Part shown: in pieces, positions 1 to 46,695 of the stretch | Numbering within the stretch: position 1 is the stretch's first letter | How the letters are laid out: each line of letters opens with the position of its first letter | Assembly: GCA_011526265.1 (NCBI GenBank) | Contig: WTJN01000094.1 | Location: forward strand, 6,359-53,053 | DNA length: 46,695 nt | From: Candidatus Arcticimaribacter sp. | GTDB taxonomy: Bacteria; Bacteroidota; Bacteroidia; Flavobacteriales; Flavobacteriaceae | Direction: 5' to 3' | Notes under the pieces: model-generated | The model's database searches: none | Seen by the model: only the letters and a program-made list of their open reading frames with translations | Told to the model about the DNA's origin: nothing | Translations under genes and position numbers: made by a program

Positions 1-107
1 TCAATGCCCCCTGAAACACCCACTACAAACCCTTGCATCCTTGCGTTCTCGGCATAGTCTTTTAACCAGTCAACGATATGGTTGCTTACTTTTTCCGGAC
101 TTTTCAT
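1..107 (-). CDS. nadE: NAD+ synthetase, 5' end only (partial)
   Basis: Only the first 35 codons lie in the window, and the rest runs off the left edge. The translation starts MKSPEKVSNHIVDWLKDYAE and reaches VSGGI(D), the start of the SGGxDS pyrophosphate-binding loop of the N-type ATP pyrophosphatase fold. This matches the N-terminus of bacterial NadE, which amidates deamido-NAD to NAD with ATP. The gene is divergent from gldB with about 50 bp between the start codons. A nadE neighbour for gldB-gldC is common in flavobacteria, which supports the call. The fragment is too short to tell ammonia-dependent from glutamine-dependent forms, although an N-terminus directly followed by the SGGID loop suggests the short ammonia-dependent form. 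Confidence 0.8.
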   Translation of the reverse strand, partial: MKSPEKVSNHIVDWLKDYAENARMQGFVVGVSGGI

Positions 108-127
108 CGCTACTTTTTTTTTGAGTG

Positions 128-135
128 TATCTTTG
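128..135 (+). promoter_or_regulatory. -7 promoter element of gldB (TATCTTTG)
   Basis: TATCTTTG matches the Bacteroidota primary-sigma -7 consensus TAnnTTTG exactly. Transcription would start near 141, leaving a leader of about 17 nt before the ATG at 158. A GTG at 125 lies upstream of and inside this element, so it cannot be the gldB start. No clear -33 TTTG is seen at the right distance. Confidence 0.5.
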
Positions 136-157
136 TATAAAAATAGCAAACTTCTTC

Positions 158-1168
158 ATGGCGATAAAACTTTCTCTTAAAGGGTTGAACCGAAAGCTTC
201 CATTTTTGTCAATCTTGCTAATTTTTATTCTTTTTTTTGTGATTTATGCGTGTGCAGACACCAATTCCCGTGCCGCCGAGATCGAAAAAATTCCAGTGAA
301 TATTGATATTGATCGCTTTGATCAACGTTTTTTTAACGCCACGCCGGAAGAATTCTACACTCTAAAGACGCAATATCCTTATTTGTTCCCTACGCAATAT
401 GCTGACAGTATATGGCAAAAAAGACAACGCGATAGTTTGCAAGTCCTTTTGCAGGGAGAAATTGCAAAGGAGTTTCCCACACTCCAGCCCTTTGAGGAAC
501 AGTTAGAACCTTTGTTACAGCACATTCATTACTATTTTCCTCAAAGCAGTACCCAGCCAAAAGTAGTTGCCTTAACCAACAATGTAGATTATCAAAACAA
601 AACGGTCTATACCGATTCGTTGATTTTGATCTCATTGGACACTTTCTTGGGTGCCCAGCACCCCATTTATGAAGGGATTCCTCAATACATTGTCCGCGAC
701 ATGGACATTGCCTTTTTTGGGGCCCATTTGGCCAGTGAATTTGGCGAGGTTGTTACTCCTGCGCCGCAAGAACGTACGCTTTTGGCCCAGATGATTTATC
801 ATGGAAAAAAACTCTACCTCAAAGACCTGCTATTGCCCACATTGAGCGATGCGATAAAAATAAGTTATACCCCACAAGAAATTGATTGGGTCGAGGAGAA
901 CGAACGCTTCATTTGGCAATATTTTGTGGAAAACGAAATTTTGTATAAAACCCAATCCAGCTATGTGTTGCGATTTGTAGAACCAGCGCCATTTTCAAAA
1001 TTTTACCTGGAAATCGATAATGAAAGCCCAGGCAAAATTGGGCAATGGTTGGGTTGGCAAATTGTGCGTGCATACATGCAGAAAAATCCCGAGACACCCC
1101 TTCAACAGCTCTTAAATCTGTCGGCAATCGAACTATTTCAAGGAGCGAATTACAAACCCAAAAGATGA
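158..1168 (+). CDS. gldB: Gliding motility lipoprotein GldB
   Basis: GldB is a lipoprotein required for gliding motility in Flavobacterium. It is anchored in the cell envelope and its biochemical role is not settled. The 336-residue product begins with a basic n-region and a long hydrophobic stretch (about residues 14-31) ending in VIYAC, so Cys32 is the likely lipidated residue. The mature part opens with the family's pattern of a short strand (IPVNIDIDRFDQRFF) followed by the YPYLFP segment. I chose the ATG at 158 because the alternative GTG at 125 overlaps the -7 promoter element. The stop overlaps the gldC start (ATGATG), so the two genes are translationally coupled. Family assignment rests on recognised sequence pattern plus the gldC neighbour. 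Confidence 0.88.
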   Translation: MAIKLSLKGLNRKLPFLSILLIFILFFVIYACADTNSRAAEIEKIPVNIDIDRFDQRFFNATPEEFYTLKTQYPYLFPTQYADSIWQKRQRDSLQVLLQGEIAKEFPTLQPFEEQLEPLLQHIHYYFPQSSTQPKVVALTNNVDYQNKTVYTDSLILISLDTFLGAQHPIYEGIPQYIVRDMDIAFFGAHLASEFGEVVTPAPQERTLLAQMIYHGKKLYLKDLLLPTLSDAIKISYTPQEIDWVEENERFIWQYFVENEILYKTQSSYVLRFVEPAPFSKFYLEIDNESPGKIGQWLGWQIVRAYMQKNPETPLQQLLNLSAIELFQGANYKPKR

Positions 1169-1515
1169 TGAAAAAAGACAATGACACCCACATCAAAATC
1201 GATGTGCAACTCGATGAGAATAAAATTCCCGAAAAAATTACTTGGTCTGCCCCAGACGGCGGCGTCAACAAAGCAGACGCTCAGGCGTTATTGATGTCTT
1301 TATGGGACGGCAAAAACCAAGAAACATTGCGCATGGATCTTTGGGTGAAAGAGATGCCTGTTGATCAAATGAATGTCTTCTTTCATCAGTCGTTGGTCAC
1401 CATGGCGCAAACGTTTTACAGAGCCACTCAAAACGAAAAAATGACCGCCACCATGAACGACTTTTGTGACTACTTTGCGCAACACCTCAACATTGATCGC
1501 AGCGGTCGGTCATAG
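1165..1515 (+). CDS. gldC: Gliding motility protein GldC
   Basis: This is a small soluble protein of 116 residues without a signal peptide or membrane segment. It matches GldC, whose gene follows gldB in flavobacteria; loss of GldC impairs but does not abolish gliding in Flavobacterium johnsoniae. Visible signatures are the N-terminal IKIDVQLDENKIPEKITWSA segment and the LRMDLWVKEMPVDQMNVFF segment. The ATG at 1165 overlaps the gldB stop; a second in-frame ATG at 1168 is equally possible. The longer reading frame that begins at 1045 lies inside gldB and is not the gene. The 3' end overlaps the convergent engB by 6 bp, so there is no room for a conventional terminator. Confidence 0.88.
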   Translation: MMKKDNDTHIKIDVQLDENKIPEKITWSAPDGGVNKADAQALLMSLWDGKNQETLRMDLWVKEMPVDQMNVFFHQSLVTMAQTFYRATQNEKMTATMNDFCDYFAQHLNIDRSGRS

Positions 1516-2118
1516 ACCTTTCAGCGATAGATTGAGCTGTGCGATGTAGGTCAAGAGTTCCTCATTCCCCGTCTTTTTTAGCGAAGAAGTGATGAAGTGT
1601 GGAGGCACTTCTTCCCAGCTTGTCTCTTTCATGGTGTGCAGATAATGCTCAACACTTTTTTTAAGGGCCAAGGGTTTTAGCTTATCGGCTTTTGTAAACA
1701 CAATGGCAAAGGGGATTTCGTGGAGCGACAACCATTCCATGAAATCTTGATCGATATTTTGTGGAGGGTGCCTTACGTCGATGAGTACAAATGCGGAAAC
1801 CAGTTGCTTCCTTGCTTTAAAGTAGTGCGTGATGAGCTTTTGAAAAGCTTTTTTTGTGCTCTTCGAGGTTCTGGCATACCCATAGCCGGGCAAGTCTACC
1901 AGAAACCATTCTCGGTTGATTTTAAAATGATTGATCAGCTGGGTTTTCCCTGGCCTTCCCGATGTTTTAGCCAAGCTTTTCCGTTGACAGAGGCTGTTGA
2001 TTAAAGAAGATTTTCCCACATTGGAACGCCCAATAAAAGCATATTCGGGGAGGGCTTGCTGGGGACACTTCTCCACGTCGGTGTTGCTGACAATGAATTC
2101 GGCATGAGCAATACGCAT
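1510..2118 (-). CDS. engB: Ribosome-biogenesis GTPase EngB (YsxC/YihA)
   Basis: EngB is a TrmE-Era family GTPase that acts in late assembly of the 50S ribosomal subunit in the cytoplasm. The 202-residue length is normal. GTPase motifs are in order: G1 GRSNVGKSS at residues 30-38, the switch I segment GRPGKTQLINHF, G3 DLPGYG, G4 TKADK and a G5-like TSS near residue 178. The gene lies 8 bp downstream of the alpha/beta hydrolase on the same strand, so the two probably share a transcript. It converges on gldC with a 6-bp overlap. Nothing is unusual in the protein. Confidence 0.95.
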   Translation of the reverse strand: MRIAHAEFIVSNTDVEKCPQQALPEYAFIGRSNVGKSSLINSLCQRKSLAKTSGRPGKTQLINHFKINREWFLVDLPGYGYARTSKSTKKAFQKLITHYFKARKQLVSAFVLIDVRHPPQNIDQDFMEWLSLHEIPFAIVFTKADKLKPLALKKSVEHYLHTMKETSWEEVPPHFITSSLKKTGNEELLTYIAQLNLSLKGL

Positions 2119-2126
2119 GGGGGAAA

Positions 2127-2891
2127 TTATAGTTGGTTCTCGCTCAACCAGTGGTGTAGAATTCTGTTGAATTCATCGGGATGCTCCATCATGGGGGCGT
2201 GCCCACATTTTTCAATCCAGTAGAGGCTTGAAGCAGGTAAGAGTGCATTGAATTCGTCAGCGACGTCAGGCGGAGTAACACCGTCGTTTTTCCCCCAGAT
2301 GAGGCAAACAAGATTTTTCATGCTTGGGAGATCGTTGGCCATGTTGTGTCGAATGGCACTTTTTGCGATCGCAAGCGTTTTGATCAGTTTGTTACGGTCG
2401 TTGACAGTTTCGTAGACTTCATCCACAATCTCTTTGGTCGCTACAGCAGGGTCATAAAAAACATCTTCACTCTTTTGTTTGATATAGTCGTAGTTCCCTC
2501 TTTTGGGATAGCTTTCGCCCATGCTGTTTTCATAGAGCCCGGAGCTGCCTGTCAAAATCAAACCTTTCACCATTTCAGGGTAGGTTTTGGTGAAGATCAA
2601 ACCAATATGTCCACCTAAAGAATTGCCCAATAAAAGCACATTTTTTAGCCCTTTGAAATCAAGAAAAGCTTTCAAGTATTCAGCAAATGCCTTGACCGTT
2701 GTTTCTTTTAAAGGTAAATCATAGATGGGTAGCTCAGGAATAATCACCCGATATCCTTTGTTTGGGAAATAATTTTGGACGCCTTCAAAATTGCTCAGTC
2801 CTCCCATGAGTCCGTGCAAGATGACGAGTGGTTGTCCTTCACCTTTATCGAGATAAGTATAGTTAGATTCTTTGGTCAAGATGTCTTTCAT
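2127..2891 (-). CDS. Alpha/beta-fold hydrolase
   Basis: This is a 254-residue soluble serine hydrolase of the alpha/beta fold. The order is typical: oxyanion segment HGLMGG, nucleophile elbow GNSLGG with the catalytic Ser, acid residue in WGKNDGVTP and catalytic His in CGHAPMMEHP. No signal peptide is visible, so it is probably cytoplasmic. The substrate cannot be told from sequence; esterases and C-C bond hydrolases have the same layout. I chose the ATG at 2891 because the upstream TTG at 2921 overlaps the -7 element at 2919-2926. The gene precedes engB by 8 bp and is divergent from mraZ. Confidence 0.8.
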   Translation of the reverse strand: MKDILTKESNYTYLDKGEGQPLVILHGLMGGLSNFEGVQNYFPNKGYRVIIPELPIYDLPLKETTVKAFAEYLKAFLDFKGLKNVLLLGNSLGGHIGLIFTKTYPEMVKGLILTGSSGLYENSMGESYPKRGNYDYIKQKSEDVFYDPAVATKEIVDEVYETVNDRNKLIKTLAIAKSAIRHNMANDLPSMKNLVCLIWGKNDGVTPPDVADEFNALLPASSLYWIEKCGHAPMMEHPDEFNRILHHWLSENQL

Positions 2892-2918
2892 GCCTGTTGG
2901 GCTCAAATCTTTAGCCGA

Positions 2919-2926
2919 CAAATATA
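2919..2926 (-). promoter_or_regulatory. -7 promoter element of the hydrolase-engB operon (TATATTTG)
   Basis: On the minus strand this reads TATATTTG, an exact match to TAnnTTTG. Predicted transcription begins near 2912, about 20 nt before the ATG at 2891. No good -33 TTTG is found upstream. The element decides against the TTG start at 2921. Confidence 0.5.
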
Positions 2927-2990
2927 GGCATTAAAAACGACTATTTCTCCGATTATTTTAAGCCCTTGAATCTAAGCTTTTTGTAGGTGT

Positions 2991-3036
2991 CGTGGTAAAA
3001 GTTATCAACAAAGTGGTATTAAGTGGTAAAAAGTGG
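2991..3036 (+). promoter_or_regulatory. MraZ-box operator array upstream of mraZ
   Basis: Three identical AAGTGG hexamers begin at 3011, 3021 and 3031, exactly 10 bp apart. A fourth related CGTGGT at 2991 keeps the same phase with one turn skipped. MraZ is known to bind direct repeats of about this period in front of its own operon: TGGGN with 5-nt spacers in Escherichia coli and AAAGTG-type boxes in mollicutes. The array ends 11 bp before the -7 element and covers the -33 region, so bound MraZ should block RNA polymerase. The repeats are seen; binding is inferred. Confidence 0.8.
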
Positions 3037-3047
3037 CTTTTTACATT

Positions 3048-3055
3048 TATATTTG
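3048..3055 (+). promoter_or_regulatory. -7 promoter element of the dcw operon (TATATTTG)
   Basis: TATATTTG matches TAnnTTTG. It lies just after the MraZ-box array and 28 bp before the mraZ ATG at 3083, predicting a short leader of about 20 nt. It is the only convincing promoter I see for the following 15.7 kb of plus-strand genes. Confidence 0.65.
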
Positions 3056-3082
3056 AAAATACAAACCATACAAACTGTTTGC

Positions 3083-3544
3083 ATGCAGCATTTTATTGGG
3101 ACATATGAATGTAAAGCAGATGCCAAAGGGCGCATCATGATTCCGATGTCACTAAAAAAGCAAATGCATGAGGGCTTGAATGATGGTTTTGTGATCAAAA
3201 GGGCGGTGTTTAACGCTTGTCTGGAGCTTTATCCCATGAAACAATGGGAGGCGTTGATGGAAAAAGTGAATGCCCTGAATCGTTTCAACAAAAAAAACAA
3301 TGACTTCATTCGGCGCTTCACTGCTGGGGTCCGACTGGTCGATATCGATGCTACTGGGCGTCTCTTGATTCCTAAAGATTTGATGTTGCATGCAGGTATC
3401 GAGCGACAAACCGTGATTTCTTCGGCTGTAAATATTTTAGAAATATGGGACAAGCAGCGGTATGAAGAAGCGATCAGCGAGGCGGCACTAGATTTTGGTG
3501 CGCTTGCGGAAGAAGTAATGGGCGATAAAGATGATCAAGACTAA
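3083..3544 (+). CDS. mraZ: Transcriptional regulator MraZ
   Basis: MraZ is a DNA-binding protein with two AbrB/SpoVT-like halves that form a ring-shaped oligomer and repress the dcw operon. Both DxxxR signatures are present in the 153-residue product: DAKGR in the first half and DATGR in the second, each followed by an IP turn (RIMIP, RLLIP). The ATG at 3083 gives the family's usual N-terminus (MQHFIGTYECKADAKGR). The earlier in-frame start at 3023 lies within the operator repeats and upstream of the -7 box, so I rejected it. The gene heads the dcw cluster and overlaps rsmH by 14 bp. Autoregulation through the repeat array just upstream is very likely. Confidence 0.95.
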   Translation: MQHFIGTYECKADAKGRIMIPMSLKKQMHEGLNDGFVIKRAVFNACLELYPMKQWEALMEKVNALNRFNKKNNDFIRRFTAGVRLVDIDATGRLLIPKDLMLHAGIERQTVISSAVNILEIWDKQRYEEAISEAALDFGALAEEVMGDKDDQD

Positions 3545-4436
3545 TTACCATCTACCGGTTTTGTTGCAGCCGTCTGTCACGGCCCTCATCACCGACCCCA
3601 ATGGTATTTATGTCGATGCTACTTTTGGAGGAGGGGGTCATTCGCGTCAGATTCTTCAGCAATTGGGGCCACAGGGGCGTCTATTTGCTTTTGATCAGGA
3701 CGCTGATGCTGTATCGAATGTTCCAGAGGACGACCGTTTTACTTTTATCGAGGCTAATTTTCGTGACATTGAGCGGTATTTAAAGCTGTATGGCGTAACC
3801 ACGATCCATGGAGTTTTGGCCGATTTTGGTGTTTCGTCCCATCAATTCGATGCCAAGGAGCGAGGTTTCTCCATTCGCTTTGATGGCCCTCTGGATATGC
3901 GCATGGATCAAACTGCTAGCAAATCGGCCATCGATATCGTTAATGCGTATTCATTGGAAGAGCTCACACAACTCTTCAAGCTGTATGGAGAGGTAAAAGG
4001 CGCCTATCGAGTGGCGGAACAGATTGTCGCGACCCGGCAGCATCAAAAAATCGAGACCACCTTTGCTTTGATTGAGGCAGTACGGTCCCTCATTCCAGAG
4101 CGCTTTCTCAATAAAACATTGGCGCAAATATTTCAGGCCATTCGTATTGAAGTCAACGATGAGTTGAGTGTGATTAAAGATTTGCTTCTCGCCTCGGCAA
4201 GGGTATTGGCTTCTGAAGGTCGGCTGGTTTGTATTTCCTACCACTCTCTGGAAGATCGTTTGGTGAAGCATTTCATTCGTGAAGGTGTTTTCGAAGGGGC
4301 GGCCCCGCAGGATTTTTATGGGAATCGTCATTTGCCCTTTAAAAAACGAGGAGGAATGGTGGCGCCAGATGCCAAAGAAATAGAAAAAAATAAACGTGCA
4401 CGGAGTGCCAAAATGCGCATTGCAGAAAAAAGATGA
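3531..4436 (+). CDS. rsmH: 16S rRNA (cytosine1402-N4)-methyltransferase RsmH
   Basis: RsmH (formerly MraW) methylates the exocyclic N4 of C1402 in 16S rRNA with S-adenosylmethionine. The 301-residue product has the N-terminal HLPVLLQPSV segment and motif I VDATFGGGGHS at residues 28-38. The C-terminal half carries CISYHSLEDRLVKHFI, typical of the family. It is the second gene of the dcw cluster, overlapping mraZ by 14 bp and ftsL by 4 bp (ATGA). The length is normal and all expected blocks are present. Confidence 0.95.
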   Translation: MIKTNYHLPVLLQPSVTALITDPNGIYVDATFGGGGHSRQILQQLGPQGRLFAFDQDADAVSNVPEDDRFTFIEANFRDIERYLKLYGVTTIHGVLADFGVSSHQFDAKERGFSIRFDGPLDMRMDQTASKSAIDIVNAYSLEELTQLFKLYGEVKGAYRVAEQIVATRQHQKIETTFALIEAVRSLIPERFLNKTLAQIFQAIRIEVNDELSVIKDLLLASARVLASEGRLVCISYHSLEDRLVKHFIREGVFEGAAPQDFYGNRHLPFKKRGGMVAPDAKEIEKNKRARSAKMRIAEKR

Positions 4437-4753
4437 ATCAGTTACTCAATTTTTTGAATATCGCTTTTTTGATCAAGGATGACGCCTTTAAGAACTGGCG
4501 CTTGTTGCTGTTTTTTTCTTCTTTGGCGCTCATGATCATCGCAAGTGGGCATAGTGCTGATAATAAGATTTACACCATCGCAGCTTTGAACAACGAGATC
4601 AAAGAGGCCAAAAGTGAGTTTGTGGAAACCCGTGCCGCACTGATGCAGCTAAAAATGGAGTCCCGTGTGATGCAAATCCTTGCCCAGAAAGGTATAGCGC
4701 CACCCACAACCCCGCCGATAGCACTAAAAAAACAACGTTCAGATGGAGAATAA
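4433..4753 (+). CDS. ftsL: FtsL-like cell division protein
   Basis: This is a 106-residue bitopic membrane protein with a short cytoplasmic N-terminus, one membrane segment at about residues 22-38, and a periplasmic region (about 43-80) with heptad-like hydrophobic spacing that suggests a coiled coil. Size, topology and location between rsmH and ftsI are those of FtsL, which works with FtsB and FtsQ to activate FtsW-FtsI at the septum. Sequence conservation of FtsL is poor across phyla, so the call depends mainly on topology and gene order. It overlaps rsmH by 4 bp and ftsI by 11 bp. Confidence 0.8.
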   Translation: MNQLLNFLNIAFLIKDDAFKNWRLLLFFSSLALMIIASGHSADNKIYTIAALNNEIKEAKSEFVETRAALMQLKMESRVMQILAQKGIAPPTTPPIALKKQRSDGE

Positions 4754-6734
4754 GACGCAAAACATCATGGGGCGGTTTTACTTTTTTGCCACCGGTTTAT
4801 TCTTGTTTTCCCTGGTGTTGGTTGGACGTCTTGTGTATATCCAAATGGCGGAAGGGGAACACTATCAAGCGCTAGCCAAAGAACGCACGGTGAAGAGCTT
4901 TGTGCTAGAGCCTAGTCGTGGAAACATATTTGCAGACGACGCCAGTATCTTGGCTACCACCGTTCCGCGATACGAGCTCAGATGGGATGCAAAGGTGCCT
5001 TCGAAAGCACTCTTTGAGCAAAATAAATTGACATTAGCAAACAGGTTGTCTGAGATTCTTGGTGTCTCTGAGGCCATACTCTTGAGAAAATTGGAACGCG
5101 CAAAAGCACAGCATCAACGGTATTTTTTGTTGGGCAAAAACTTGACGTATTCGCAATATCAAGCAATCAAAGCCCTACCCGTATTTAGGCTCTCTGCCTA
5201 TAAGGGTGGGCTGATTGTAGAGTCCAAGATGGTACGCGAACATCCTTTGGGTAAAATGGCAGAACGTACCATTGGTTATGAAAAAGAAGATCGACAAGGC
5301 AATTTCCTTCGCGTTGGTTTGGAGGGGGCGTTTAGTCACTATTTAAAAGGTGAAAATGGTCGCAGGCTGAAGCAAAAAATTGCGAATGGGCAATGGAAGC
5401 CAATCAACGATAGTAATGAAAAAGAGCCTACCGAAGGCTATGATCTACACACCACCATCAATGTCAATATTCAAGATATTGCACATCACGCACTTCTGCG
5501 CCAGCTAGAAGAGTTTGAAGCCGATCACGGTACAGCTATTGTGATGGAAACCAAAACCGGGGCCATAAAAGCCATTGTTAATCTTGGACGCACAAAGCAA
5601 GGAAAATATTTTGAGCGCCTCAATTATGCGGTGGGCAGGACCTATGAGCCGGGCTCTACGTTTAAGCTCATGGCGATGATTGCAGCTCTGGAAGATAATG
5701 TTGCTCGACCGTATGATTTGATCGACACCAAAAAAGGTGTTCTCAATTTCTATGGGAAGTACAAAGTAAGAGATTCTAGAAAAGGGGGCTATGGGCTAAT
5801 TCCCTTGTCCAAGGCTTTTGAGTTGTCTTCCAATACTGCGATTGTGCAAATGATTAATCAGCAGTACAAGAAATCGCCACGCAAGTTTATCGACCGATTG
5901 TACAATATGGGCTTGAATCAAAAGCTCGATCTTCCTATTGTGGGAGAGGCAGCTCCAAAAATCCCCTATCCAACCGATGCTAATTGGAGTGGCATTACCC
6001 TTCCTTGGATGGCCTATGGCTATGGCGTAGCACTGACCCCGATGCAAGTCTTGACGTTTTACAATGCCGTGGCCAACAACGGTGAGATGCTGCAACCAAA
6101 GTTCATTGAGCGGATCAAATCAACCGACGGAAGTCTTGAAAAAATCTTTAATAAAACCATCATTAACCCTTCTATTTGCTCTTCAAAAACCCTGAAGAGT
6201 GTCCAGCAAATGATGTTTAATGTTGTGGATAAAAAATGGGGAACGGCATACAACATCAAGGACAAGCATTTCAATATCGCTGGAAAAACAGGAACCTGTC
6301 AGGTAGATTATGCGACTGAAAATGTGGAGTATATCTCCAGCTTTGTGGGGTATTTCCCAGCCGAAAATCCGCAATATACTTCCATGGTATTGGTCTACAA
6401 GCCCAACAAGCAAAAAGGGTATTACGGCGCTACTGTTGCTGCTCCTGTTTTTAAAGAAATTGCCAAGAAAATATACAACGCTACACCCAAAGAAGTTTTT
6501 GTCGAGACAGATAAAATCAATTTCACTCCCTCAGTCATTGAACGGGAAAGCAGTATTCTAGAGGCCCAGAAAATTCCAAATTTAAATGGCTGGACCGCCA
6601 GCGAAGCACTCGTGGTATTGGAGCGGCTAGGGGTTGAAGTAAAATTTAAAGGCGTTGGCCGAGTGAAAAAACAATCCATTCCTCCAGGGAAGAAAATCGA
6701 TAAAAACACCTCAATCATTTTAGAACTATCATGA
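4743..6734 (+). CDS. ftsI: Septal peptidoglycan transpeptidase FtsI (PBP3) with PASTA domain
   Basis: FtsI is the class B penicillin-binding protein that cross-links septal peptidoglycan together with FtsW. The 663-residue protein has one N-terminal membrane segment (about residues 11-31), a pedestal domain including RGNIFADD, and the transpeptidase domain with all three active-site motifs: STFK (nucleophile Ser305, Lys308), SSN (362-364) and KTG (515-517). A C-terminal PASTA domain occupies about residues 604-663. PASTA is absent from E. coli FtsI but usual in Bacteroidota, Actinomycetota and Bacillota homologues. The ATG overlaps ftsL by 11 bp, and the stop overlaps murE by 4 bp. Confidence 0.95.
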   Translation: MENKTQNIMGRFYFFATGLFLFSLVLVGRLVYIQMAEGEHYQALAKERTVKSFVLEPSRGNIFADDASILATTVPRYELRWDAKVPSKALFEQNKLTLANRLSEILGVSEAILLRKLERAKAQHQRYFLLGKNLTYSQYQAIKALPVFRLSAYKGGLIVESKMVREHPLGKMAERTIGYEKEDRQGNFLRVGLEGAFSHYLKGENGRRLKQKIANGQWKPINDSNEKEPTEGYDLHTTINVNIQDIAHHALLRQLEEFEADHGTAIVMETKTGAIKAIVNLGRTKQGKYFERLNYAVGRTYEPGSTFKLMAMIAALEDNVARPYDLIDTKKGVLNFYGKYKVRDSRKGGYGLIPLSKAFELSSNTAIVQMINQQYKKSPRKFIDRLYNMGLNQKLDLPIVGEAAPKIPYPTDANWSGITLPWMAYGYGVALTPMQVLTFYNAVANNGEMLQPKFIERIKSTDGSLEKIFNKTIINPSICSSKTLKSVQQMMFNVVDKKWGTAYNIKDKHFNIAGKTGTCQVDYATENVEYISSFVGYFPAENPQYTSMVLVYKPNKQKGYYGATVAAPVFKEIAKKIYNATPKEVFVETDKINFTPSVIERESSILEAQKIPNLNGWTASEALVVLERLGVEVKFKGVGRVKKQSIPPGKKIDKNTSIILELS

Positions 6735-8191
6735 AAACGGTAAAAGACTTATTGTTTGGTGTTCAGATTGAATCTGTGCAAGGAAGTACGGAGGTGATGG
6801 TGGATGCGCTAGCTTTTGATTCGAGAAAAGTTACAGCGCAGACGCTTTTTGTTGCCATCAAGGGCGAGGCTTTCGATGGGCATGACTTCATAGACCAGGC
6901 CATTGCAAACGGCGCCAGCGTAATTGTTTGCGAGACCAAGCCCCAAACTGTTCTGGAAGGAGTGGTATGGATTGTTGTCAAAAATACGCGAAAGGCATTG
7001 GCCATCGTAGCGAGCCACTTTTTTGACAACCCTTCTAAAAAAATCAAATTGGTGGGGGTTACCGGCACCAATGGGAAAACGTCAGTAACAACCCTGCTCT
7101 ACACTTTGTTTTTGCATTTGGGCTACCCCGTTGGATTGCTGTCAACCATTGCTGTAAAATACAATGGATTGTCTTTTTCTGCGACCCATACGACACCCGA
7201 TCCCATTCAAATCAATGCTCGCCTTGCGGAAATGGTACAAAATGGCGTAGAATATTGTTTTATGGAGGTTTCTTCCCATGGCATTGCTCAAGAGCGAACC
7301 GAGGGGCTTGTATTTGCTGGTGGCGTATTTACCAATCTCACGCACGATCATCTCGACTATCACGGGAGTTTCGCTGCCTACAGGGATGTCAAGAAGCAGT
7401 TCTTCGATCACTTGCCTGCGACTGCTTTTGCATTGACCAATATCGATGACAAAAATGGCGACTATATGCTGCAAAACTGCCAGGCACAAAAACGCTCCTA
7501 TGCGCTGAAAAATTATGGCGATTATACAGCGAAAATATTGGAAAAAAACTTTGAGGGCATGCTATTGTCTATGGCTAATCAAGAGGTGTGGACAGCGCTG
7601 GTGGGAAGTTTCAACGCCTCCAATCTGCTGGCTGTGTATGGGGTAGCTCAACAGTTGGGTGTCGACAAGCAAACAGCATTAACGGCGTTGAGTGTTTTGA
7701 AAAATGTCGATGGGCGTTTTGAAACGATTCTCACCCCCAACAAAGCCATAGTCATTGTCGACTATGCGCACACTCCCGACGCCTTGAAGAATGTTTTGCA
7801 AACCATTGCCGACATCAGAACCCGCAATGAAGTTTTGACAACTGTTGTGGGATGTGGGGGCAATCGGGATGTAGAAAAACGACCACTGATGGCACAAGCA
7901 GCTGTTCAAATGAGTGATCAGGTCATTTTGACCAGTGATAATCCCCGCAATGAAGATCCCGAAAAAATCTTGGATGAAATGGAGGCGGGTATTTCGCCCG
8001 ATCAATCACGAAAAACGCTACGGATTACCGACAGGAAATTCGCCATTAAAGCAGCATGCACGCGTTTAAATCCCGCCGATATATTGTTGATTGCAGGAAA
8101 GGGGCATGAAAAATTTCAAGAAGTCAAAGGGATTAAAACACCCTTCGATGATATCGCATTGGTAAAAGAATTTTGTAAAACACTCGCATAA
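6731..8191 (+). CDS. murE: UDP-MurNAc-L-Ala-D-Glu:meso-diaminopimelate ligase MurE
   Basis: MurE adds the third residue to the peptidoglycan stem peptide in the cytoplasm. The 486-residue protein contains the ATP-binding loop VTGTNGKTS (Lys116) and the central MEVSSHGI segment. It also carries DNPR at residues 403-406, the signature of enzymes that use meso-diaminopimelate rather than lysine. This predicts a Gram-negative, DAP-type peptidoglycan. The ATG overlaps the ftsI stop (ATGA), and mraY follows after 2 bp. Length and domain order (N-terminal uridine-binding, central ATPase, C-terminal Rossmann-like) are normal. Confidence 0.96.
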
Positions 8192-8193
8192 AG

Positions 8194-9408
8194 ATGTTGT
8201 ATTATTTATTTGATTTTTTAGAAACACACTATCAACTGCCCGGGGCAAGTGTCTTCCAATATCTGTCTTTCCGGTCTGCTTTAGCTGTTTTGATGTCTCT
8301 ACTGGTGTCCATGGTTTTTGGAAGAAGGGTCATCGATTTTTTACGGAATCAGCAAATTGGCGAACAGGTGCGCGATCTGGGACTCGACGGTCAAAAAGAA
8401 AAAGCAGGAACACCAACCATGGGTGGGGTAATGATCATTTTTGCGACCATCGTACCGGTGCTATTATTGGCGCGAATTGACAATATATACATTCTCTTGT
8501 TGTTATTCACCACTTTGTGGATGGGCGCCATAGGTTTTGTTGATGATTATATTAAGGTGTTTAAAAAAGACAAGCAAGGCCTGAAAGGGATTTTCAAAAT
8601 CATTGGGCAGTTGCTGTTGGGTATTGTCGTTGGCGCGACGCTTTATTTTCATCCTGCTGTGACTGTGCGACAGGAAATCCCCGTGGAACAAATTGATCAA
8701 AATTCTTCCTCTGCATTTTTTGCAGAAGAAAAATCAACCATTACCACCATTCCGTTATTCAAAGACAACGAGTTCGATTATGCGCTTTTGATGGATTGGA
8801 TCCCCGGAGGTGAGCATTATGCATGGTTGCTGTTTATTCCTATTGTTGTTTTTATCATCACGGCTGTTTCTAATGGAGCAAATTTAACCGATGGCATTGA
8901 CGGCTTAGCGGCGGGCAGTTCTGCAATAATGGTTTTTACGCTTGGAATTTTCGCTTGGGTATCAGGGAACGTTATTTTTTCAGATTACCTCAATATCATG
9001 TATATCCCCAATGCTGGTGAGATCACCGTTTTTGTGGCAGCTTTCTTGGGTGCGCTCATAGGATTTCTGTGGTACAATACTTTTCCCGCCCAGGTGTTTA
9101 TGGGCGACACAGGGAGTTTGACCATTGGTGCAATTATCGCCGTGATTGCGCTCATGGTGCGCAAGGAGATGTTGCTTCCCTTGTTGTGTGGAATTTTCCT
9201 GATTGAAAATCTCTCGGTGGTGCTTCAGGTAAGTTATTTTAAGTATACCAAAAACAAAACAGGCGTTGGGCAGCGGATATTTTTGATGTCTCCTATTCAT
9301 CACCATTTTCAAAAGAAAGGCTATCACGAAAGCAAAATTGTCGCTCGTTTTTGGATTGTCGGGATTCTATTGAGTGTGCTCACCATCGTTACTTTAAAAC
9401 TCCGCTAA
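8194..9408 (+). CDS. mraY: Phospho-MurNAc-pentapeptide transferase MraY
   Basis: MraY transfers phospho-MurNAc-pentapeptide to undecaprenyl phosphate, making lipid I in the inner membrane. The 404-residue polytopic protein shows the catalytic and metal-binding motifs: [27 protein letters not shown] and the basic IHHHFQKKG loop near the C-terminus. It is about 40 residues longer than E. coli MraY. The extra stretch is a polar, Ser/Glu-rich segment around residues 155-195, between two membrane helices. Such an insertion is, as far as I know, typical of Bacteroidota MraY. The stop codon overlaps the murD ATG (TAATG). Confidence 0.95.
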
Positions 9409-10745
9409 TGAAGAAAATGGTTGTTTTAGGCGGAGGAGAGAGTGGACGCGGAACAGCGATTTTGGCCCATCAAAAAGGGTATGAGGTCTTTGTATCCGAC
9501 AAGGGGTCTATTTCAGAAGCGCATCAGTCTGTCTTTGATGAGCTTGGCATTGCCTGGGAAGAACAACAACACAGTCTGGACAAAATTTTATCTGCCGATG
9601 TGGTGATGAAAAGTCCAGGGATCCCCAGCACAGTTCCGGTAGTAGAAGCATTGAATAAGGCGAAAGTAAAAATTGTTTCCGAAATTGAGTTTGCTTGCCA
9701 GTACACCACAGCCAAGATCATTGGCGTCACCGGTTCAAACGGGAAAACAACAACAACGCTGTTGTTGCACCATCTGCTCAAAGAAGCGGGCTTAGCGGTA
9801 GGACTAGCCGGGAATATAGGGACCAGTTTCGCCCAGCAAGTTGCTGAAAACGACTATGACATTTACGTACTCGAAATCAGTAGTTTTCAATTGGACGATA
9901 TTCACACGTTTGCCCCAGATTATGCCATTTTAACCAACATTACCCCCGACCATTTAGATCGCTATAATTTTGATTTTAGCCAGTATGTCTCGGCCAAAAT
10001 GAAAATCACACAGCACCAAAACCAACAACAATTTTTCCTGTTTAATGCCGACGATGAGGTGGTTGTCGAAGCCGTAAAAGCAGCCCCGCCCATCGCAAAG
10101 CAACATCCGTTTGGGTGGCAATTAGACACTATCCCATCGACCAGTGTAGCCGATGACCATCATTTTAAAATTCAAGAATCAACATCCACAACTATGATCA
10201 ATACAACACAATTTCCATTGCAAGGTAGACACAACTTGTTGAATGCTATGGCCGCTGCCACAGTGGCGCATTTGCTAGACGTGAGTAAAGCCTCCATTCG
10301 CGAAAGCTTTGCCAATTTTACCGCCGTAGAGCACCGTCTCGAAAAAGTGCTTAAAATTCAAAACAGGACCTACATCAACGATTCAAAGGCCACCAATGTG
10401 AACGCCACGTTCTACGCTTTGGAAAGCATGGAAGGTCCCACGGTTTGGATTGTTGGAGGAGTAGATAAAGGGAACGATTATACATCGTTGTTGCCCCTAG
10501 TTCGCGAAAAGGTGAAGGCCATCATTTGTCTGGGTGTAGACAATGAGAAAATTATTTCATCTTTTTCGCCCGTGGTTGATTTGTTGGTGGAAACACAATC
10601 AATGCACGATGCAGTTAAAATGGCGCATCAGTTGGCCGATAAAAAAGAGTATGTTTTGTTGTCTCCGGCTTGTGCCAGTTTTGATTTATTTCAAAATTAT
10701 GAAGATCGAGGGCAGCAATTTAAAGCTGCGGTAAGAGAACTTTAA
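9408..10745 (+). CDS. murD: UDP-MurNAc-L-Ala:D-Glu ligase MurD
   Basis: MurD attaches D-glutamate to UDP-MurNAc-L-alanine. The 445-residue product starts [17 protein letters not shown], giving the N-terminal nucleotide-sugar-binding Rossmann motif. The ATP-binding loop GVTGSNGKTTTT includes Lys113, and the central domain carries NITPDHLDRY. NDSKATN and the C-terminal SPACASFDLFQNYEDRG, both characteristic of MurD, are present. I place the start at 9408, where the ATG overlaps the mraY stop. The in-frame upstream start at 9351 lies within mraY. ftsW begins on the last base of the murD stop codon. Confidence 0.96.
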   Translation: MKKMVVLGGGESGRGTAILAHQKGYEVFVSDKGSISEAHQSVFDELGIAWEEQQHSLDKILSADVVMKSPGIPSTVPVVEALNKAKVKIVSEIEFACQYTTAKIIGVTGSNGKTTTTLLLHHLLKEAGLAVGLAGNIGTSFAQQVAENDYDIYVLEISSFQLDDIHTFAPDYAILTNITPDHLDRYNFDFSQYVSAKMKITQHQNQQQFFLFNADDEVVVEAVKAAPPIAKQHPFGWQLDTIPSTSVADDHHFKIQESTSTTMINTTQFPLQGRHNLLNAMAAATVAHLLDVSKASIRESFANFTAVEHRLEKVLKIQNRTYINDSKATNVNATFYALESMEGPTVWIVGGVDKGNDYTSLLPLVREKVKAIICLGVDNEKIISSFSPVVDLLVETQSMHDAVKMAHQLADKKEYVLLSPACASFDLFQNYEDRGQQFKAAVREL

Positions 10746-11953
10746 TGCAATCGAATCAATCCATTTTTAGGGGTGACTTGGTCCTGTGGGGGGTGCTTGC
10801 TTTATTGGCATTGTTTTCTTTTTTCCCTGTTTTTAGTGCAAGCTCAAACCTGAGTTATGTGGTGGGAAATGGAACGCCTTGGCAGCATTTATTTAAGCAC
10901 ACCTTTATTTTGGTCATGGGATTCATTATCATGCTAGGTGTTCATCGTATCCCGCATCATTATTTCAAGGGGATCTCCATTTTGATGCTTCCTGTGGTGA
11001 TTTTGTTATTGTTGTATACGGCCACTCAAGGAACCGTTATTGGCGGGGCAAACGCAAGTCGTTGGATCCGCCTACCCATCGTTGGGATTAGTTTTCAGAC
11101 TTCCACCTTAGCTTCAGTGGTGCTGATGATGTATGCAGCACATTATCTAGATAAAACAAAACATTTGCAACAGGCCTTTCAGGAAACATTGATTCCATTG
11201 TGGCTTCCAGTAGGTATTATTCTTGGGTTGATTTTGCCGTCCAATTTATCTACGGCTGTTATTGTGTTTTTTATGCTTTCTGTGTTGTTGTTTTTTGGGG
11301 GATACCCGTGGCGTCAACTGCTTCTTGTTTGGGGCATGGGGGCGGTTGTGTTTCTCCTGTTTTTTTTAACGGCCAAGGCATTTCCAGAGGCAGTACCCAA
11401 CCGTATCGATACTTGGGTCAGTCGGATAGAGAATTTCCGTGAACCCAGCCAAAATTCAGATGCCAATTACCAAGTCGAACGGGCAAAAATAGCCATTGCG
11501 ACAGGAGGAGTTAGCGGTTTAGGTGTGGGAAAGAGTGTCATGAAAAATTTCTTGCCTCAGAGTAGTTCCGATTTCATTTTTGCCATCATTGTTGAGGAGT
11601 TCGGCCTTTTAGGAGGGTTTATCGTCATTTTTCTCTATCTGTTGGTTTTATTCCGAATCATGGTCATTGTTCATCGTTCCGCTACACCCTATGCCAAGCT
11701 TTTGGTTATGGCGGTAGGACTTCCAGTTGTTTTTCAGGCGTTCATCAATATTGGTGTGGCGGTCAATATATTTCCAGTAACCGGTCAAACCCTTCCCATG
11801 GTGAGTAGTGGGGGAACAGCAGCATGGATGACCTGTATTGCTTTTGGGATCGTGTTGAGCGTAAGCGCCCATGAAGATGCTCCTGTAGCAGAAACCTCCT
11901 TGCCCAGTGAATACCCAAACAACCCATTAGATGTACTCAGTGAAACCCTTTAA
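10745..11953 (+). CDS. ftsW: Septal peptidoglycan glycosyltransferase FtsW
   Basis: FtsW is the SEDS-family glycosyltransferase that polymerises lipid II at the septum in a complex with FtsI. The 402-residue product is highly hydrophobic, with about ten membrane segments. Recognisable family blocks include GGANASRWIRLP in the first half and the C-terminal TGQTLPMVSSGGTA. The long extracytoplasmic loop around residues 215-280 (RIENFREPSQNSDANYQVERAKIA region) is also typical. It begins on the last base of the murD stop and overlaps murG by 23 bp. Confidence 0.94.
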   Translation: MQSNQSIFRGDLVLWGVLALLALFSFFPVFSASSNLSYVVGNGTPWQHLFKHTFILVMGFIIMLGVHRIPHHYFKGISILMLPVVILLLLYTATQGTVIGGANASRWIRLPIVGISFQTSTLASVVLMMYAAHYLDKTKHLQQAFQETLIPLWLPVGIILGLILPSNLSTAVIVFFMLSVLLFFGGYPWRQLLLVWGMGAVVFLLFFLTAKAFPEAVPNRIDTWVSRIENFREPSQNSDANYQVERAKIAIATGGVSGLGVGKSVMKNFLPQSSSDFIFAIIVEEFGLLGGFIVIFLYLLVLFRIMVIVHRSATPYAKLLVMAVGLPVVFQAFINIGVAVNIFPVTGQTLPMVSSGGTAAWMTCIAFGIVLSVSAHEDAPVAETSLPSEYPNNPLDVLSETL

Positions 11954-13031
11954 TTGTATCATTTCGGGAGGCGGCACAGGAGGACATATCTATCCTGCCA
12001 TTGCTATTGGTAAAGCACTAGAACAAGCAACGCCTGTGGCAAAGATTGTTTTTGTGGGGGCTTTGGGTAAAATGGAAATGGAGAAAGTTCCCCAAGCGGG
12101 ATTTCCTATTCACGGCTTATGGATTTCGGGCTGGCACAGAGGTCAACGTCTTCGTAATCTACTTTTCCCCATTAAATTGATGGTTAGTCTCCTGCAAGCA
12201 TTTTTGTTGTGGTTGCGTTATCGCCCAAAGGTGGTTGTTGGTACTGGCGGTTTCGCTAGTGGACCGATGGTGTATGTGAGTCGATTGATGGGGAGTAAAG
12301 TGCTTATACAAGAACAGAATTCTTATGCGGGAATGACCAACCGTTTTTTAGGAAAAAAAGCGCACTGTATTGCTGTAGCCTATCCAAAAATGGACCGGTA
12401 TTTCCCGGCCGAGAAGATGATTTTTACAGGGAACCCTGTGCGCCAAGCAATGATGGACCAAAAGGAAAGCAAGGAAAAGGCATTGGCGTCTTTTGGGTTC
12501 AAGGCCAATAAAAAGACAATTCTTGTCATCGGAGGGAGTCTTGGGGCAGCATCCATCAATCAATTGATCGAAAATAATGTGTCTTTTTTTGCGCAACAGC
12601 ACCTTCAGGTAATCTGGCAATGTGGAAACATATATTACGAAAAATACAAGCACCTCGCGGATGACAACACGGTTGTTCTACCGTTTATTCAAGCCATGGA
12701 TTTGGCATATTCCAGTGCGGATTTTATTATTTCTAGGGCAGGTGCAGCAAGCATTTCCGAGATTAGTTTGGTGGGAAAACCGGCCCTTTTAATTCCATCG
12801 CCAAATGTTGCCGAAAACCACCAGTACTACAACGCAAAGGCATTGGCAAATCAAAATGCTGCTTGTCTGATCGAGGAGAAAGATTTGGCTACTTTCCCCA
12901 CTGTTTTTCTCGACCTTTTGGCCGACGAAAAAAGGCAAGAAGCATTGGTGGAAAATCTCCAGTTTTTTGCCCGGCCACATGCGACCCAAGAGATCGTTAC
13001 TCACCTATTAAAGCTGCACAACAATGCCTGA
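11931..13031 (+). CDS. murG: Lipid II synthase MurG (GlcNAc transferase)
   Basis: MurG adds GlcNAc to lipid I on the cytoplasmic face of the inner membrane, forming lipid II. The 366-residue product has the GT-B fold signatures: ISGGGTGGHIYPAIAIG near the N-terminus, VVGTGGFASGP and LIQEQNSYAG in the first domain, then VIGGSLGA and the UDP-binding RAGAASISEI plus PSPNVAENHQ blocks in the second. The ATG at 11931 overlaps ftsW by 23 bp; no better start is available downstream before the GGGTGG loop. It overlaps murC by 8 bp. Confidence 0.96.
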   Translation: MYSVKPFNCIISGGGTGGHIYPAIAIGKALEQATPVAKIVFVGALGKMEMEKVPQAGFPIHGLWISGWHRGQRLRNLLFPIKLMVSLLQAFLLWLRYRPKVVVGTGGFASGPMVYVSRLMGSKVLIQEQNSYAGMTNRFLGKKAHCIAVAYPKMDRYFPAEKMIFTGNPVRQAMMDQKESKEKALASFGFKANKKTILVIGGSLGAASINQLIENNVSFFAQQHLQVIWQCGNIYYEKYKHLADDNTVVLPFIQAMDLAYSSADFIISRAGAASISEISLVGKPALLIPSPNVAENHQYYNAKALANQNAACLIEEKDLATFPTVFLDLLADEKRQEALVENLQFFARPHATQEIVTHLLKLHNNA

Positions 13032-14358
13032 TCACCGTTTCTATTTTATTGGTATTGGAGGAATAGGAATGTCGGCCATTGCCCGCTATCTGCTCCTACA
13101 AGGAAAGACCATTGGGGGATACGATCGAACCCCAACCGAATTGACCGCCGACTTGGAAGTACAGGGTGCAGTCATCACCTTCGATGCATCCCTGAGTGCG
13201 TTACCCCATCATTTTTTGACAGAAGAAACAACGGTTATTTATACTCCGGCTATCCCCAGCAGTCATCCGCAACTGCGGCATTTTGTTCACCAAGGAAATA
13301 GATTGTACAAACGTGCGGAGTATTTGGGAAAGCTAACCAAAAATCGCCCAACCATTGCCGTAGCGGGGACCCATGGTAAAACCACCACCACGGCAATTTT
13401 AACCCATTTGTTTACCTCATTAGACCAGAAGTTTACCGCTTTTGTGGGCGGAATCATGAATAAACAGTCCTCCAACCTAGCGGCTTCGGGAGATGAAGTA
13501 TTCTTGGTCGAAGCCGATGAATTTGATCGATCTTTTTTGCAATTACACCCCACGCATGCGTGCATCACATCGGTGGATGCTGATCATCTTGATATTTATG
13601 GAACCCCGGACGAGGTGACGTCAGCGTATCGCGCATTTGCCGCTCAAGTCAAGCAGTCCTTGATTGTTGCCCAAGGGATTGCTCTTCCCGGTTTGACCTA
13701 TGCTGTTGAAGCATCTGCAGATTTTTCAATGCACAATGTTGTGTTGGAGGGATACGGTTATCGCTTTGATTTAAAGACTCCAAGCGGTGATTATCCGCAG
13801 TTGTATTTTAGTCAATTGGGTTTACATAATCTGTCCAATGCTCTTGCGGCTTTTGCCTTGGCCAGTCAATACGGATTGGATGAAGAAAGATTGGGGAAGG
13901 CCTTGGGATATTTTGGTGGCGTGCAACGCAGAATGCAAAAGGTTTTGGAAAATGATCGACACCTCCTATTGGACGATTATGCACATCATCCCACAGAGAT
14001 AAACGCTGTGTTGAATACGTTGCGAACAGCCTACCCACAAGAAAAAATATGTGCTGTTTTCCAGCCCCATTTATATTCGAGAACCCGGGATTTTATGGCT
14101 GATTTTGCAGCCGTTCTTTCGCAATTCGACCGGACTATACTGATGCCCATTTACCCCGCCAGAGAGGAGCCCATCACTGGAATCACTAGTGCAGCGTTGA
14201 TGGATTTGATGGAAGGAAACGCCGAAGTGATGCTTTTGTCAAAAGAAACAATAAGAACGCAGATCGATCAATTTCCCGAACGCATTAAAGTGGTTTTAGG
14301 GGCGGGCGATATTGGTATTGAGGTGGGTCATTATCGCAAAAAATTGATTGAAAGATGA
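13024..14358 (+). CDS. murC: UDP-MurNAc:L-alanine ligase MurC
   Basis: MurC starts stem-peptide synthesis by adding L-alanine to UDP-MurNAc. The 444-residue protein opens with FYFIGIGGIGMSAIAR (Rossmann motif) and has the ATP-binding loop VAGTHGKTTTT with Lys119. The central ASSVDADH-like segment (SVDADHLDIYG) and the C-terminal LLDDYAHHPTEI of MurC are present. It overlaps murG by 8 bp and ftsQ by 4 bp (ATGA). No ddl gene follows, so the D-Ala-D-Ala ligase must be encoded outside this cluster. Confidence 0.96.
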   Translation: MPDHRFYFIGIGGIGMSAIARYLLLQGKTIGGYDRTPTELTADLEVQGAVITFDASLSALPHHFLTEETTVIYTPAIPSSHPQLRHFVHQGNRLYKRAEYLGKLTKNRPTIAVAGTHGKTTTTAILTHLFTSLDQKFTAFVGGIMNKQSSNLAASGDEVFLVEADEFDRSFLQLHPTHACITSVDADHLDIYGTPDEVTSAYRAFAAQVKQSLIVAQGIALPGLTYAVEASADFSMHNVVLEGYGYRFDLKTPSGDYPQLYFSQLGLHNLSNALAAFALASQYGLDEERLGKALGYFGGVQRRMQKVLENDRHLLLDDYAHHPTEINAVLNTLRTAYPQEKICAVFQPHLYSRTRDFMADFAAVLSQFDRTILMPIYPAREEPITGITSAALMDLMEGNAEVMLLSKETIRTQIDQFPERIKVVLGAGDIGIEVGHYRKKLIER

Positions 14359-15089
14359 GTTGGAGAACACTTTCTTTTTTTGGGTTTTTGGTGTTGCTAT
14401 GGGGAAGCTTGGCCTTTGTAACAGTGCAACGAAACAAGGTAATTAAAATCAGCGAATTAGCCTTTGATATATCGCCAAAAAGCGACGGGTTTTTGACCCA
14501 AGAAATCGTTAATAAATTGTTGATACAAAGCGAAGACAGTTTGTTCACTCGACAAAAAGATATGGTAGATTTGAATAAGATCGAGATGTTTTTACGGAAC
14601 AACAAAGTGATAAGAAACGCTGAAATTTACGGTTCCCCTCAAGGAAAACTTCATGTTCGCGTGCAGGAGCGACAAGCCCTTTTGCGGGTCTACGGCAAAG
14701 AAGAATATTACCTGGACGCAACCGCAGTTCGTTTTCCTTTATCGAAAATATTTACTCCTGCGGTTCCCCTTTTTTTTGGCTCACCCAACAAAAAGGAGCA
14801 GAAACAACTAATCGATTTGGTGGCTCACTTTAACGCCGATAAAATCTTGGGCAAAGAATTGGTCCACCTGCGGATGGAAGAACAGAATGTCGTGTTGGGA
14901 CTGCGCTCTTTTTCATTTGATGTTGTTTGGGGGGCATTTTCCCAAAACACGACCAAGCTTGAAAAACTTAAGCGTTTTTGTGCCTACATGCAGGCACATC
15001 CAGATAAAAGTATAGACCGCATTGACTTGCGTTTCGATCGTCAAGTCGTTGCACAACATAACGAAGAAATATGGAAGAACAAAAAATAG
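14355..15089 (+). CDS. ftsQ: Cell division protein FtsQ
   Basis: FtsQ is a bitopic membrane protein that links early and late divisome components. The 244-residue product has a single N-terminal membrane segment (about residues 6-24). After it come a POTRA-like region (about 33-105, with the IEMFLRNNKVIRNAEIYGS segment) and a C-terminal beta domain ending in IDLRFDRQVVAQ, as in the FtsQ/DivIB family. Its place between murC and ftsA confirms the assignment. It overlaps murC by 4 bp and ftsA by 19 bp. Confidence 0.9.
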   Translation: MSWRTLSFFGFLVLLWGSLAFVTVQRNKVIKISELAFDISPKSDGFLTQEIVNKLLIQSEDSLFTRQKDMVDLNKIEMFLRNNKVIRNAEIYGSPQGKLHVRVQERQALLRVYGKEEYYLDATAVRFPLSKIFTPAVPLFFGSPNKKEQKQLIDLVAHFNADKILGKELVHLRMEEQNVVLGLRSFSFDVVWGAFSQNTTKLEKLKRFCAYMQAHPDKSIDRIDLRFDRQVVAQHNEEIWKNKK

Positions 15090-16393
15090 CGGTTGGGCTG
15101 GATATCGGCACAACCAAAATTGTTGCCATGGTGGGCCAAAAAAACGAATTTGGCAAAGTCGATGTTTTGGGTATTGGAAAATCACAAAGCCTAGGCGTGC
15201 ACCGTGGGGTGGTCAATAACATTACTCAGACCATTCAGTCCATTCAGCAAGCCACTGTAGAAGCAGAGTCAAAAGCCAACTTAAAAATTAACGAAGTGGT
15301 GGTAGGCATTGCCGGCCAACATATTCGAAGCATACAGCACAGTGACTACATTACCCGCGAGAACGCCGATGAAGTGATCAATGAAGAAGACATTGAAACG
15401 CTCATCAATCAAGTGCACAAACTGGTAATGCTTCCCGGTGAGGAAATTATTCATGTGCTTCCGCAAGAATACAAAGTCGATGGCCAAGCCGAAATCAAAG
15501 AACCCATTGGGATGTATGGAGGCCGCTTGGAAGCAAATTTCCATGTTGTTGTGGGGCAAGTCTCATCGATACGAAACATTGGTCGATGCATCAAAAGTGC
15601 GGGCCTTTCCATGGGTAAAATTACCTTGGAACCTATCGCCTCTTCAGATGCCGTTTTGAGTCAGGAAGAGAAAGAAGCGGGTGTGGCCTTGATTGATATT
15701 GGTGGGGGGACAACCGATTTGGCCATTTTTAAAGACGGCATCATTCGTCACACAGCCGTTATTCCTTTTGGGGGCAATGTGATTACAGAGGACATCAAAG
15801 AAGGCTGTTCGATCATTCAAAAACAGGCCGAATTATTGAAAGTGAAATTTGGGTCTGCATGGCCGGGAGAAAACAAAGAAACAGAGATTGTTTCCATCCC
15901 GGGATTGCGCGGTCGTGATCCCAAGGAAATCTCCTTGAAAACCCTTTCAAAAATCATCAATGCTCGGGTGGTAGAAATCATTGAGCAAGCCTATCTCGAA
16001 ATCAAAAACTATGGGCATGAGGATCAAAAGAAAAAGCTCATTGCCGGAATAGTGCTCACAGGGGGTGGTAGCCAACTAAAACATTTGAAGCAATTGGTGG
16101 AATACATTACTGGAATGGACACCCGAATCGGGTACCCCAACGAGCATCTCGCTGGCGACTCCGATGAAGCAACCACCAGCCCCACATTTGCTACAGCAGT
16201 GGGACTATTGATGGCGGCATTAGAAGGTACTCCATCCGATGCGGTAAGCCTACCCCAGCAAGAAGCCCAACAATTGGCTGCTGAAAGTTTACCCACTGAA
16301 AATGAGTTGTCTCCTCCGGTAGAGCAGAAAAGCAGAACTTCGATCTTGGAACAATGGACCGATAAGTTTAAAGAATTTTTGGACAAAGCCTAA
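15071..16393 (+). CDS. ftsA: Cell division protein FtsA
   Basis: FtsA is an actin-like ATPase that tethers FtsZ filaments to the membrane. The 440-residue protein shows actin-fold motifs: GLDIGTTKIVAMVG (phosphate 1, about residues 9-22), ALIDIGGGTTDLAIF (phosphate 2) and GIVLTGGGSQL (adenosine motif). The last 17 residues form an amphipathic helix pattern (SILEQWTDKFKEFL), the usual membrane-targeting sequence, after a flexible Ser/Glu/Pro-rich linker of about 40 residues. It overlaps ftsQ by 19 bp and precedes ftsZ by 12 bp, the largest gap between ftsA and its neighbours. Confidence 0.96.
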   Translation: MEEQKIAVGLDIGTTKIVAMVGQKNEFGKVDVLGIGKSQSLGVHRGVVNNITQTIQSIQQATVEAESKANLKINEVVVGIAGQHIRSIQHSDYITRENADEVINEEDIETLINQVHKLVMLPGEEIIHVLPQEYKVDGQAEIKEPIGMYGGRLEANFHVVVGQVSSIRNIGRCIKSAGLSMGKITLEPIASSDAVLSQEEKEAGVALIDIGGGTTDLAIFKDGIIRHTAVIPFGGNVITEDIKEGCSIIQKQAELLKVKFGSAWPGENKETEIVSIPGLRGRDPKEISLKTLSKIINARVVEIIEQAYLEIKNYGHEDQKKKLIAGIVLTGGGSQLKHLKQLVEYITGMDTRIGYPNEHLAGDSDEATTSPTFATAVGLLMAALEGTPSDAVSLPQQEAQQLAAESLPTENELSPPVEQKSRTSILEQWTDKFKEFLDKA

Positions 16394-16405
16394 ACAACGC
16401 ATCTC

Positions 16406-18364
16406 ATGACAGACCAAAATGAAACCATGACGGGCAATTTTAATTTTGACCTTCCCAAGAATCGCTCCAATGTAATTAAAGTCATTGGCATTGGCGGGGG
16501 TGGAGGTAATGCGATCAATTACATGTTTCAACAAGGCATTGTAGGCGTTGACTTTGTCATTTGTAATACCGATGCACAAGCCTTGGACAAAAGTGCTGTA
16601 CCAATCAAAATTCAACTTGGTGCCTCACTTACCGAGGGACTTGGCGCCGGAGCCAACCCAGACGTTGGGAAACGCGCAGCGCAAGAAAGTATCGAAGAGG
16701 TGCGCACTTTGCTTTCCACGCAAACCAAAATGGTTTTCCTCACCGCCGGTATGGGGGGAGGAACAGGGACGGGTGCAGCTCCTATCATTGCGGGGATGGC
16801 CAAAGCTATGGATATTTTGACCGTGGGTATCGTGACCATGCCGTTTCAGTTTGAAGGGAAAATACGATTAGAGCAAGCACAACGCGGGTTGGAAGAATTA
16901 AAATCCAATGTCGATGCCCTCATCGTAATCAACAACAATAAGCTAAGAGAAGTATACGGAAACCTTGGTTTTAAAGCTGGGTTTGCCAAAGCAGATGAAG
17001 TCTTAGCCACTGCGGCGCGGGGCATTGCAGAAGTTATTACCCATCATTACACTCAGAACATTGACCTGAAAGATGCCAAAACGGTGCTGAGCAATAGCGG
17101 TTCGGCCATTATGGGTTCTGCTACCGCTGAAGGGGCCAACCGTGCACAAGAATCCATTGTAAAGGCATTGGACTCTCCACTTCTTAACGACAATAAAATC
17201 ACTGGATGTAAAAATGTACTCTTGCTGATCGTGTCTGGTGAGGAAGAAATTACGATTGACGAGATTGGAGAAATCAATGATTTTATTCAAACAGAGGCAG
17301 GCAACAACACCAATATCATCATGGGTGTGGGTGAGGATCCTTCGCTTGGAAACAGCATCTCGGTCACCATCATTGCGACTGGATTTAATTCTGAACAACA
17401 GCACCAAATTGTCAATACCGAAGCAAAGAAAATTATTCATGCACTCGAAGAAGAGCAGCCGCTTGTGCAAGACCTAACCGAGGTGAAGCCTGCGGAGACC
17501 ATATTTGATCTTCCAAAAACAGAAGATACATCAGTCACCGAAGAAGAAGCACCGATTATTCATCACCTTTTGGAGGAAGATGAGGAGGAAGTGCCCACCT
17601 CTATTCATGATATAGAGGTGATTGACCACGTGCTTGTTGAGCCAGAGATAACCAATGAGCCGACTGAACAGCAAAAAGTGGAACCGCTCATTGAAACCAC
17701 TCCTGAAATTGCAGCGATTGAGGTAGAGGCAGAAGCGATAGGTTTGCCCGTAGAAGAAGAGGTTCAGGACGATGCGATTGAAGCTCCAGCGTTTATCATC
17801 AACGAGATCAACACAGGTGAGAATCAAGCGGAGGATTTATCCTTGATGGTGGAAGACGAGCAGCAGATACAATTCGATTTTGAATTGCCCTTGCAGCAAG
17901 AACCACATCGGGAGACCACTGAACCTGTAAAAAGCACTTTTTTTGCATTAGAAGAAGAGGTGAAAGACGAGGAAGTATCAGTCAATGAATTGGTAGAAAC
18001 GACCGAGCAAATGCCTGAAGAAGCTTTGGTGCTTAAGACGATTGAGACCCCAGTACCAGAAGATATTGCAGCTCCTTCTGAGGAAGTCAAAAGCCCTTTT
18101 GATCAGTCCATTAGCGAGAGTATCAGTCAACAAAATGAAAAACGTAAAGCACAGTTGAAGCAATTCAACTACACGTTCAAAAACAGTTTGAGTCGGGTGG
18201 AAGAAATGGAACGCCAACCGGCCTACAAGCGCATGGGTTTTGAACTGGAAGCTTCGGCCGAGGACCTTCCATCGACCCCCTCTTCATTGAGCGTAGATAA
18301 TGATAGTAATGACGAGATTCAGCTGCGTTCCAATAACTCATTTTTACACGATAACGTTGATTAA
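16406..18364 (+). CDS. ftsZ: Cell division GTPase FtsZ with very long acidic C-terminal tail
   Basis: FtsZ is the tubulin homologue that forms the Z ring. The GTPase and C-terminal core domains fill about residues 15-330 and include GIGGGGGNAINYM, the tubulin signature GGGTGTGAAP (about 117-126) and NNNKL. At 652 residues the protein is far longer than the roughly 380-400 of E. coli or Bacillus. The excess is an acidic, Glu/Pro/Thr-rich linker (about 331-575), then a basic segment with KAQLKQFNYTFKNSLSRVEE and EMERQPAYKRMGFEL (ending near 614), then a Ser/Asp-rich end. I do not see the classical DxPxFLR-type conserved terminal peptide that binds FtsA. Long tails are usual in Bacteroidota. Confidence 0.96.
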   Translation: MTDQNETMTGNFNFDLPKNRSNVIKVIGIGGGGGNAINYMFQQGIVGVDFVICNTDAQALDKSAVPIKIQLGASLTEGLGAGANPDVGKRAAQESIEEVRTLLSTQTKMVFLTAGMGGGTGTGAAPIIAGMAKAMDILTVGIVTMPFQFEGKIRLEQAQRGLEELKSNVDALIVINNNKLREVYGNLGFKAGFAKADEVLATAARGIAEVITHHYTQNIDLKDAKTVLSNSGSAIMGSATAEGANRAQESIVKALDSPLLNDNKITGCKNVLLLIVSGEEEITIDEIGEINDFIQTEAGNNTNIIMGVGEDPSLGNSISVTIIATGFNSEQQHQIVNTEAKKIIHALEEEQPLVQDLTEVKPAETIFDLPKTEDTSVTEEEAPIIHHLLEEDEEEVPTSIHDIEVIDHVLVEPEITNEPTEQQKVEPLIETTPEIAAIEVEAEAIGLPVEEEVQDDAIEAPAFIINEINTGENQAEDLSLMVEDEQQIQFDFELPLQQEPHRETTEPVKSTFFALEEEVKDEEVSVNELVETTEQMPEEALVLKTIETPVPEDIAAPSEEVKSPFDQSISESISQQNEKRKAQLKQFNYTFKNSLSRVEEMERQPAYKRMGFELEASAEDLPSTPSSLSVDNDSNDEIQLRSNNSFLHDNVD

Positions 18365-18366
18365 CA

Positions 18367-18819
18367 ATGGCCATTTTATCCCACCTAACAGACGAAATTA
18401 AAGCTGCAATGCGTGCCAAAGACACGCTGAGACTAGAAGCCCTACGGGCCATCAAGTCAGCCATGATGCTTGTGCAAACCTCTGCAGGAGGAAGCAACGA
18501 GCTGACCGAAGAAGAGGAAATAAAACTTGTTCAAAAACTGGTGAAACAGCGTAAAGACAGTGCACAGATTTTTCGTGAGCAGAACCGTGCAGACTTGGCA
18601 GAACCCGAAGAAGCGCAAGCGGAAATCATAGCAGCTTTCTTGCCGGAGCAATTGACGGAACAAGAAATTGGTGCTATCGTTGCCCAAGTCATTGAAGAGC
18701 TCAACGCCACTTCCATGCAAGACATGGGGAAAGTAATGGGGAAAGCTTCTCAAGTAATGGCAGGCAAAGCAGATGGCAAAACAATTTCTACCATTGTTCG
18801 CAATCAGTTGAGTGCATAA
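18367..18819 (+). CDS. GatB/YqeY domain protein
   Basis: This is a 150-residue soluble helical protein of the YqeY family, related to the tail domain of the GatB amidotransferase subunit. Family features visible are the N-terminal LTDEIKAAMRAKDTLRLEALRAIKSA, the central LVQKLVKQRKDSAQIF and the C-terminal MGKVMGKASQVMAGKADGKTIS. The family is thought to bind tRNA, but its role is not known. The gene starts 2 bp after the ftsZ stop, so it is very likely the last gene of the dcw transcript. It ends directly against the stop codon of the convergent oxidoreductase gene, with no base between them. Confidence 0.9.
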   Translation: MAILSHLTDEIKAAMRAKDTLRLEALRAIKSAMMLVQTSAGGSNELTEEEEIKLVQKLVKQRKDSAQIFREQNRADLAEPEEAQAEIIAAFLPEQLTEQEIGAIVAQVIEELNATSMQDMGKVMGKASQVMAGKADGKTISTIVRNQLSA

Positions 18820-19800
18820 TTATTTTTTGCAGTCAATGATCACTTTGCCCATCACTTTTCTTTGCATCATATCGATCATGGCTTGTGGAGCGTCCGCCAA
18901 AGGATATCTTTTTTGAATATACGGGCGAAGTTTTCCTTCACTCAGCCATTGTAATAGTTCCATGGTATTCTGCATATTGTCTTGTGGGAATTGCGTTGCC
19001 CAGCTTCCCCAGAAGACGCCAACGATTTGGCACCCTTTGAGCAAGGTAAGGTTGAGTGGGATTTTGGGGATTTCTCCTGCGGCAAAACCCACAACCAAAA
19101 AGCGTCCCTCCCAAGCAATGGCCCTTAACGCTGGCTCTGAAAAAGCGTCTCCAACTGCATCGTAGATCACATTGGCTCCTTTACCATCAGTAAGTATTTT
19201 TATCCTCTCTTTGAGGTCTTCTGTCAGATAATTGATGCCCTCATCGGCACCGTGATTTTTGCAAAGGGCAAGTTTTTCATCGGTAGAAGCACAAGCAATG
19301 ACCTTTGCTCCCATTTGTTTTCCAATTTCAACAGCAGCGAGGCCAACTCCTCCGGAAGCACCGAGGACAACAAGAGTTTCTCTTGCTTGTAATTGCGCTC
19401 TATTTTTTAAGGCATGATAGGAAGTTCCATAGGCCAGTAAGAAGGAAGCAGCAATGCCATCTTCCAAAAATGAAGGCTTTGGGAAAATGGTCGCACTGGG
19501 GGCAACCACTTCTTCCGCGAATCCTCCGTAGGGAACAAAACCCATGACTTCTTGTCCCACACTTAGATGTTTTACCTTGCTTCCTACACTTTTGATGACC
19601 CCAGCAATATCACTGCCAGGTGTGAATGGAAGTGGCGGCCGGAATTGGTATTTCCCTTGCACAATCAGGGTGTCCGGGAAATTTAAGCTACAAGCATTTA
19701 CTGCTACAATAACTTCTTTTTCGTTGGGTTCTGGGGAAGCAATTTCTTCCAAAACCAGTTTTTCTGGTGAAGAAAACGCGTGGCAAACAATGGCTCTCAT
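18820..19800 (-). CDS. NADPH:quinone oxidoreductase family protein (MDR superfamily)
   Basis: This is a 326-residue medium-chain dehydrogenase/reductase of the zinc-free quinone oxidoreductase type. The N-terminal GroES-like domain contains NACSLNFPDTLIVQGKY and PFTPGSDIAGVI. The Rossmann domain has VLGASGGVGLAAVEIGKQMG (NADPH-binding) and IYDAVGD. The cysteines that bind catalytic and structural zinc in alcohol dehydrogenases are absent, as expected for this branch. The natural substrate cannot be deduced. It is convergent with the YqeY gene (stop codons abut) and stands alone on the minus strand. Confidence 0.85.
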   Translation of the reverse strand: MRAIVCHAFSSPEKLVLEEIASPEPNEKEVIVAVNACSLNFPDTLIVQGKYQFRPPLPFTPGSDIAGVIKSVGSKVKHLSVGQEVMGFVPYGGFAEEVVAPSATIFPKPSFLEDGIAASFLLAYGTSYHALKNRAQLQARETLVVLGASGGVGLAAVEIGKQMGAKVIACASTDEKLALCKNHGADEGINYLTEDLKERIKILTDGKGANVIYDAVGDAFSEPALRAIAWEGRFLVVGFAAGEIPKIPLNLTLLKGCQIVGVFWGSWATQFPQDNMQNTMELLQWLSEGKLRPYIQKRYPLADAPQAMIDMMQRKVMGKVIIDCKK

Positions 19801-19914
19801 GAATGGTTGCTTAATTTTATTGATTATTATTCCAATCCTTTAAACATAAACGTGTAGATTGGATTTTCATCATTGAAAGTAACAAAATAAAACCACATGG
19901 GTTGGAGAGAAAAT

Positions 19915-20373
19915 ATGACCTTACGACTAGCAGAAAAAAGAGACCTCCCTCAACTTCTTGATTTTGAACAAGATCTTATTGCTTACGAAAGGGCGTTTGC
20001 ACCACAAATCAAAAAGGGAAAAATACACTATTACGACATTGGTGCCTACATTGAGCGATCGGATGTTTGTGTGGTGGTGGCGGAGCATGAGAATCAACTC
20101 ATTGGTTCAGGGTATGCATTAATAAAACCCAATAAAGTCTACAAGAACCCATCGACCATTGTTTATTTGGGGTTCATGTATGTATTGCCTGAATTTCGAG
20201 GTAATGGGATCAATGGGCGTATCATCGAATATCTTGTCGAGTGGGGAAAAACGCTGGGGCATACAGAATTTCAACTGGATGTCTATGCCGAAAATCTTCA
20301 TGCGATTAGGGCGTATCATAAAATGGGCTTTCAATCAGAATTGTTGACCATGCGTTTTCAGACGGATACTTGA
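19915..20373 (+). CDS. GNAT family N-acetyltransferase
   Basis: This 152-residue protein has the Gcn5-related acetyltransferase fold: an N-terminal LRLAEKRDLPQLLDFEQD strand-helix, then IVYLGFMYVLPEFRGNGINGRIIEYL, which contains the acetyl-CoA-binding R/QxxGxG/A-like loop (RGNGING). The end, ENLHAIRAYHKMGFQSE, is the usual GNAT C-terminal segment. Substrate unknown. I prefer the ATG at 19915 over the one at 19897, because a purine-rich GGAGAG lies about 7 nt upstream and the protein then starts like most GNATs. Confidence 0.85.
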   Translation: MTLRLAEKRDLPQLLDFEQDLIAYERAFAPQIKKGKIHYYDIGAYIERSDVCVVVAEHENQLIGSGYALIKPNKVYKNPSTIVYLGFMYVLPEFRGNGINGRIIEYLVEWGKTLGHTEFQLDVYAENLHAIRAYHKMGFQSELLTMRFQTDT

Positions 20374-20433
20374 TTTTATTCGAATGATGGGGTTTCAAAA
20401 AAAGACATCAACGAAAATTTCACGCATGAATGA

Positions 20434-20601
20434 TTATCGATGTTTGCGATAGTTGATTCCAACAGAACACAAGGTAATGATGAGTCCCAAGAGGATGAGC
20501 CCTGGTGCGTCGTCGAATTCCCCAAAGACCGCAAAAGCACCACCAACAAAGGCGAGGCTCGAAGAAAATAAGGCAATAATGAAAGCTTTTGATGGTCGCA
20601 T
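20434..20601 (-). CDS. Small membrane protein of 55 residues, unknown function
   Basis: The product starts MRPSKAFIIALFSSSLAFVG and has two hydrophobic stretches (about residues 7-23 and 30-46) separated by FGEFDDAPG, with a basic tail NYRKHR. This suggests a hairpin in the inner membrane with both ends in the cytoplasm. The ATG at 20601 is the natural start; an upstream in-frame start at 20631 would only add a polar extension. The positive-inside charge pattern makes a real gene likely. I do not recognise a named family, although small two-helix proteins of this kind are frequent in flavobacteria. It lies between a convergent GNAT gene and a codirectional lipoprotein gene. Confidence 0.6.
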   Translation of the reverse strand: MRPSKAFIIALFSSSLAFVGGAFAVFGEFDDAPGLILLGLIITLCSVGINYRKHR

Positions 20602-20711
20602 GCTGGAAAACCTATTTAATGTATGCCTCAAAATACGATTTTTTCAGATTGATTTTTTTCATTAGTACTAAGAGGATTAAATAGTATTGTAAATAGCTTG
20701 ATGAAAATTCT

Positions 20712-21407
20712 TCATTTCAAGGAGGAGATTTCATAGGTATACGCCGCCCTTAATACACGACGATTGGTGAGGCTGTCGACCATAAAACTTCGCCTTTTCT
20801 TCACCAGTATGGGGTGGTGTTTTAGATGAAATTCATCATTCAGAATTAGGCTCCATCGTCCATTGTGTTGTACACTGTAACCACGATTAAGGTAGTTTTT
20901 GGTGTCAAAATAAAAAACCCATTGATCGGTAGAGTTGTGCTGTGTATAGGAAACCTCAATGGCGTGGACGGGCTGTTGATTGGGTAACATTTCTTGTCCT
21001 TTGTACACCAAGACTGCTTTTTTATCAACGAGTTTGGCGGGTTGCCAAAACACAAAATAGGCTGCATTGAATTTGTTTTTTGCCGCGATGTATTCTTTTC
21101 CTTCTTTAAGGACAGTGGCATCAGTATGGTTGTAAATCGAATCACCTCTCCAACTCAAATGTTGGTTATTACTATAAATGTGGTGTACAAAGGGGCGCCA
21201 TCGCAAGTGGTGTTTTTCAATGCTTTCTTTTTCGAGTGTGCCGTCGGGAAAAAATAGCTGTGATGTTTTTATGTAAGTTAGCGAATCGATGGGTGGGTCA
21301 AAACGGTGGGCCTTTATCGATCGGTTTAAAATGATTTCTGCGGTGAGTGGTTTTTCACATTTCCAAAAAATGAGTAAACCAAATAGTACGATCCAGGTGT
21401 GTTTCAT
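20712..21407 (-). CDS. Putative lipoprotein of unknown function
   Basis: The 231-residue product has an N-terminal hydrophobic stretch (HTWIVLFGLLIFWKC), which could be a weak lipoprotein signal with Cys17 lipidated; WKC is not a good lipobox. The rest is rich in alternating polar and aromatic residues (for example LRWRPFVHHIYSNN and DQWVFYFDTKNYLNRGYSV), a pattern like the beta-rich LolA/LolB-type lipoprotein-sorting fold or DUF6503-like proteins of Bacteroidota. I cannot assign a function. ATGs at 21416 and 21407 are both possible; the second gives the usual MK start. The gene is divergent from the TspO-like gene. Confidence 0.65.
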   Translation of the reverse strand: MKHTWIVLFGLLIFWKCEKPLTAEIILNRSIKAHRFDPPIDSLTYIKTSQLFFPDGTLEKESIEKHHLRWRPFVHHIYSNNQHLSWRGDSIYNHTDATVLKEGKEYIAAKNKFNAAYFVFWQPAKLVDKKAVLVYKGQEMLPNQQPVHAIEVSYTQHNSTDQWVFYFDTKNYLNRGYSVQHNGRWSLILNDEFHLKHHPILVKKRRSFMVDSLTNRRVLRAAYTYEISSLK

Positions 21408-21525
21408 TGATAACATAATATTCTTCTCAAGATATTAATTCTACCGCGAAAAGGTTCCTATCGAAGTGAATAAAGCGAATCACAAAAGTCTGTTGAGATA
21501 TTTCCTAACTTGTAAAAAAAAAGCA

Positions 21526-22290
21526 ATGAAAGGAATTGGATTGAAAGTACTTATCGTACTGGCCTATACACAAATGCTTACTGTCAACGCTTTGGCCAAT
21601 ATACTACCAATCAATGGAAAGACCACCGGCGCACTATCGGACCAATACGGGAATCTTTTTACGCCCATGGGATTTACATTCTCAATATGGGGGCTGATTT
21701 ATTTCCTTCTATTGTTGTTTGTGCTTGGTGTGGTGTTTTCTCCAATGGGAGATTTCAATAAAAAAATTGGTCGGTGGTTCATCGCCAATGCGCTTTTGAA
21801 TAGCAGTTGGATTTTTGCGTGGCATTTTGAACAACTATTCTTGTCGTTTTGTATAATGTTGGGGTTGTTGTATACTTTGGTTCAACTTCAGATTTTTTTA
21901 CACGTAGGTGTCAACGGAGTAAAGCACTACTGGCTTCGCATGCCTTTCACTGTTTATTTTGGTTGGATTACCGTGGCCACCATTGCCAATGCGACCGCTT
22001 TTTTGGTGGGCATTGGGTGGGAGCCTTATGGTGCGATTGCAGCCATTTGGACGGTAACCCTATTGTTTATCGGAGTGGTGATTGCCTATGTACAACTTCT
22101 ATATTTCAAACAACCCGTCTATGCAGTGGTGATTCTTTGGGCGTACTGGGGGATATATTTTAAGCATACTGCTAAACAAGGCTTTGACCACCAGTATGAG
22201 ATGGTCATATTTGCTACTGTTATCGGCATGGTGGTCATGGGGTATGGAGCAATACGAACAGGCTATATAGCGTTGAAGCAGAATCAATAA
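21526..22290 (+). CDS. TspO/MBR-like integral membrane protein
   Basis: This 254-residue polytopic protein has about seven membrane helices. The segment NLFTPMGFTFSIWGLIYFLL near residues 47-66 is the hallmark of flavobacterial proteins annotated as tryptophan-rich sensory or TspO/MBR-related. It is longer than classical five-helix TspO (about 160 residues), so a direct equivalence is not safe. TspO binds porphyrins and sterols in other bacteria; nothing here shows a ligand. I prefer the ATG at 21526, since the frame upstream to 21466 encodes a polar basic extension (KANHKSLLRYFLTCKKKA). The gene is followed by about 250 bp of non-coding sequence before tRNA-Arg. Confidence 0.65.
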   Translation: MKGIGLKVLIVLAYTQMLTVNALANILPINGKTTGALSDQYGNLFTPMGFTFSIWGLIYFLLLLFVLGVVFSPMGDFNKKIGRWFIANALLNSSWIFAWHFEQLFLSFCIMLGLLYTLVQLQIFLHVGVNGVKHYWLRMPFTVYFGWITVATIANATAFLVGIGWEPYGAIAAIWTVTLLFIGVVIAYVQLLYFKQPVYAVVILWAYWGIYFKHTAKQGFDHQYEMVIFATVIGMVVMGYGAIRTGYIALKQNQ

Positions 22291-22405
22291 CTTAAATTCT
22301 TATTCCGTCTGTTTTTTGTGCCCCTTTGTGAAGCGTTAATGTTGAAGAAAAAAAGAAATTTTTTGAAGCTTTGGATTTCTACTGGCCTTTGTCAATATTT
22401 CAGGG

Positions 22406-22450
22406 GGGTCAAAATTTTTTCAGTCAAAGAGAAATATTTATTTTTGACCC
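22406..22450. repeat. 9-bp inverted repeat in a 248-bp intergenic region
   Basis: GGGTCAAAA at 22406-22414 is the exact reverse complement of TTTTGACCC at 22442-22450, with 27 nt between. It lies in the non-coding stretch 22291-22538 between the TspO-like gene and tRNA-Arg. It could be a protein-binding site, a weak RNA stem or chance. I see no gene in this stretch. Confidence 0.35.
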
Positions 22451-22538
22451 TGTGGACAATCGCCAATCATAGAGTTTGCTTGAAGTAGTATTTACTTAAA
22501 GTCTTAGCTTATGGCAATCGATTACATAAACAATCAAC

Positions 22539-22612
22539 GGCCCAGTAGTTCAACTGGATAGAATATCAGATTTCGGCTCTGAGGGTTGGGGGTTCGAATC
22601 CTCCCTGGGTCA
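22539..22612 (+). tRNA. tRNA-Arg (anticodon UCG)
   Basis: The sequence folds into a standard cloverleaf. The acceptor stem GGCCCAG pairs with CTGGGTC (one G-U pair). The D stem is GTTC/GAAT and the anticodon stem TCAGA/TCTGA around the loop TTTCGGC, giving anticodon TCG. The variable loop is GGGTT, the T stem GGGGG/CCTCC around TTCGAAT, and the discriminator base is A at 22612. CCA is not encoded. The anticodon reads the arginine codon CGA and possibly CGG. Confidence 0.95.
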
Positions 22613-22642
22613 CATAGATTTAGACCAAAGCACAAGAGAAAT

Positions 22643-22664
22643 ATCGCTGCTTATAGACAGCGAT
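22643..22664 (+). terminator. Weak hairpin downstream of tRNA-Arg
   Basis: ATCGCTG at 22643-22649 pairs with CAGCGAT at 22658-22664 across an 8-nt loop. There is no proper T-run after it (GTATTCTTGTTG follows), so it is at best a weak terminator or a processing signal 30 nt past the tRNA end. Confidence 0.3.
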
Positions 22665-22742
22665 GTATTCTTGTTGTTGCATGGACGTCGAAGCCTGAAA
22701 AAAGTGTAAATTTCAAGAATTAAACAAAACACAAGAAACCAA

Positions 22743-23324
22743 ATGACAAAAAAACTGTTTATTCTTTTGCTGGTTGGTAGCCTATTTGCTTGCTCTGATG
22801 GACCTTCCAAAGAAGCAACGAAACTTGGCGAAGGCATCTACCGAAAAGGAGGTTGGATCTATGACATGAAAGAATTGCCTTCAGGTAAAAATGTAATTCC
22901 CTTTTACACGGTTGGAAAATTGTCTGAAAATGTATTGACCAATAGCGCGACGTTGCCAGCTTCGGAACTGGGGATTAGTGTTTATTTTATGCTGGACAAA
23001 ACGGGTGAAACAAAAAATAAAATTACTTCAGGTTATTTCGAAGCGTCGACAAGTGATGAAAATTTATTCAAGTTTCCACGTTGTTTGAGTATTTGCCCTA
23101 TGGTGGTTGAGGTCATCAATCCCGACGGGAGTATGGCAGAAACCTTTCGTGCAAATTACTCGCGACCCAATGTCTTTAGAATGGACCTTCAAGACTTGAC
23201 CTTGGCTGATTTGGCCTACAACCAAAAGAAATTCCGGATTAGAATTCCGATCTCGATGAACAATCAAAACACTATTTTTGAGTGGTTTACGTTTGATTTT
23301 GGGGATTTTAGTCCAAAGCCCTGA
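22743..23324 (+). CDS. Putative lipoprotein of unknown function
   Basis: The 193-residue product has a clear lipoprotein signal: MTKK, a hydrophobic core LFILLLVGSLF, and lipobox LFAC with Cys17 as the lipidated residue, followed by SDGPS. The mature part contains two Cys in CLSICPMV and many predicted beta strands (for example KFRIRIPISMNNQNTIFEWF), consistent with a small beta-sandwich at the outer membrane. I do not recognise a family. The gene follows tRNA-Arg and precedes the OmpA gene by 280 bp; there is no sign of co-transcription. Confidence 0.75.
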   Translation: MTKKLFILLLVGSLFACSDGPSKEATKLGEGIYRKGGWIYDMKELPSGKNVIPFYTVGKLSENVLTNSATLPASELGISVYFMLDKTGETKNKITSGYFEASTSDENLFKFPRCLSICPMVVEVINPDGSMAETFRANYSRPNVFRMDLQDLTLADLAYNQKKFRIRIPISMNNQNTIFEWFTFDFGDFSPKP

Positions 23325-23405
23325 GAGAGTATTGCTTACTAATTTTTACACCCAAAAAGTAAATGGATTTGAAAGCAGTAGAAGAGAAGGTCTAGGATAA
23401 TTTTA

Positions 23406-23507
23406 ATGCAGAAGGGCTCATTATCCAAGAATAACTCCAAATTCTATTTTGCATTGATTTCGGTTGCTATTGTTTCCTCACTTTTTTTAACGTATTTATT
23501 AGTCTAA
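23406..23507 (+). CDS. Candidate 33-residue single-helix membrane peptide
   Basis: A short open frame runs from ATG 23406 to TAA 23507. It encodes a polar, basic N-terminus (MQKGSLSKNNSK) followed by about 20 continuous hydrophobic residues (FYFALISVAIVSSLFLTYLL) to the stop. The layout is that of a small bitopic membrane protein with the N-terminus inside. It fills the middle of the otherwise empty 279-bp gap between the lipoprotein and ompA genes. There is no Shine-Dalgarno site, but flavobacteria often lack one. Such a frame can also occur by chance in T-rich DNA, so confidence is low. Confidence 0.3.
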   Translation: MQKGSLSKNNSKFYFALISVAIVSSLFLTYLLV

Positions 23508-23603
23508 AAGCATATTTTTTTGTTTTTTTGCAATATGTTACTACAAATATGTAGCGGCATGTTTTGATAATTTTTAAATTTCGAATAACCAAAATTAATA
23601 TCT

Positions 23604-24962
23604 ATGAAATTTTTTCGACTCAGTTTGATGTTGGTGATTTTCAGCTCGGCTGTTGTTTCTGCACAAACTTCTGACAATCCTTGGCTCATTTCAGGAGGCT
23701 TGAACATGGTTTCTCTCCAAGAGGGATTCGAACTTCCACTCAATGACGGTACACTCTACGGAGACGGTGCCTTTGACGCTGGTGTTGGTGTACCTTCACT
23801 TTCAATCTTCAGAGCAATCGCAGGGGGTCTTTCTGTGGGTACTCAACTATCCCTAAACAGCTTAGACAAATCTGCTGGAAATGGAAGCATTGACTTTTTT
23901 GCCATTGATGCGGCTTTAAAATACGGTTTCAACCGTAATGGAAAACTTAGTCCTTATGTTAAAGGTGGATGGGGTTTCTCTTCATTCGACGCTGCTGATG
24001 GTGGAGACTATGATCTTTCATACCAGTTGACCAACACATACTTTGGTACATTCGGTTTAAACTTCCGATTGGGAGAGAACTGGAGTGCTTTTGTTGAAAC
24101 AAGTTACAGAAACACCCAAGACAGACCAACAACCAACTACCTCATGCACTCTGCTGGTGTAGCCCTTGGATTTGGTTCAGGTGATAGTGATAAAGACGGG
24201 GTAAACGACAAGAAAGACAAATGTCCAGACGTTCCTGGTTTGAAAGAATTCGAAGGATGTCCTGATACGGATGAGGATGGAATTCCTGATCCAGAAGACG
24301 ACTGTCCAGAAGATGCTGGTCCAGCTGAAAACAACGGATGTCCTGACACGGACGGTGACACTGTTCTTGACAAAGATGATGCATGTCCTGAAGTTGCAGG
24401 TCTTGTAGAATTGAATGGATGTCCTGATGCAGACAGCGACGGTATTGCTGACAAAGACGATGAGTGTCCAGAAGAAGCTGGCCCTGCAGAAAACAACGGT
24501 TGTCCATGGCCTGATACAGATGGCGACGGCGTTCTTGACAAAGACGACGCTTGTCCAGAGGAAGCAGGTAGCGGTGAAAACGGTTGTCCTGAAGTACAAA
24601 AGGCTGTTTTAAATGCATTAAATGAAGCTGGTCAAACAGTATTATTTGCTGCCAACAGCTCAAGATTGATGGGCAAAAGCGTTATGGCAGCCATCGAAAA
24701 AGTGAAAACGATTCTCGATGAAAATCCAGAAGGAGTAGTGATTATCGAAGGCCACGCTTCTGAAGATGGATCAGCCGATTTCAATTTGAAATTATCAGAT
24801 AAACGAGCGAATGCTGTGCGTAACAAACTCATTGAAATGGGTGTTGACGAAGCGCGTTTGGAAGTTAAAGCATTAGGTGAAACTGCACCTGTAGGCGATA
24901 ACTCAACCCGCGAGGGACGTAAACAAAGCAGACGCGTTGTTTTCAAAGCCAAAAAGCAATAA
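23604..24962 (+). CDS. OmpA-family outer membrane protein with thrombospondin type 3 repeats
   Basis: The 452-residue product has a Sec signal peptide (cleavage after VVSA, near residue 20). An N-terminal eight-stranded-type beta-barrel (about 22-190) ends in [11 protein letters not shown]. Five acidic thrombospondin type 3-like repeats of about 27 residues (196-331, D.DG..D..D.CP.......GCP) follow. A C-terminal OmpA peptidoglycan-binding domain (about 345-450) has [21 protein letters not shown] and [11 protein letters not shown]. The Asp-rich repeats should bind calcium and form a stiff rod between barrel and cell wall. Domain order is that of abundant Bacteroidota porin-like OmpA proteins. 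The gene is single and is followed by a strong terminator. Confidence 0.9.
24189..24596 (+). repeat. Five tandem thrombospondin type 3 repeat units
   Basis: Inside the OmpA gene there are five in-frame units of 27, 27, 27, 29 and 26 codons. Each has the pattern D-x-D-G-x-x-D-x-x-D-x-C-P near its start and G-C-P near its end. Units 2 and 4 share PAENNGCP and units 3 and 5 share LDKDDACPE, so alternating units are more alike than neighbours. Confidence 0.85.
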
Positions 24963-24990
24963 GTAAGGGATTTCAATAACCCTTAAAACA

Positions 24991-25022
24991 AAAAAGGCCG
25001 GATGAAAATCCGGCCTTTTTTT
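24991..25022. terminator. Bidirectional intrinsic terminator between ompA and rpe
   Basis: The stem is AAAAAGGCCGGAT, the loop GAAA and the other arm ATCCGGCCTTTTT, followed by more T. It lies 28 nt after the ompA stop and 15 nt after the rpe stop on the other strand. A-run before and T-run after let it work in both directions. Confidence 0.92.
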
Positions 25023-25036
25023 ATGATTAATTTTTT

Positions 25037-25687
25037 TTAGAGCTGTTTTAATGTCTCGATGGTAGCGATAGGATTTTCCGATTTAAATACAAAACTTCCG
25101 GCGACCAGTATATCGGCTCCGGCATCGACCAAGGCTTCTGCATTTTGATCGGTTACGCCCCCGTCGATCTCAATTTTTGTATCTGCATTACTCTCTTCGA
25201 TTAGTTTTTTCAAGGCCTTCACTTTTGCATACGTTTGCTCGATAAAGCTTTGCCCACCAAATCCTGGATTGACGCTCATAAGGCAAACCACGTCAATATC
25301 TTGTATGCAATCGTTAAGGAGGGCAACAGGTGTATGTGGATTCAATGCTACACCTGCTTTCATTCCCGATGCTTTGATTTTTTGAAGACTGCGATGTAAA
25401 TGTGTACACGCCTCATAATGTACAGTCAAAACGGCTGCGTTTAGTGCAGCAAATGTCTCGATGTAACGATCCGGATCAACGATCATTAAATGTACATCTA
25501 ATGGCTTTTTTGCGTGTGCCGCAATTGCTTTTAAGACAGGCATGCCAAAAGATATATTGGGGACAAAAACCCCGTCCATGATATCAATATGAAACCAGTC
25601 TGCTTTACTTTCGTTGAGCATTTCACAATCCCTTTGAAGGTTGGCGAAATCGGCGGCCAGGAGTGAGGGTGCAATGATTTTTGTCAT
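25037..25687 (-). CDS. rpe: Ribulose-phosphate 3-epimerase
   Basis: Rpe interconverts ribulose 5-phosphate and xylulose 5-phosphate in the pentose phosphate pathway. The 216-residue TIM-barrel product has the expected motifs: SLLAADFANL, HIDIMDGVFVPNI (metal-binding His and catalytic Asp), LDVHLMI, MSVNPGFGGQSF and IDGGV near the phosphate site. It lies 39 bp downstream of rpoD on the same strand, but a terminator hairpin sits between them, 15 nt before the rpe ATG. How rpe is transcribed is therefore unclear. It ends at the bidirectional terminator shared with ompA. Confidence 0.95.
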   Translation of the reverse strand: MTKIIAPSLLAADFANLQRDCEMLNESKADWFHIDIMDGVFVPNISFGMPVLKAIAAHAKKPLDVHLMIVDPDRYIETFAALNAAVLTVHYEACTHLHRSLQKIKASGMKAGVALNPHTPVALLNDCIQDIDVVCLMSVNPGFGGQSFIEQTYAKVKALKKLIEESNADTKIEIDGGVTDQNAEALVDAGADILVAGSFVFKSENPIATIETLKQL

Positions 25688-25695
25688 AGAATTTA

Positions 25696-25721
25696 TAAAA
25701 AAAGCAACCCGAAGGTTGCTT
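25696..25721 (-). terminator. Intrinsic terminator of rpoD
   Basis: On the minus strand AAGCAACC, loop TTCG, GGTTGCTT is followed by a run of T. C(UUCG)G is an especially stable tetraloop. It starts 6 nt after the rpoD stop and its T-run ends only about 9 nt before the rpe start codon, so it may also act as an attenuator for rpe. Confidence 0.85.
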
Positions 25722-25726
25722 GGTGT

Positions 25727-26590
25727 TTAGCCTAAATAGGTTTTTAAGATTTTACTGCGTGATGTGTGTTTCAAACGGCGAATGGCTTTTTCCTTGATTT
25801 GACGTACACGTTCGCGCGTGAGATCAAAGGTTTCCCCAATTTCCTCTAAGGTCATTGCGTGCTGCTCACCAAGGCCGAAGTACAATCGAACCACGTCGGC
25901 TTCTCGCGGTGTAAGGGTTTCGAGTGCGCGTTCAATTTCAGTTTTCAATGATTCGTGCAACAATGTTCGATCTGGATTTGGAGACTCCCCGCTATTCAAT
26001 ACATCATAGAGATTGGAGTCTTCTCCCTCAACCAAGGGTGCATCCATGGAGACATGACGCCCAGAATTCTTTAGTGATTCTTTCACATCGTTGACCGTCA
26101 TATCCAGTTCCTTGGCAATTTCTTCTGCCGAGGGAGCCCGCTCGTGAGCTTGCTCTAGGAAAGCATATGTTTTGTTGATTTTATTAATCGATCCAATCTT
26201 GTTCAGGGGAAGGCGGACGATTCGAGATTGTTCTGCCAATGCTTGTAGAATGGACTGTCGAATCCACCATACAGCATAAGAAATAAACTTGAATCCTCTT
26301 GTTTCATCAAAACGTTTGGCGGCTTTGATGAGGCCTAAATTGCCTTCGTTGATTAAGTCTGGAAGAGTAAGTCCTTGGTTTTGGTATTGTTTTGCTACAG
26401 ACACCACAAAGCGCAGATTGGCTTTTGTGAGTTTCTCTAGAGCGATTTGATCTCCCGCTTTGATGCGCTGAGCCAGTTCTACTTCTTCTTCGGCGGTAAT
26501 CAAATCAACTTTCCCGATCTCTTGTAAATACTTGTCGAGGGAGGCTGTTTCGCGATTGGTTACCTGTTTGGTGATTTTAAGTTGTCTCAT
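25727..26590 (-). CDS. rpoD: Primary RNA polymerase sigma factor RpoD/SigA
   Basis: The 287-residue protein is the housekeeping sigma factor of Bacteroidota, which lacks region 1.1 and the non-conserved insertion and is less than half the size of E. coli sigma-70. Regions are in order: 1.2 ([20 protein letters not shown]), 2 ([18 protein letters not shown], then [15 protein letters not shown] for DNA melting), 3, and 4 with [15 protein letters not shown] and the helix-turn-helix [19 protein letters not shown]. This factor recognises the -7 TAnnTTTG elements seen in several places in this window. The gene follows pnp, separated by a bidirectional terminator, and has its own likely promoter. 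Confidence 0.96.
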
Positions 26591-26619
26591 CTACTTTTTC
26601 TTCTACTAGGTTATACGAT

Positions 26620-26649
26620 CAAAAATGCATTTTGTTACATCAGAACAAA
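26620..26649 (-). promoter_or_regulatory. Candidate rpoD promoter overlapping the pnp terminator
   Basis: On the minus strand TTTG (26649-26646), an 18-nt spacer and CATTTTTG (26627-26620) resemble the Bacteroidota promoter TTTG-N18/19-TAnnTTTG, with one mismatch (C for T in the -7 element). The -33 TTTG is made from the T-run that follows the pnp terminator stem. The predicted start lies near 26613, about 23 nt before the rpoD ATG. Confidence 0.4.
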
Positions 26650-26679
26650 AAAAAACCATCCGAAAGGATGGTTTTTTTT
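26646..26679. terminator. Bidirectional-looking intrinsic terminator after pnp
   Basis: The stem AACCATCC (26654-26661), loop GAAA and GGATGGTT (26666-26673) are flanked by a run of A on the left and T on the right. In the minus direction it follows the pnp stop by 7 nt and is read as stem plus T-run, giving a good rho-independent terminator. Confidence 0.9.
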
Positions 26680-26686
26680 GATTTGC

Positions 26687-28831
26687 TTATTGACGCTTGG
26701 GTTTTTCCTTGCGTTCAGGGCGCGGTAACAAGGCTTTTCGAGACACTTTTTCTTTGCGTGTTCTCGAATCGATTCCAAAGTATTTCACCTCTAGAACATC
26801 TCCAAGATTAACAACGTCGCTGACATTTTCGGTGCGTTCCCATGCCAATTCTGATACGTGTAAAAGGACTTCATTGCCTGGTGCTTCTGTATATTCTACA
26901 ACGGCACCAAAGTCGAGCATTTTAATCACTTTCACTTCGTAAGTGTTTCCGACAACAGGTTTGAATGTAATCGAATCGATTTTTGCTTCAACCATGGCAA
27001 TTCCTTCTGCTGACGTTCCAAGGATTTCTACAATTCCTTCTTCGGTTACAGGATCTTCATTGATCACAATGGTACATCCAGATTCTTTTTGAAGCTCTTG
27101 TATCACTTTTCCACCAGGGCCAATCAATGCACCAATGAATTCATTGGCAATAATGCGGTTGATCATTCGAGGCGCATGTGATTTTACATCTTCATTTGGA
27201 ACTGCGATGGTTTCTACAAGCTTCTCAAGAATGTGCAAGCGTCCTTGTTTGGCTTGGTCGAGTGCTTGGGTAAGGATTTCATAGCTGAGTCCTTTGATTT
27301 TGATGTCCATTTGACAGGCAGTGATCCCGTTTTTGGTTCCAGTTACTTTAAAGTCCATATCACCCAAGTGGTCTTCATCGCCAAGGATGTCTGAAAGTAC
27401 GGCAAACTTATCGCCGTCGCTGATGAGGCCCATAGCGATCCCCGAAACAGGATTGGTGATTTGTACCCCGGCATCCATCAACGCCATTGTTCCAGAACAA
27501 ACGGTTGCCATAGAGGAAGAACCATTGGATTCAAGAACCTCTGAGACTACACGCACAGTGTAGGGGCAATCATCGGGCATTACTTTTTTAAGGGCGCGTT
27601 GGGCAAGGTTACCGTGACCTACTTCACGACGGGAGGTTCCGCGGAGTGGACGTGCTTCTCCAGTACAAAAAGGAGGGAAGTTATAGTGCAAGTAGAAGTT
27701 TTCTTCTCCTTGTTCGGTGGGTAGATCAATGATGTTTGCTTCGCGGGAAGTTCCTAAGGTTACCGTGGCCAACGCTTGTGTTTCACCACGGGTAAAGACT
27801 GAAGATCCGTGAGTGGAGGGAAGGTAGTCTACTTCGCACCATATTGGACGAATGTCGGTGGTTTGACGGCCATCGAGACGAATTCCTTCGTTCAACACAA
27901 GATCGCGAACCGCTTTCTTTTGTGCACCACTAAAATATTTTGAAATCAAGTCTCCCTTTTCTTCCAACTCTTCTTCGCTGAAGTCGGCTTTGATGGCATC
28001 CTTTACTTCGCTAAAAGCTAATCCACGCTCTGCTTTTCCAGCCCCTTGTTTGGCAATATCGTAGCAGGCTTGGTAGGCTTTTTCGTGAATTTGCTTCTCG
28101 AGTGCTTCATCGTGCTCCTCTTCTTCATATTCACGTGTTTCTTTCTTGCCTACGGCTTCAGCCAAACGAACTTGTGCAGCAATCTGTGCTTTGATGGCTT
28201 CATGACCAAAGGCGATGGCATCGACCATTTCCTGTTCGGAAATTTCATCAAATTCTCCTTCTACCATGGCCACAGAATCCTCACTAGCACCGATCATGAT
28301 GTCGATATCAGATTCAAGCAATTGGGCCGAGCTGGGGTTGATGATGAGTTCACCATCAATTCTTCCTACACGGACTTCAGAGATCGGATACTCAAATGGA
28401 ATATCGGATAGTTGAATGGCAGCAGATGCCGCTAAGCCGGCTAGGGCGTCGGGTTTGACATTCTCGTCATGCGACATAAGCTGGATCATGACCTGTGTTT
28501 CGGCGTGATAATCCTTTGGGAATAGCGGACGCAGCACACGGTCGACCAAGCGCATGGTTAGAATTTCTTCGTTGCTAGGACGGGCTTCGCGTTTGAAGAA
28601 CCCACCAGGGAATCGTCCAGCCGCAGCGAATTTTTCGCGGTAGTCTACCGTTAAGGGTAAAAAGTCTACAGGACTTGCTTTACGTGCCGATACGGCTGTA
28701 GCAAGCAACATACAGTCACCTGAACGAACAACCACCGATCCATCGGCTTGTTTGGCAAGTTTTCCTGTTTCTATGGTAATGGTACGCCCATTACTCAGTT
28801 GAATCTCTTCAGAGAAAGTTTTTGGAATCAT
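26687..28831 (-). CDS. pnp: Polynucleotide phosphorylase
   Basis: PNPase is a trimeric 3'-5' exoribonuclease that uses phosphate and is part of mRNA decay. The 714-residue product has two RNase PH domains with a helical region between them; the second contains the RSDGRQ-like [12 protein letters not shown] and the catalytic [13 protein letters not shown] block. A KH domain ([19 protein letters not shown]) and a C-terminal S1 domain ([20 protein letters not shown]) complete it. The length is normal. The gene lies 95 bp downstream of rpsO without a terminator between them, the same pairing as in E. coli and Bacillus, so the two are probably co-transcribed. Confidence 0.97.
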
Positions 28832-28926
28832 TTTTTTTCATTTTAAGTTAACCTAAAGGAGTTGTTGTGTTGGGTCTGTAGGTCGCCAATGAAAAACGTT
28901 GATTCAGCTTTTTTTGGAATAGTGTT

Positions 28927-29196
28927 TTATTTACGGATGCCTAGCTCCTTGATGATAGAACGGTAACGCTCAATATCTTTTGCTTTGAGGTAATCCAATA
29001 AACTACGGCGTTTTCCTACCAATTTGACAAGAGAACGCTCGGTGTTAAAATCTTTTCTGTTCGACTTCAAATGTTCTGACAAATGGTTGATGCGATAGGA
29101 AAATAAGGCAATTTGACCTTCTGCAGATCCCGTGTCAGTTTTTGAATTCCCGTGTTGGGCAAAGATTTCTTCTTTTTTTTCTTTTGTTAAATACAT
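28927..29196 (-). CDS. rpsO: 30S ribosomal protein S15
   Basis: The 89-residue protein is a complete S15, which binds the central domain of 16S rRNA early in 30S assembly. Visible family blocks are GSAEGQIALFSYRINHLSEHL and LVGKRRSLLDYLKAKDIERYRSII. It has a textbook promoter upstream (29244-29273). pnp follows on the same strand. S15 represses its own translation in several bacteria; the 5' leader of about 40 nt here shows no structure that I can recognise. Confidence 0.97.
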   Translation of the reverse strand: MYLTKEKKEEIFAQHGNSKTDTGSAEGQIALFSYRINHLSEHLKSNRKDFNTERSLVKLVGKRRSLLDYLKAKDIERYRSIIKELGIRK

Positions 29197-29243
29197 GCGA
29201 ATATTATTTCAATGATTGTTATGTAATGGCCTTTTGGGCGCTG

Positions 29244-29273
29244 CAAATATACACTATTTTATTGAGCGCCAAA
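29244..29273 (-). promoter_or_regulatory. rpsO promoter: TTTG, 18-nt spacer, TATATTTG
   Basis: On the minus strand TTTG (29273-29270) and TATATTTG (29251-29244) are separated by 18 nt, an ideal Bacteroidota sigma-A promoter. The predicted start near 29238 gives a 42-nt leader. A 6-bp inverted repeat, AGCGCC (29265-29270) and GGCGCT (29237-29242), brackets the -7 element. Confidence 0.75.
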
Positions 29274-29281
29274 GAATTTGA

Positions 29282-30139
29282 TTAGTTTCTTACCGCTTGA
29301 TTTTGAACCAAATCGATGTAAAGATTGACCTTGTCCTTGAGTACTTTACGGTGTGAAATAAAGTCGAGAAACCCTTTTTCGAGCAAGAACTCACTGGTTT
29401 GGAAACCGTCTGGAAGATCCTTCCCAGTAGTGTCTTTCACTACCCGCGGCCCTGCGAACGCGATAAGGGCACCAGGTTCTGCAATGTTGATGTCACCCAG
29501 CATGGCAAATGAGGCAGTGGTTCCACCGGTTGTTGGGTCGGTGCACAAAGAGATGTAGGGGAGTTTAGCCTCTGCCAATTCGGCCAATTTTGCACTTGTT
29601 TTGGCCATTTGCATCAGCGAAAAAGCGGCTTCCATCATGCGTGCCCCACCTGACTTTGAAATGAGTAAAAAAGGTAGCTGGTGTTCGATAGCATGATCGA
29701 TAGCGCGGGCAATTTTTTCTCCAACAACCGAGCCCATGGAACCTCCAATGAACGAAAAATCCATGCATGCAATAACCATGTCATTGCCCTTTGATTTTCC
29801 GACGGCTGTGCGGATGGCATCTTTCAGTCCCGTTTTCTTTTGGGTTGATTTTAATCGGTCAGCATATTTCTTGGTGTCCGAAAACTTCAACATGTCCTTG
29901 GCAACAACCTCACTGTGTAGCTCGGTAAATTCATTGTTGTCAAACAGAATTTCAAAATACTCCTTACTTCCAATCCTGACGTGATATTCGTCTTCAGGAC
30001 TAACATAAAAATTCTCAGCCAGTTCCTGTGTTTCTACGATTTTTCCCGTTGGGGTTTTGTACCACAGGCCTTTAGGAATATCTTTCTTTTCTTCCGTTCG
30101 GGTTTGAATCCCTTTCTCACTTCGTTTAAACCAACTCAT
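29282..30139 (-). CDS. accD: Acetyl-CoA carboxylase carboxyltransferase beta subunit, zinc-ribbon cysteines lost
   Basis: AccD forms, with AccA, the carboxyltransferase that makes malonyl-CoA for fatty acid synthesis. The 285-residue protein has the crotonase-fold core: [55 protein letters not shown] and GPRVVKDTT. The N-terminal region aligns with the canonical zinc ribbon (WxKCxxC and VCPxC), but all four cysteines are replaced. T29 and G32 stand in LWYKTPTGK, and S47 and D50 in YVSPEDEYH. The surrounding residues are kept, so this is loss of the metal site rather than truncation. The gene is 15 bp downstream of fbaA and probably in the same operon. Confidence 0.95.
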
Positions 30140-30154
30140 ACGACTAGCTTTTGG

Positions 30155-31225
30155 TTATGCTAATGTATTTATATTGTTCAAATCTTCAAACGCTTTGATC
30201 AACCTTTGTTTGAAAGTTTCTTCGCCCAAACGCAACCATTTACGCGGATCATAATATTTCTTATTGGGCTGATCGTCTCCTTCTGGATTTCCAATTTGCG
30301 AGTTGACATACTCATACTGATCGTTCATGTAGTCGCGCACTCCTTCGGTGAAGGCATATTGCAAGTCCGTATCAATGTTCATCTTAATTACCCCGTAACC
30401 AATCGCTTCGCGGATTTCTTCTACGGTTGATCCAGACCCTCCATGAAATACAAAATCAACCGTGTTTTCAGCTACCTTGTAGTGTTCACTGATGTATTGC
30501 TGTGAGTTTTTCAAAATTTTGGGGGTCAGTTTCACATTCCCCGGTTTGTAAACCCCATGAACGTTTCCGAAGGCTGCTGCCACAGTAAATTGGTTGCTTA
30601 CTGCTATCAATTCTTCATAAGCATAGGCCACTTCTTCGGGTTGAGTGTAGAGTTTGGATACATCGACATCGCTGTTGTCAACACCGTCTTCTTCTCCGCC
30701 CGTAATCCCCAATTCTATTTCGAGTGTCATGCCCATTTTGGCCATGCGGGTCAAGTACTGTTTACACAATGCAATGTTTTCCTCCAACGGTTCCTCTGAG
30801 AGATCGATCATGTGAGAGCTGAACAAAGGTTTTCCGTTGGCTTTATAGAATTCTTCACCGGCATCCAAAAGCCCATCCACCCATGGGAGGAGATTTTTGG
30901 CACAGTGATCGGTATTGATTATGACGGTCGCTCCGTACAATTCTGCCAACTCGTGAATGTGTTTGGCGCCTGCAACTGCTCCAGCAATAGCGGCTTTTTG
31001 TCCATCATTTTTCAGCCCCTTTCCAGCATTGAACTGGGCACCGCCATTTGAAAATTGGATGATGACTGGGCTATTCAGTTGCGCCGCTGTTTCCATGACT
31101 GTATTGATGGAATTGCTTCCAATTACATTGACAGCTGGGAGAGCAAATTGTTTTGATTTTGCGAATTCAAACAGGGCCTGAACATCCTGGCCTGTAATCA
31201 CTCCGGAAGGGAAAGTCGTTTTCAT
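30155..31225 (-). CDS. fbaA: Class II fructose-bisphosphate aldolase
   Basis: This 356-residue enzyme cleaves and forms fructose 1,6-bisphosphate in glycolysis and gluconeogenesis, using zinc. Class II features visible are the metal-binding VIINTDHCAKN block, LEIELGITGGEEDGVDNSDVD, FGNVHGVYKPGNVKLTP with a metal-binding His, and FHGGSGSTVEEI with the second His and the phosphate loop, then KMNIDTDLQYA. It belongs to the longer class IIA type like E. coli FbaA. A -7 element TATTTTTG lies 21-28 bp upstream. accD follows after 15 bp. Confidence 0.96.
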   Translation of the reverse strand: MKTTFPSGVITGQDVQALFEFAKSKQFALPAVNVIGSNSINTVMETAAQLNSPVIIQFSNGGAQFNAGKGLKNDGQKAAIAGAVAGAKHIHELAELYGATVIINTDHCAKNLLPWVDGLLDAGEEFYKANGKPLFSSHMIDLSEEPLEENIALCKQYLTRMAKMGMTLEIELGITGGEEDGVDNSDVDVSKLYTQPEEVAYAYEELIAVSNQFTVAAAFGNVHGVYKPGNVKLTPKILKNSQQYISEHYKVAENTVDFVFHGGSGSTVEEIREAIGYGVIKMNIDTDLQYAFTEGVRDYMNDQYEYVNSQIGNPEGDDQPNKKYYDPRKWLRLGEETFKQRLIKAFEDLNNINTLA

Positions 31226-31245
31226 AAATCTGGTTTTCTAGGCCA

Positions 31246-31253
31246 CAAAAATA
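31246..31253 (-). promoter_or_regulatory. -7 promoter element of fbaA-accD (TATTTTTG)
   Basis: On the minus strand TATTTTTG matches TAnnTTTG. The predicted start lies near 31240, about 15 nt before the fbaA ATG at 31225. No clear -33 TTTG is seen at 18-20 nt. Confidence 0.45.
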
Positions 31254-31263
31254 CACAAATTGA

Positions 31264-33786
31264 TCAAAAAGGATAGTTTATCCCAACATTAAAAACGGCT
31301 CTTTTTAATGCGATTTGCGAACCCCAACGATCGTTGACAGGCAGAGAGGGGTCATAGGTTTTGAAGGCCGTATCGATGCGAAAAACAAAATAGTCAAAAT
31401 CGTATCGGAAGCCCACACCCGATCCCACTGCGATGTCCTGTAAATCACGGAACCCTTTAAACAATTGCTCAGGGTCTGTAATGTTATTGGCGACATTCCA
31501 GATGTTGCCTGCGTCTACAAACAAGGCACCTTTGATTGGGCCAATGATCGGGAAGCGATATTCCAAGTTCAGCGCAAGTTTAAAATTGGCTTCATTAAAT
31601 TCATTGACACCAATAGCATTTCCAGGCCCAAGTTTGTAGGCATTCCACGCCCGATTATCATTCGCCCCTCCGGCGTAATACGATCGAGTAAATGGAATGA
31701 AGTTGGCGTTGCCATAGGGGAGGGCAATTCCTGAAAAAGCCCGCATGGCAAGGATGCGTTCGCGGCCAACTTCCCAATGCTTGATGTAGCTGCTTTCCGC
31801 TTTAAAATATTGTGAGGGCGTAAGATTAAAAATTTGCCTTGACCCGTTGGCCGTTGGCGCACCTTTTCCCCATCGTAAGGCGGCCGATAATAGATTTCCT
31901 ACCCATTCTACCCGCATTCTAAATTGAGAAAAGTTTTCATCTAGCAAACTCTCCTGATTGTTTTTTATCCAAGTGAGTGAGGAACCAACGATGAAGTTAT
32001 TTGCTGTTAATCGGGTTTGTCGCTCCGCAATGGTGGCTACTCTGGTGTATTCGTTGTCTTGTTTGTTAATGGTTGTGTTTTCTTCCAATACATCTTCAAT
32101 AAACCGTGCTGTTCCTTGTGGAATGTTCAATACGCCTTGCTCGTTTAGATAAGGATTGTTGTCACCAAGCGACTGCGCAACATTGAGTAAGCGTTCGTAG
32201 GAGTTGCGATAAACATTAAAATAGTTTTCAATGGCTTTATTATTGACAAACTCTATGTCGGCCAGTTTGAAATTCAATGTGTGAAACTTCTTGGGCTGCC
32301 AAACATACTCCAATGAACCCGTAAAATTTTGACGGTCCAGCCCAATGTTCTCTTGCAATGAAATTCCAAGCAGGATATTCGTTCGCGCATTGGTGTTTTG
32401 GGTAAAATTTTGTGCGATCATTCTCGGTGCCCAAAAACGGGGTAACCTTAAATTTAGTGTTCCTCCCACTTCAAAAAGGTTGAAGAAGGCGTCTTTTTCT
32501 TCGGCAACATCGCGCGACGACCCAATGGTTCCTTTGATCCCTAATTCCAAAATTTCAGCACCGCGAAATACATTTCTGCTCAACAAGGAACTTCCCAAGG
32601 TAATGCCAATGTCCTGAATGTTTGAGTGCGAGACATCTGCATTGAATCCGAGAGAAAAACGCTCTTTTGGTTGTAAAAAGATGGAGGAATTGAGTTGGGT
32701 AGAATCTTTTTTTGCGGGGGTATAGGTAATGGAGGGGTATTTGAAATTTTGTAATGAATTGAAATAGCCATACGTTTTTTTCCTCTCCGCACTGCTATAG
32801 GGAGAGTTTTGTTCGATGGTGATGCCCTTGGTCAGTATTTCGGGTTTGTATTTCAGTTTCCCCACGGAATAAAGGGTGATCCCTTTGTAGACGATGGAAT
32901 CGGTGTAAATGGAAAAGGGATTGTTTTTTTCTTCAATAAATACATTGACATTATCGATTTTTTGCACGCGATAGGGAACTTCGCGGAGGGTGTCTTGCAC
33001 CCGAACTTGCGCATTTTTTATTTCAATAACCAACGGAATTGTTGTATCGATACCCAGACTGTCTTTAAAGGCTTTGAAACGAATACTGCGTTGCTGAAAA
33101 TTGAGAATCCCATTATTATTCATCAAGGCTACAATTCGTTCTCTTTCATTATTGAGTTGTTCAATAACAAAGGGTTTTCCGGATTGGAGCAAACTCTCAG
33201 AGGCGTGGGCTTTGAAAATGGAATCAACATCTTGCGAGGCAATTACAGGGGTAATGCTGTCGAGCGTAAACCGGGGACCAGTCTCAATCTGATAGTCTAC
33301 CGTTGCTTTTTGACCGTCGAGGTAGTTGACGGTGGCGTTGGTTTTTGTCGTAAAATAGCCAAGACTTTGATAATATTCTTTGAAGCGTTCTTTGGTTGTT
33401 GTCACCAATACAGAGTCGACCAGGGCTGGGGGTTCTCCTGTTCTTTTCAACCATTCATTAAACCCAATGGCATACGACCTTGCCCGTTGGACTTGTTTTT
33501 CAGACAAGGCTTTTTCAAGGCGTTCTTTTCTTTTCTTTTTTTTAGAGAGCCAACGATCAAAACGCTCTCCCGGCTGGTTGTTGGCCAGTTGATAGATGTT
33601 TAACTTGAGCGGTATACCAAAAAGGCGTTGGTTGACCTTGGTTTGTGACAATGCCAATACAGGGTCTTGTATGAGGGGTTTGTCGTTTTTAGCAAAACTT
33701 TGTTTGACAATAAGGTACTGGTTGGGTGTCAATTTTTTTGTCCCAGCACAGTTGGCCAAAGTCAAGCTTAGCCAAATCAGAATCAT
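31264..33786 (-). CDS. tamL: TamL, TamA-like Omp85 outer membrane assembly lipoprotein
   Basis: The 840-residue product is an Omp85-family protein with an N-terminal lipoprotein signal (ILIWLSLTLANC, Cys13), the TamL variant of TamA found in Bacteroidota. After a basic helical region with KKKKRKERLEKAL come POTRA-like repeats (about residues 110-330). A 16-stranded-type barrel (about 390-840) includes the FTRSYYAGGANDNRAWNAYKLG block typical of the lid-lock loop (RGF-like position) and ends in AVFNVGINYPF with a terminal Phe. It should insert beta-barrel proteins into the outer membrane together with TamB, which is not in this window. The ATG at 33786 gives the proper signal peptide; the TTG at 33810 is less likely. 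Confidence 0.88.
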   Translation of the reverse strand: MILIWLSLTLANCAGTKKLTPNQYLIVKQSFAKNDKPLIQDPVLALSQTKVNQRLFGIPLKLNIYQLANNQPGERFDRWLSKKKKRKERLEKALSEKQVQRARSYAIGFNEWLKRTGEPPALVDSVLVTTTKERFKEYYQSLGYFTTKTNATVNYLDGQKATVDYQIETGPRFTLDSITPVIASQDVDSIFKAHASESLLQSGKPFVIEQLNNERERIVALMNNNGILNFQQRSIRFKAFKDSLGIDTTIPLVIEIKNAQVRVQDTLREVPYRVQKIDNVNVFIEEKNNPFSIYTDSIVYKGITLYSVGKLKYKPEILTKGITIEQNSPYSSAERKKTYGYFNSLQNFKYPSITYTPAKKDSTQLNSSIFLQPKERFSLGFNADVSHSNIQDIGITLGSSLLSRNVFRGAEILELGIKGTIGSSRDVAEEKDAFFNLFEVGGTLNLRLPRFWAPRMIAQNFTQNTNARTNILLGISLQENIGLDRQNFTGSLEYVWQPKKFHTLNFKLADIEFVNNKAIENYFNVYRNSYERLLNVAQSLGDNNPYLNEQGVLNIPQGTARFIEDVLEENTTINKQDNEYTRVATIAERQTRLTANNFIVGSSLTWIKNNQESLLDENFSQFRMRVEWVGNLLSAALRWGKGAPTANGSRQIFNLTPSQYFKAESSYIKHWEVGRERILAMRAFSGIALPYGNANFIPFTRSYYAGGANDNRAWNAYKLGPGNAIGVNEFNEANFKLALNLEYRFPIIGPIKGALFVDAGNIWNVANNITDPEQLFKGFRDLQDIAVGSGVGFRYDFDYFVFRIDTAFKTYDPSLPVNDRWGSQIALKRAVFNVGINYPF

Positions 33787-33827
33787 TACTTTTGTGCAAG
33801 GTAAACGCAAAGGGCACCACTTTTTTT

Positions 33828-33835
33828 CAAAAATA
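33828..33835 (-). promoter_or_regulatory. -7 promoter element of tamL (TATTTTTG)
   Basis: On the minus strand TATTTTTG matches TAnnTTTG, with a TTGG about 16 nt further upstream as a possible -33 element. It lies in the 57-bp space between tamL and the divergent RNA methyltransferase. Confidence 0.45.
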
Positions 33836-33843
33836 CATCATTT

Positions 33844-34566
33844 ATGATTACCAATAATATTCGCAAACGCATTCAAGCGTTAAGATTGAAAAAGAATCGT
33901 CAGCGTGAGCAATTGTTTGTGGTAGAAGGGAAAAAGGCGGTCGCATCGTTTCTCGATAGTGCGTTAAAACTTCATTCGTTATTTTTCACCGATGCTTTCA
34001 CTCATCCGCAAGGGCAGCAGATCAGTGCGGAGGATATGCAACGCATGAGTCATCTTAAAAATGCCTCCAATGTTTTGGCTGTTTTTTCCTTACCTAAGGA
34101 GACAACACTCCCGACGACAGGACCAATAGTCGTTTTGGACGGGGTGAGTGATCCTGGGAATTTGGGTACCATGATTCGTCTGTGTGATTGGTTTGGTATT
34201 TGCCATATCGTTTGCAGTGCCGATACCGTCGATTGTTTCAACCCCAAAGTGGTACAGGCCACCATGGGTTCTTTGGCGAATGTGCGTTGTCATTACACCG
34301 ATCTTGTGCCTTATCTAGAAACCATTCAATCGCCCATTTATGGCACTTTTATGGAAGGAACATCGGTATACGATCTTGCTTTTCCAAGGGAGAGTGTCTT
34401 TGTTTTTGGGAGTGAAGCCCATGGTATTTCATCCCCTGTCAAGGAGCGTATTACCATGTCGATGACCATTCCAAAATCATCTTCAACCACTGCCGAAAGC
34501 CTCAATGTCGCCATGGCTGCAGGGGTTGTATTGGGTGTGGTAGGGCAACAGTTATTCAAAGGTTAA
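33844..34566 (+). CDS. SpoU/TrmH-family RNA 2'-O-methyltransferase
   Basis: This 240-residue protein has an N-terminal RNA-binding substrate domain (KRIQALRLKKNRQREQLFVVEGKKAV) and a SPOUT catalytic domain with the three family motifs. Motif 1 is VLDGVSDPGNLGTMIRLCDWFG with its conserved Asn and Arg, motif 2 is VFGSEAHGISS, and motif 3 is IPKSSSTTAESLNVAMAAGVVL. It probably methylates a ribose 2'-OH in 23S rRNA or tRNA; the exact target cannot be read from the sequence. It is distinct from the second family member at 40301-41038. Its stop overlaps the convergent porT by 15 bp. Confidence 0.88.
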   Translation: MITNNIRKRIQALRLKKNRQREQLFVVEGKKAVASFLDSALKLHSLFFTDAFTHPQGQQISAEDMQRMSHLKNASNVLAVFSLPKETTLPTTGPIVVLDGVSDPGNLGTMIRLCDWFGICHIVCSADTVDCFNPKVVQATMGSLANVRCHYTDLVPYLETIQSPIYGTFMEGTSVYDLAFPRESVFVFGSEAHGISSPVKERITMSMTIPKSSSTTAESLNVAMAAGVVLGVVGQQLFKG

Positions 34567-35361
34567 GTTAATCACCAATCCCTCGGTTCTTAAATTGGTG
34601 ATATAGCCTGTCCATGGGCTTGCTCCGTTCTCTATATTGTCGGGAAGGAGTTCATTGTTGATCGAAAAAATCCCCCGTATGGAAGGCGAAAACTTAAAGT
34701 ATTCTAGATAAAACTCGACTCCAACACCTACTTCATAATTGAAGGTTTGGGAAGTTACCCGAAAAACAGCGTTGAAATTGTCGTCGTTGTTTTTTTCATT
34801 GCTCGACAAATTAAACGAAGTGGACACTCCGCCAACGAGAAAAGGACGCCAGTTGTTGATTCGGTTGGCATTGAACTTTAACAACAACGGCAGATGGATG
34901 TAGGTAGACTTTACCTCGCGAAGGAGCATTCCCTCTGATGCAAGGGGAAGGTCTGGGAAATATTCGATGATTCCCTCGGGATACAATAAATCGCGCTGAG
35001 AGTAATAAAGCCCAGGCTCAAGACGGAGATTCAGGTTTTTGTGTAAGCGCAAGTCCCCAACCAGGCCCACATTAAACCCCGTGTTTTTTACAATTTCAAT
35101 ATTTTGTAAACCTAATCCTCGGCGGTTTCCAGAGAACGTTCGTATGGGGGAAACGGCATAATTGCTCACATATTCGATTTTATAACCATAATTGTTAAAA
35201 CCAAAAAAATAGCCGTAATGCAACGTCCGATTGTCAAAGGTTTGCAGGTTTTGTACCCGTTCGCGCACCTGATAATATTGTGCATAGGAGAGGTTGCTCA
35301 TCGAGAGCAATCCCAAGCAAAACAGATGAAAAAGTCTTTTTATGTCAGGGCTTTGTCGCAC
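34552..35361 (-). CDS. porT: PorT family type IX secretion/gliding protein
   Basis: PorT is an outer-membrane-associated beta-barrel-like protein needed for type IX secretion and, in flavobacteria, gliding. The product of about 269 residues has a hydrophobic signal (LFHLFCLGLLSMSNLSYAQ) and a beta-rich body with FFGFNNYGYKIEY, GFNVGLVGDLRLHKNLNLRLEPGLYYSQRDL and TYIHLPLLLKFNANR, the familiar PorT pattern. It directly follows ubiE, as in many Bacteroidota. The start is uncertain: TTG at 35376, GTG at 35361 (used here), or a non-standard ATA at 35343 that would give the neatest signal peptide. No ATG exists before the signal core. Confidence 0.85.
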   Translation of the reverse strand: MRQSPDIKRLFHLFCLGLLSMSNLSYAQYYQVRERVQNLQTFDNRTLHYGYFFGFNNYGYKIEYVSNYAVSPIRTFSGNRRGLGLQNIEIVKNTGFNVGLVGDLRLHKNLNLRLEPGLYYSQRDLLYPEGIIEYFPDLPLASEGMLLREVKSTYIHLPLLLKFNANRINNWRPFLVGGVSTSFNLSSNEKNNDDNFNAVFRVTSQTFNYEVGVGVEFYLEYFKFSPSIRGIFSINNELLPDNIENGASPWTGYITNLRTEGLVINLTFE

Positions 35362-36076
35362 AATATATCGAAGCAACCCCTAAGGTTTGTGGGCGATCTT
35401 CTACCTCTATAAACCCTATTTTTCGCAAAATATTGTTGAAGGCCTCCCCATGGGGAAACGCCGCCGCTGAAGCAGAAAGATAGGTGTAGGCTTTTTCGTC
35501 TTTGGATAAAAGTTTTCCCATGAAGGGCACAATCAGCTGACTGTAGAATTGATAGCCCTGTTTGAAAGGGAATTTTGTGGGTACGGCCGTTTCCAAAATG
35601 ACCAAGCGACCCTGTGGACGCAAAACGCGAAAGATCTCTTGCAGCCCCGTTTGAAGGTTTTCAAAGTTTCGAACCCCAAAGGCAACCGTGACCAAATCAA
35701 AGTGACTGGAGGGGTATTCGAGCTGTTCGCTATCGCCAATCACCATTTCAATGGTGTTTTCCAATTGTTGCTGGGTAACCTTTTCTTGACCAATGGCCAA
35801 CATCCCAGGTGAAATATCAAGCCCAATGATCTCTTTGGCCTTTGTTTTCGTCAGCGCGATGGCCAAATCTCCAGTCCCCGTCGCAATGTCCAACACGCGT
35901 TGTGGTTGAATTTCAGTACCCAATCGCACCACTTTTCTACGCCACGACTGGTCGATGCCCAACGAAATGACACGGTTGAGACGGTCGTATTGCGTTGAAA
36001 TTCCATCGAACATTTGGGTGACCTGTTCTTTTTTGCTTTTCTCGGGATCTTTGTAGGGCGTTACCGTCTTTTTCAT
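35345..36076 (-). CDS. ubiE: Demethylmenaquinone methyltransferase (UbiE/MenG)
   Basis: This 243-residue class I SAM-dependent enzyme carries out the final C-methylation of menaquinone (and of ubiquinone in organisms that make it). Motifs: VTQMFDGISTQYDRLNRVISLGIDQSWR near the N-terminus, then VLDIATGTGDLAIAL (motif I), GLDISPGML and DLVTVAFGVRNFENL, all typical of UbiE. The ATG at 36076 gives the usual MKKTVTPYKDPEKSKKEQV start. The frame upstream to 36106 reads through the -7 element at 36083-36090 and is unlikely to be translated. It overlaps the porT signal region by up to 32 bp. Confidence 0.94.
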   Translation of the reverse strand: MKKTVTPYKDPEKSKKEQVTQMFDGISTQYDRLNRVISLGIDQSWRRKVVRLGTEIQPQRVLDIATGTGDLAIALTKTKAKEIIGLDISPGMLAIGQEKVTQQQLENTIEMVIGDSEQLEYPSSHFDLVTVAFGVRNFENLQTGLQEIFRVLRPQGRLVILETAVPTKFPFKQGYQFYSQLIVPFMGKLLSKDEKAYTYLSASAAAFPHGEAFNNILRKIGFIEVEDRPQTLGVASIYCATKP

Positions 36077-36082
36077 AGATGA

Positions 36083-36090
36083 CAAAGATA
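36083..36090 (-). promoter_or_regulatory. -7 promoter element of ubiE-porT (TATCTTTG)
   Basis: On the minus strand TATCTTTG matches TAnnTTTG. Its downstream end is only 6 nt from the ubiE ATG at 36076, so the transcript would be leaderless or almost so. Confidence 0.45.
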
Positions 36091-36145
36091 ATTCATTTTC
36101 AATCACGAAAATGGAGGGGCACTATCCATTCCTTTGAAACTTTAG

Positions 36146-36153
36146 TATATTTG
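36146..36153 (+). promoter_or_regulatory. -7 promoter element of trkA-trkH (TATATTTG)
   Basis: TATATTTG matches TAnnTTTG and lies 23 bp before the trkA ATG at 36177. No convincing -33 element is found at the normal distance. Confidence 0.5.
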
Positions 36154-36176
36154 ATCCAAGGAATGAAACCTACCTC

Positions 36177-37526
36177 ATGAAAATCATCATTGCTGGAGCG
36201 GGGGAAGTTGGCTTCCATTTGGCCAAATTACTCTCCTTTGAGTCGCACGACATCACACTCATTGATACGCACAAAGAACGTTTAAATTACGCAGAAAATC
36301 ATTTAGACATCAAAGCGATCAAGGGAAATGCAAGCTCCTTGGATGTGCTTGCCGAGTCTCAAGTGCACGATTCCGATTTGTTTATTGCGGTCACCCAACA
36401 AGAAACGACCAACCTTGCCATTTGTGCCATTGCCAAGCAAATGGGTAGTCAGCGCACCATTGCCCGTATTTCCAACGGGGAGTTTATTCAGCAACAAGAA
36501 ACCGTCGATTTTCAAAAACTGGGAATCGATGAATTGATCTCTCCCGAAGAGTTGGCCTCTGCGGAAATTTTACAACTCCTCGACCAGTCAGCATTCAGCG
36601 ACAGTTATGAATTCGAAGAAGGCGCACTCACCCTTGTGGGTACTACCCTCGAAGCATCTGTTCCCTTTGTGGGCAAAACGGTCAAGGAAGCTGCACAAAT
36701 TTTTCCCGATATCCATTTTATGCCCATTGCCATTCAACACGAAGGGGCCGACTACACCACCATACCTCGCGGGGATACGACTTTTCAGGCCAACGATTTG
36801 GTCTATTTTATTACGCTCAAAGAAGGGGTAGAAGAGTTATACAAATTGACAGGCAAGAACAAAGCGGTCATTAAAAACGTCATGATTCTTGGGGGTGGAA
36901 AGATTGGATTCAATACGGCCAAACTCCTCTGCGCACAAAAATTTAAAGTGGTCCTGGTCGAGCAAAACAAACAAAAAGCGTTTGAAATTGCCGATCAACT
37001 TCCCGAGGTAATGGTCATTCATGGTGATGGTCGCAATGTTGAGGTCCTTGAAGAGGAAGGACTCGAAGCCATGGACGCTTTTATTGGCGTGACCGAAAAT
37101 TCGGAAACCAATATACTGTCCTGTTTGATGGCCAAATCCAAGCAAGTCAACAAAACCATTGCTTTGGTGGAAAACATGGACTATTTCCAGTTGTCTCATT
37201 CCATTGGGATCGACACCTTGATCAATAAAAAATTGCTTACAGCCAATACTATTTTCCGATACATACGGCGCGGGGAAGTGGTTGATTTAACCACCTTGAG
37301 CAGTCTGAATACCGAAATCCTAGAGTTTGTTGCCAAGCCCGATTCTAAAGTGACGGGGCAGAAGATCAAAGCGTTAGATTTTCCTCGATCAGCCACCATT
37401 GGCGGGGTGATTAAAAACGGCACAGGCATTATTGCTTTAGGGGACTATTGCATTGAAGCGGGCGACCGAGTGGTGGTTTGTTGTCTGCCGCGTGCCCTCA
37501 GTAAGGTCGAAAGTCTATTTTTATAG
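36177..37526 (+). CDS. trkA: Trk potassium uptake regulatory subunit TrkA
   Basis: TrkA is the cytoplasmic NAD(H)/ATP-binding gating ring of the Trk potassium channel. The 449-residue product has two tandem RCK units. The first starts IIIAGAGEVGFHLAKLL (residues 2-18) and the second VMILGGGKIGFNTAKLL (near residue 235). Each is followed by a TrkA-C domain, the last ending in EAGDRVVVCCLPRALSKVESLF. The length is normal. trkH begins 1 bp after the stop, so the two form an operon. Confidence 0.95.
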   Translation: MKIIIAGAGEVGFHLAKLLSFESHDITLIDTHKERLNYAENHLDIKAIKGNASSLDVLAESQVHDSDLFIAVTQQETTNLAICAIAKQMGSQRTIARISNGEFIQQQETVDFQKLGIDELISPEELASAEILQLLDQSAFSDSYEFEEGALTLVGTTLEASVPFVGKTVKEAAQIFPDIHFMPIAIQHEGADYTTIPRGDTTFQANDLVYFITLKEGVEELYKLTGKNKAVIKNVMILGGGKIGFNTAKLLCAQKFKVVLVEQNKQKAFEIADQLPEVMVIHGDGRNVEVLEEEGLEAMDAFIGVTENSETNILSCLMAKSKQVNKTIALVENMDYFQLSHSIGIDTLINKKLLTANTIFRYIRRGEVVDLTTLSSLNTEILEFVAKPDSKVTGQKIKALDFPRSATIGGVIKNGTGIIALGDYCIEAGDRVVVCCLPRALSKVESLFL

Positions 37527-37527
37527 C

Positions 37528-39024
37528 ATGCACAAACTCAATACAGAAATCATTGTCTATCTCTTGGGAGTACTCTTGCTCTTCAACGGTGGGTTTATGC
37601 TTCTCGCTTCTATTGTGAGTGTAATGACACAAGATGGAGCCACCCTTGATTTATGTAAGGCGGCAGCCATTACTCTTATCACGGGTGCTGTTTTTATGCT
37701 CACCACGCGCAACCATACCAAACAGCTCAACAAACGCGAAGGATACTTGGTGGTCACAGGAGGGTGGGTGTTGATGACCCTCACGGGCATGTTACCTTAC
37801 CTAATTTCGGGGGTCTTCCATGACGTTGCCAGTGCCTTTTTCGAAACTATGTCGGGGTATACTACTACGGGGTCTTCTGTGCTGAATGACATTGAAAGCG
37901 TACCCAAGGGACTTTTGTTTTGGCGCAGCACCACCCATTGGATTGGAGGGATGGGGATCATCGTATTGGCCATTGCGATTCTACCGCTTTTGGGCATTGG
38001 TGGGATGCAGTTGTTTGCCGCCGAAGCACCGGGCCCCAGTAGCGATAAATTGCACCCACGCATCACCGATACCGCCAAGCGCTTGTGGTTTATCTACGTT
38101 GGATTTACCTTGGCCGAAACCCTTTTGTTGTGGGCGGCAGGAATGTCCCTGTTCGATGCCATCAACCATGCCATGAGCACCGTTTCTACCGGTGGGTTTT
38201 CTACCAAGAATGCCAGTATTGCTTTTTGGAACGATCAGCCCTTAATCCAATACATTATCCTTTTGTTCATGTTTTTGGCGGGCATCAATTTTGTTCTGAA
38301 CTATTTTGTACTCACAGGCAAATGGCGCAAACTCATCCATGACGAGGAATTTCGTTTTTATAGCCGAACGGTCGTATTGTGTGCGCTCTTTTCGGCGGTC
38401 ATGATTTATTTTTTTGCCGAGACTTCTACCCATTCTTTTGATTACCCAGCGGTATGGGGACCCATGGAAAGCGCTTTCCGTCACGCCTTTTTTCAGGTCA
38501 CTGCAGTGGTGACCACGACCGGGTTTGTGACCGCCGATTTCACGGCTTGGACACCTTTACTGACTTTGGTGTTTTTTGGCTTGATGTTTTTGGGCGGTTC
38601 AGCGGGCTCAACCTCGGGTGGGGTCAAGGGTGTACGGCACTACTTGATGATAAAAAGTGGTTTATTGGAATTCAATCGGGCGCTTCATCCCAATGCCATT
38701 CTACAGATCCGTTATAACAACGCACTCTTGACCGAAAAGGTACTGCAAAACATCTACGGTTTTTTTATCCTTTACATGCTCTCTTTCATTATGGGGGCAT
38801 TGGGCTTCTCCATTCTAGGGCTCGATTTTATCTCGGCCCTTGGTGTATCGGCCTCTAGTCTGGGGAATGTAGGACCGGCTTTGGGTGATTTTGGGCCAGC
38901 TTACTCCTTTGCAGGACTATCTACTGCTGGCAAATGGTGGGCGTCTTTTCTTATGTTGTTGGGGCGCTTAGAACTCTTCACGGTCTTGATTATCTTCACC
39001 CCCTTTTTCTGGAAAAAAGTTTAG
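37528..39024 (+). CDS. trkH: Trk potassium uptake transmembrane subunit TrkH
   Basis: TrkH is the membrane pore subunit of the Trk potassium system. The 498-residue product has about ten membrane helices and four selectivity-filter-like loops, including MSGYTTTGSSVL, MSTVSTGGFSTKN, VVTTTGFVTADF and LGNVGPALGD. The loop LFLGGSAGSTSGGVKGVR is also typical. I set the start at 37528, one base after the trkA stop; the longer in-frame reading from 37453 lies inside trkA. The stop codon overlaps the stop of convergent rarA by 4 bp. Confidence 0.95.
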   Translation: MHKLNTEIIVYLLGVLLLFNGGFMLLASIVSVMTQDGATLDLCKAAAITLITGAVFMLTTRNHTKQLNKREGYLVVTGGWVLMTLTGMLPYLISGVFHDVASAFFETMSGYTTTGSSVLNDIESVPKGLLFWRSTTHWIGGMGIIVLAIAILPLLGIGGMQLFAAEAPGPSSDKLHPRITDTAKRLWFIYVGFTLAETLLLWAAGMSLFDAINHAMSTVSTGGFSTKNASIAFWNDQPLIQYIILLFMFLAGINFVLNYFVLTGKWRKLIHDEEFRFYSRTVVLCALFSAVMIYFFAETSTHSFDYPAVWGPMESAFRHAFFQVTAVVTTTGFVTADFTAWTPLLTLVFFGLMFLGGSAGSTSGGVKGVRHYLMIKSGLLEFNRALHPNAILQIRYNNALLTEKVLQNIYGFFILYMLSFIMGALGFSILGLDFISALGVSASSLGNVGPALGDFGPAYSFAGLSTAGKWWASFLMLLGRLELFTVLIIFTPFFWKKV

Positions 39025-40298
39025 TAGTTATATCTTCCTTTCCACCGGGATTTTAAGAATTCTCGGAATTGGTCTTCTTTGGGATTACCTCCTGGCGCGT
39101 AAAATATTCGTCCTTGAAGCGCATCGGGCAGGTAGTGCTGCTGAATAAAGTTTTGGGGATAGTCGTGCGGGTACTGGTAGCCAGCACCGTAGTCCAATTC
39201 TTTCATTAATGCCGTGGGAGCGTTGCGCAAATGCAGGGGGACCGGCAAGTTACCGGTTTCTCTCACCACGGCCAGACTGTCGTCAATGGCTTTGTACGCG
39301 GCATTGCTTTTTGGGCTGGCGGCCAAATACGTCACGCATTGACTCAAGATGATTCGCCCTTCGGGAAGCCCAATGGCTTGTACGGCTTGGAAGCAGTTGT
39401 TTGCCAGTACCAAGGCCGTTGGATTGGCATTACCGATGTCTTCTGACGCAGCGATGAGCAATCTGCGCGCGATGAATTTCACATCTTCCCCGCCTTCAAT
39501 CAGTCGGGCCAACCAGTACACCGCTGCATTGGGGTCGCTGCCGCGGATGGATTTGATCAATGCCGAGGCAATATCGTAGTGGAGATCGCCTTGTTTGTCA
39601 AAATGTAACGGATTGGTTTGCGCATGGTGCAGGACTTTTTCGTTAGTGATTTCGATGTCAGTTTCGGCACTTGCCATGACCACCAGTTCCAACAAGGACA
39701 GTAATTTCCGCGCATCTCCCCCCGATAGGCGTAGTAAGGCCTCATCTTCGCTCAGGGTAATCTTTTTTTTCTGGAGTATGGGGTCATTTTCTATCGCTCG
39801 ATGGAGTAAGGTCTGAAGATGTTTCTTTTCCAGCGCCTTTAATGTGAAGGTTTGACAGCGTGATAAAAGGGCATTGATGACTTCAAAGCTCGGGTTTTCT
39901 GTGGTGGCGCCAATGAGTACAACATACCCTTTTTCGACGGCCCCCAAGAGGGCGTCCTGTTGGGCTTTACTGAAACGATGAATTTCATCAATGAATAAAA
40001 CCGCACTTTTTTTGGTGAATAAGCCGCCGTTGTTTTTTGCTTTCTCAATCACTTCCCGCACCTCTTTCACCCCGGCTTGAATGGCCGAAAGGGCATAGAA
40101 AGGGCGTTCGTGCTGTTGCGCCATTAAATGGGCGAGGGTGGTTTTTCCCGTTCCGGGAGGCCCCCAGAATAGGAGGGAAGGGAGGTTTCCACTGGCAATC
40201 ATGGGCGTCAATGCCCCATGCGGGCCCACCAAATGATCTTGTCCAACATAGTCGTCCAGTATTTTTGGACGCATTCTTTCGGGGAGGGGAGCCTGCAT
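39021..40298 (-). CDS. rarA: Replication-associated recombination protein RarA (MgsA)
   Basis: RarA is an AAA+ ATPase of the clamp-loader type that acts at stalled replication forks. The 425-residue product has Walker [12 protein letters not shown], Walker [19 protein letters not shown], sensor 1 in [11 protein letters not shown], and the C-terminal tetramerisation region with [25 protein letters not shown] and YPHDYP, all typical of the WRNIP1/MgsA family. It starts 2 bp after the stop of rlmB, so they form a two-gene operon. It converges on trkH with a 4-bp overlap. Confidence 0.94.
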
Positions 40299-40300
40299 CT

Positions 40301-41038
40301 TTAGTGGTGTTCGCGTTGACGAATGACTTCATAGAGGACGGTTCCGCAGGCAACCGAAACATTCAACGAGGCGATTTTACCGTGCATGGGAAGTTTTGCG
40401 GTAGCTTCAACCAATTTCAGTACCCCTTTGCTAATGCCTTTTTCCTCTGAACCCATGACCAACGCAAGCGGTCCGTTCAGTTGGTGTTGATAAATGGTTT
40501 GATCCGCTTTTTCGGTGATCCCAAGGGTTTTTATTCCGTGTGCTTGCAAAAGGTAGAGTGCATCTTTAAGATGATCAACACGTACGAGGGGCACACTAAA
40601 AATTCCTCCGGCGGAGGTTTTAATGGTATCGGCCGTAATGCGGGCGCTGCCTGTTTGGGGAATAATAATAGCGGTGACTCCAGTCGCCGCTGCCGAACGG
40701 ATGATCGCTCCAAGGTTGCGGGTATCGGTGATTTGGTCCAGTAACAGGAACAGTCCTTGCTGTCCGATGGTAGGGTCTTGCTCCAAAAGCGCTTCCAAAT
40801 CTACAAAGGCAATGGGTGAAATACTGGCCACAGCCCCTTGATGATTCCGTTGATTGAACCGTTCAAGACGCTCTTTGGGGACGTAACTGTGGGGAATGTT
40901 TTGTTCCCGCAGTTGCATTTCGAGTTGTTGTATGAGTGGCCCTTTTTGTCCTTTCAGGAGCCATACTTTTTCGATGGTTTTCTCCGCTTTTATACATTCT
41001 TGTATGGCGCGAATCCCATAGATTTCTTGTTTTTCCAT
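40301..41038 (-). CDS. rlmB: 23S rRNA (guanosine-2'-O)-methyltransferase RlmB-like
   Basis: This 245-residue SPOUT-class enzyme has the N-terminal L30e-like substrate-binding domain (IYGIRAIQECIKAEKTIEKVWL) and the catalytic motifs LLDQITDTRNLGAIIRSAAATG, LVMGSEEKGIS and LNVSVACGTVLYEVIRQ. The pattern agrees best with RlmB, which methylates G2251 in the peptidyl transferase P loop. The upstream part of the frame (to 41095) crosses the terminator hairpin at 41068-41089 and cannot be the real start. The ATGs at 41038 and 41044 are both possible; MEKQEIYGI is the more usual start. rarA follows after 2 bp. Confidence 0.9.
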   Translation of the reverse strand: MEKQEIYGIRAIQECIKAEKTIEKVWLLKGQKGPLIQQLEMQLREQNIPHSYVPKERLERFNQRNHQGAVASISPIAFVDLEALLEQDPTIGQQGLFLLLDQITDTRNLGAIIRSAAATGVTAIIIPQTGSARITADTIKTSAGGIFSVPLVRVDHLKDALYLLQAHGIKTLGITEKADQTIYQHQLNGPLALVMGSEEKGISKGVLKLVEATAKLPMHGKIASLNVSVACGTVLYEVIRQREHH

Positions 41039-41060
41039 CCCCATTGGTTTGGCTATGAAG

Positions 41061-41089
41061 ATAAAAAAAACCCACCGAAAGGTGGGTTT
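41061..41089 (-). terminator. Intrinsic terminator of the susC-susD-lipoprotein operon
   Basis: On the minus strand AAACCCACC, loop TTTC, GGTGGGTTT is followed by a run of T to 41063. It begins 23 nt after the lipoprotein stop. Its T-run ends about 20 nt before the rlmB start codon, leaving hardly any room for an rlmB promoter. Confidence 0.9.
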
Positions 41090-41112
41090 CTTCATTTACT
41101 ATTTACAACGTT

Positions 41113-41973
41113 CTATCGACGTGTCAATGTAACGGGTACAGGATAGGTAGAGGCGCTAAAGCAACCTAAGTCTACACATGTTCCAAAGAGGGCTTCGTAA
41201 CTTCCCGTACAAGAGAAGAAATAAGCACTACCTGATTGGTTGATGTATGGTCCTGAATAACCAAATGTAGAATCAGCAAGCAATTCTGAACGTCCAGTTG
41301 CTGCAGCAGTTTCAGGATCTACGGTTACGTTTAAGTGTTTACCGGGACCAAACATATCTACAAAACGGATGCCTACATCGGTAGCAACAGCTTCTACTGT
41401 AGGTGCAGCAGGAGCCCATCCGAAGATGTTGTCTCCAACCACTACATCGTACGTACCCACTGCGTCAGCGGTAACGAAAGGACAGAAGAAAGGCACATCC
41501 CATGTATAGGCACCAAGAAGGGCTTCACCTGTCGCATCACCGTTTAGAGTAGTGTGGTCAAATGAACGACCATCAGTCGTTGTGATGACTGCTCTAAACT
41601 GAACCAAGTCACCAGGAGTAACATCTGAAGTGGTCAGACCCAATGCAGCAAGTGCATCAGCAGCTGAAACGGCCATGTTGGCTGGGAAAGTAGAGGTAGA
41701 GTACACTTCTACAGCAGCACTTTCTGTACGGCTGCTTTTGTAGTATACACTGGCCATCAAGGTATACGATTCAACGTTGTTGGTCGCGTCTTTCAATTCA
41801 CCCGAGTAAATGGAACCAGAGGCATCGTTCAAGTCGAATACCGAAGTCCCATCAGGAGTGATGGTTACCAAAGCTCCAGAGGGAGGAATGGCAAGGACTT
41901 TATTCTCATCCATACAAGACACGAGGCCGATGAGGACGAGTAGCGTTAATGTAAGTAATTTTATATTTTTCAT
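41113..41973 (-). CDS. SusD-associated lipoprotein of unknown function
   Basis: The 286-residue product has a lipoprotein signal: MKNIKLLTLTLLVLIGLVSC with Cys20 lipidated, then MDENK. The mature part looks like one or two immunoglobulin-type beta domains (GALVTITPDG... and TYDVVVGDN). It ends in a Cys-containing segment (FFSCTGSYEALFGTCVDLGCF) whose four cysteines could pair into disulfides or bind metal. The end VPVTLTRR is strand-like. It is the third gene of the susC-susD operon, 13 bp after susD. This position is taken by surface glycan-binding or other ligand-binding lipoproteins in many Sus-like operons; that role is inferred only. Confidence 0.75.
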   Translation of the reverse strand: MKNIKLLTLTLLVLIGLVSCMDENKVLAIPPSGALVTITPDGTSVFDLNDASGSIYSGELKDATNNVESYTLMASVYYKSSRTESAAVEVYSTSTFPANMAVSAADALAALGLTTSDVTPGDLVQFRAVITTTDGRSFDHTTLNGDATGEALLGAYTWDVPFFCPFVTADAVGTYDVVVGDNIFGWAPAAPTVEAVATDVGIRFVDMFGPGKHLNVTVDPETAAATGRSELLADSTFGYSGPYINQSGSAYFFSCTGSYEALFGTCVDLGCFSASTYPVPVTLTRR

Positions 41974-41986
41974 AATGAACTATATT

Positions 41987-43708
41987 TTAGTTATCCCAGA
42001 ATACGCGTTGCGTGTGATCCGCTTTTTGTGAGATATTGTTGTTATTATCCACTTCAGTTCTTGGGTAGAAGAATGAAGTAATAAAGTCGTTATTCGACGA
42101 CTTCAACAAAGGTTGAAGACCTTCAGGCTTGTCTGTTCTTCTGAACGTGTTGTATGCTTCAACACCATTTCCGAAGAGTGCCAAACGGTACTCGTTGATG
42201 ATGAGTCCCATTTTGTCTGAAGATGTTGCCCATAACGAGGCAGCATTGCCGCTTCCACAAACTTCTTCTACATAGGCGCTGATGCTAGAAGCGATACCGT
42301 CGTTCCAAGTACTCAACTGCGCAGCACCCGTAGCACCACGGAAGTTGATCGCTCCTGCGTTTCCTTGGTCGGCAGCAAAGGTCGTTACTTTCTCAAACGA
42401 CTGCTCAATTCCTGATTGCAAGAACGCACGTGCATCCGCTTCGTTACCGTTGGCCATGTGCCACTCCGCAATCATAAAGTGCGTGTAGGCAGAAAGCATC
42501 ACTGGAGACATTCCAGCACCTCTAAGTCCTTCTTCACGACCGGCAACTGCAATGGCAGCTCCATCGTCAAAACGTCCACCAAACGGATAGATTCCATAGG
42601 CAGTTCTCAACCCTCCATCGGGTGGAATACCGTCGTTATCTCCATGATCTCTTCCCCAGTAACCAGCACTAGAGCTTGATCCTGGATCGATATCATTGTA
42701 TCCAATGTAGCAGAAGATTTCATCTGGACCATAGTGGCTTGGACGTCTTTCGTTTCCACAAGGGATTTCGTTGTCGTCGTTGTCGGTCACATCGTCATCT
42801 TGACGATAGAAGTAGTAGGCCGCACGAATGTCCGCTACGTTTTTCTTACCAACAAACTCATTCATGTATGTATTCGACATATAGTCGGCAACATCTGCAG
42901 GAAGATCGTAGTTGGATACGAAACGTGGGTGACGGCTGTCAGGGTTCGCGTTAAGCGTACCGTAGTTCACTTGGAAGTCGTGTGCTTTGGCAACGATTAG
43001 ATCATCACCTGCACTCGCGATCAAAGCGTTGATGCGCGCTGCATCATCTCCTTCAGCAGCGTTACGTCGTTGTAAACGTAACTTGAATTCTAAGGTGTTG
43101 GTGAATCTTGTCCACTTGGCACGGTCACCACCATAGATCAAATCGTTTGAAGGTGATTGTGATTCTACTGCAAAGTGATCTCTCGCTTCGTTGATCAAAG
43201 CCAAGGCCGCGTTGTATACGTCAGCACCTGAATCTGTAGAAGGGTTAAGGTTTTCAACCCCTTGTGCAGCTTCTGTGTAAGGCACATCTCCGATAAAGTC
43301 AACAAGAGTAATCATGGTATACGCCTTGATCACTTTGGCAATTCCAACGTGTGTTTCCCATCCTTTTTCAAGGGCTTTAGGAACCAAGTTGTTGTAATCA
43401 GTGAAGATGTCTGAATATGCATCGTTCCACATGCCGTTCATGTTGGTGGTGGTGTATGCATTTTCATAAAATGGTCCAAACATGTGGAGCATTCTTGTCA
43501 ATTCCTGACCTTGGTCAGTGACACTGTTAAAGAACGACACCATATCCAATTGCATTGCATTGAGATAGTAGTCGAGATCCGAGCTTTCTGGAGTCAATGC
43601 ATTGGGACTTTCCAAAATTTCCAACTCCGTTGTCTCGCAGGAGTTTAGCGAAAACACTATTGCAAGTGCTGCAAACGCCTGAAAACAATACTTAGTTAAT
43701 TTATTCAT
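41987..43708 (-). CDS. SusD/RagB family nutrient-binding outer membrane lipoprotein
   Basis: The 573-residue product is a surface lipoprotein that caps the SusC transporter and delivers ligand to it. The signal ends in FSLNSC, with the Cys lipidated. The following ESPNALTPESSDLDYYLNAMQ and the tetratricopeptide-like helical body (MWNDAYSDIFTDYNNLVPKA, IKAYTMITLVDFIGDVPYTEA) are typical of the SusD-like branch found next to peptide or non-starch SusC proteins. The C-terminal part has FRRTDKPEGLQP and SFFYPRTEVDNN, also characteristic. The ligand is not known. It starts 19 bp after the susC stop; a second ATG at 43717 is possible. Confidence 0.88.
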   Translation of the reverse strand: MNKLTKYCFQAFAALAIVFSLNSCETTELEILESPNALTPESSDLDYYLNAMQLDMVSFFNSVTDQGQELTRMLHMFGPFYENAYTTTNMNGMWNDAYSDIFTDYNNLVPKALEKGWETHVGIAKVIKAYTMITLVDFIGDVPYTEAAQGVENLNPSTDSGADVYNAALALINEARDHFAVESQSPSNDLIYGGDRAKWTRFTNTLEFKLRLQRRNAAEGDDAARINALIASAGDDLIVAKAHDFQVNYGTLNANPDSRHPRFVSNYDLPADVADYMSNTYMNEFVGKKNVADIRAAYYFYRQDDDVTDNDDNEIPCGNERRPSHYGPDEIFCYIGYNDIDPGSSSSAGYWGRDHGDNDGIPPDGGLRTAYGIYPFGGRFDDGAAIAVAGREEGLRGAGMSPVMLSAYTHFMIAEWHMANGNEADARAFLQSGIEQSFEKVTTFAADQGNAGAINFRGATGAAQLSTWNDGIASSISAYVEEVCGSGNAASLWATSSDKMGLIINEYRLALFGNGVEAYNTFRRTDKPEGLQPLLKSSNNDFITSFFYPRTEVDNNNNISQKADHTQRVFWDN

Positions 43709-43727
43709 TGTAGTCATTTTTTTTTAT

Positions 43728-46695
43728 TTAGAATGTTGCCTTTAAGGTTAGACCTACTCTTCTAGACGATGGACCTGTAATGAAAGATAGACCCATGGCG
43801 TTTCCTACCCCTGTACTCAACATGTTGGTGTCGAAGTTTACTACATCAGGGATGTTCACTGCGTCATAGAATAAGTTCAATCCTGTTAATGTAGCACTCA
43901 AAGATCCAAATGGAGTCTTGGACAAGAAGCTTTTCGGTACATTGTAGGACAGGTTGATTTCACTTAAACGAATGGTTGTTCCGTCAAAAATCTGCAATTC
44001 TCCAGGACCAAACGAGAAGACGTCGAATCCGTAGTTGATGGCAGTAATTTGCGTCGTGTTTGGAAGGCCTGTCGACTGAGAAATCCCTTCAAGTACATAA
44101 AGTCCTTCGCGGTTTGTTCCCGGGTTCAATACCCCACGACCAACAAGGGTAGCAGCGTCTTGAGAGAACAAGTCTCCACCATGACGATACTGCCATGTAA
44201 ATCCGAGGGTAAAGTCTTTATAACGCAAGTTGTTGGTCAAAGACGCTGTCCAGTCTGGGTTCGGATCACCCACAAGGAAAGGATCGGTTGTTTCTACATA
44301 GAAACCGTCATCGTCGATCAATGCATTTCCTGCATCGTCACGCTCGATAACTTGTGCCTTCATAACCCCGAGCGGTTGCCCTACAACAGCATAGTTTTGT
44401 GGGCGTCCAGCTACAACATCTGTATAAGTAAATTCTTCTACTCCTTCACCCAAGCTTTCGATCAAGTTTTCATCGGCATAGAAGTTACTAGCAATGCCCC
44501 AAGTGAAGTCATTTCCAGAGATGATCTGCGCATTGAGGTCAACTTCAGCCCCTTTCACAGAAAGTTTACCGGCGTTGACAGTCGTGCTTCTAAATCCAGT
44601 AGAACTTGGTAGAGTACGCGTGGTGATCAAGTTGGTCGTGGTTTTGTCAAACAAAGACACGTTCAAGTTGATACGGTTAAATAAACGCGTATCGATACCA
44701 ACTTCCAATTCTGAGATTAATTCAGGCTGTAACGCTGCGTTACCGAGTGTGTTTGCCGTAGTGTTCAATTGGATAACTCCTGAACCTGGATCGAATGCTG
44801 TAGAGTTAAGCGACAGCAATGAACGTGTACGGTATGGAGAAGTAAATCCAGCCGACTGTCCGAAACCTACACGCACTTTAGCGTAGTTCAAGATTTCGTT
44901 TTGCAAGCTTGGGAAAGCATCTGTAGCAATCAGCGCCACACTACCTCCAGGGTAGAAGATAGAGTTGTTTTCAGCTTCGAGTACAGACGTGTAATCCTGA
45001 CGAGCCTGTACATTTAGATACAGATAGTTTTTGTAGTCAAGTGTAATGTCTGTATAAATCCCTGTAATGTTTTCTTCAGAGTCATAGCTTGAAGCGTTCT
45101 GAGAAACGAAGTTGAAGTGCTTCAATACTCCGTGTACCAATTGGTTCTCACTCGTTACGTAACGTGCAGAGAAAACATTGCGACGTGAAGTGGCACCCAC
45201 CAAAGCGTCGATGCCAAGATCACTGTTGATTTCAGTGCTGTATGAAAGACGAAGGTTATGGTCTTGGATCGTATTCGAACGATCCGTAGTTTGATAAATA
45301 CCTAAAGCATTACCATCAACTCCACCTTTGTTTTGTGCGTGCTCAGCAAACTGAGAAGATGCATCAAGACCGTAGACATAAGAAATGCCCAACTGATCGT
45401 TGATTTGGTAGGAAGCGTTGAAGTTACCAAACACACGGTTGACCAATTCAGAGTCAAAGGCATTGGCCACTGTCCAACGTGGGTTTTGGATATCGTTACC
45501 AGAACGGTAGTAGATACTTCTACCGTCAGAGGTTTGGAAAGGTAATCCCATCAAGTCAACACTTCGTGGGGTATACATCAAGTCACCAAAAACAGAAGAG
45601 GTGAAGCTACTGCTAGAACCACTACCAAAAGAGGCAGCAATTGGAGGAGTGATATAATCGGTGTTGGCATAGTTAAGTGTCCCTCCAATGGTCAAGCCAT
45701 TGTCAAGGGTAGCACGTCCACCAATACCAAGGTTGTTCTTGCGAAGGCGGTTCCCTGGGGTAAAGCCTTCATCGTCGATACGGTTGTACGTTAAACTTAA
45801 GAACCCTTTGTCTGAAGTACTTTTTAAGTTCAATGAAGTGGTGTGTACAATTCCTTGGTTGAAGAAGTTCTCCACCGGACGGTAGTTCTTGTAGGGATAG
45901 TTTGTCAAAGAAAGCTCTGTAAATTCTGGATCAACCAACGTACGGTCGTTGATACGATCGAGCGGGTGTTGTACCGTTACATAACCATTTTCTTCACCGC
46001 GGTAGTAGGCCCCAAACTGACGAGGATCGTTGATCGCAGGGTCAAAGTTAGGTCCACCATTGGAGAAGAAGAAACCAAACAATTGGTGGAAACCTCCACC
46101 GTAGTCGTTTTGGTAGTCTGGCAATACAGGATCATTCAAGAAGATACTGTGGCTTACTGTCGCCTCCATCCCTTTTTGTGTTTGGCTGGAAGAACCGTTT
46201 TTGGTGGTGACCAAGATCACCCCGTTACGTCCTTGTTGCCCGTAGAGTACCGTTGCACTCAATCCTTTAAGAATGTTAACACTTTCGATACTGTTCGGAT
46301 CTAAATCCAAGAAACGACTGGACTGTGTTACTCCATTCCAGAAACTTCCACTTTCACCGTAGTTGATGCATCAAAAGGAACACCATCTACAATAAAGAGG
46401 GGTTGGTTAGAACCTGTAATCGAGGTCATCCCACGAATAACGATATTGGTACCGGAACCAGAGGTAGCTGTGGTGTTGGTAATGTTTACCCCAGCGACTT
46501 TTCCTTGTAATGTACGTGCAACGTCGGCTTGCCCTTTTTGCTCAATCTCTTCAGAGCCTACTCTTTTTACAGAGTACCCTAACGAACGAGCCTCACGCTT
46601 GATCCCGAGTGCTGTTACAATGACTTCATCCAGTTCACTGTCAGATTGCATGTTGATGCTGTACTGGTCTTGTGCACCCACAGTGATCCGTTGAT
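43728..46695 (-). pseudogene. SusC/RagA TonB-dependent transporter, frameshifted and cut by the window edge
   Basis: This is a SusC-type outer membrane transporter whose 5' end (signal peptide and most of the carboxypeptidase-like domain) is beyond the right edge. The first part (46695-46328) has the TonB-dependent plug start (ELDEVIVTALGIKREARSLGYSV), RTLQGKVAGVNIT, TNIVIRGMTS and QPLFIVDGVPFDAST, then runs into a stop at 46328. The next frame resumes with SFWNGVTQSSRFLDLDPN and continues through NGVILVTTKNG and the whole barrel to the end VGLTLKATF. One extra base in AA at 46363-46364 (GCATCAAC to GCATCAAAC) restores SNYGESGSFW, so a single-base deletion or a sequencing error is the cause. 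The barrel half shows no further damage. Confidence 0.85.

Follow-up and report, generated by a model that had tools for sequence, protein, structure and literature searches.

An array of GTGG boxes before mraZ in Candidatus Arcticimaribacter is very probably an MraZ operator and lies over the -33 region of the predicted dcw promoter

Introduction

MraZ is a widespread regulator of cell-division genes, and the sign of its regulation is not settled across species. Several MraZ structures are on record (1n0e, 9qlg, 9sx6, 9qlr), and the protein of Mollicutes is an octameric toroid according to the accessible text of PMC7761207. As far as the accessible text of PMC8475190 goes, the Mollicutes site consists of AAAGTG[T/G] direct repeats and is found in M. 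genitalium at mraZ only; MraZ acts there as a repressor of the cluster, as concluded from a deletion, the E. coli protein is cited as a repressor as well, and MraZ overexpression in M. gallisepticum was accompanied by raised FtsZ. In Burkholderia cenocepacia, the site is made of four 7-nt repeats with 3-nt spacers and a repeated GTG motif (PMC7761207, accessible text). For E. coli K-12 we read the mraZ promoter directly and found GTGGG at -44, -34 and -24 from the start codon, downstream of a TTGACA...TAAACT promoter whose hexamers were assigned by eye. The MraZ box itself is already known, and among the matches listed in a search of open-licence literature no MraZ operator was described in Bacteroidota, which is weak evidence of absence. 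Here we analyse such an array in the window, a 46,695-nucleotide stretch of a Candidatus Arcticimaribacter contig (WTJN01000094.1).

Methods

The upstream sequences of mraZ from the window and its relatives amounted to 236, or 229 once 7 identical ones were removed. The near set contains the window and the best 80 of 189 confirmed loci (MraZ identity 68-86%), and in these 80 the closest relatives of the window MraZ belong to Candidatus Arcticimaribacter and other Flavobacteriaceae. The family set was put together from 30 automatic, 40 hand-picked and 6 own-family loci from the order search, less 7 duplicates, mraZ being found in 117 of 120 family genomes. For the order, class and phylum searches (mraZ present in 52 of 60, 74 of 80 and 94 of 99 genomes, respectively), the 30 best-scoring loci of each were taken, of which 29, 29 and 27 were new. 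L236 and L247, which came from the phylum search, were counted as class, and the remaining phylum loci make up the other-class set. Relatives in all sets share kinship, so the counts are not independent.

Results and discussion

A single three-box array lies at the head of the dcw cluster

The forward strand of the window carries AAGTGG at 3011-3016 (box 1), 3021-3026 (box 2) and 3031-3036 (box 3), in the exact 10-bp spacing that a first-pass annotation of this DNA had described, and boxes 1 and 3 read AAAGTGG, as it also said. It turned out that the window contains one match to AAGTGGN4AAGTGGN4AAGTGG with up to three mismatches, for a mean of 0.03 in 100 dinucleotide shuffles. Lone AAGTGG is not enriched in the window (30 found, 26.9 expected) and exact GTGGN6GTGG pairs are close to chance (2 found, 1.1 expected), so the signal lies in the triple spacing. 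The host genome (G000; 2.07 Mb, 82% complete) has a single copy of the exact GTGGN6GTGGN6GTGG, at mraZ. A scan of the same genome for further MraZ targets gave no second exact array, 5 places with one mismatch and 100 places with up to two, the last being near the control (85).

The array sits in the promoter region of mraZ (3083-3544, forward strand; PF02381, 8.8e-30; TIGR00242 above cut-off), whose start codon is the ATG at 3083 and whose product is the predicted regulator binding the array. It is followed by the next gene of the dcw cluster, rsmH (mraW; 3531-4436, forward strand; PF01795, 4.7e-89), and then by ftsL and a PASTA transpeptidase gene. On the upstream side there are gldB, engB and a divergent alpha/beta hydrolase gene (2127-2921, reverse strand; PF00561, 3.4e-22), which has its intergenic region in common with mraZ. 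The MraZ encoded by the host genome contains both D-x-x-x-R motifs, and D-x-K-G-R and D-x-x-G-R are conserved in the MraZ sequences.

The array is kept together with mraZ

The first-pass annotation had proposed to look for 10-bp-spaced GTGG boxes before mraZ in Flavobacteriaceae, and relatives where mraZ has the same place indeed keep them. The exact three-box array is present in all 81 near sequences, and the counts go down to 63 of 69 in the family, 13 of 23 in the order, 15 of 31 in the class and 8 of 25 in other classes. For two or more boxes at 10 bp, the counts are 81 of 81, 67 of 69, 21 of 23, 25 of 31 and 22 of 25, respectively. Positions further upstream of the array carry little information in the near set, and with flanks so weakly conserved, the boxes are not accounted for by shared recent ancestry by itself.

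To see how the array goes with its regulator, we compared genomes with and without mraZ. In 19 of the 21 mraZ-bearing genomes (20 hand-picked family genomes and G120), the exact array is present once, always next to mraZ. The two others are G059 (L135), whose third box reads GTGC, and G025, where mraZ is present and the exact array absent. An exact array was found in 3 of 22 mraZ-less genomes (4 places, with no mraZ nearby), where the absence of mraZ is that of a profile search and some of the genomes are incomplete or very small. rsmH was matched in 16 of these 22, the other 6 being uninformative on the cluster, and none of the 16 rsmH neighbourhoods (about 1.5 kb on each side) contains the array or mraZ. 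Across genomes, the array is associated with the presence of mraZ (Fisher p = 3.6e-7, kinship ignored). Apart from these exceptions, then, the array is kept where mraZ is present and missing at rsmH where mraZ is absent. With its single exact copy at mraZ and its presence in 19 of 21 mraZ-bearing genomes, the array is, judged from sequence comparison, very probably an MraZ operator, as the first-pass annotation had claimed for the dcw promoter.

Two explanations without MraZ were weighed against these data. Phased A-tracts might curve the promoter, with GTGG incidental, as the 6-base spacers, repeated every 10 bp, have an A+T content of 98% in near and family arrays. We regard this as extremely unlikely, because GTGG at 10 bp is also seen in E. 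coli and other classes, with many spacers there that are not A-tracts, and because none of the 16 rsmH neighbourhoods in mraZ-less genomes has the array. Alternatively, the boxes could belong to another regulator, acting either on the dcw cluster or on the divergent hydrolase gene. This gene shares the intergenic region in 145 of the 146 near and family loci of sufficient length, and the accessory TTATYAACAA element described below accompanies it in the order and class sets (26 of 30 loci with the gene vs 9 of 24 without; p = 0.0004, kinship ignored). However, other-class loci keep the boxes although the divergent gene was found in 0 of 25 of them, and the boxes match the known MraZ core, so another regulator is very improbable too.

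One box core with a lineage-specific following base

Like the window, the E. coli mraZ promoter has three GTGG cores at exact 10-bp steps, and the period is thus the enterobacterial one, in agreement with the first-pass annotation. Since GTGGG occurs there three times at 10 bp, TGGGN and GTGG are the same box. The Mollicutes site also consists of direct repeats and shares the AAAGTGG core of window boxes 1 and 3. The contrast that had been drawn between a mollicute type of box and the enterobacterial TGGGN therefore does not hold, and what the array presents is direct repeats with a GTG(G) core at a period of about 10 bp.

The difference from E. coli is in the next base, which is T instead of G. 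T follows GTGG in 82% of near and 91% of family boxes; T and G follow in 49% and 35% of order boxes and in 61% and 31% of class boxes, and G follows in 85% of other-class boxes, as in E. coli. In the sequences compared, the T is a lineage-specific change, and the suggested lineage-specific box variant is right to that extent, while its GTGG core is common to E. coli. We also searched for MraZ residues tracking the T/G change by mutual information in 36 order and class sequences, but no contact residue came out and the signal was inseparable from kinship.

The array stands over the -33 region of the predicted promoter

The main sigma factor of Bacteroidia reads an unusual promoter. A scan with the sigma-70 consensus gave no promoter at the array, the host group using another consensus. 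Instead, a -7 promoter element, TATATTTG (TAnnTTTG), is located at 3048-3055 on the forward strand, after the array as the first-pass annotation had noted, and is recognised by its conservation and by the position of the F. psychrophilum element. The GTGG of box 3 starts 15 bp before it. In the F. psychrophilum start-site map, the -7 element spans -12 to -5 (PMC9723704, accessible text), which puts the predicted transcription start near 3060 and the GTGG cores at -47 to -24. The predicted -33 place lies under the array, in line with the coverage claimed earlier. The promoter type of Mollicutes differs from that of the window, and no TTATYAACAA element is mentioned in the accessible text of PMC8475190.

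This geometry is widely kept. The distance from the start of the last GTGG to TAnnTTTR is 14-16 bp in 81 of 81 near, 65 of 67 family, 13 of 21 order and 15 of 25 class arrays (2.1, 1.8, 0.5 and 0.2 in shuffles), and the strict TAnnTTTG follows the last box within 30 bp in 80 of 80, 65 of 67, 11 of 21 and 6 of 25. As for the arrays without TAnnTTTR at 14-16 bp (8 of 21 order, 10 of 25 class), six of the eight order arrays (L177, L179, L180, L182, L183 and L191) show an element like TATAAATTTG, or a similar one, a turn farther downstream, after a degenerate box (both by eye), and in most of the ten class arrays the promoter was not placeable.

The three, and probably four, GTGG boxes stand on about one helix face and so could be read as direct repeats by neighbouring subunits of the MraZ ring. 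As the boxes occupy the -33 place, bound MraZ would most likely keep RNA polymerase off the promoter: it would cover the -33 region and shut the polymerase out, and mraZ and the genes behind it would be repressed in a negative autoregulation. To this explanation as a whole, an operator at the predicted dcw promoter where MraZ blocks the polymerase and regulates itself negatively, we assign a probability of about two in three. That the array acts by repression, taken as a separate point, also seems probable from its position.

The same region can be read in the opposite sense. TTG at the -33 place is present in 1 of 81 near, 0 of 65 family, 0 of 13 order and 1 of 15 class promoters, for 11.5, 9.9, 1.8 and 2.3 in shuffles. 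Such depletion in the near and family sets, with the nearly fixed distance from array to -7 element, would suit a promoter without a -33 element of its own, where bound MraZ acts as an activator and replaces this element by touching RNA polymerase; an operator upstream of the -7 element is compatible with that as well, and so is the raised FtsZ of M. gallisepticum (PMC8475190, accessible text). On the other hand, TTG is depleted in part because the boxes themselves occupy the place, and according to the accessible text of PMC8475190 MraZ is a repressor in M. genitalium and is cited as one in E. coli. Activation is a doubtful reading, though the strongest of the rivals, and repression is preferred.

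The array is on the other side of the promoter in sister classes

The placement between -10 element and start codon that is seen in E. coli was not found here, since the arrays of the window and its near relatives are upstream of the -7 element, the window array standing over -33. Of 22 other-class arrays, 21 are preceded by TTGACW within 60 bp of the first box (1.1 in shuffles; several of the 22 belong to the same families), the usual distance being 30 or 36-40 bp, and 0 of 22 are followed by TAnnTTTG within 30 bp of the last box. At such distances a -10 element would fit between TTGACW and the array, and the other-class array would then be downstream of the promoter. This is the placement of E. 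coli, and of B. cenocepacia too, where the repeats lie downstream of the -10 box and over the transcription start, unlike in the window (PMC7761207, accessible text). By these promoter motifs, the array is upstream of the -7 element in most Bacteroidia arrays and downstream of the promoter in sister classes. Neither this difference nor the TTATYAACAA element is mentioned in the first-pass annotation, and among the matches listed from open-licence literature neither was described, which is weak evidence of absence. With the same boxes on opposite promoter sides within one phylum, the sign of MraZ regulation becomes directly testable.

A second promoter with TTATYA as its -10 was also considered for Bacteroidia and is not favoured, as few arrays there have TTGACW in the 60 bp before the first box (6 of 80 near, with 2.7 in shuffles; 0 of 67 family, 1 of 21 order and 0 of 25 class arrays). 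Besides, TATATTTG is found again on the reverse strand at 2919-2926, 28 bp before an ATG at 2891 (by eye), and is likely the -7 element of the divergent hydrolase gene; from this position, the TTG start of that gene at 2921 is probably wrong and 2891 is a possible start.

An accessory element precedes the array in Bacteroidia

The accessory element TTATCAACAA (TTATYAACAA; 3002-3011, forward strand), which was recognised by its conservation in relatives, starts 11 bp before the box-1 core. TTNTYAACA stands 11 bp before the first counted box in 78 of 81 near, 53 of 67 family, 10 of 21 order and 10 of 25 class arrays, and in 0 of 22 other-class arrays. It is at 12 bp in 6 further family arrays, at 21 bp in six further order arrays, where the skipped turn holds a degenerate box (AGTC or AGGC), and at 21-22 bp in four class arrays. 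The element may be part of the MraZ contact, the site of a second regulator or a polymerase contact. If it has a binder of its own, it would be a new input to the expression of cell-division genes in Bacteroidia. A two-part operator could even be imagined for Bacteroidia, where the MraZ array replaces the -33 element, a second factor binds the class-specific TTATYAACAA one turn upstream, and MraZ, by itself or together with this factor, is needed for dcw transcription, with a sign opposite to that in sister classes; we consider this unlikely.

TTATYAACA is not above the reversed control genome-wide (52 vs 64 in G000, 87 vs 116 in G120), and the extended form AAACTTATYAACAA has 35 matches in 60 family genomes vs 35 in the control. 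By position, at least 12 of these 35 matches are at mraZ, in a hand count for which mraZ places were listed for part of the genomes. The consensus of the DnaA box is the 9-mer TTATCCACA, from which TTATCAACAA is one base off, and such boxes cluster at the origin. A DnaA box is a possible reading of the element, to which the genome-wide counts lend no support. The 140 kb around the change of G+C skew in G120 showed no cluster of boxes, with a skew that was coarsely sampled and does not identify the origin. The DnaA of this lineage (L262, L263) has GKRDHATVLHA in its DNA-binding region, i.e. DHAT, where E. coli DnaA has DHTT, and from these residues its box preference may differ.

Several TTATYAACA copies were also seen together away from mraZ. 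In L261 (G120), two copies 20 bp apart (2295-2323) are located upstream of a putative HU-type DNA-binding protein gene, named by eye (ORF 2329-2685 or a later start). In L260 (G000 contig 40), three copies lie within 93 bp (2677-2769) of an A+T-rich stretch, flanked by ORFs that resemble, by eye, a periplasmic peptidyl-prolyl isomerase and a short secreted protein.

A fourth box occurs in a minority of relatives

A candidate fourth MraZ box, CGTGGT, is located at 2991-2996 on the forward strand, where the first-pass annotation had placed it in phase with the others. Its position is correct, but its GTGG core (2992-2995) is 21, not 20, bp upstream of the box-1 core at 3013, so it is outside the 10-bp register. 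GTGG at the 21-bp offset is conserved in a minority, 22 of 80 near and 17 of 63 family arrays, for about 0.05 and 0.12 expected. As to the room once suggested for a fourth contact, a fourth box exists in a minority of relatives and at an offset of 21 bp, and the host genome probably has four GTGG boxes instead of three. In the other-class set, L239, L240, L245 and L246 have an extra GTGG 20 bp before box 1, with a -10-like TACATT within the skipped turn between the two.

Opposite-strand pairs upstream of mraZ

A GTGG-N6-GTGG pair on the opposite strand, 135-491 bp upstream of mraZ and facing the divergent side, was found in 7 of 31 class and 6 of 25 other-class loci, where block shuffles give 0.38 and 0.20. 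The near set has 0 of 77, the family set 1 of 69 (L136) and the order set 1 of 23 (L187). Some of these pairs may be coding sequence, and such a pair is possibly a second MraZ operator. The class loci are L208, L212, L214, L222, L227, L229 and L232, and the other-class loci, six that are probably related, are L237, L239, L240, L245, L248 and L259.
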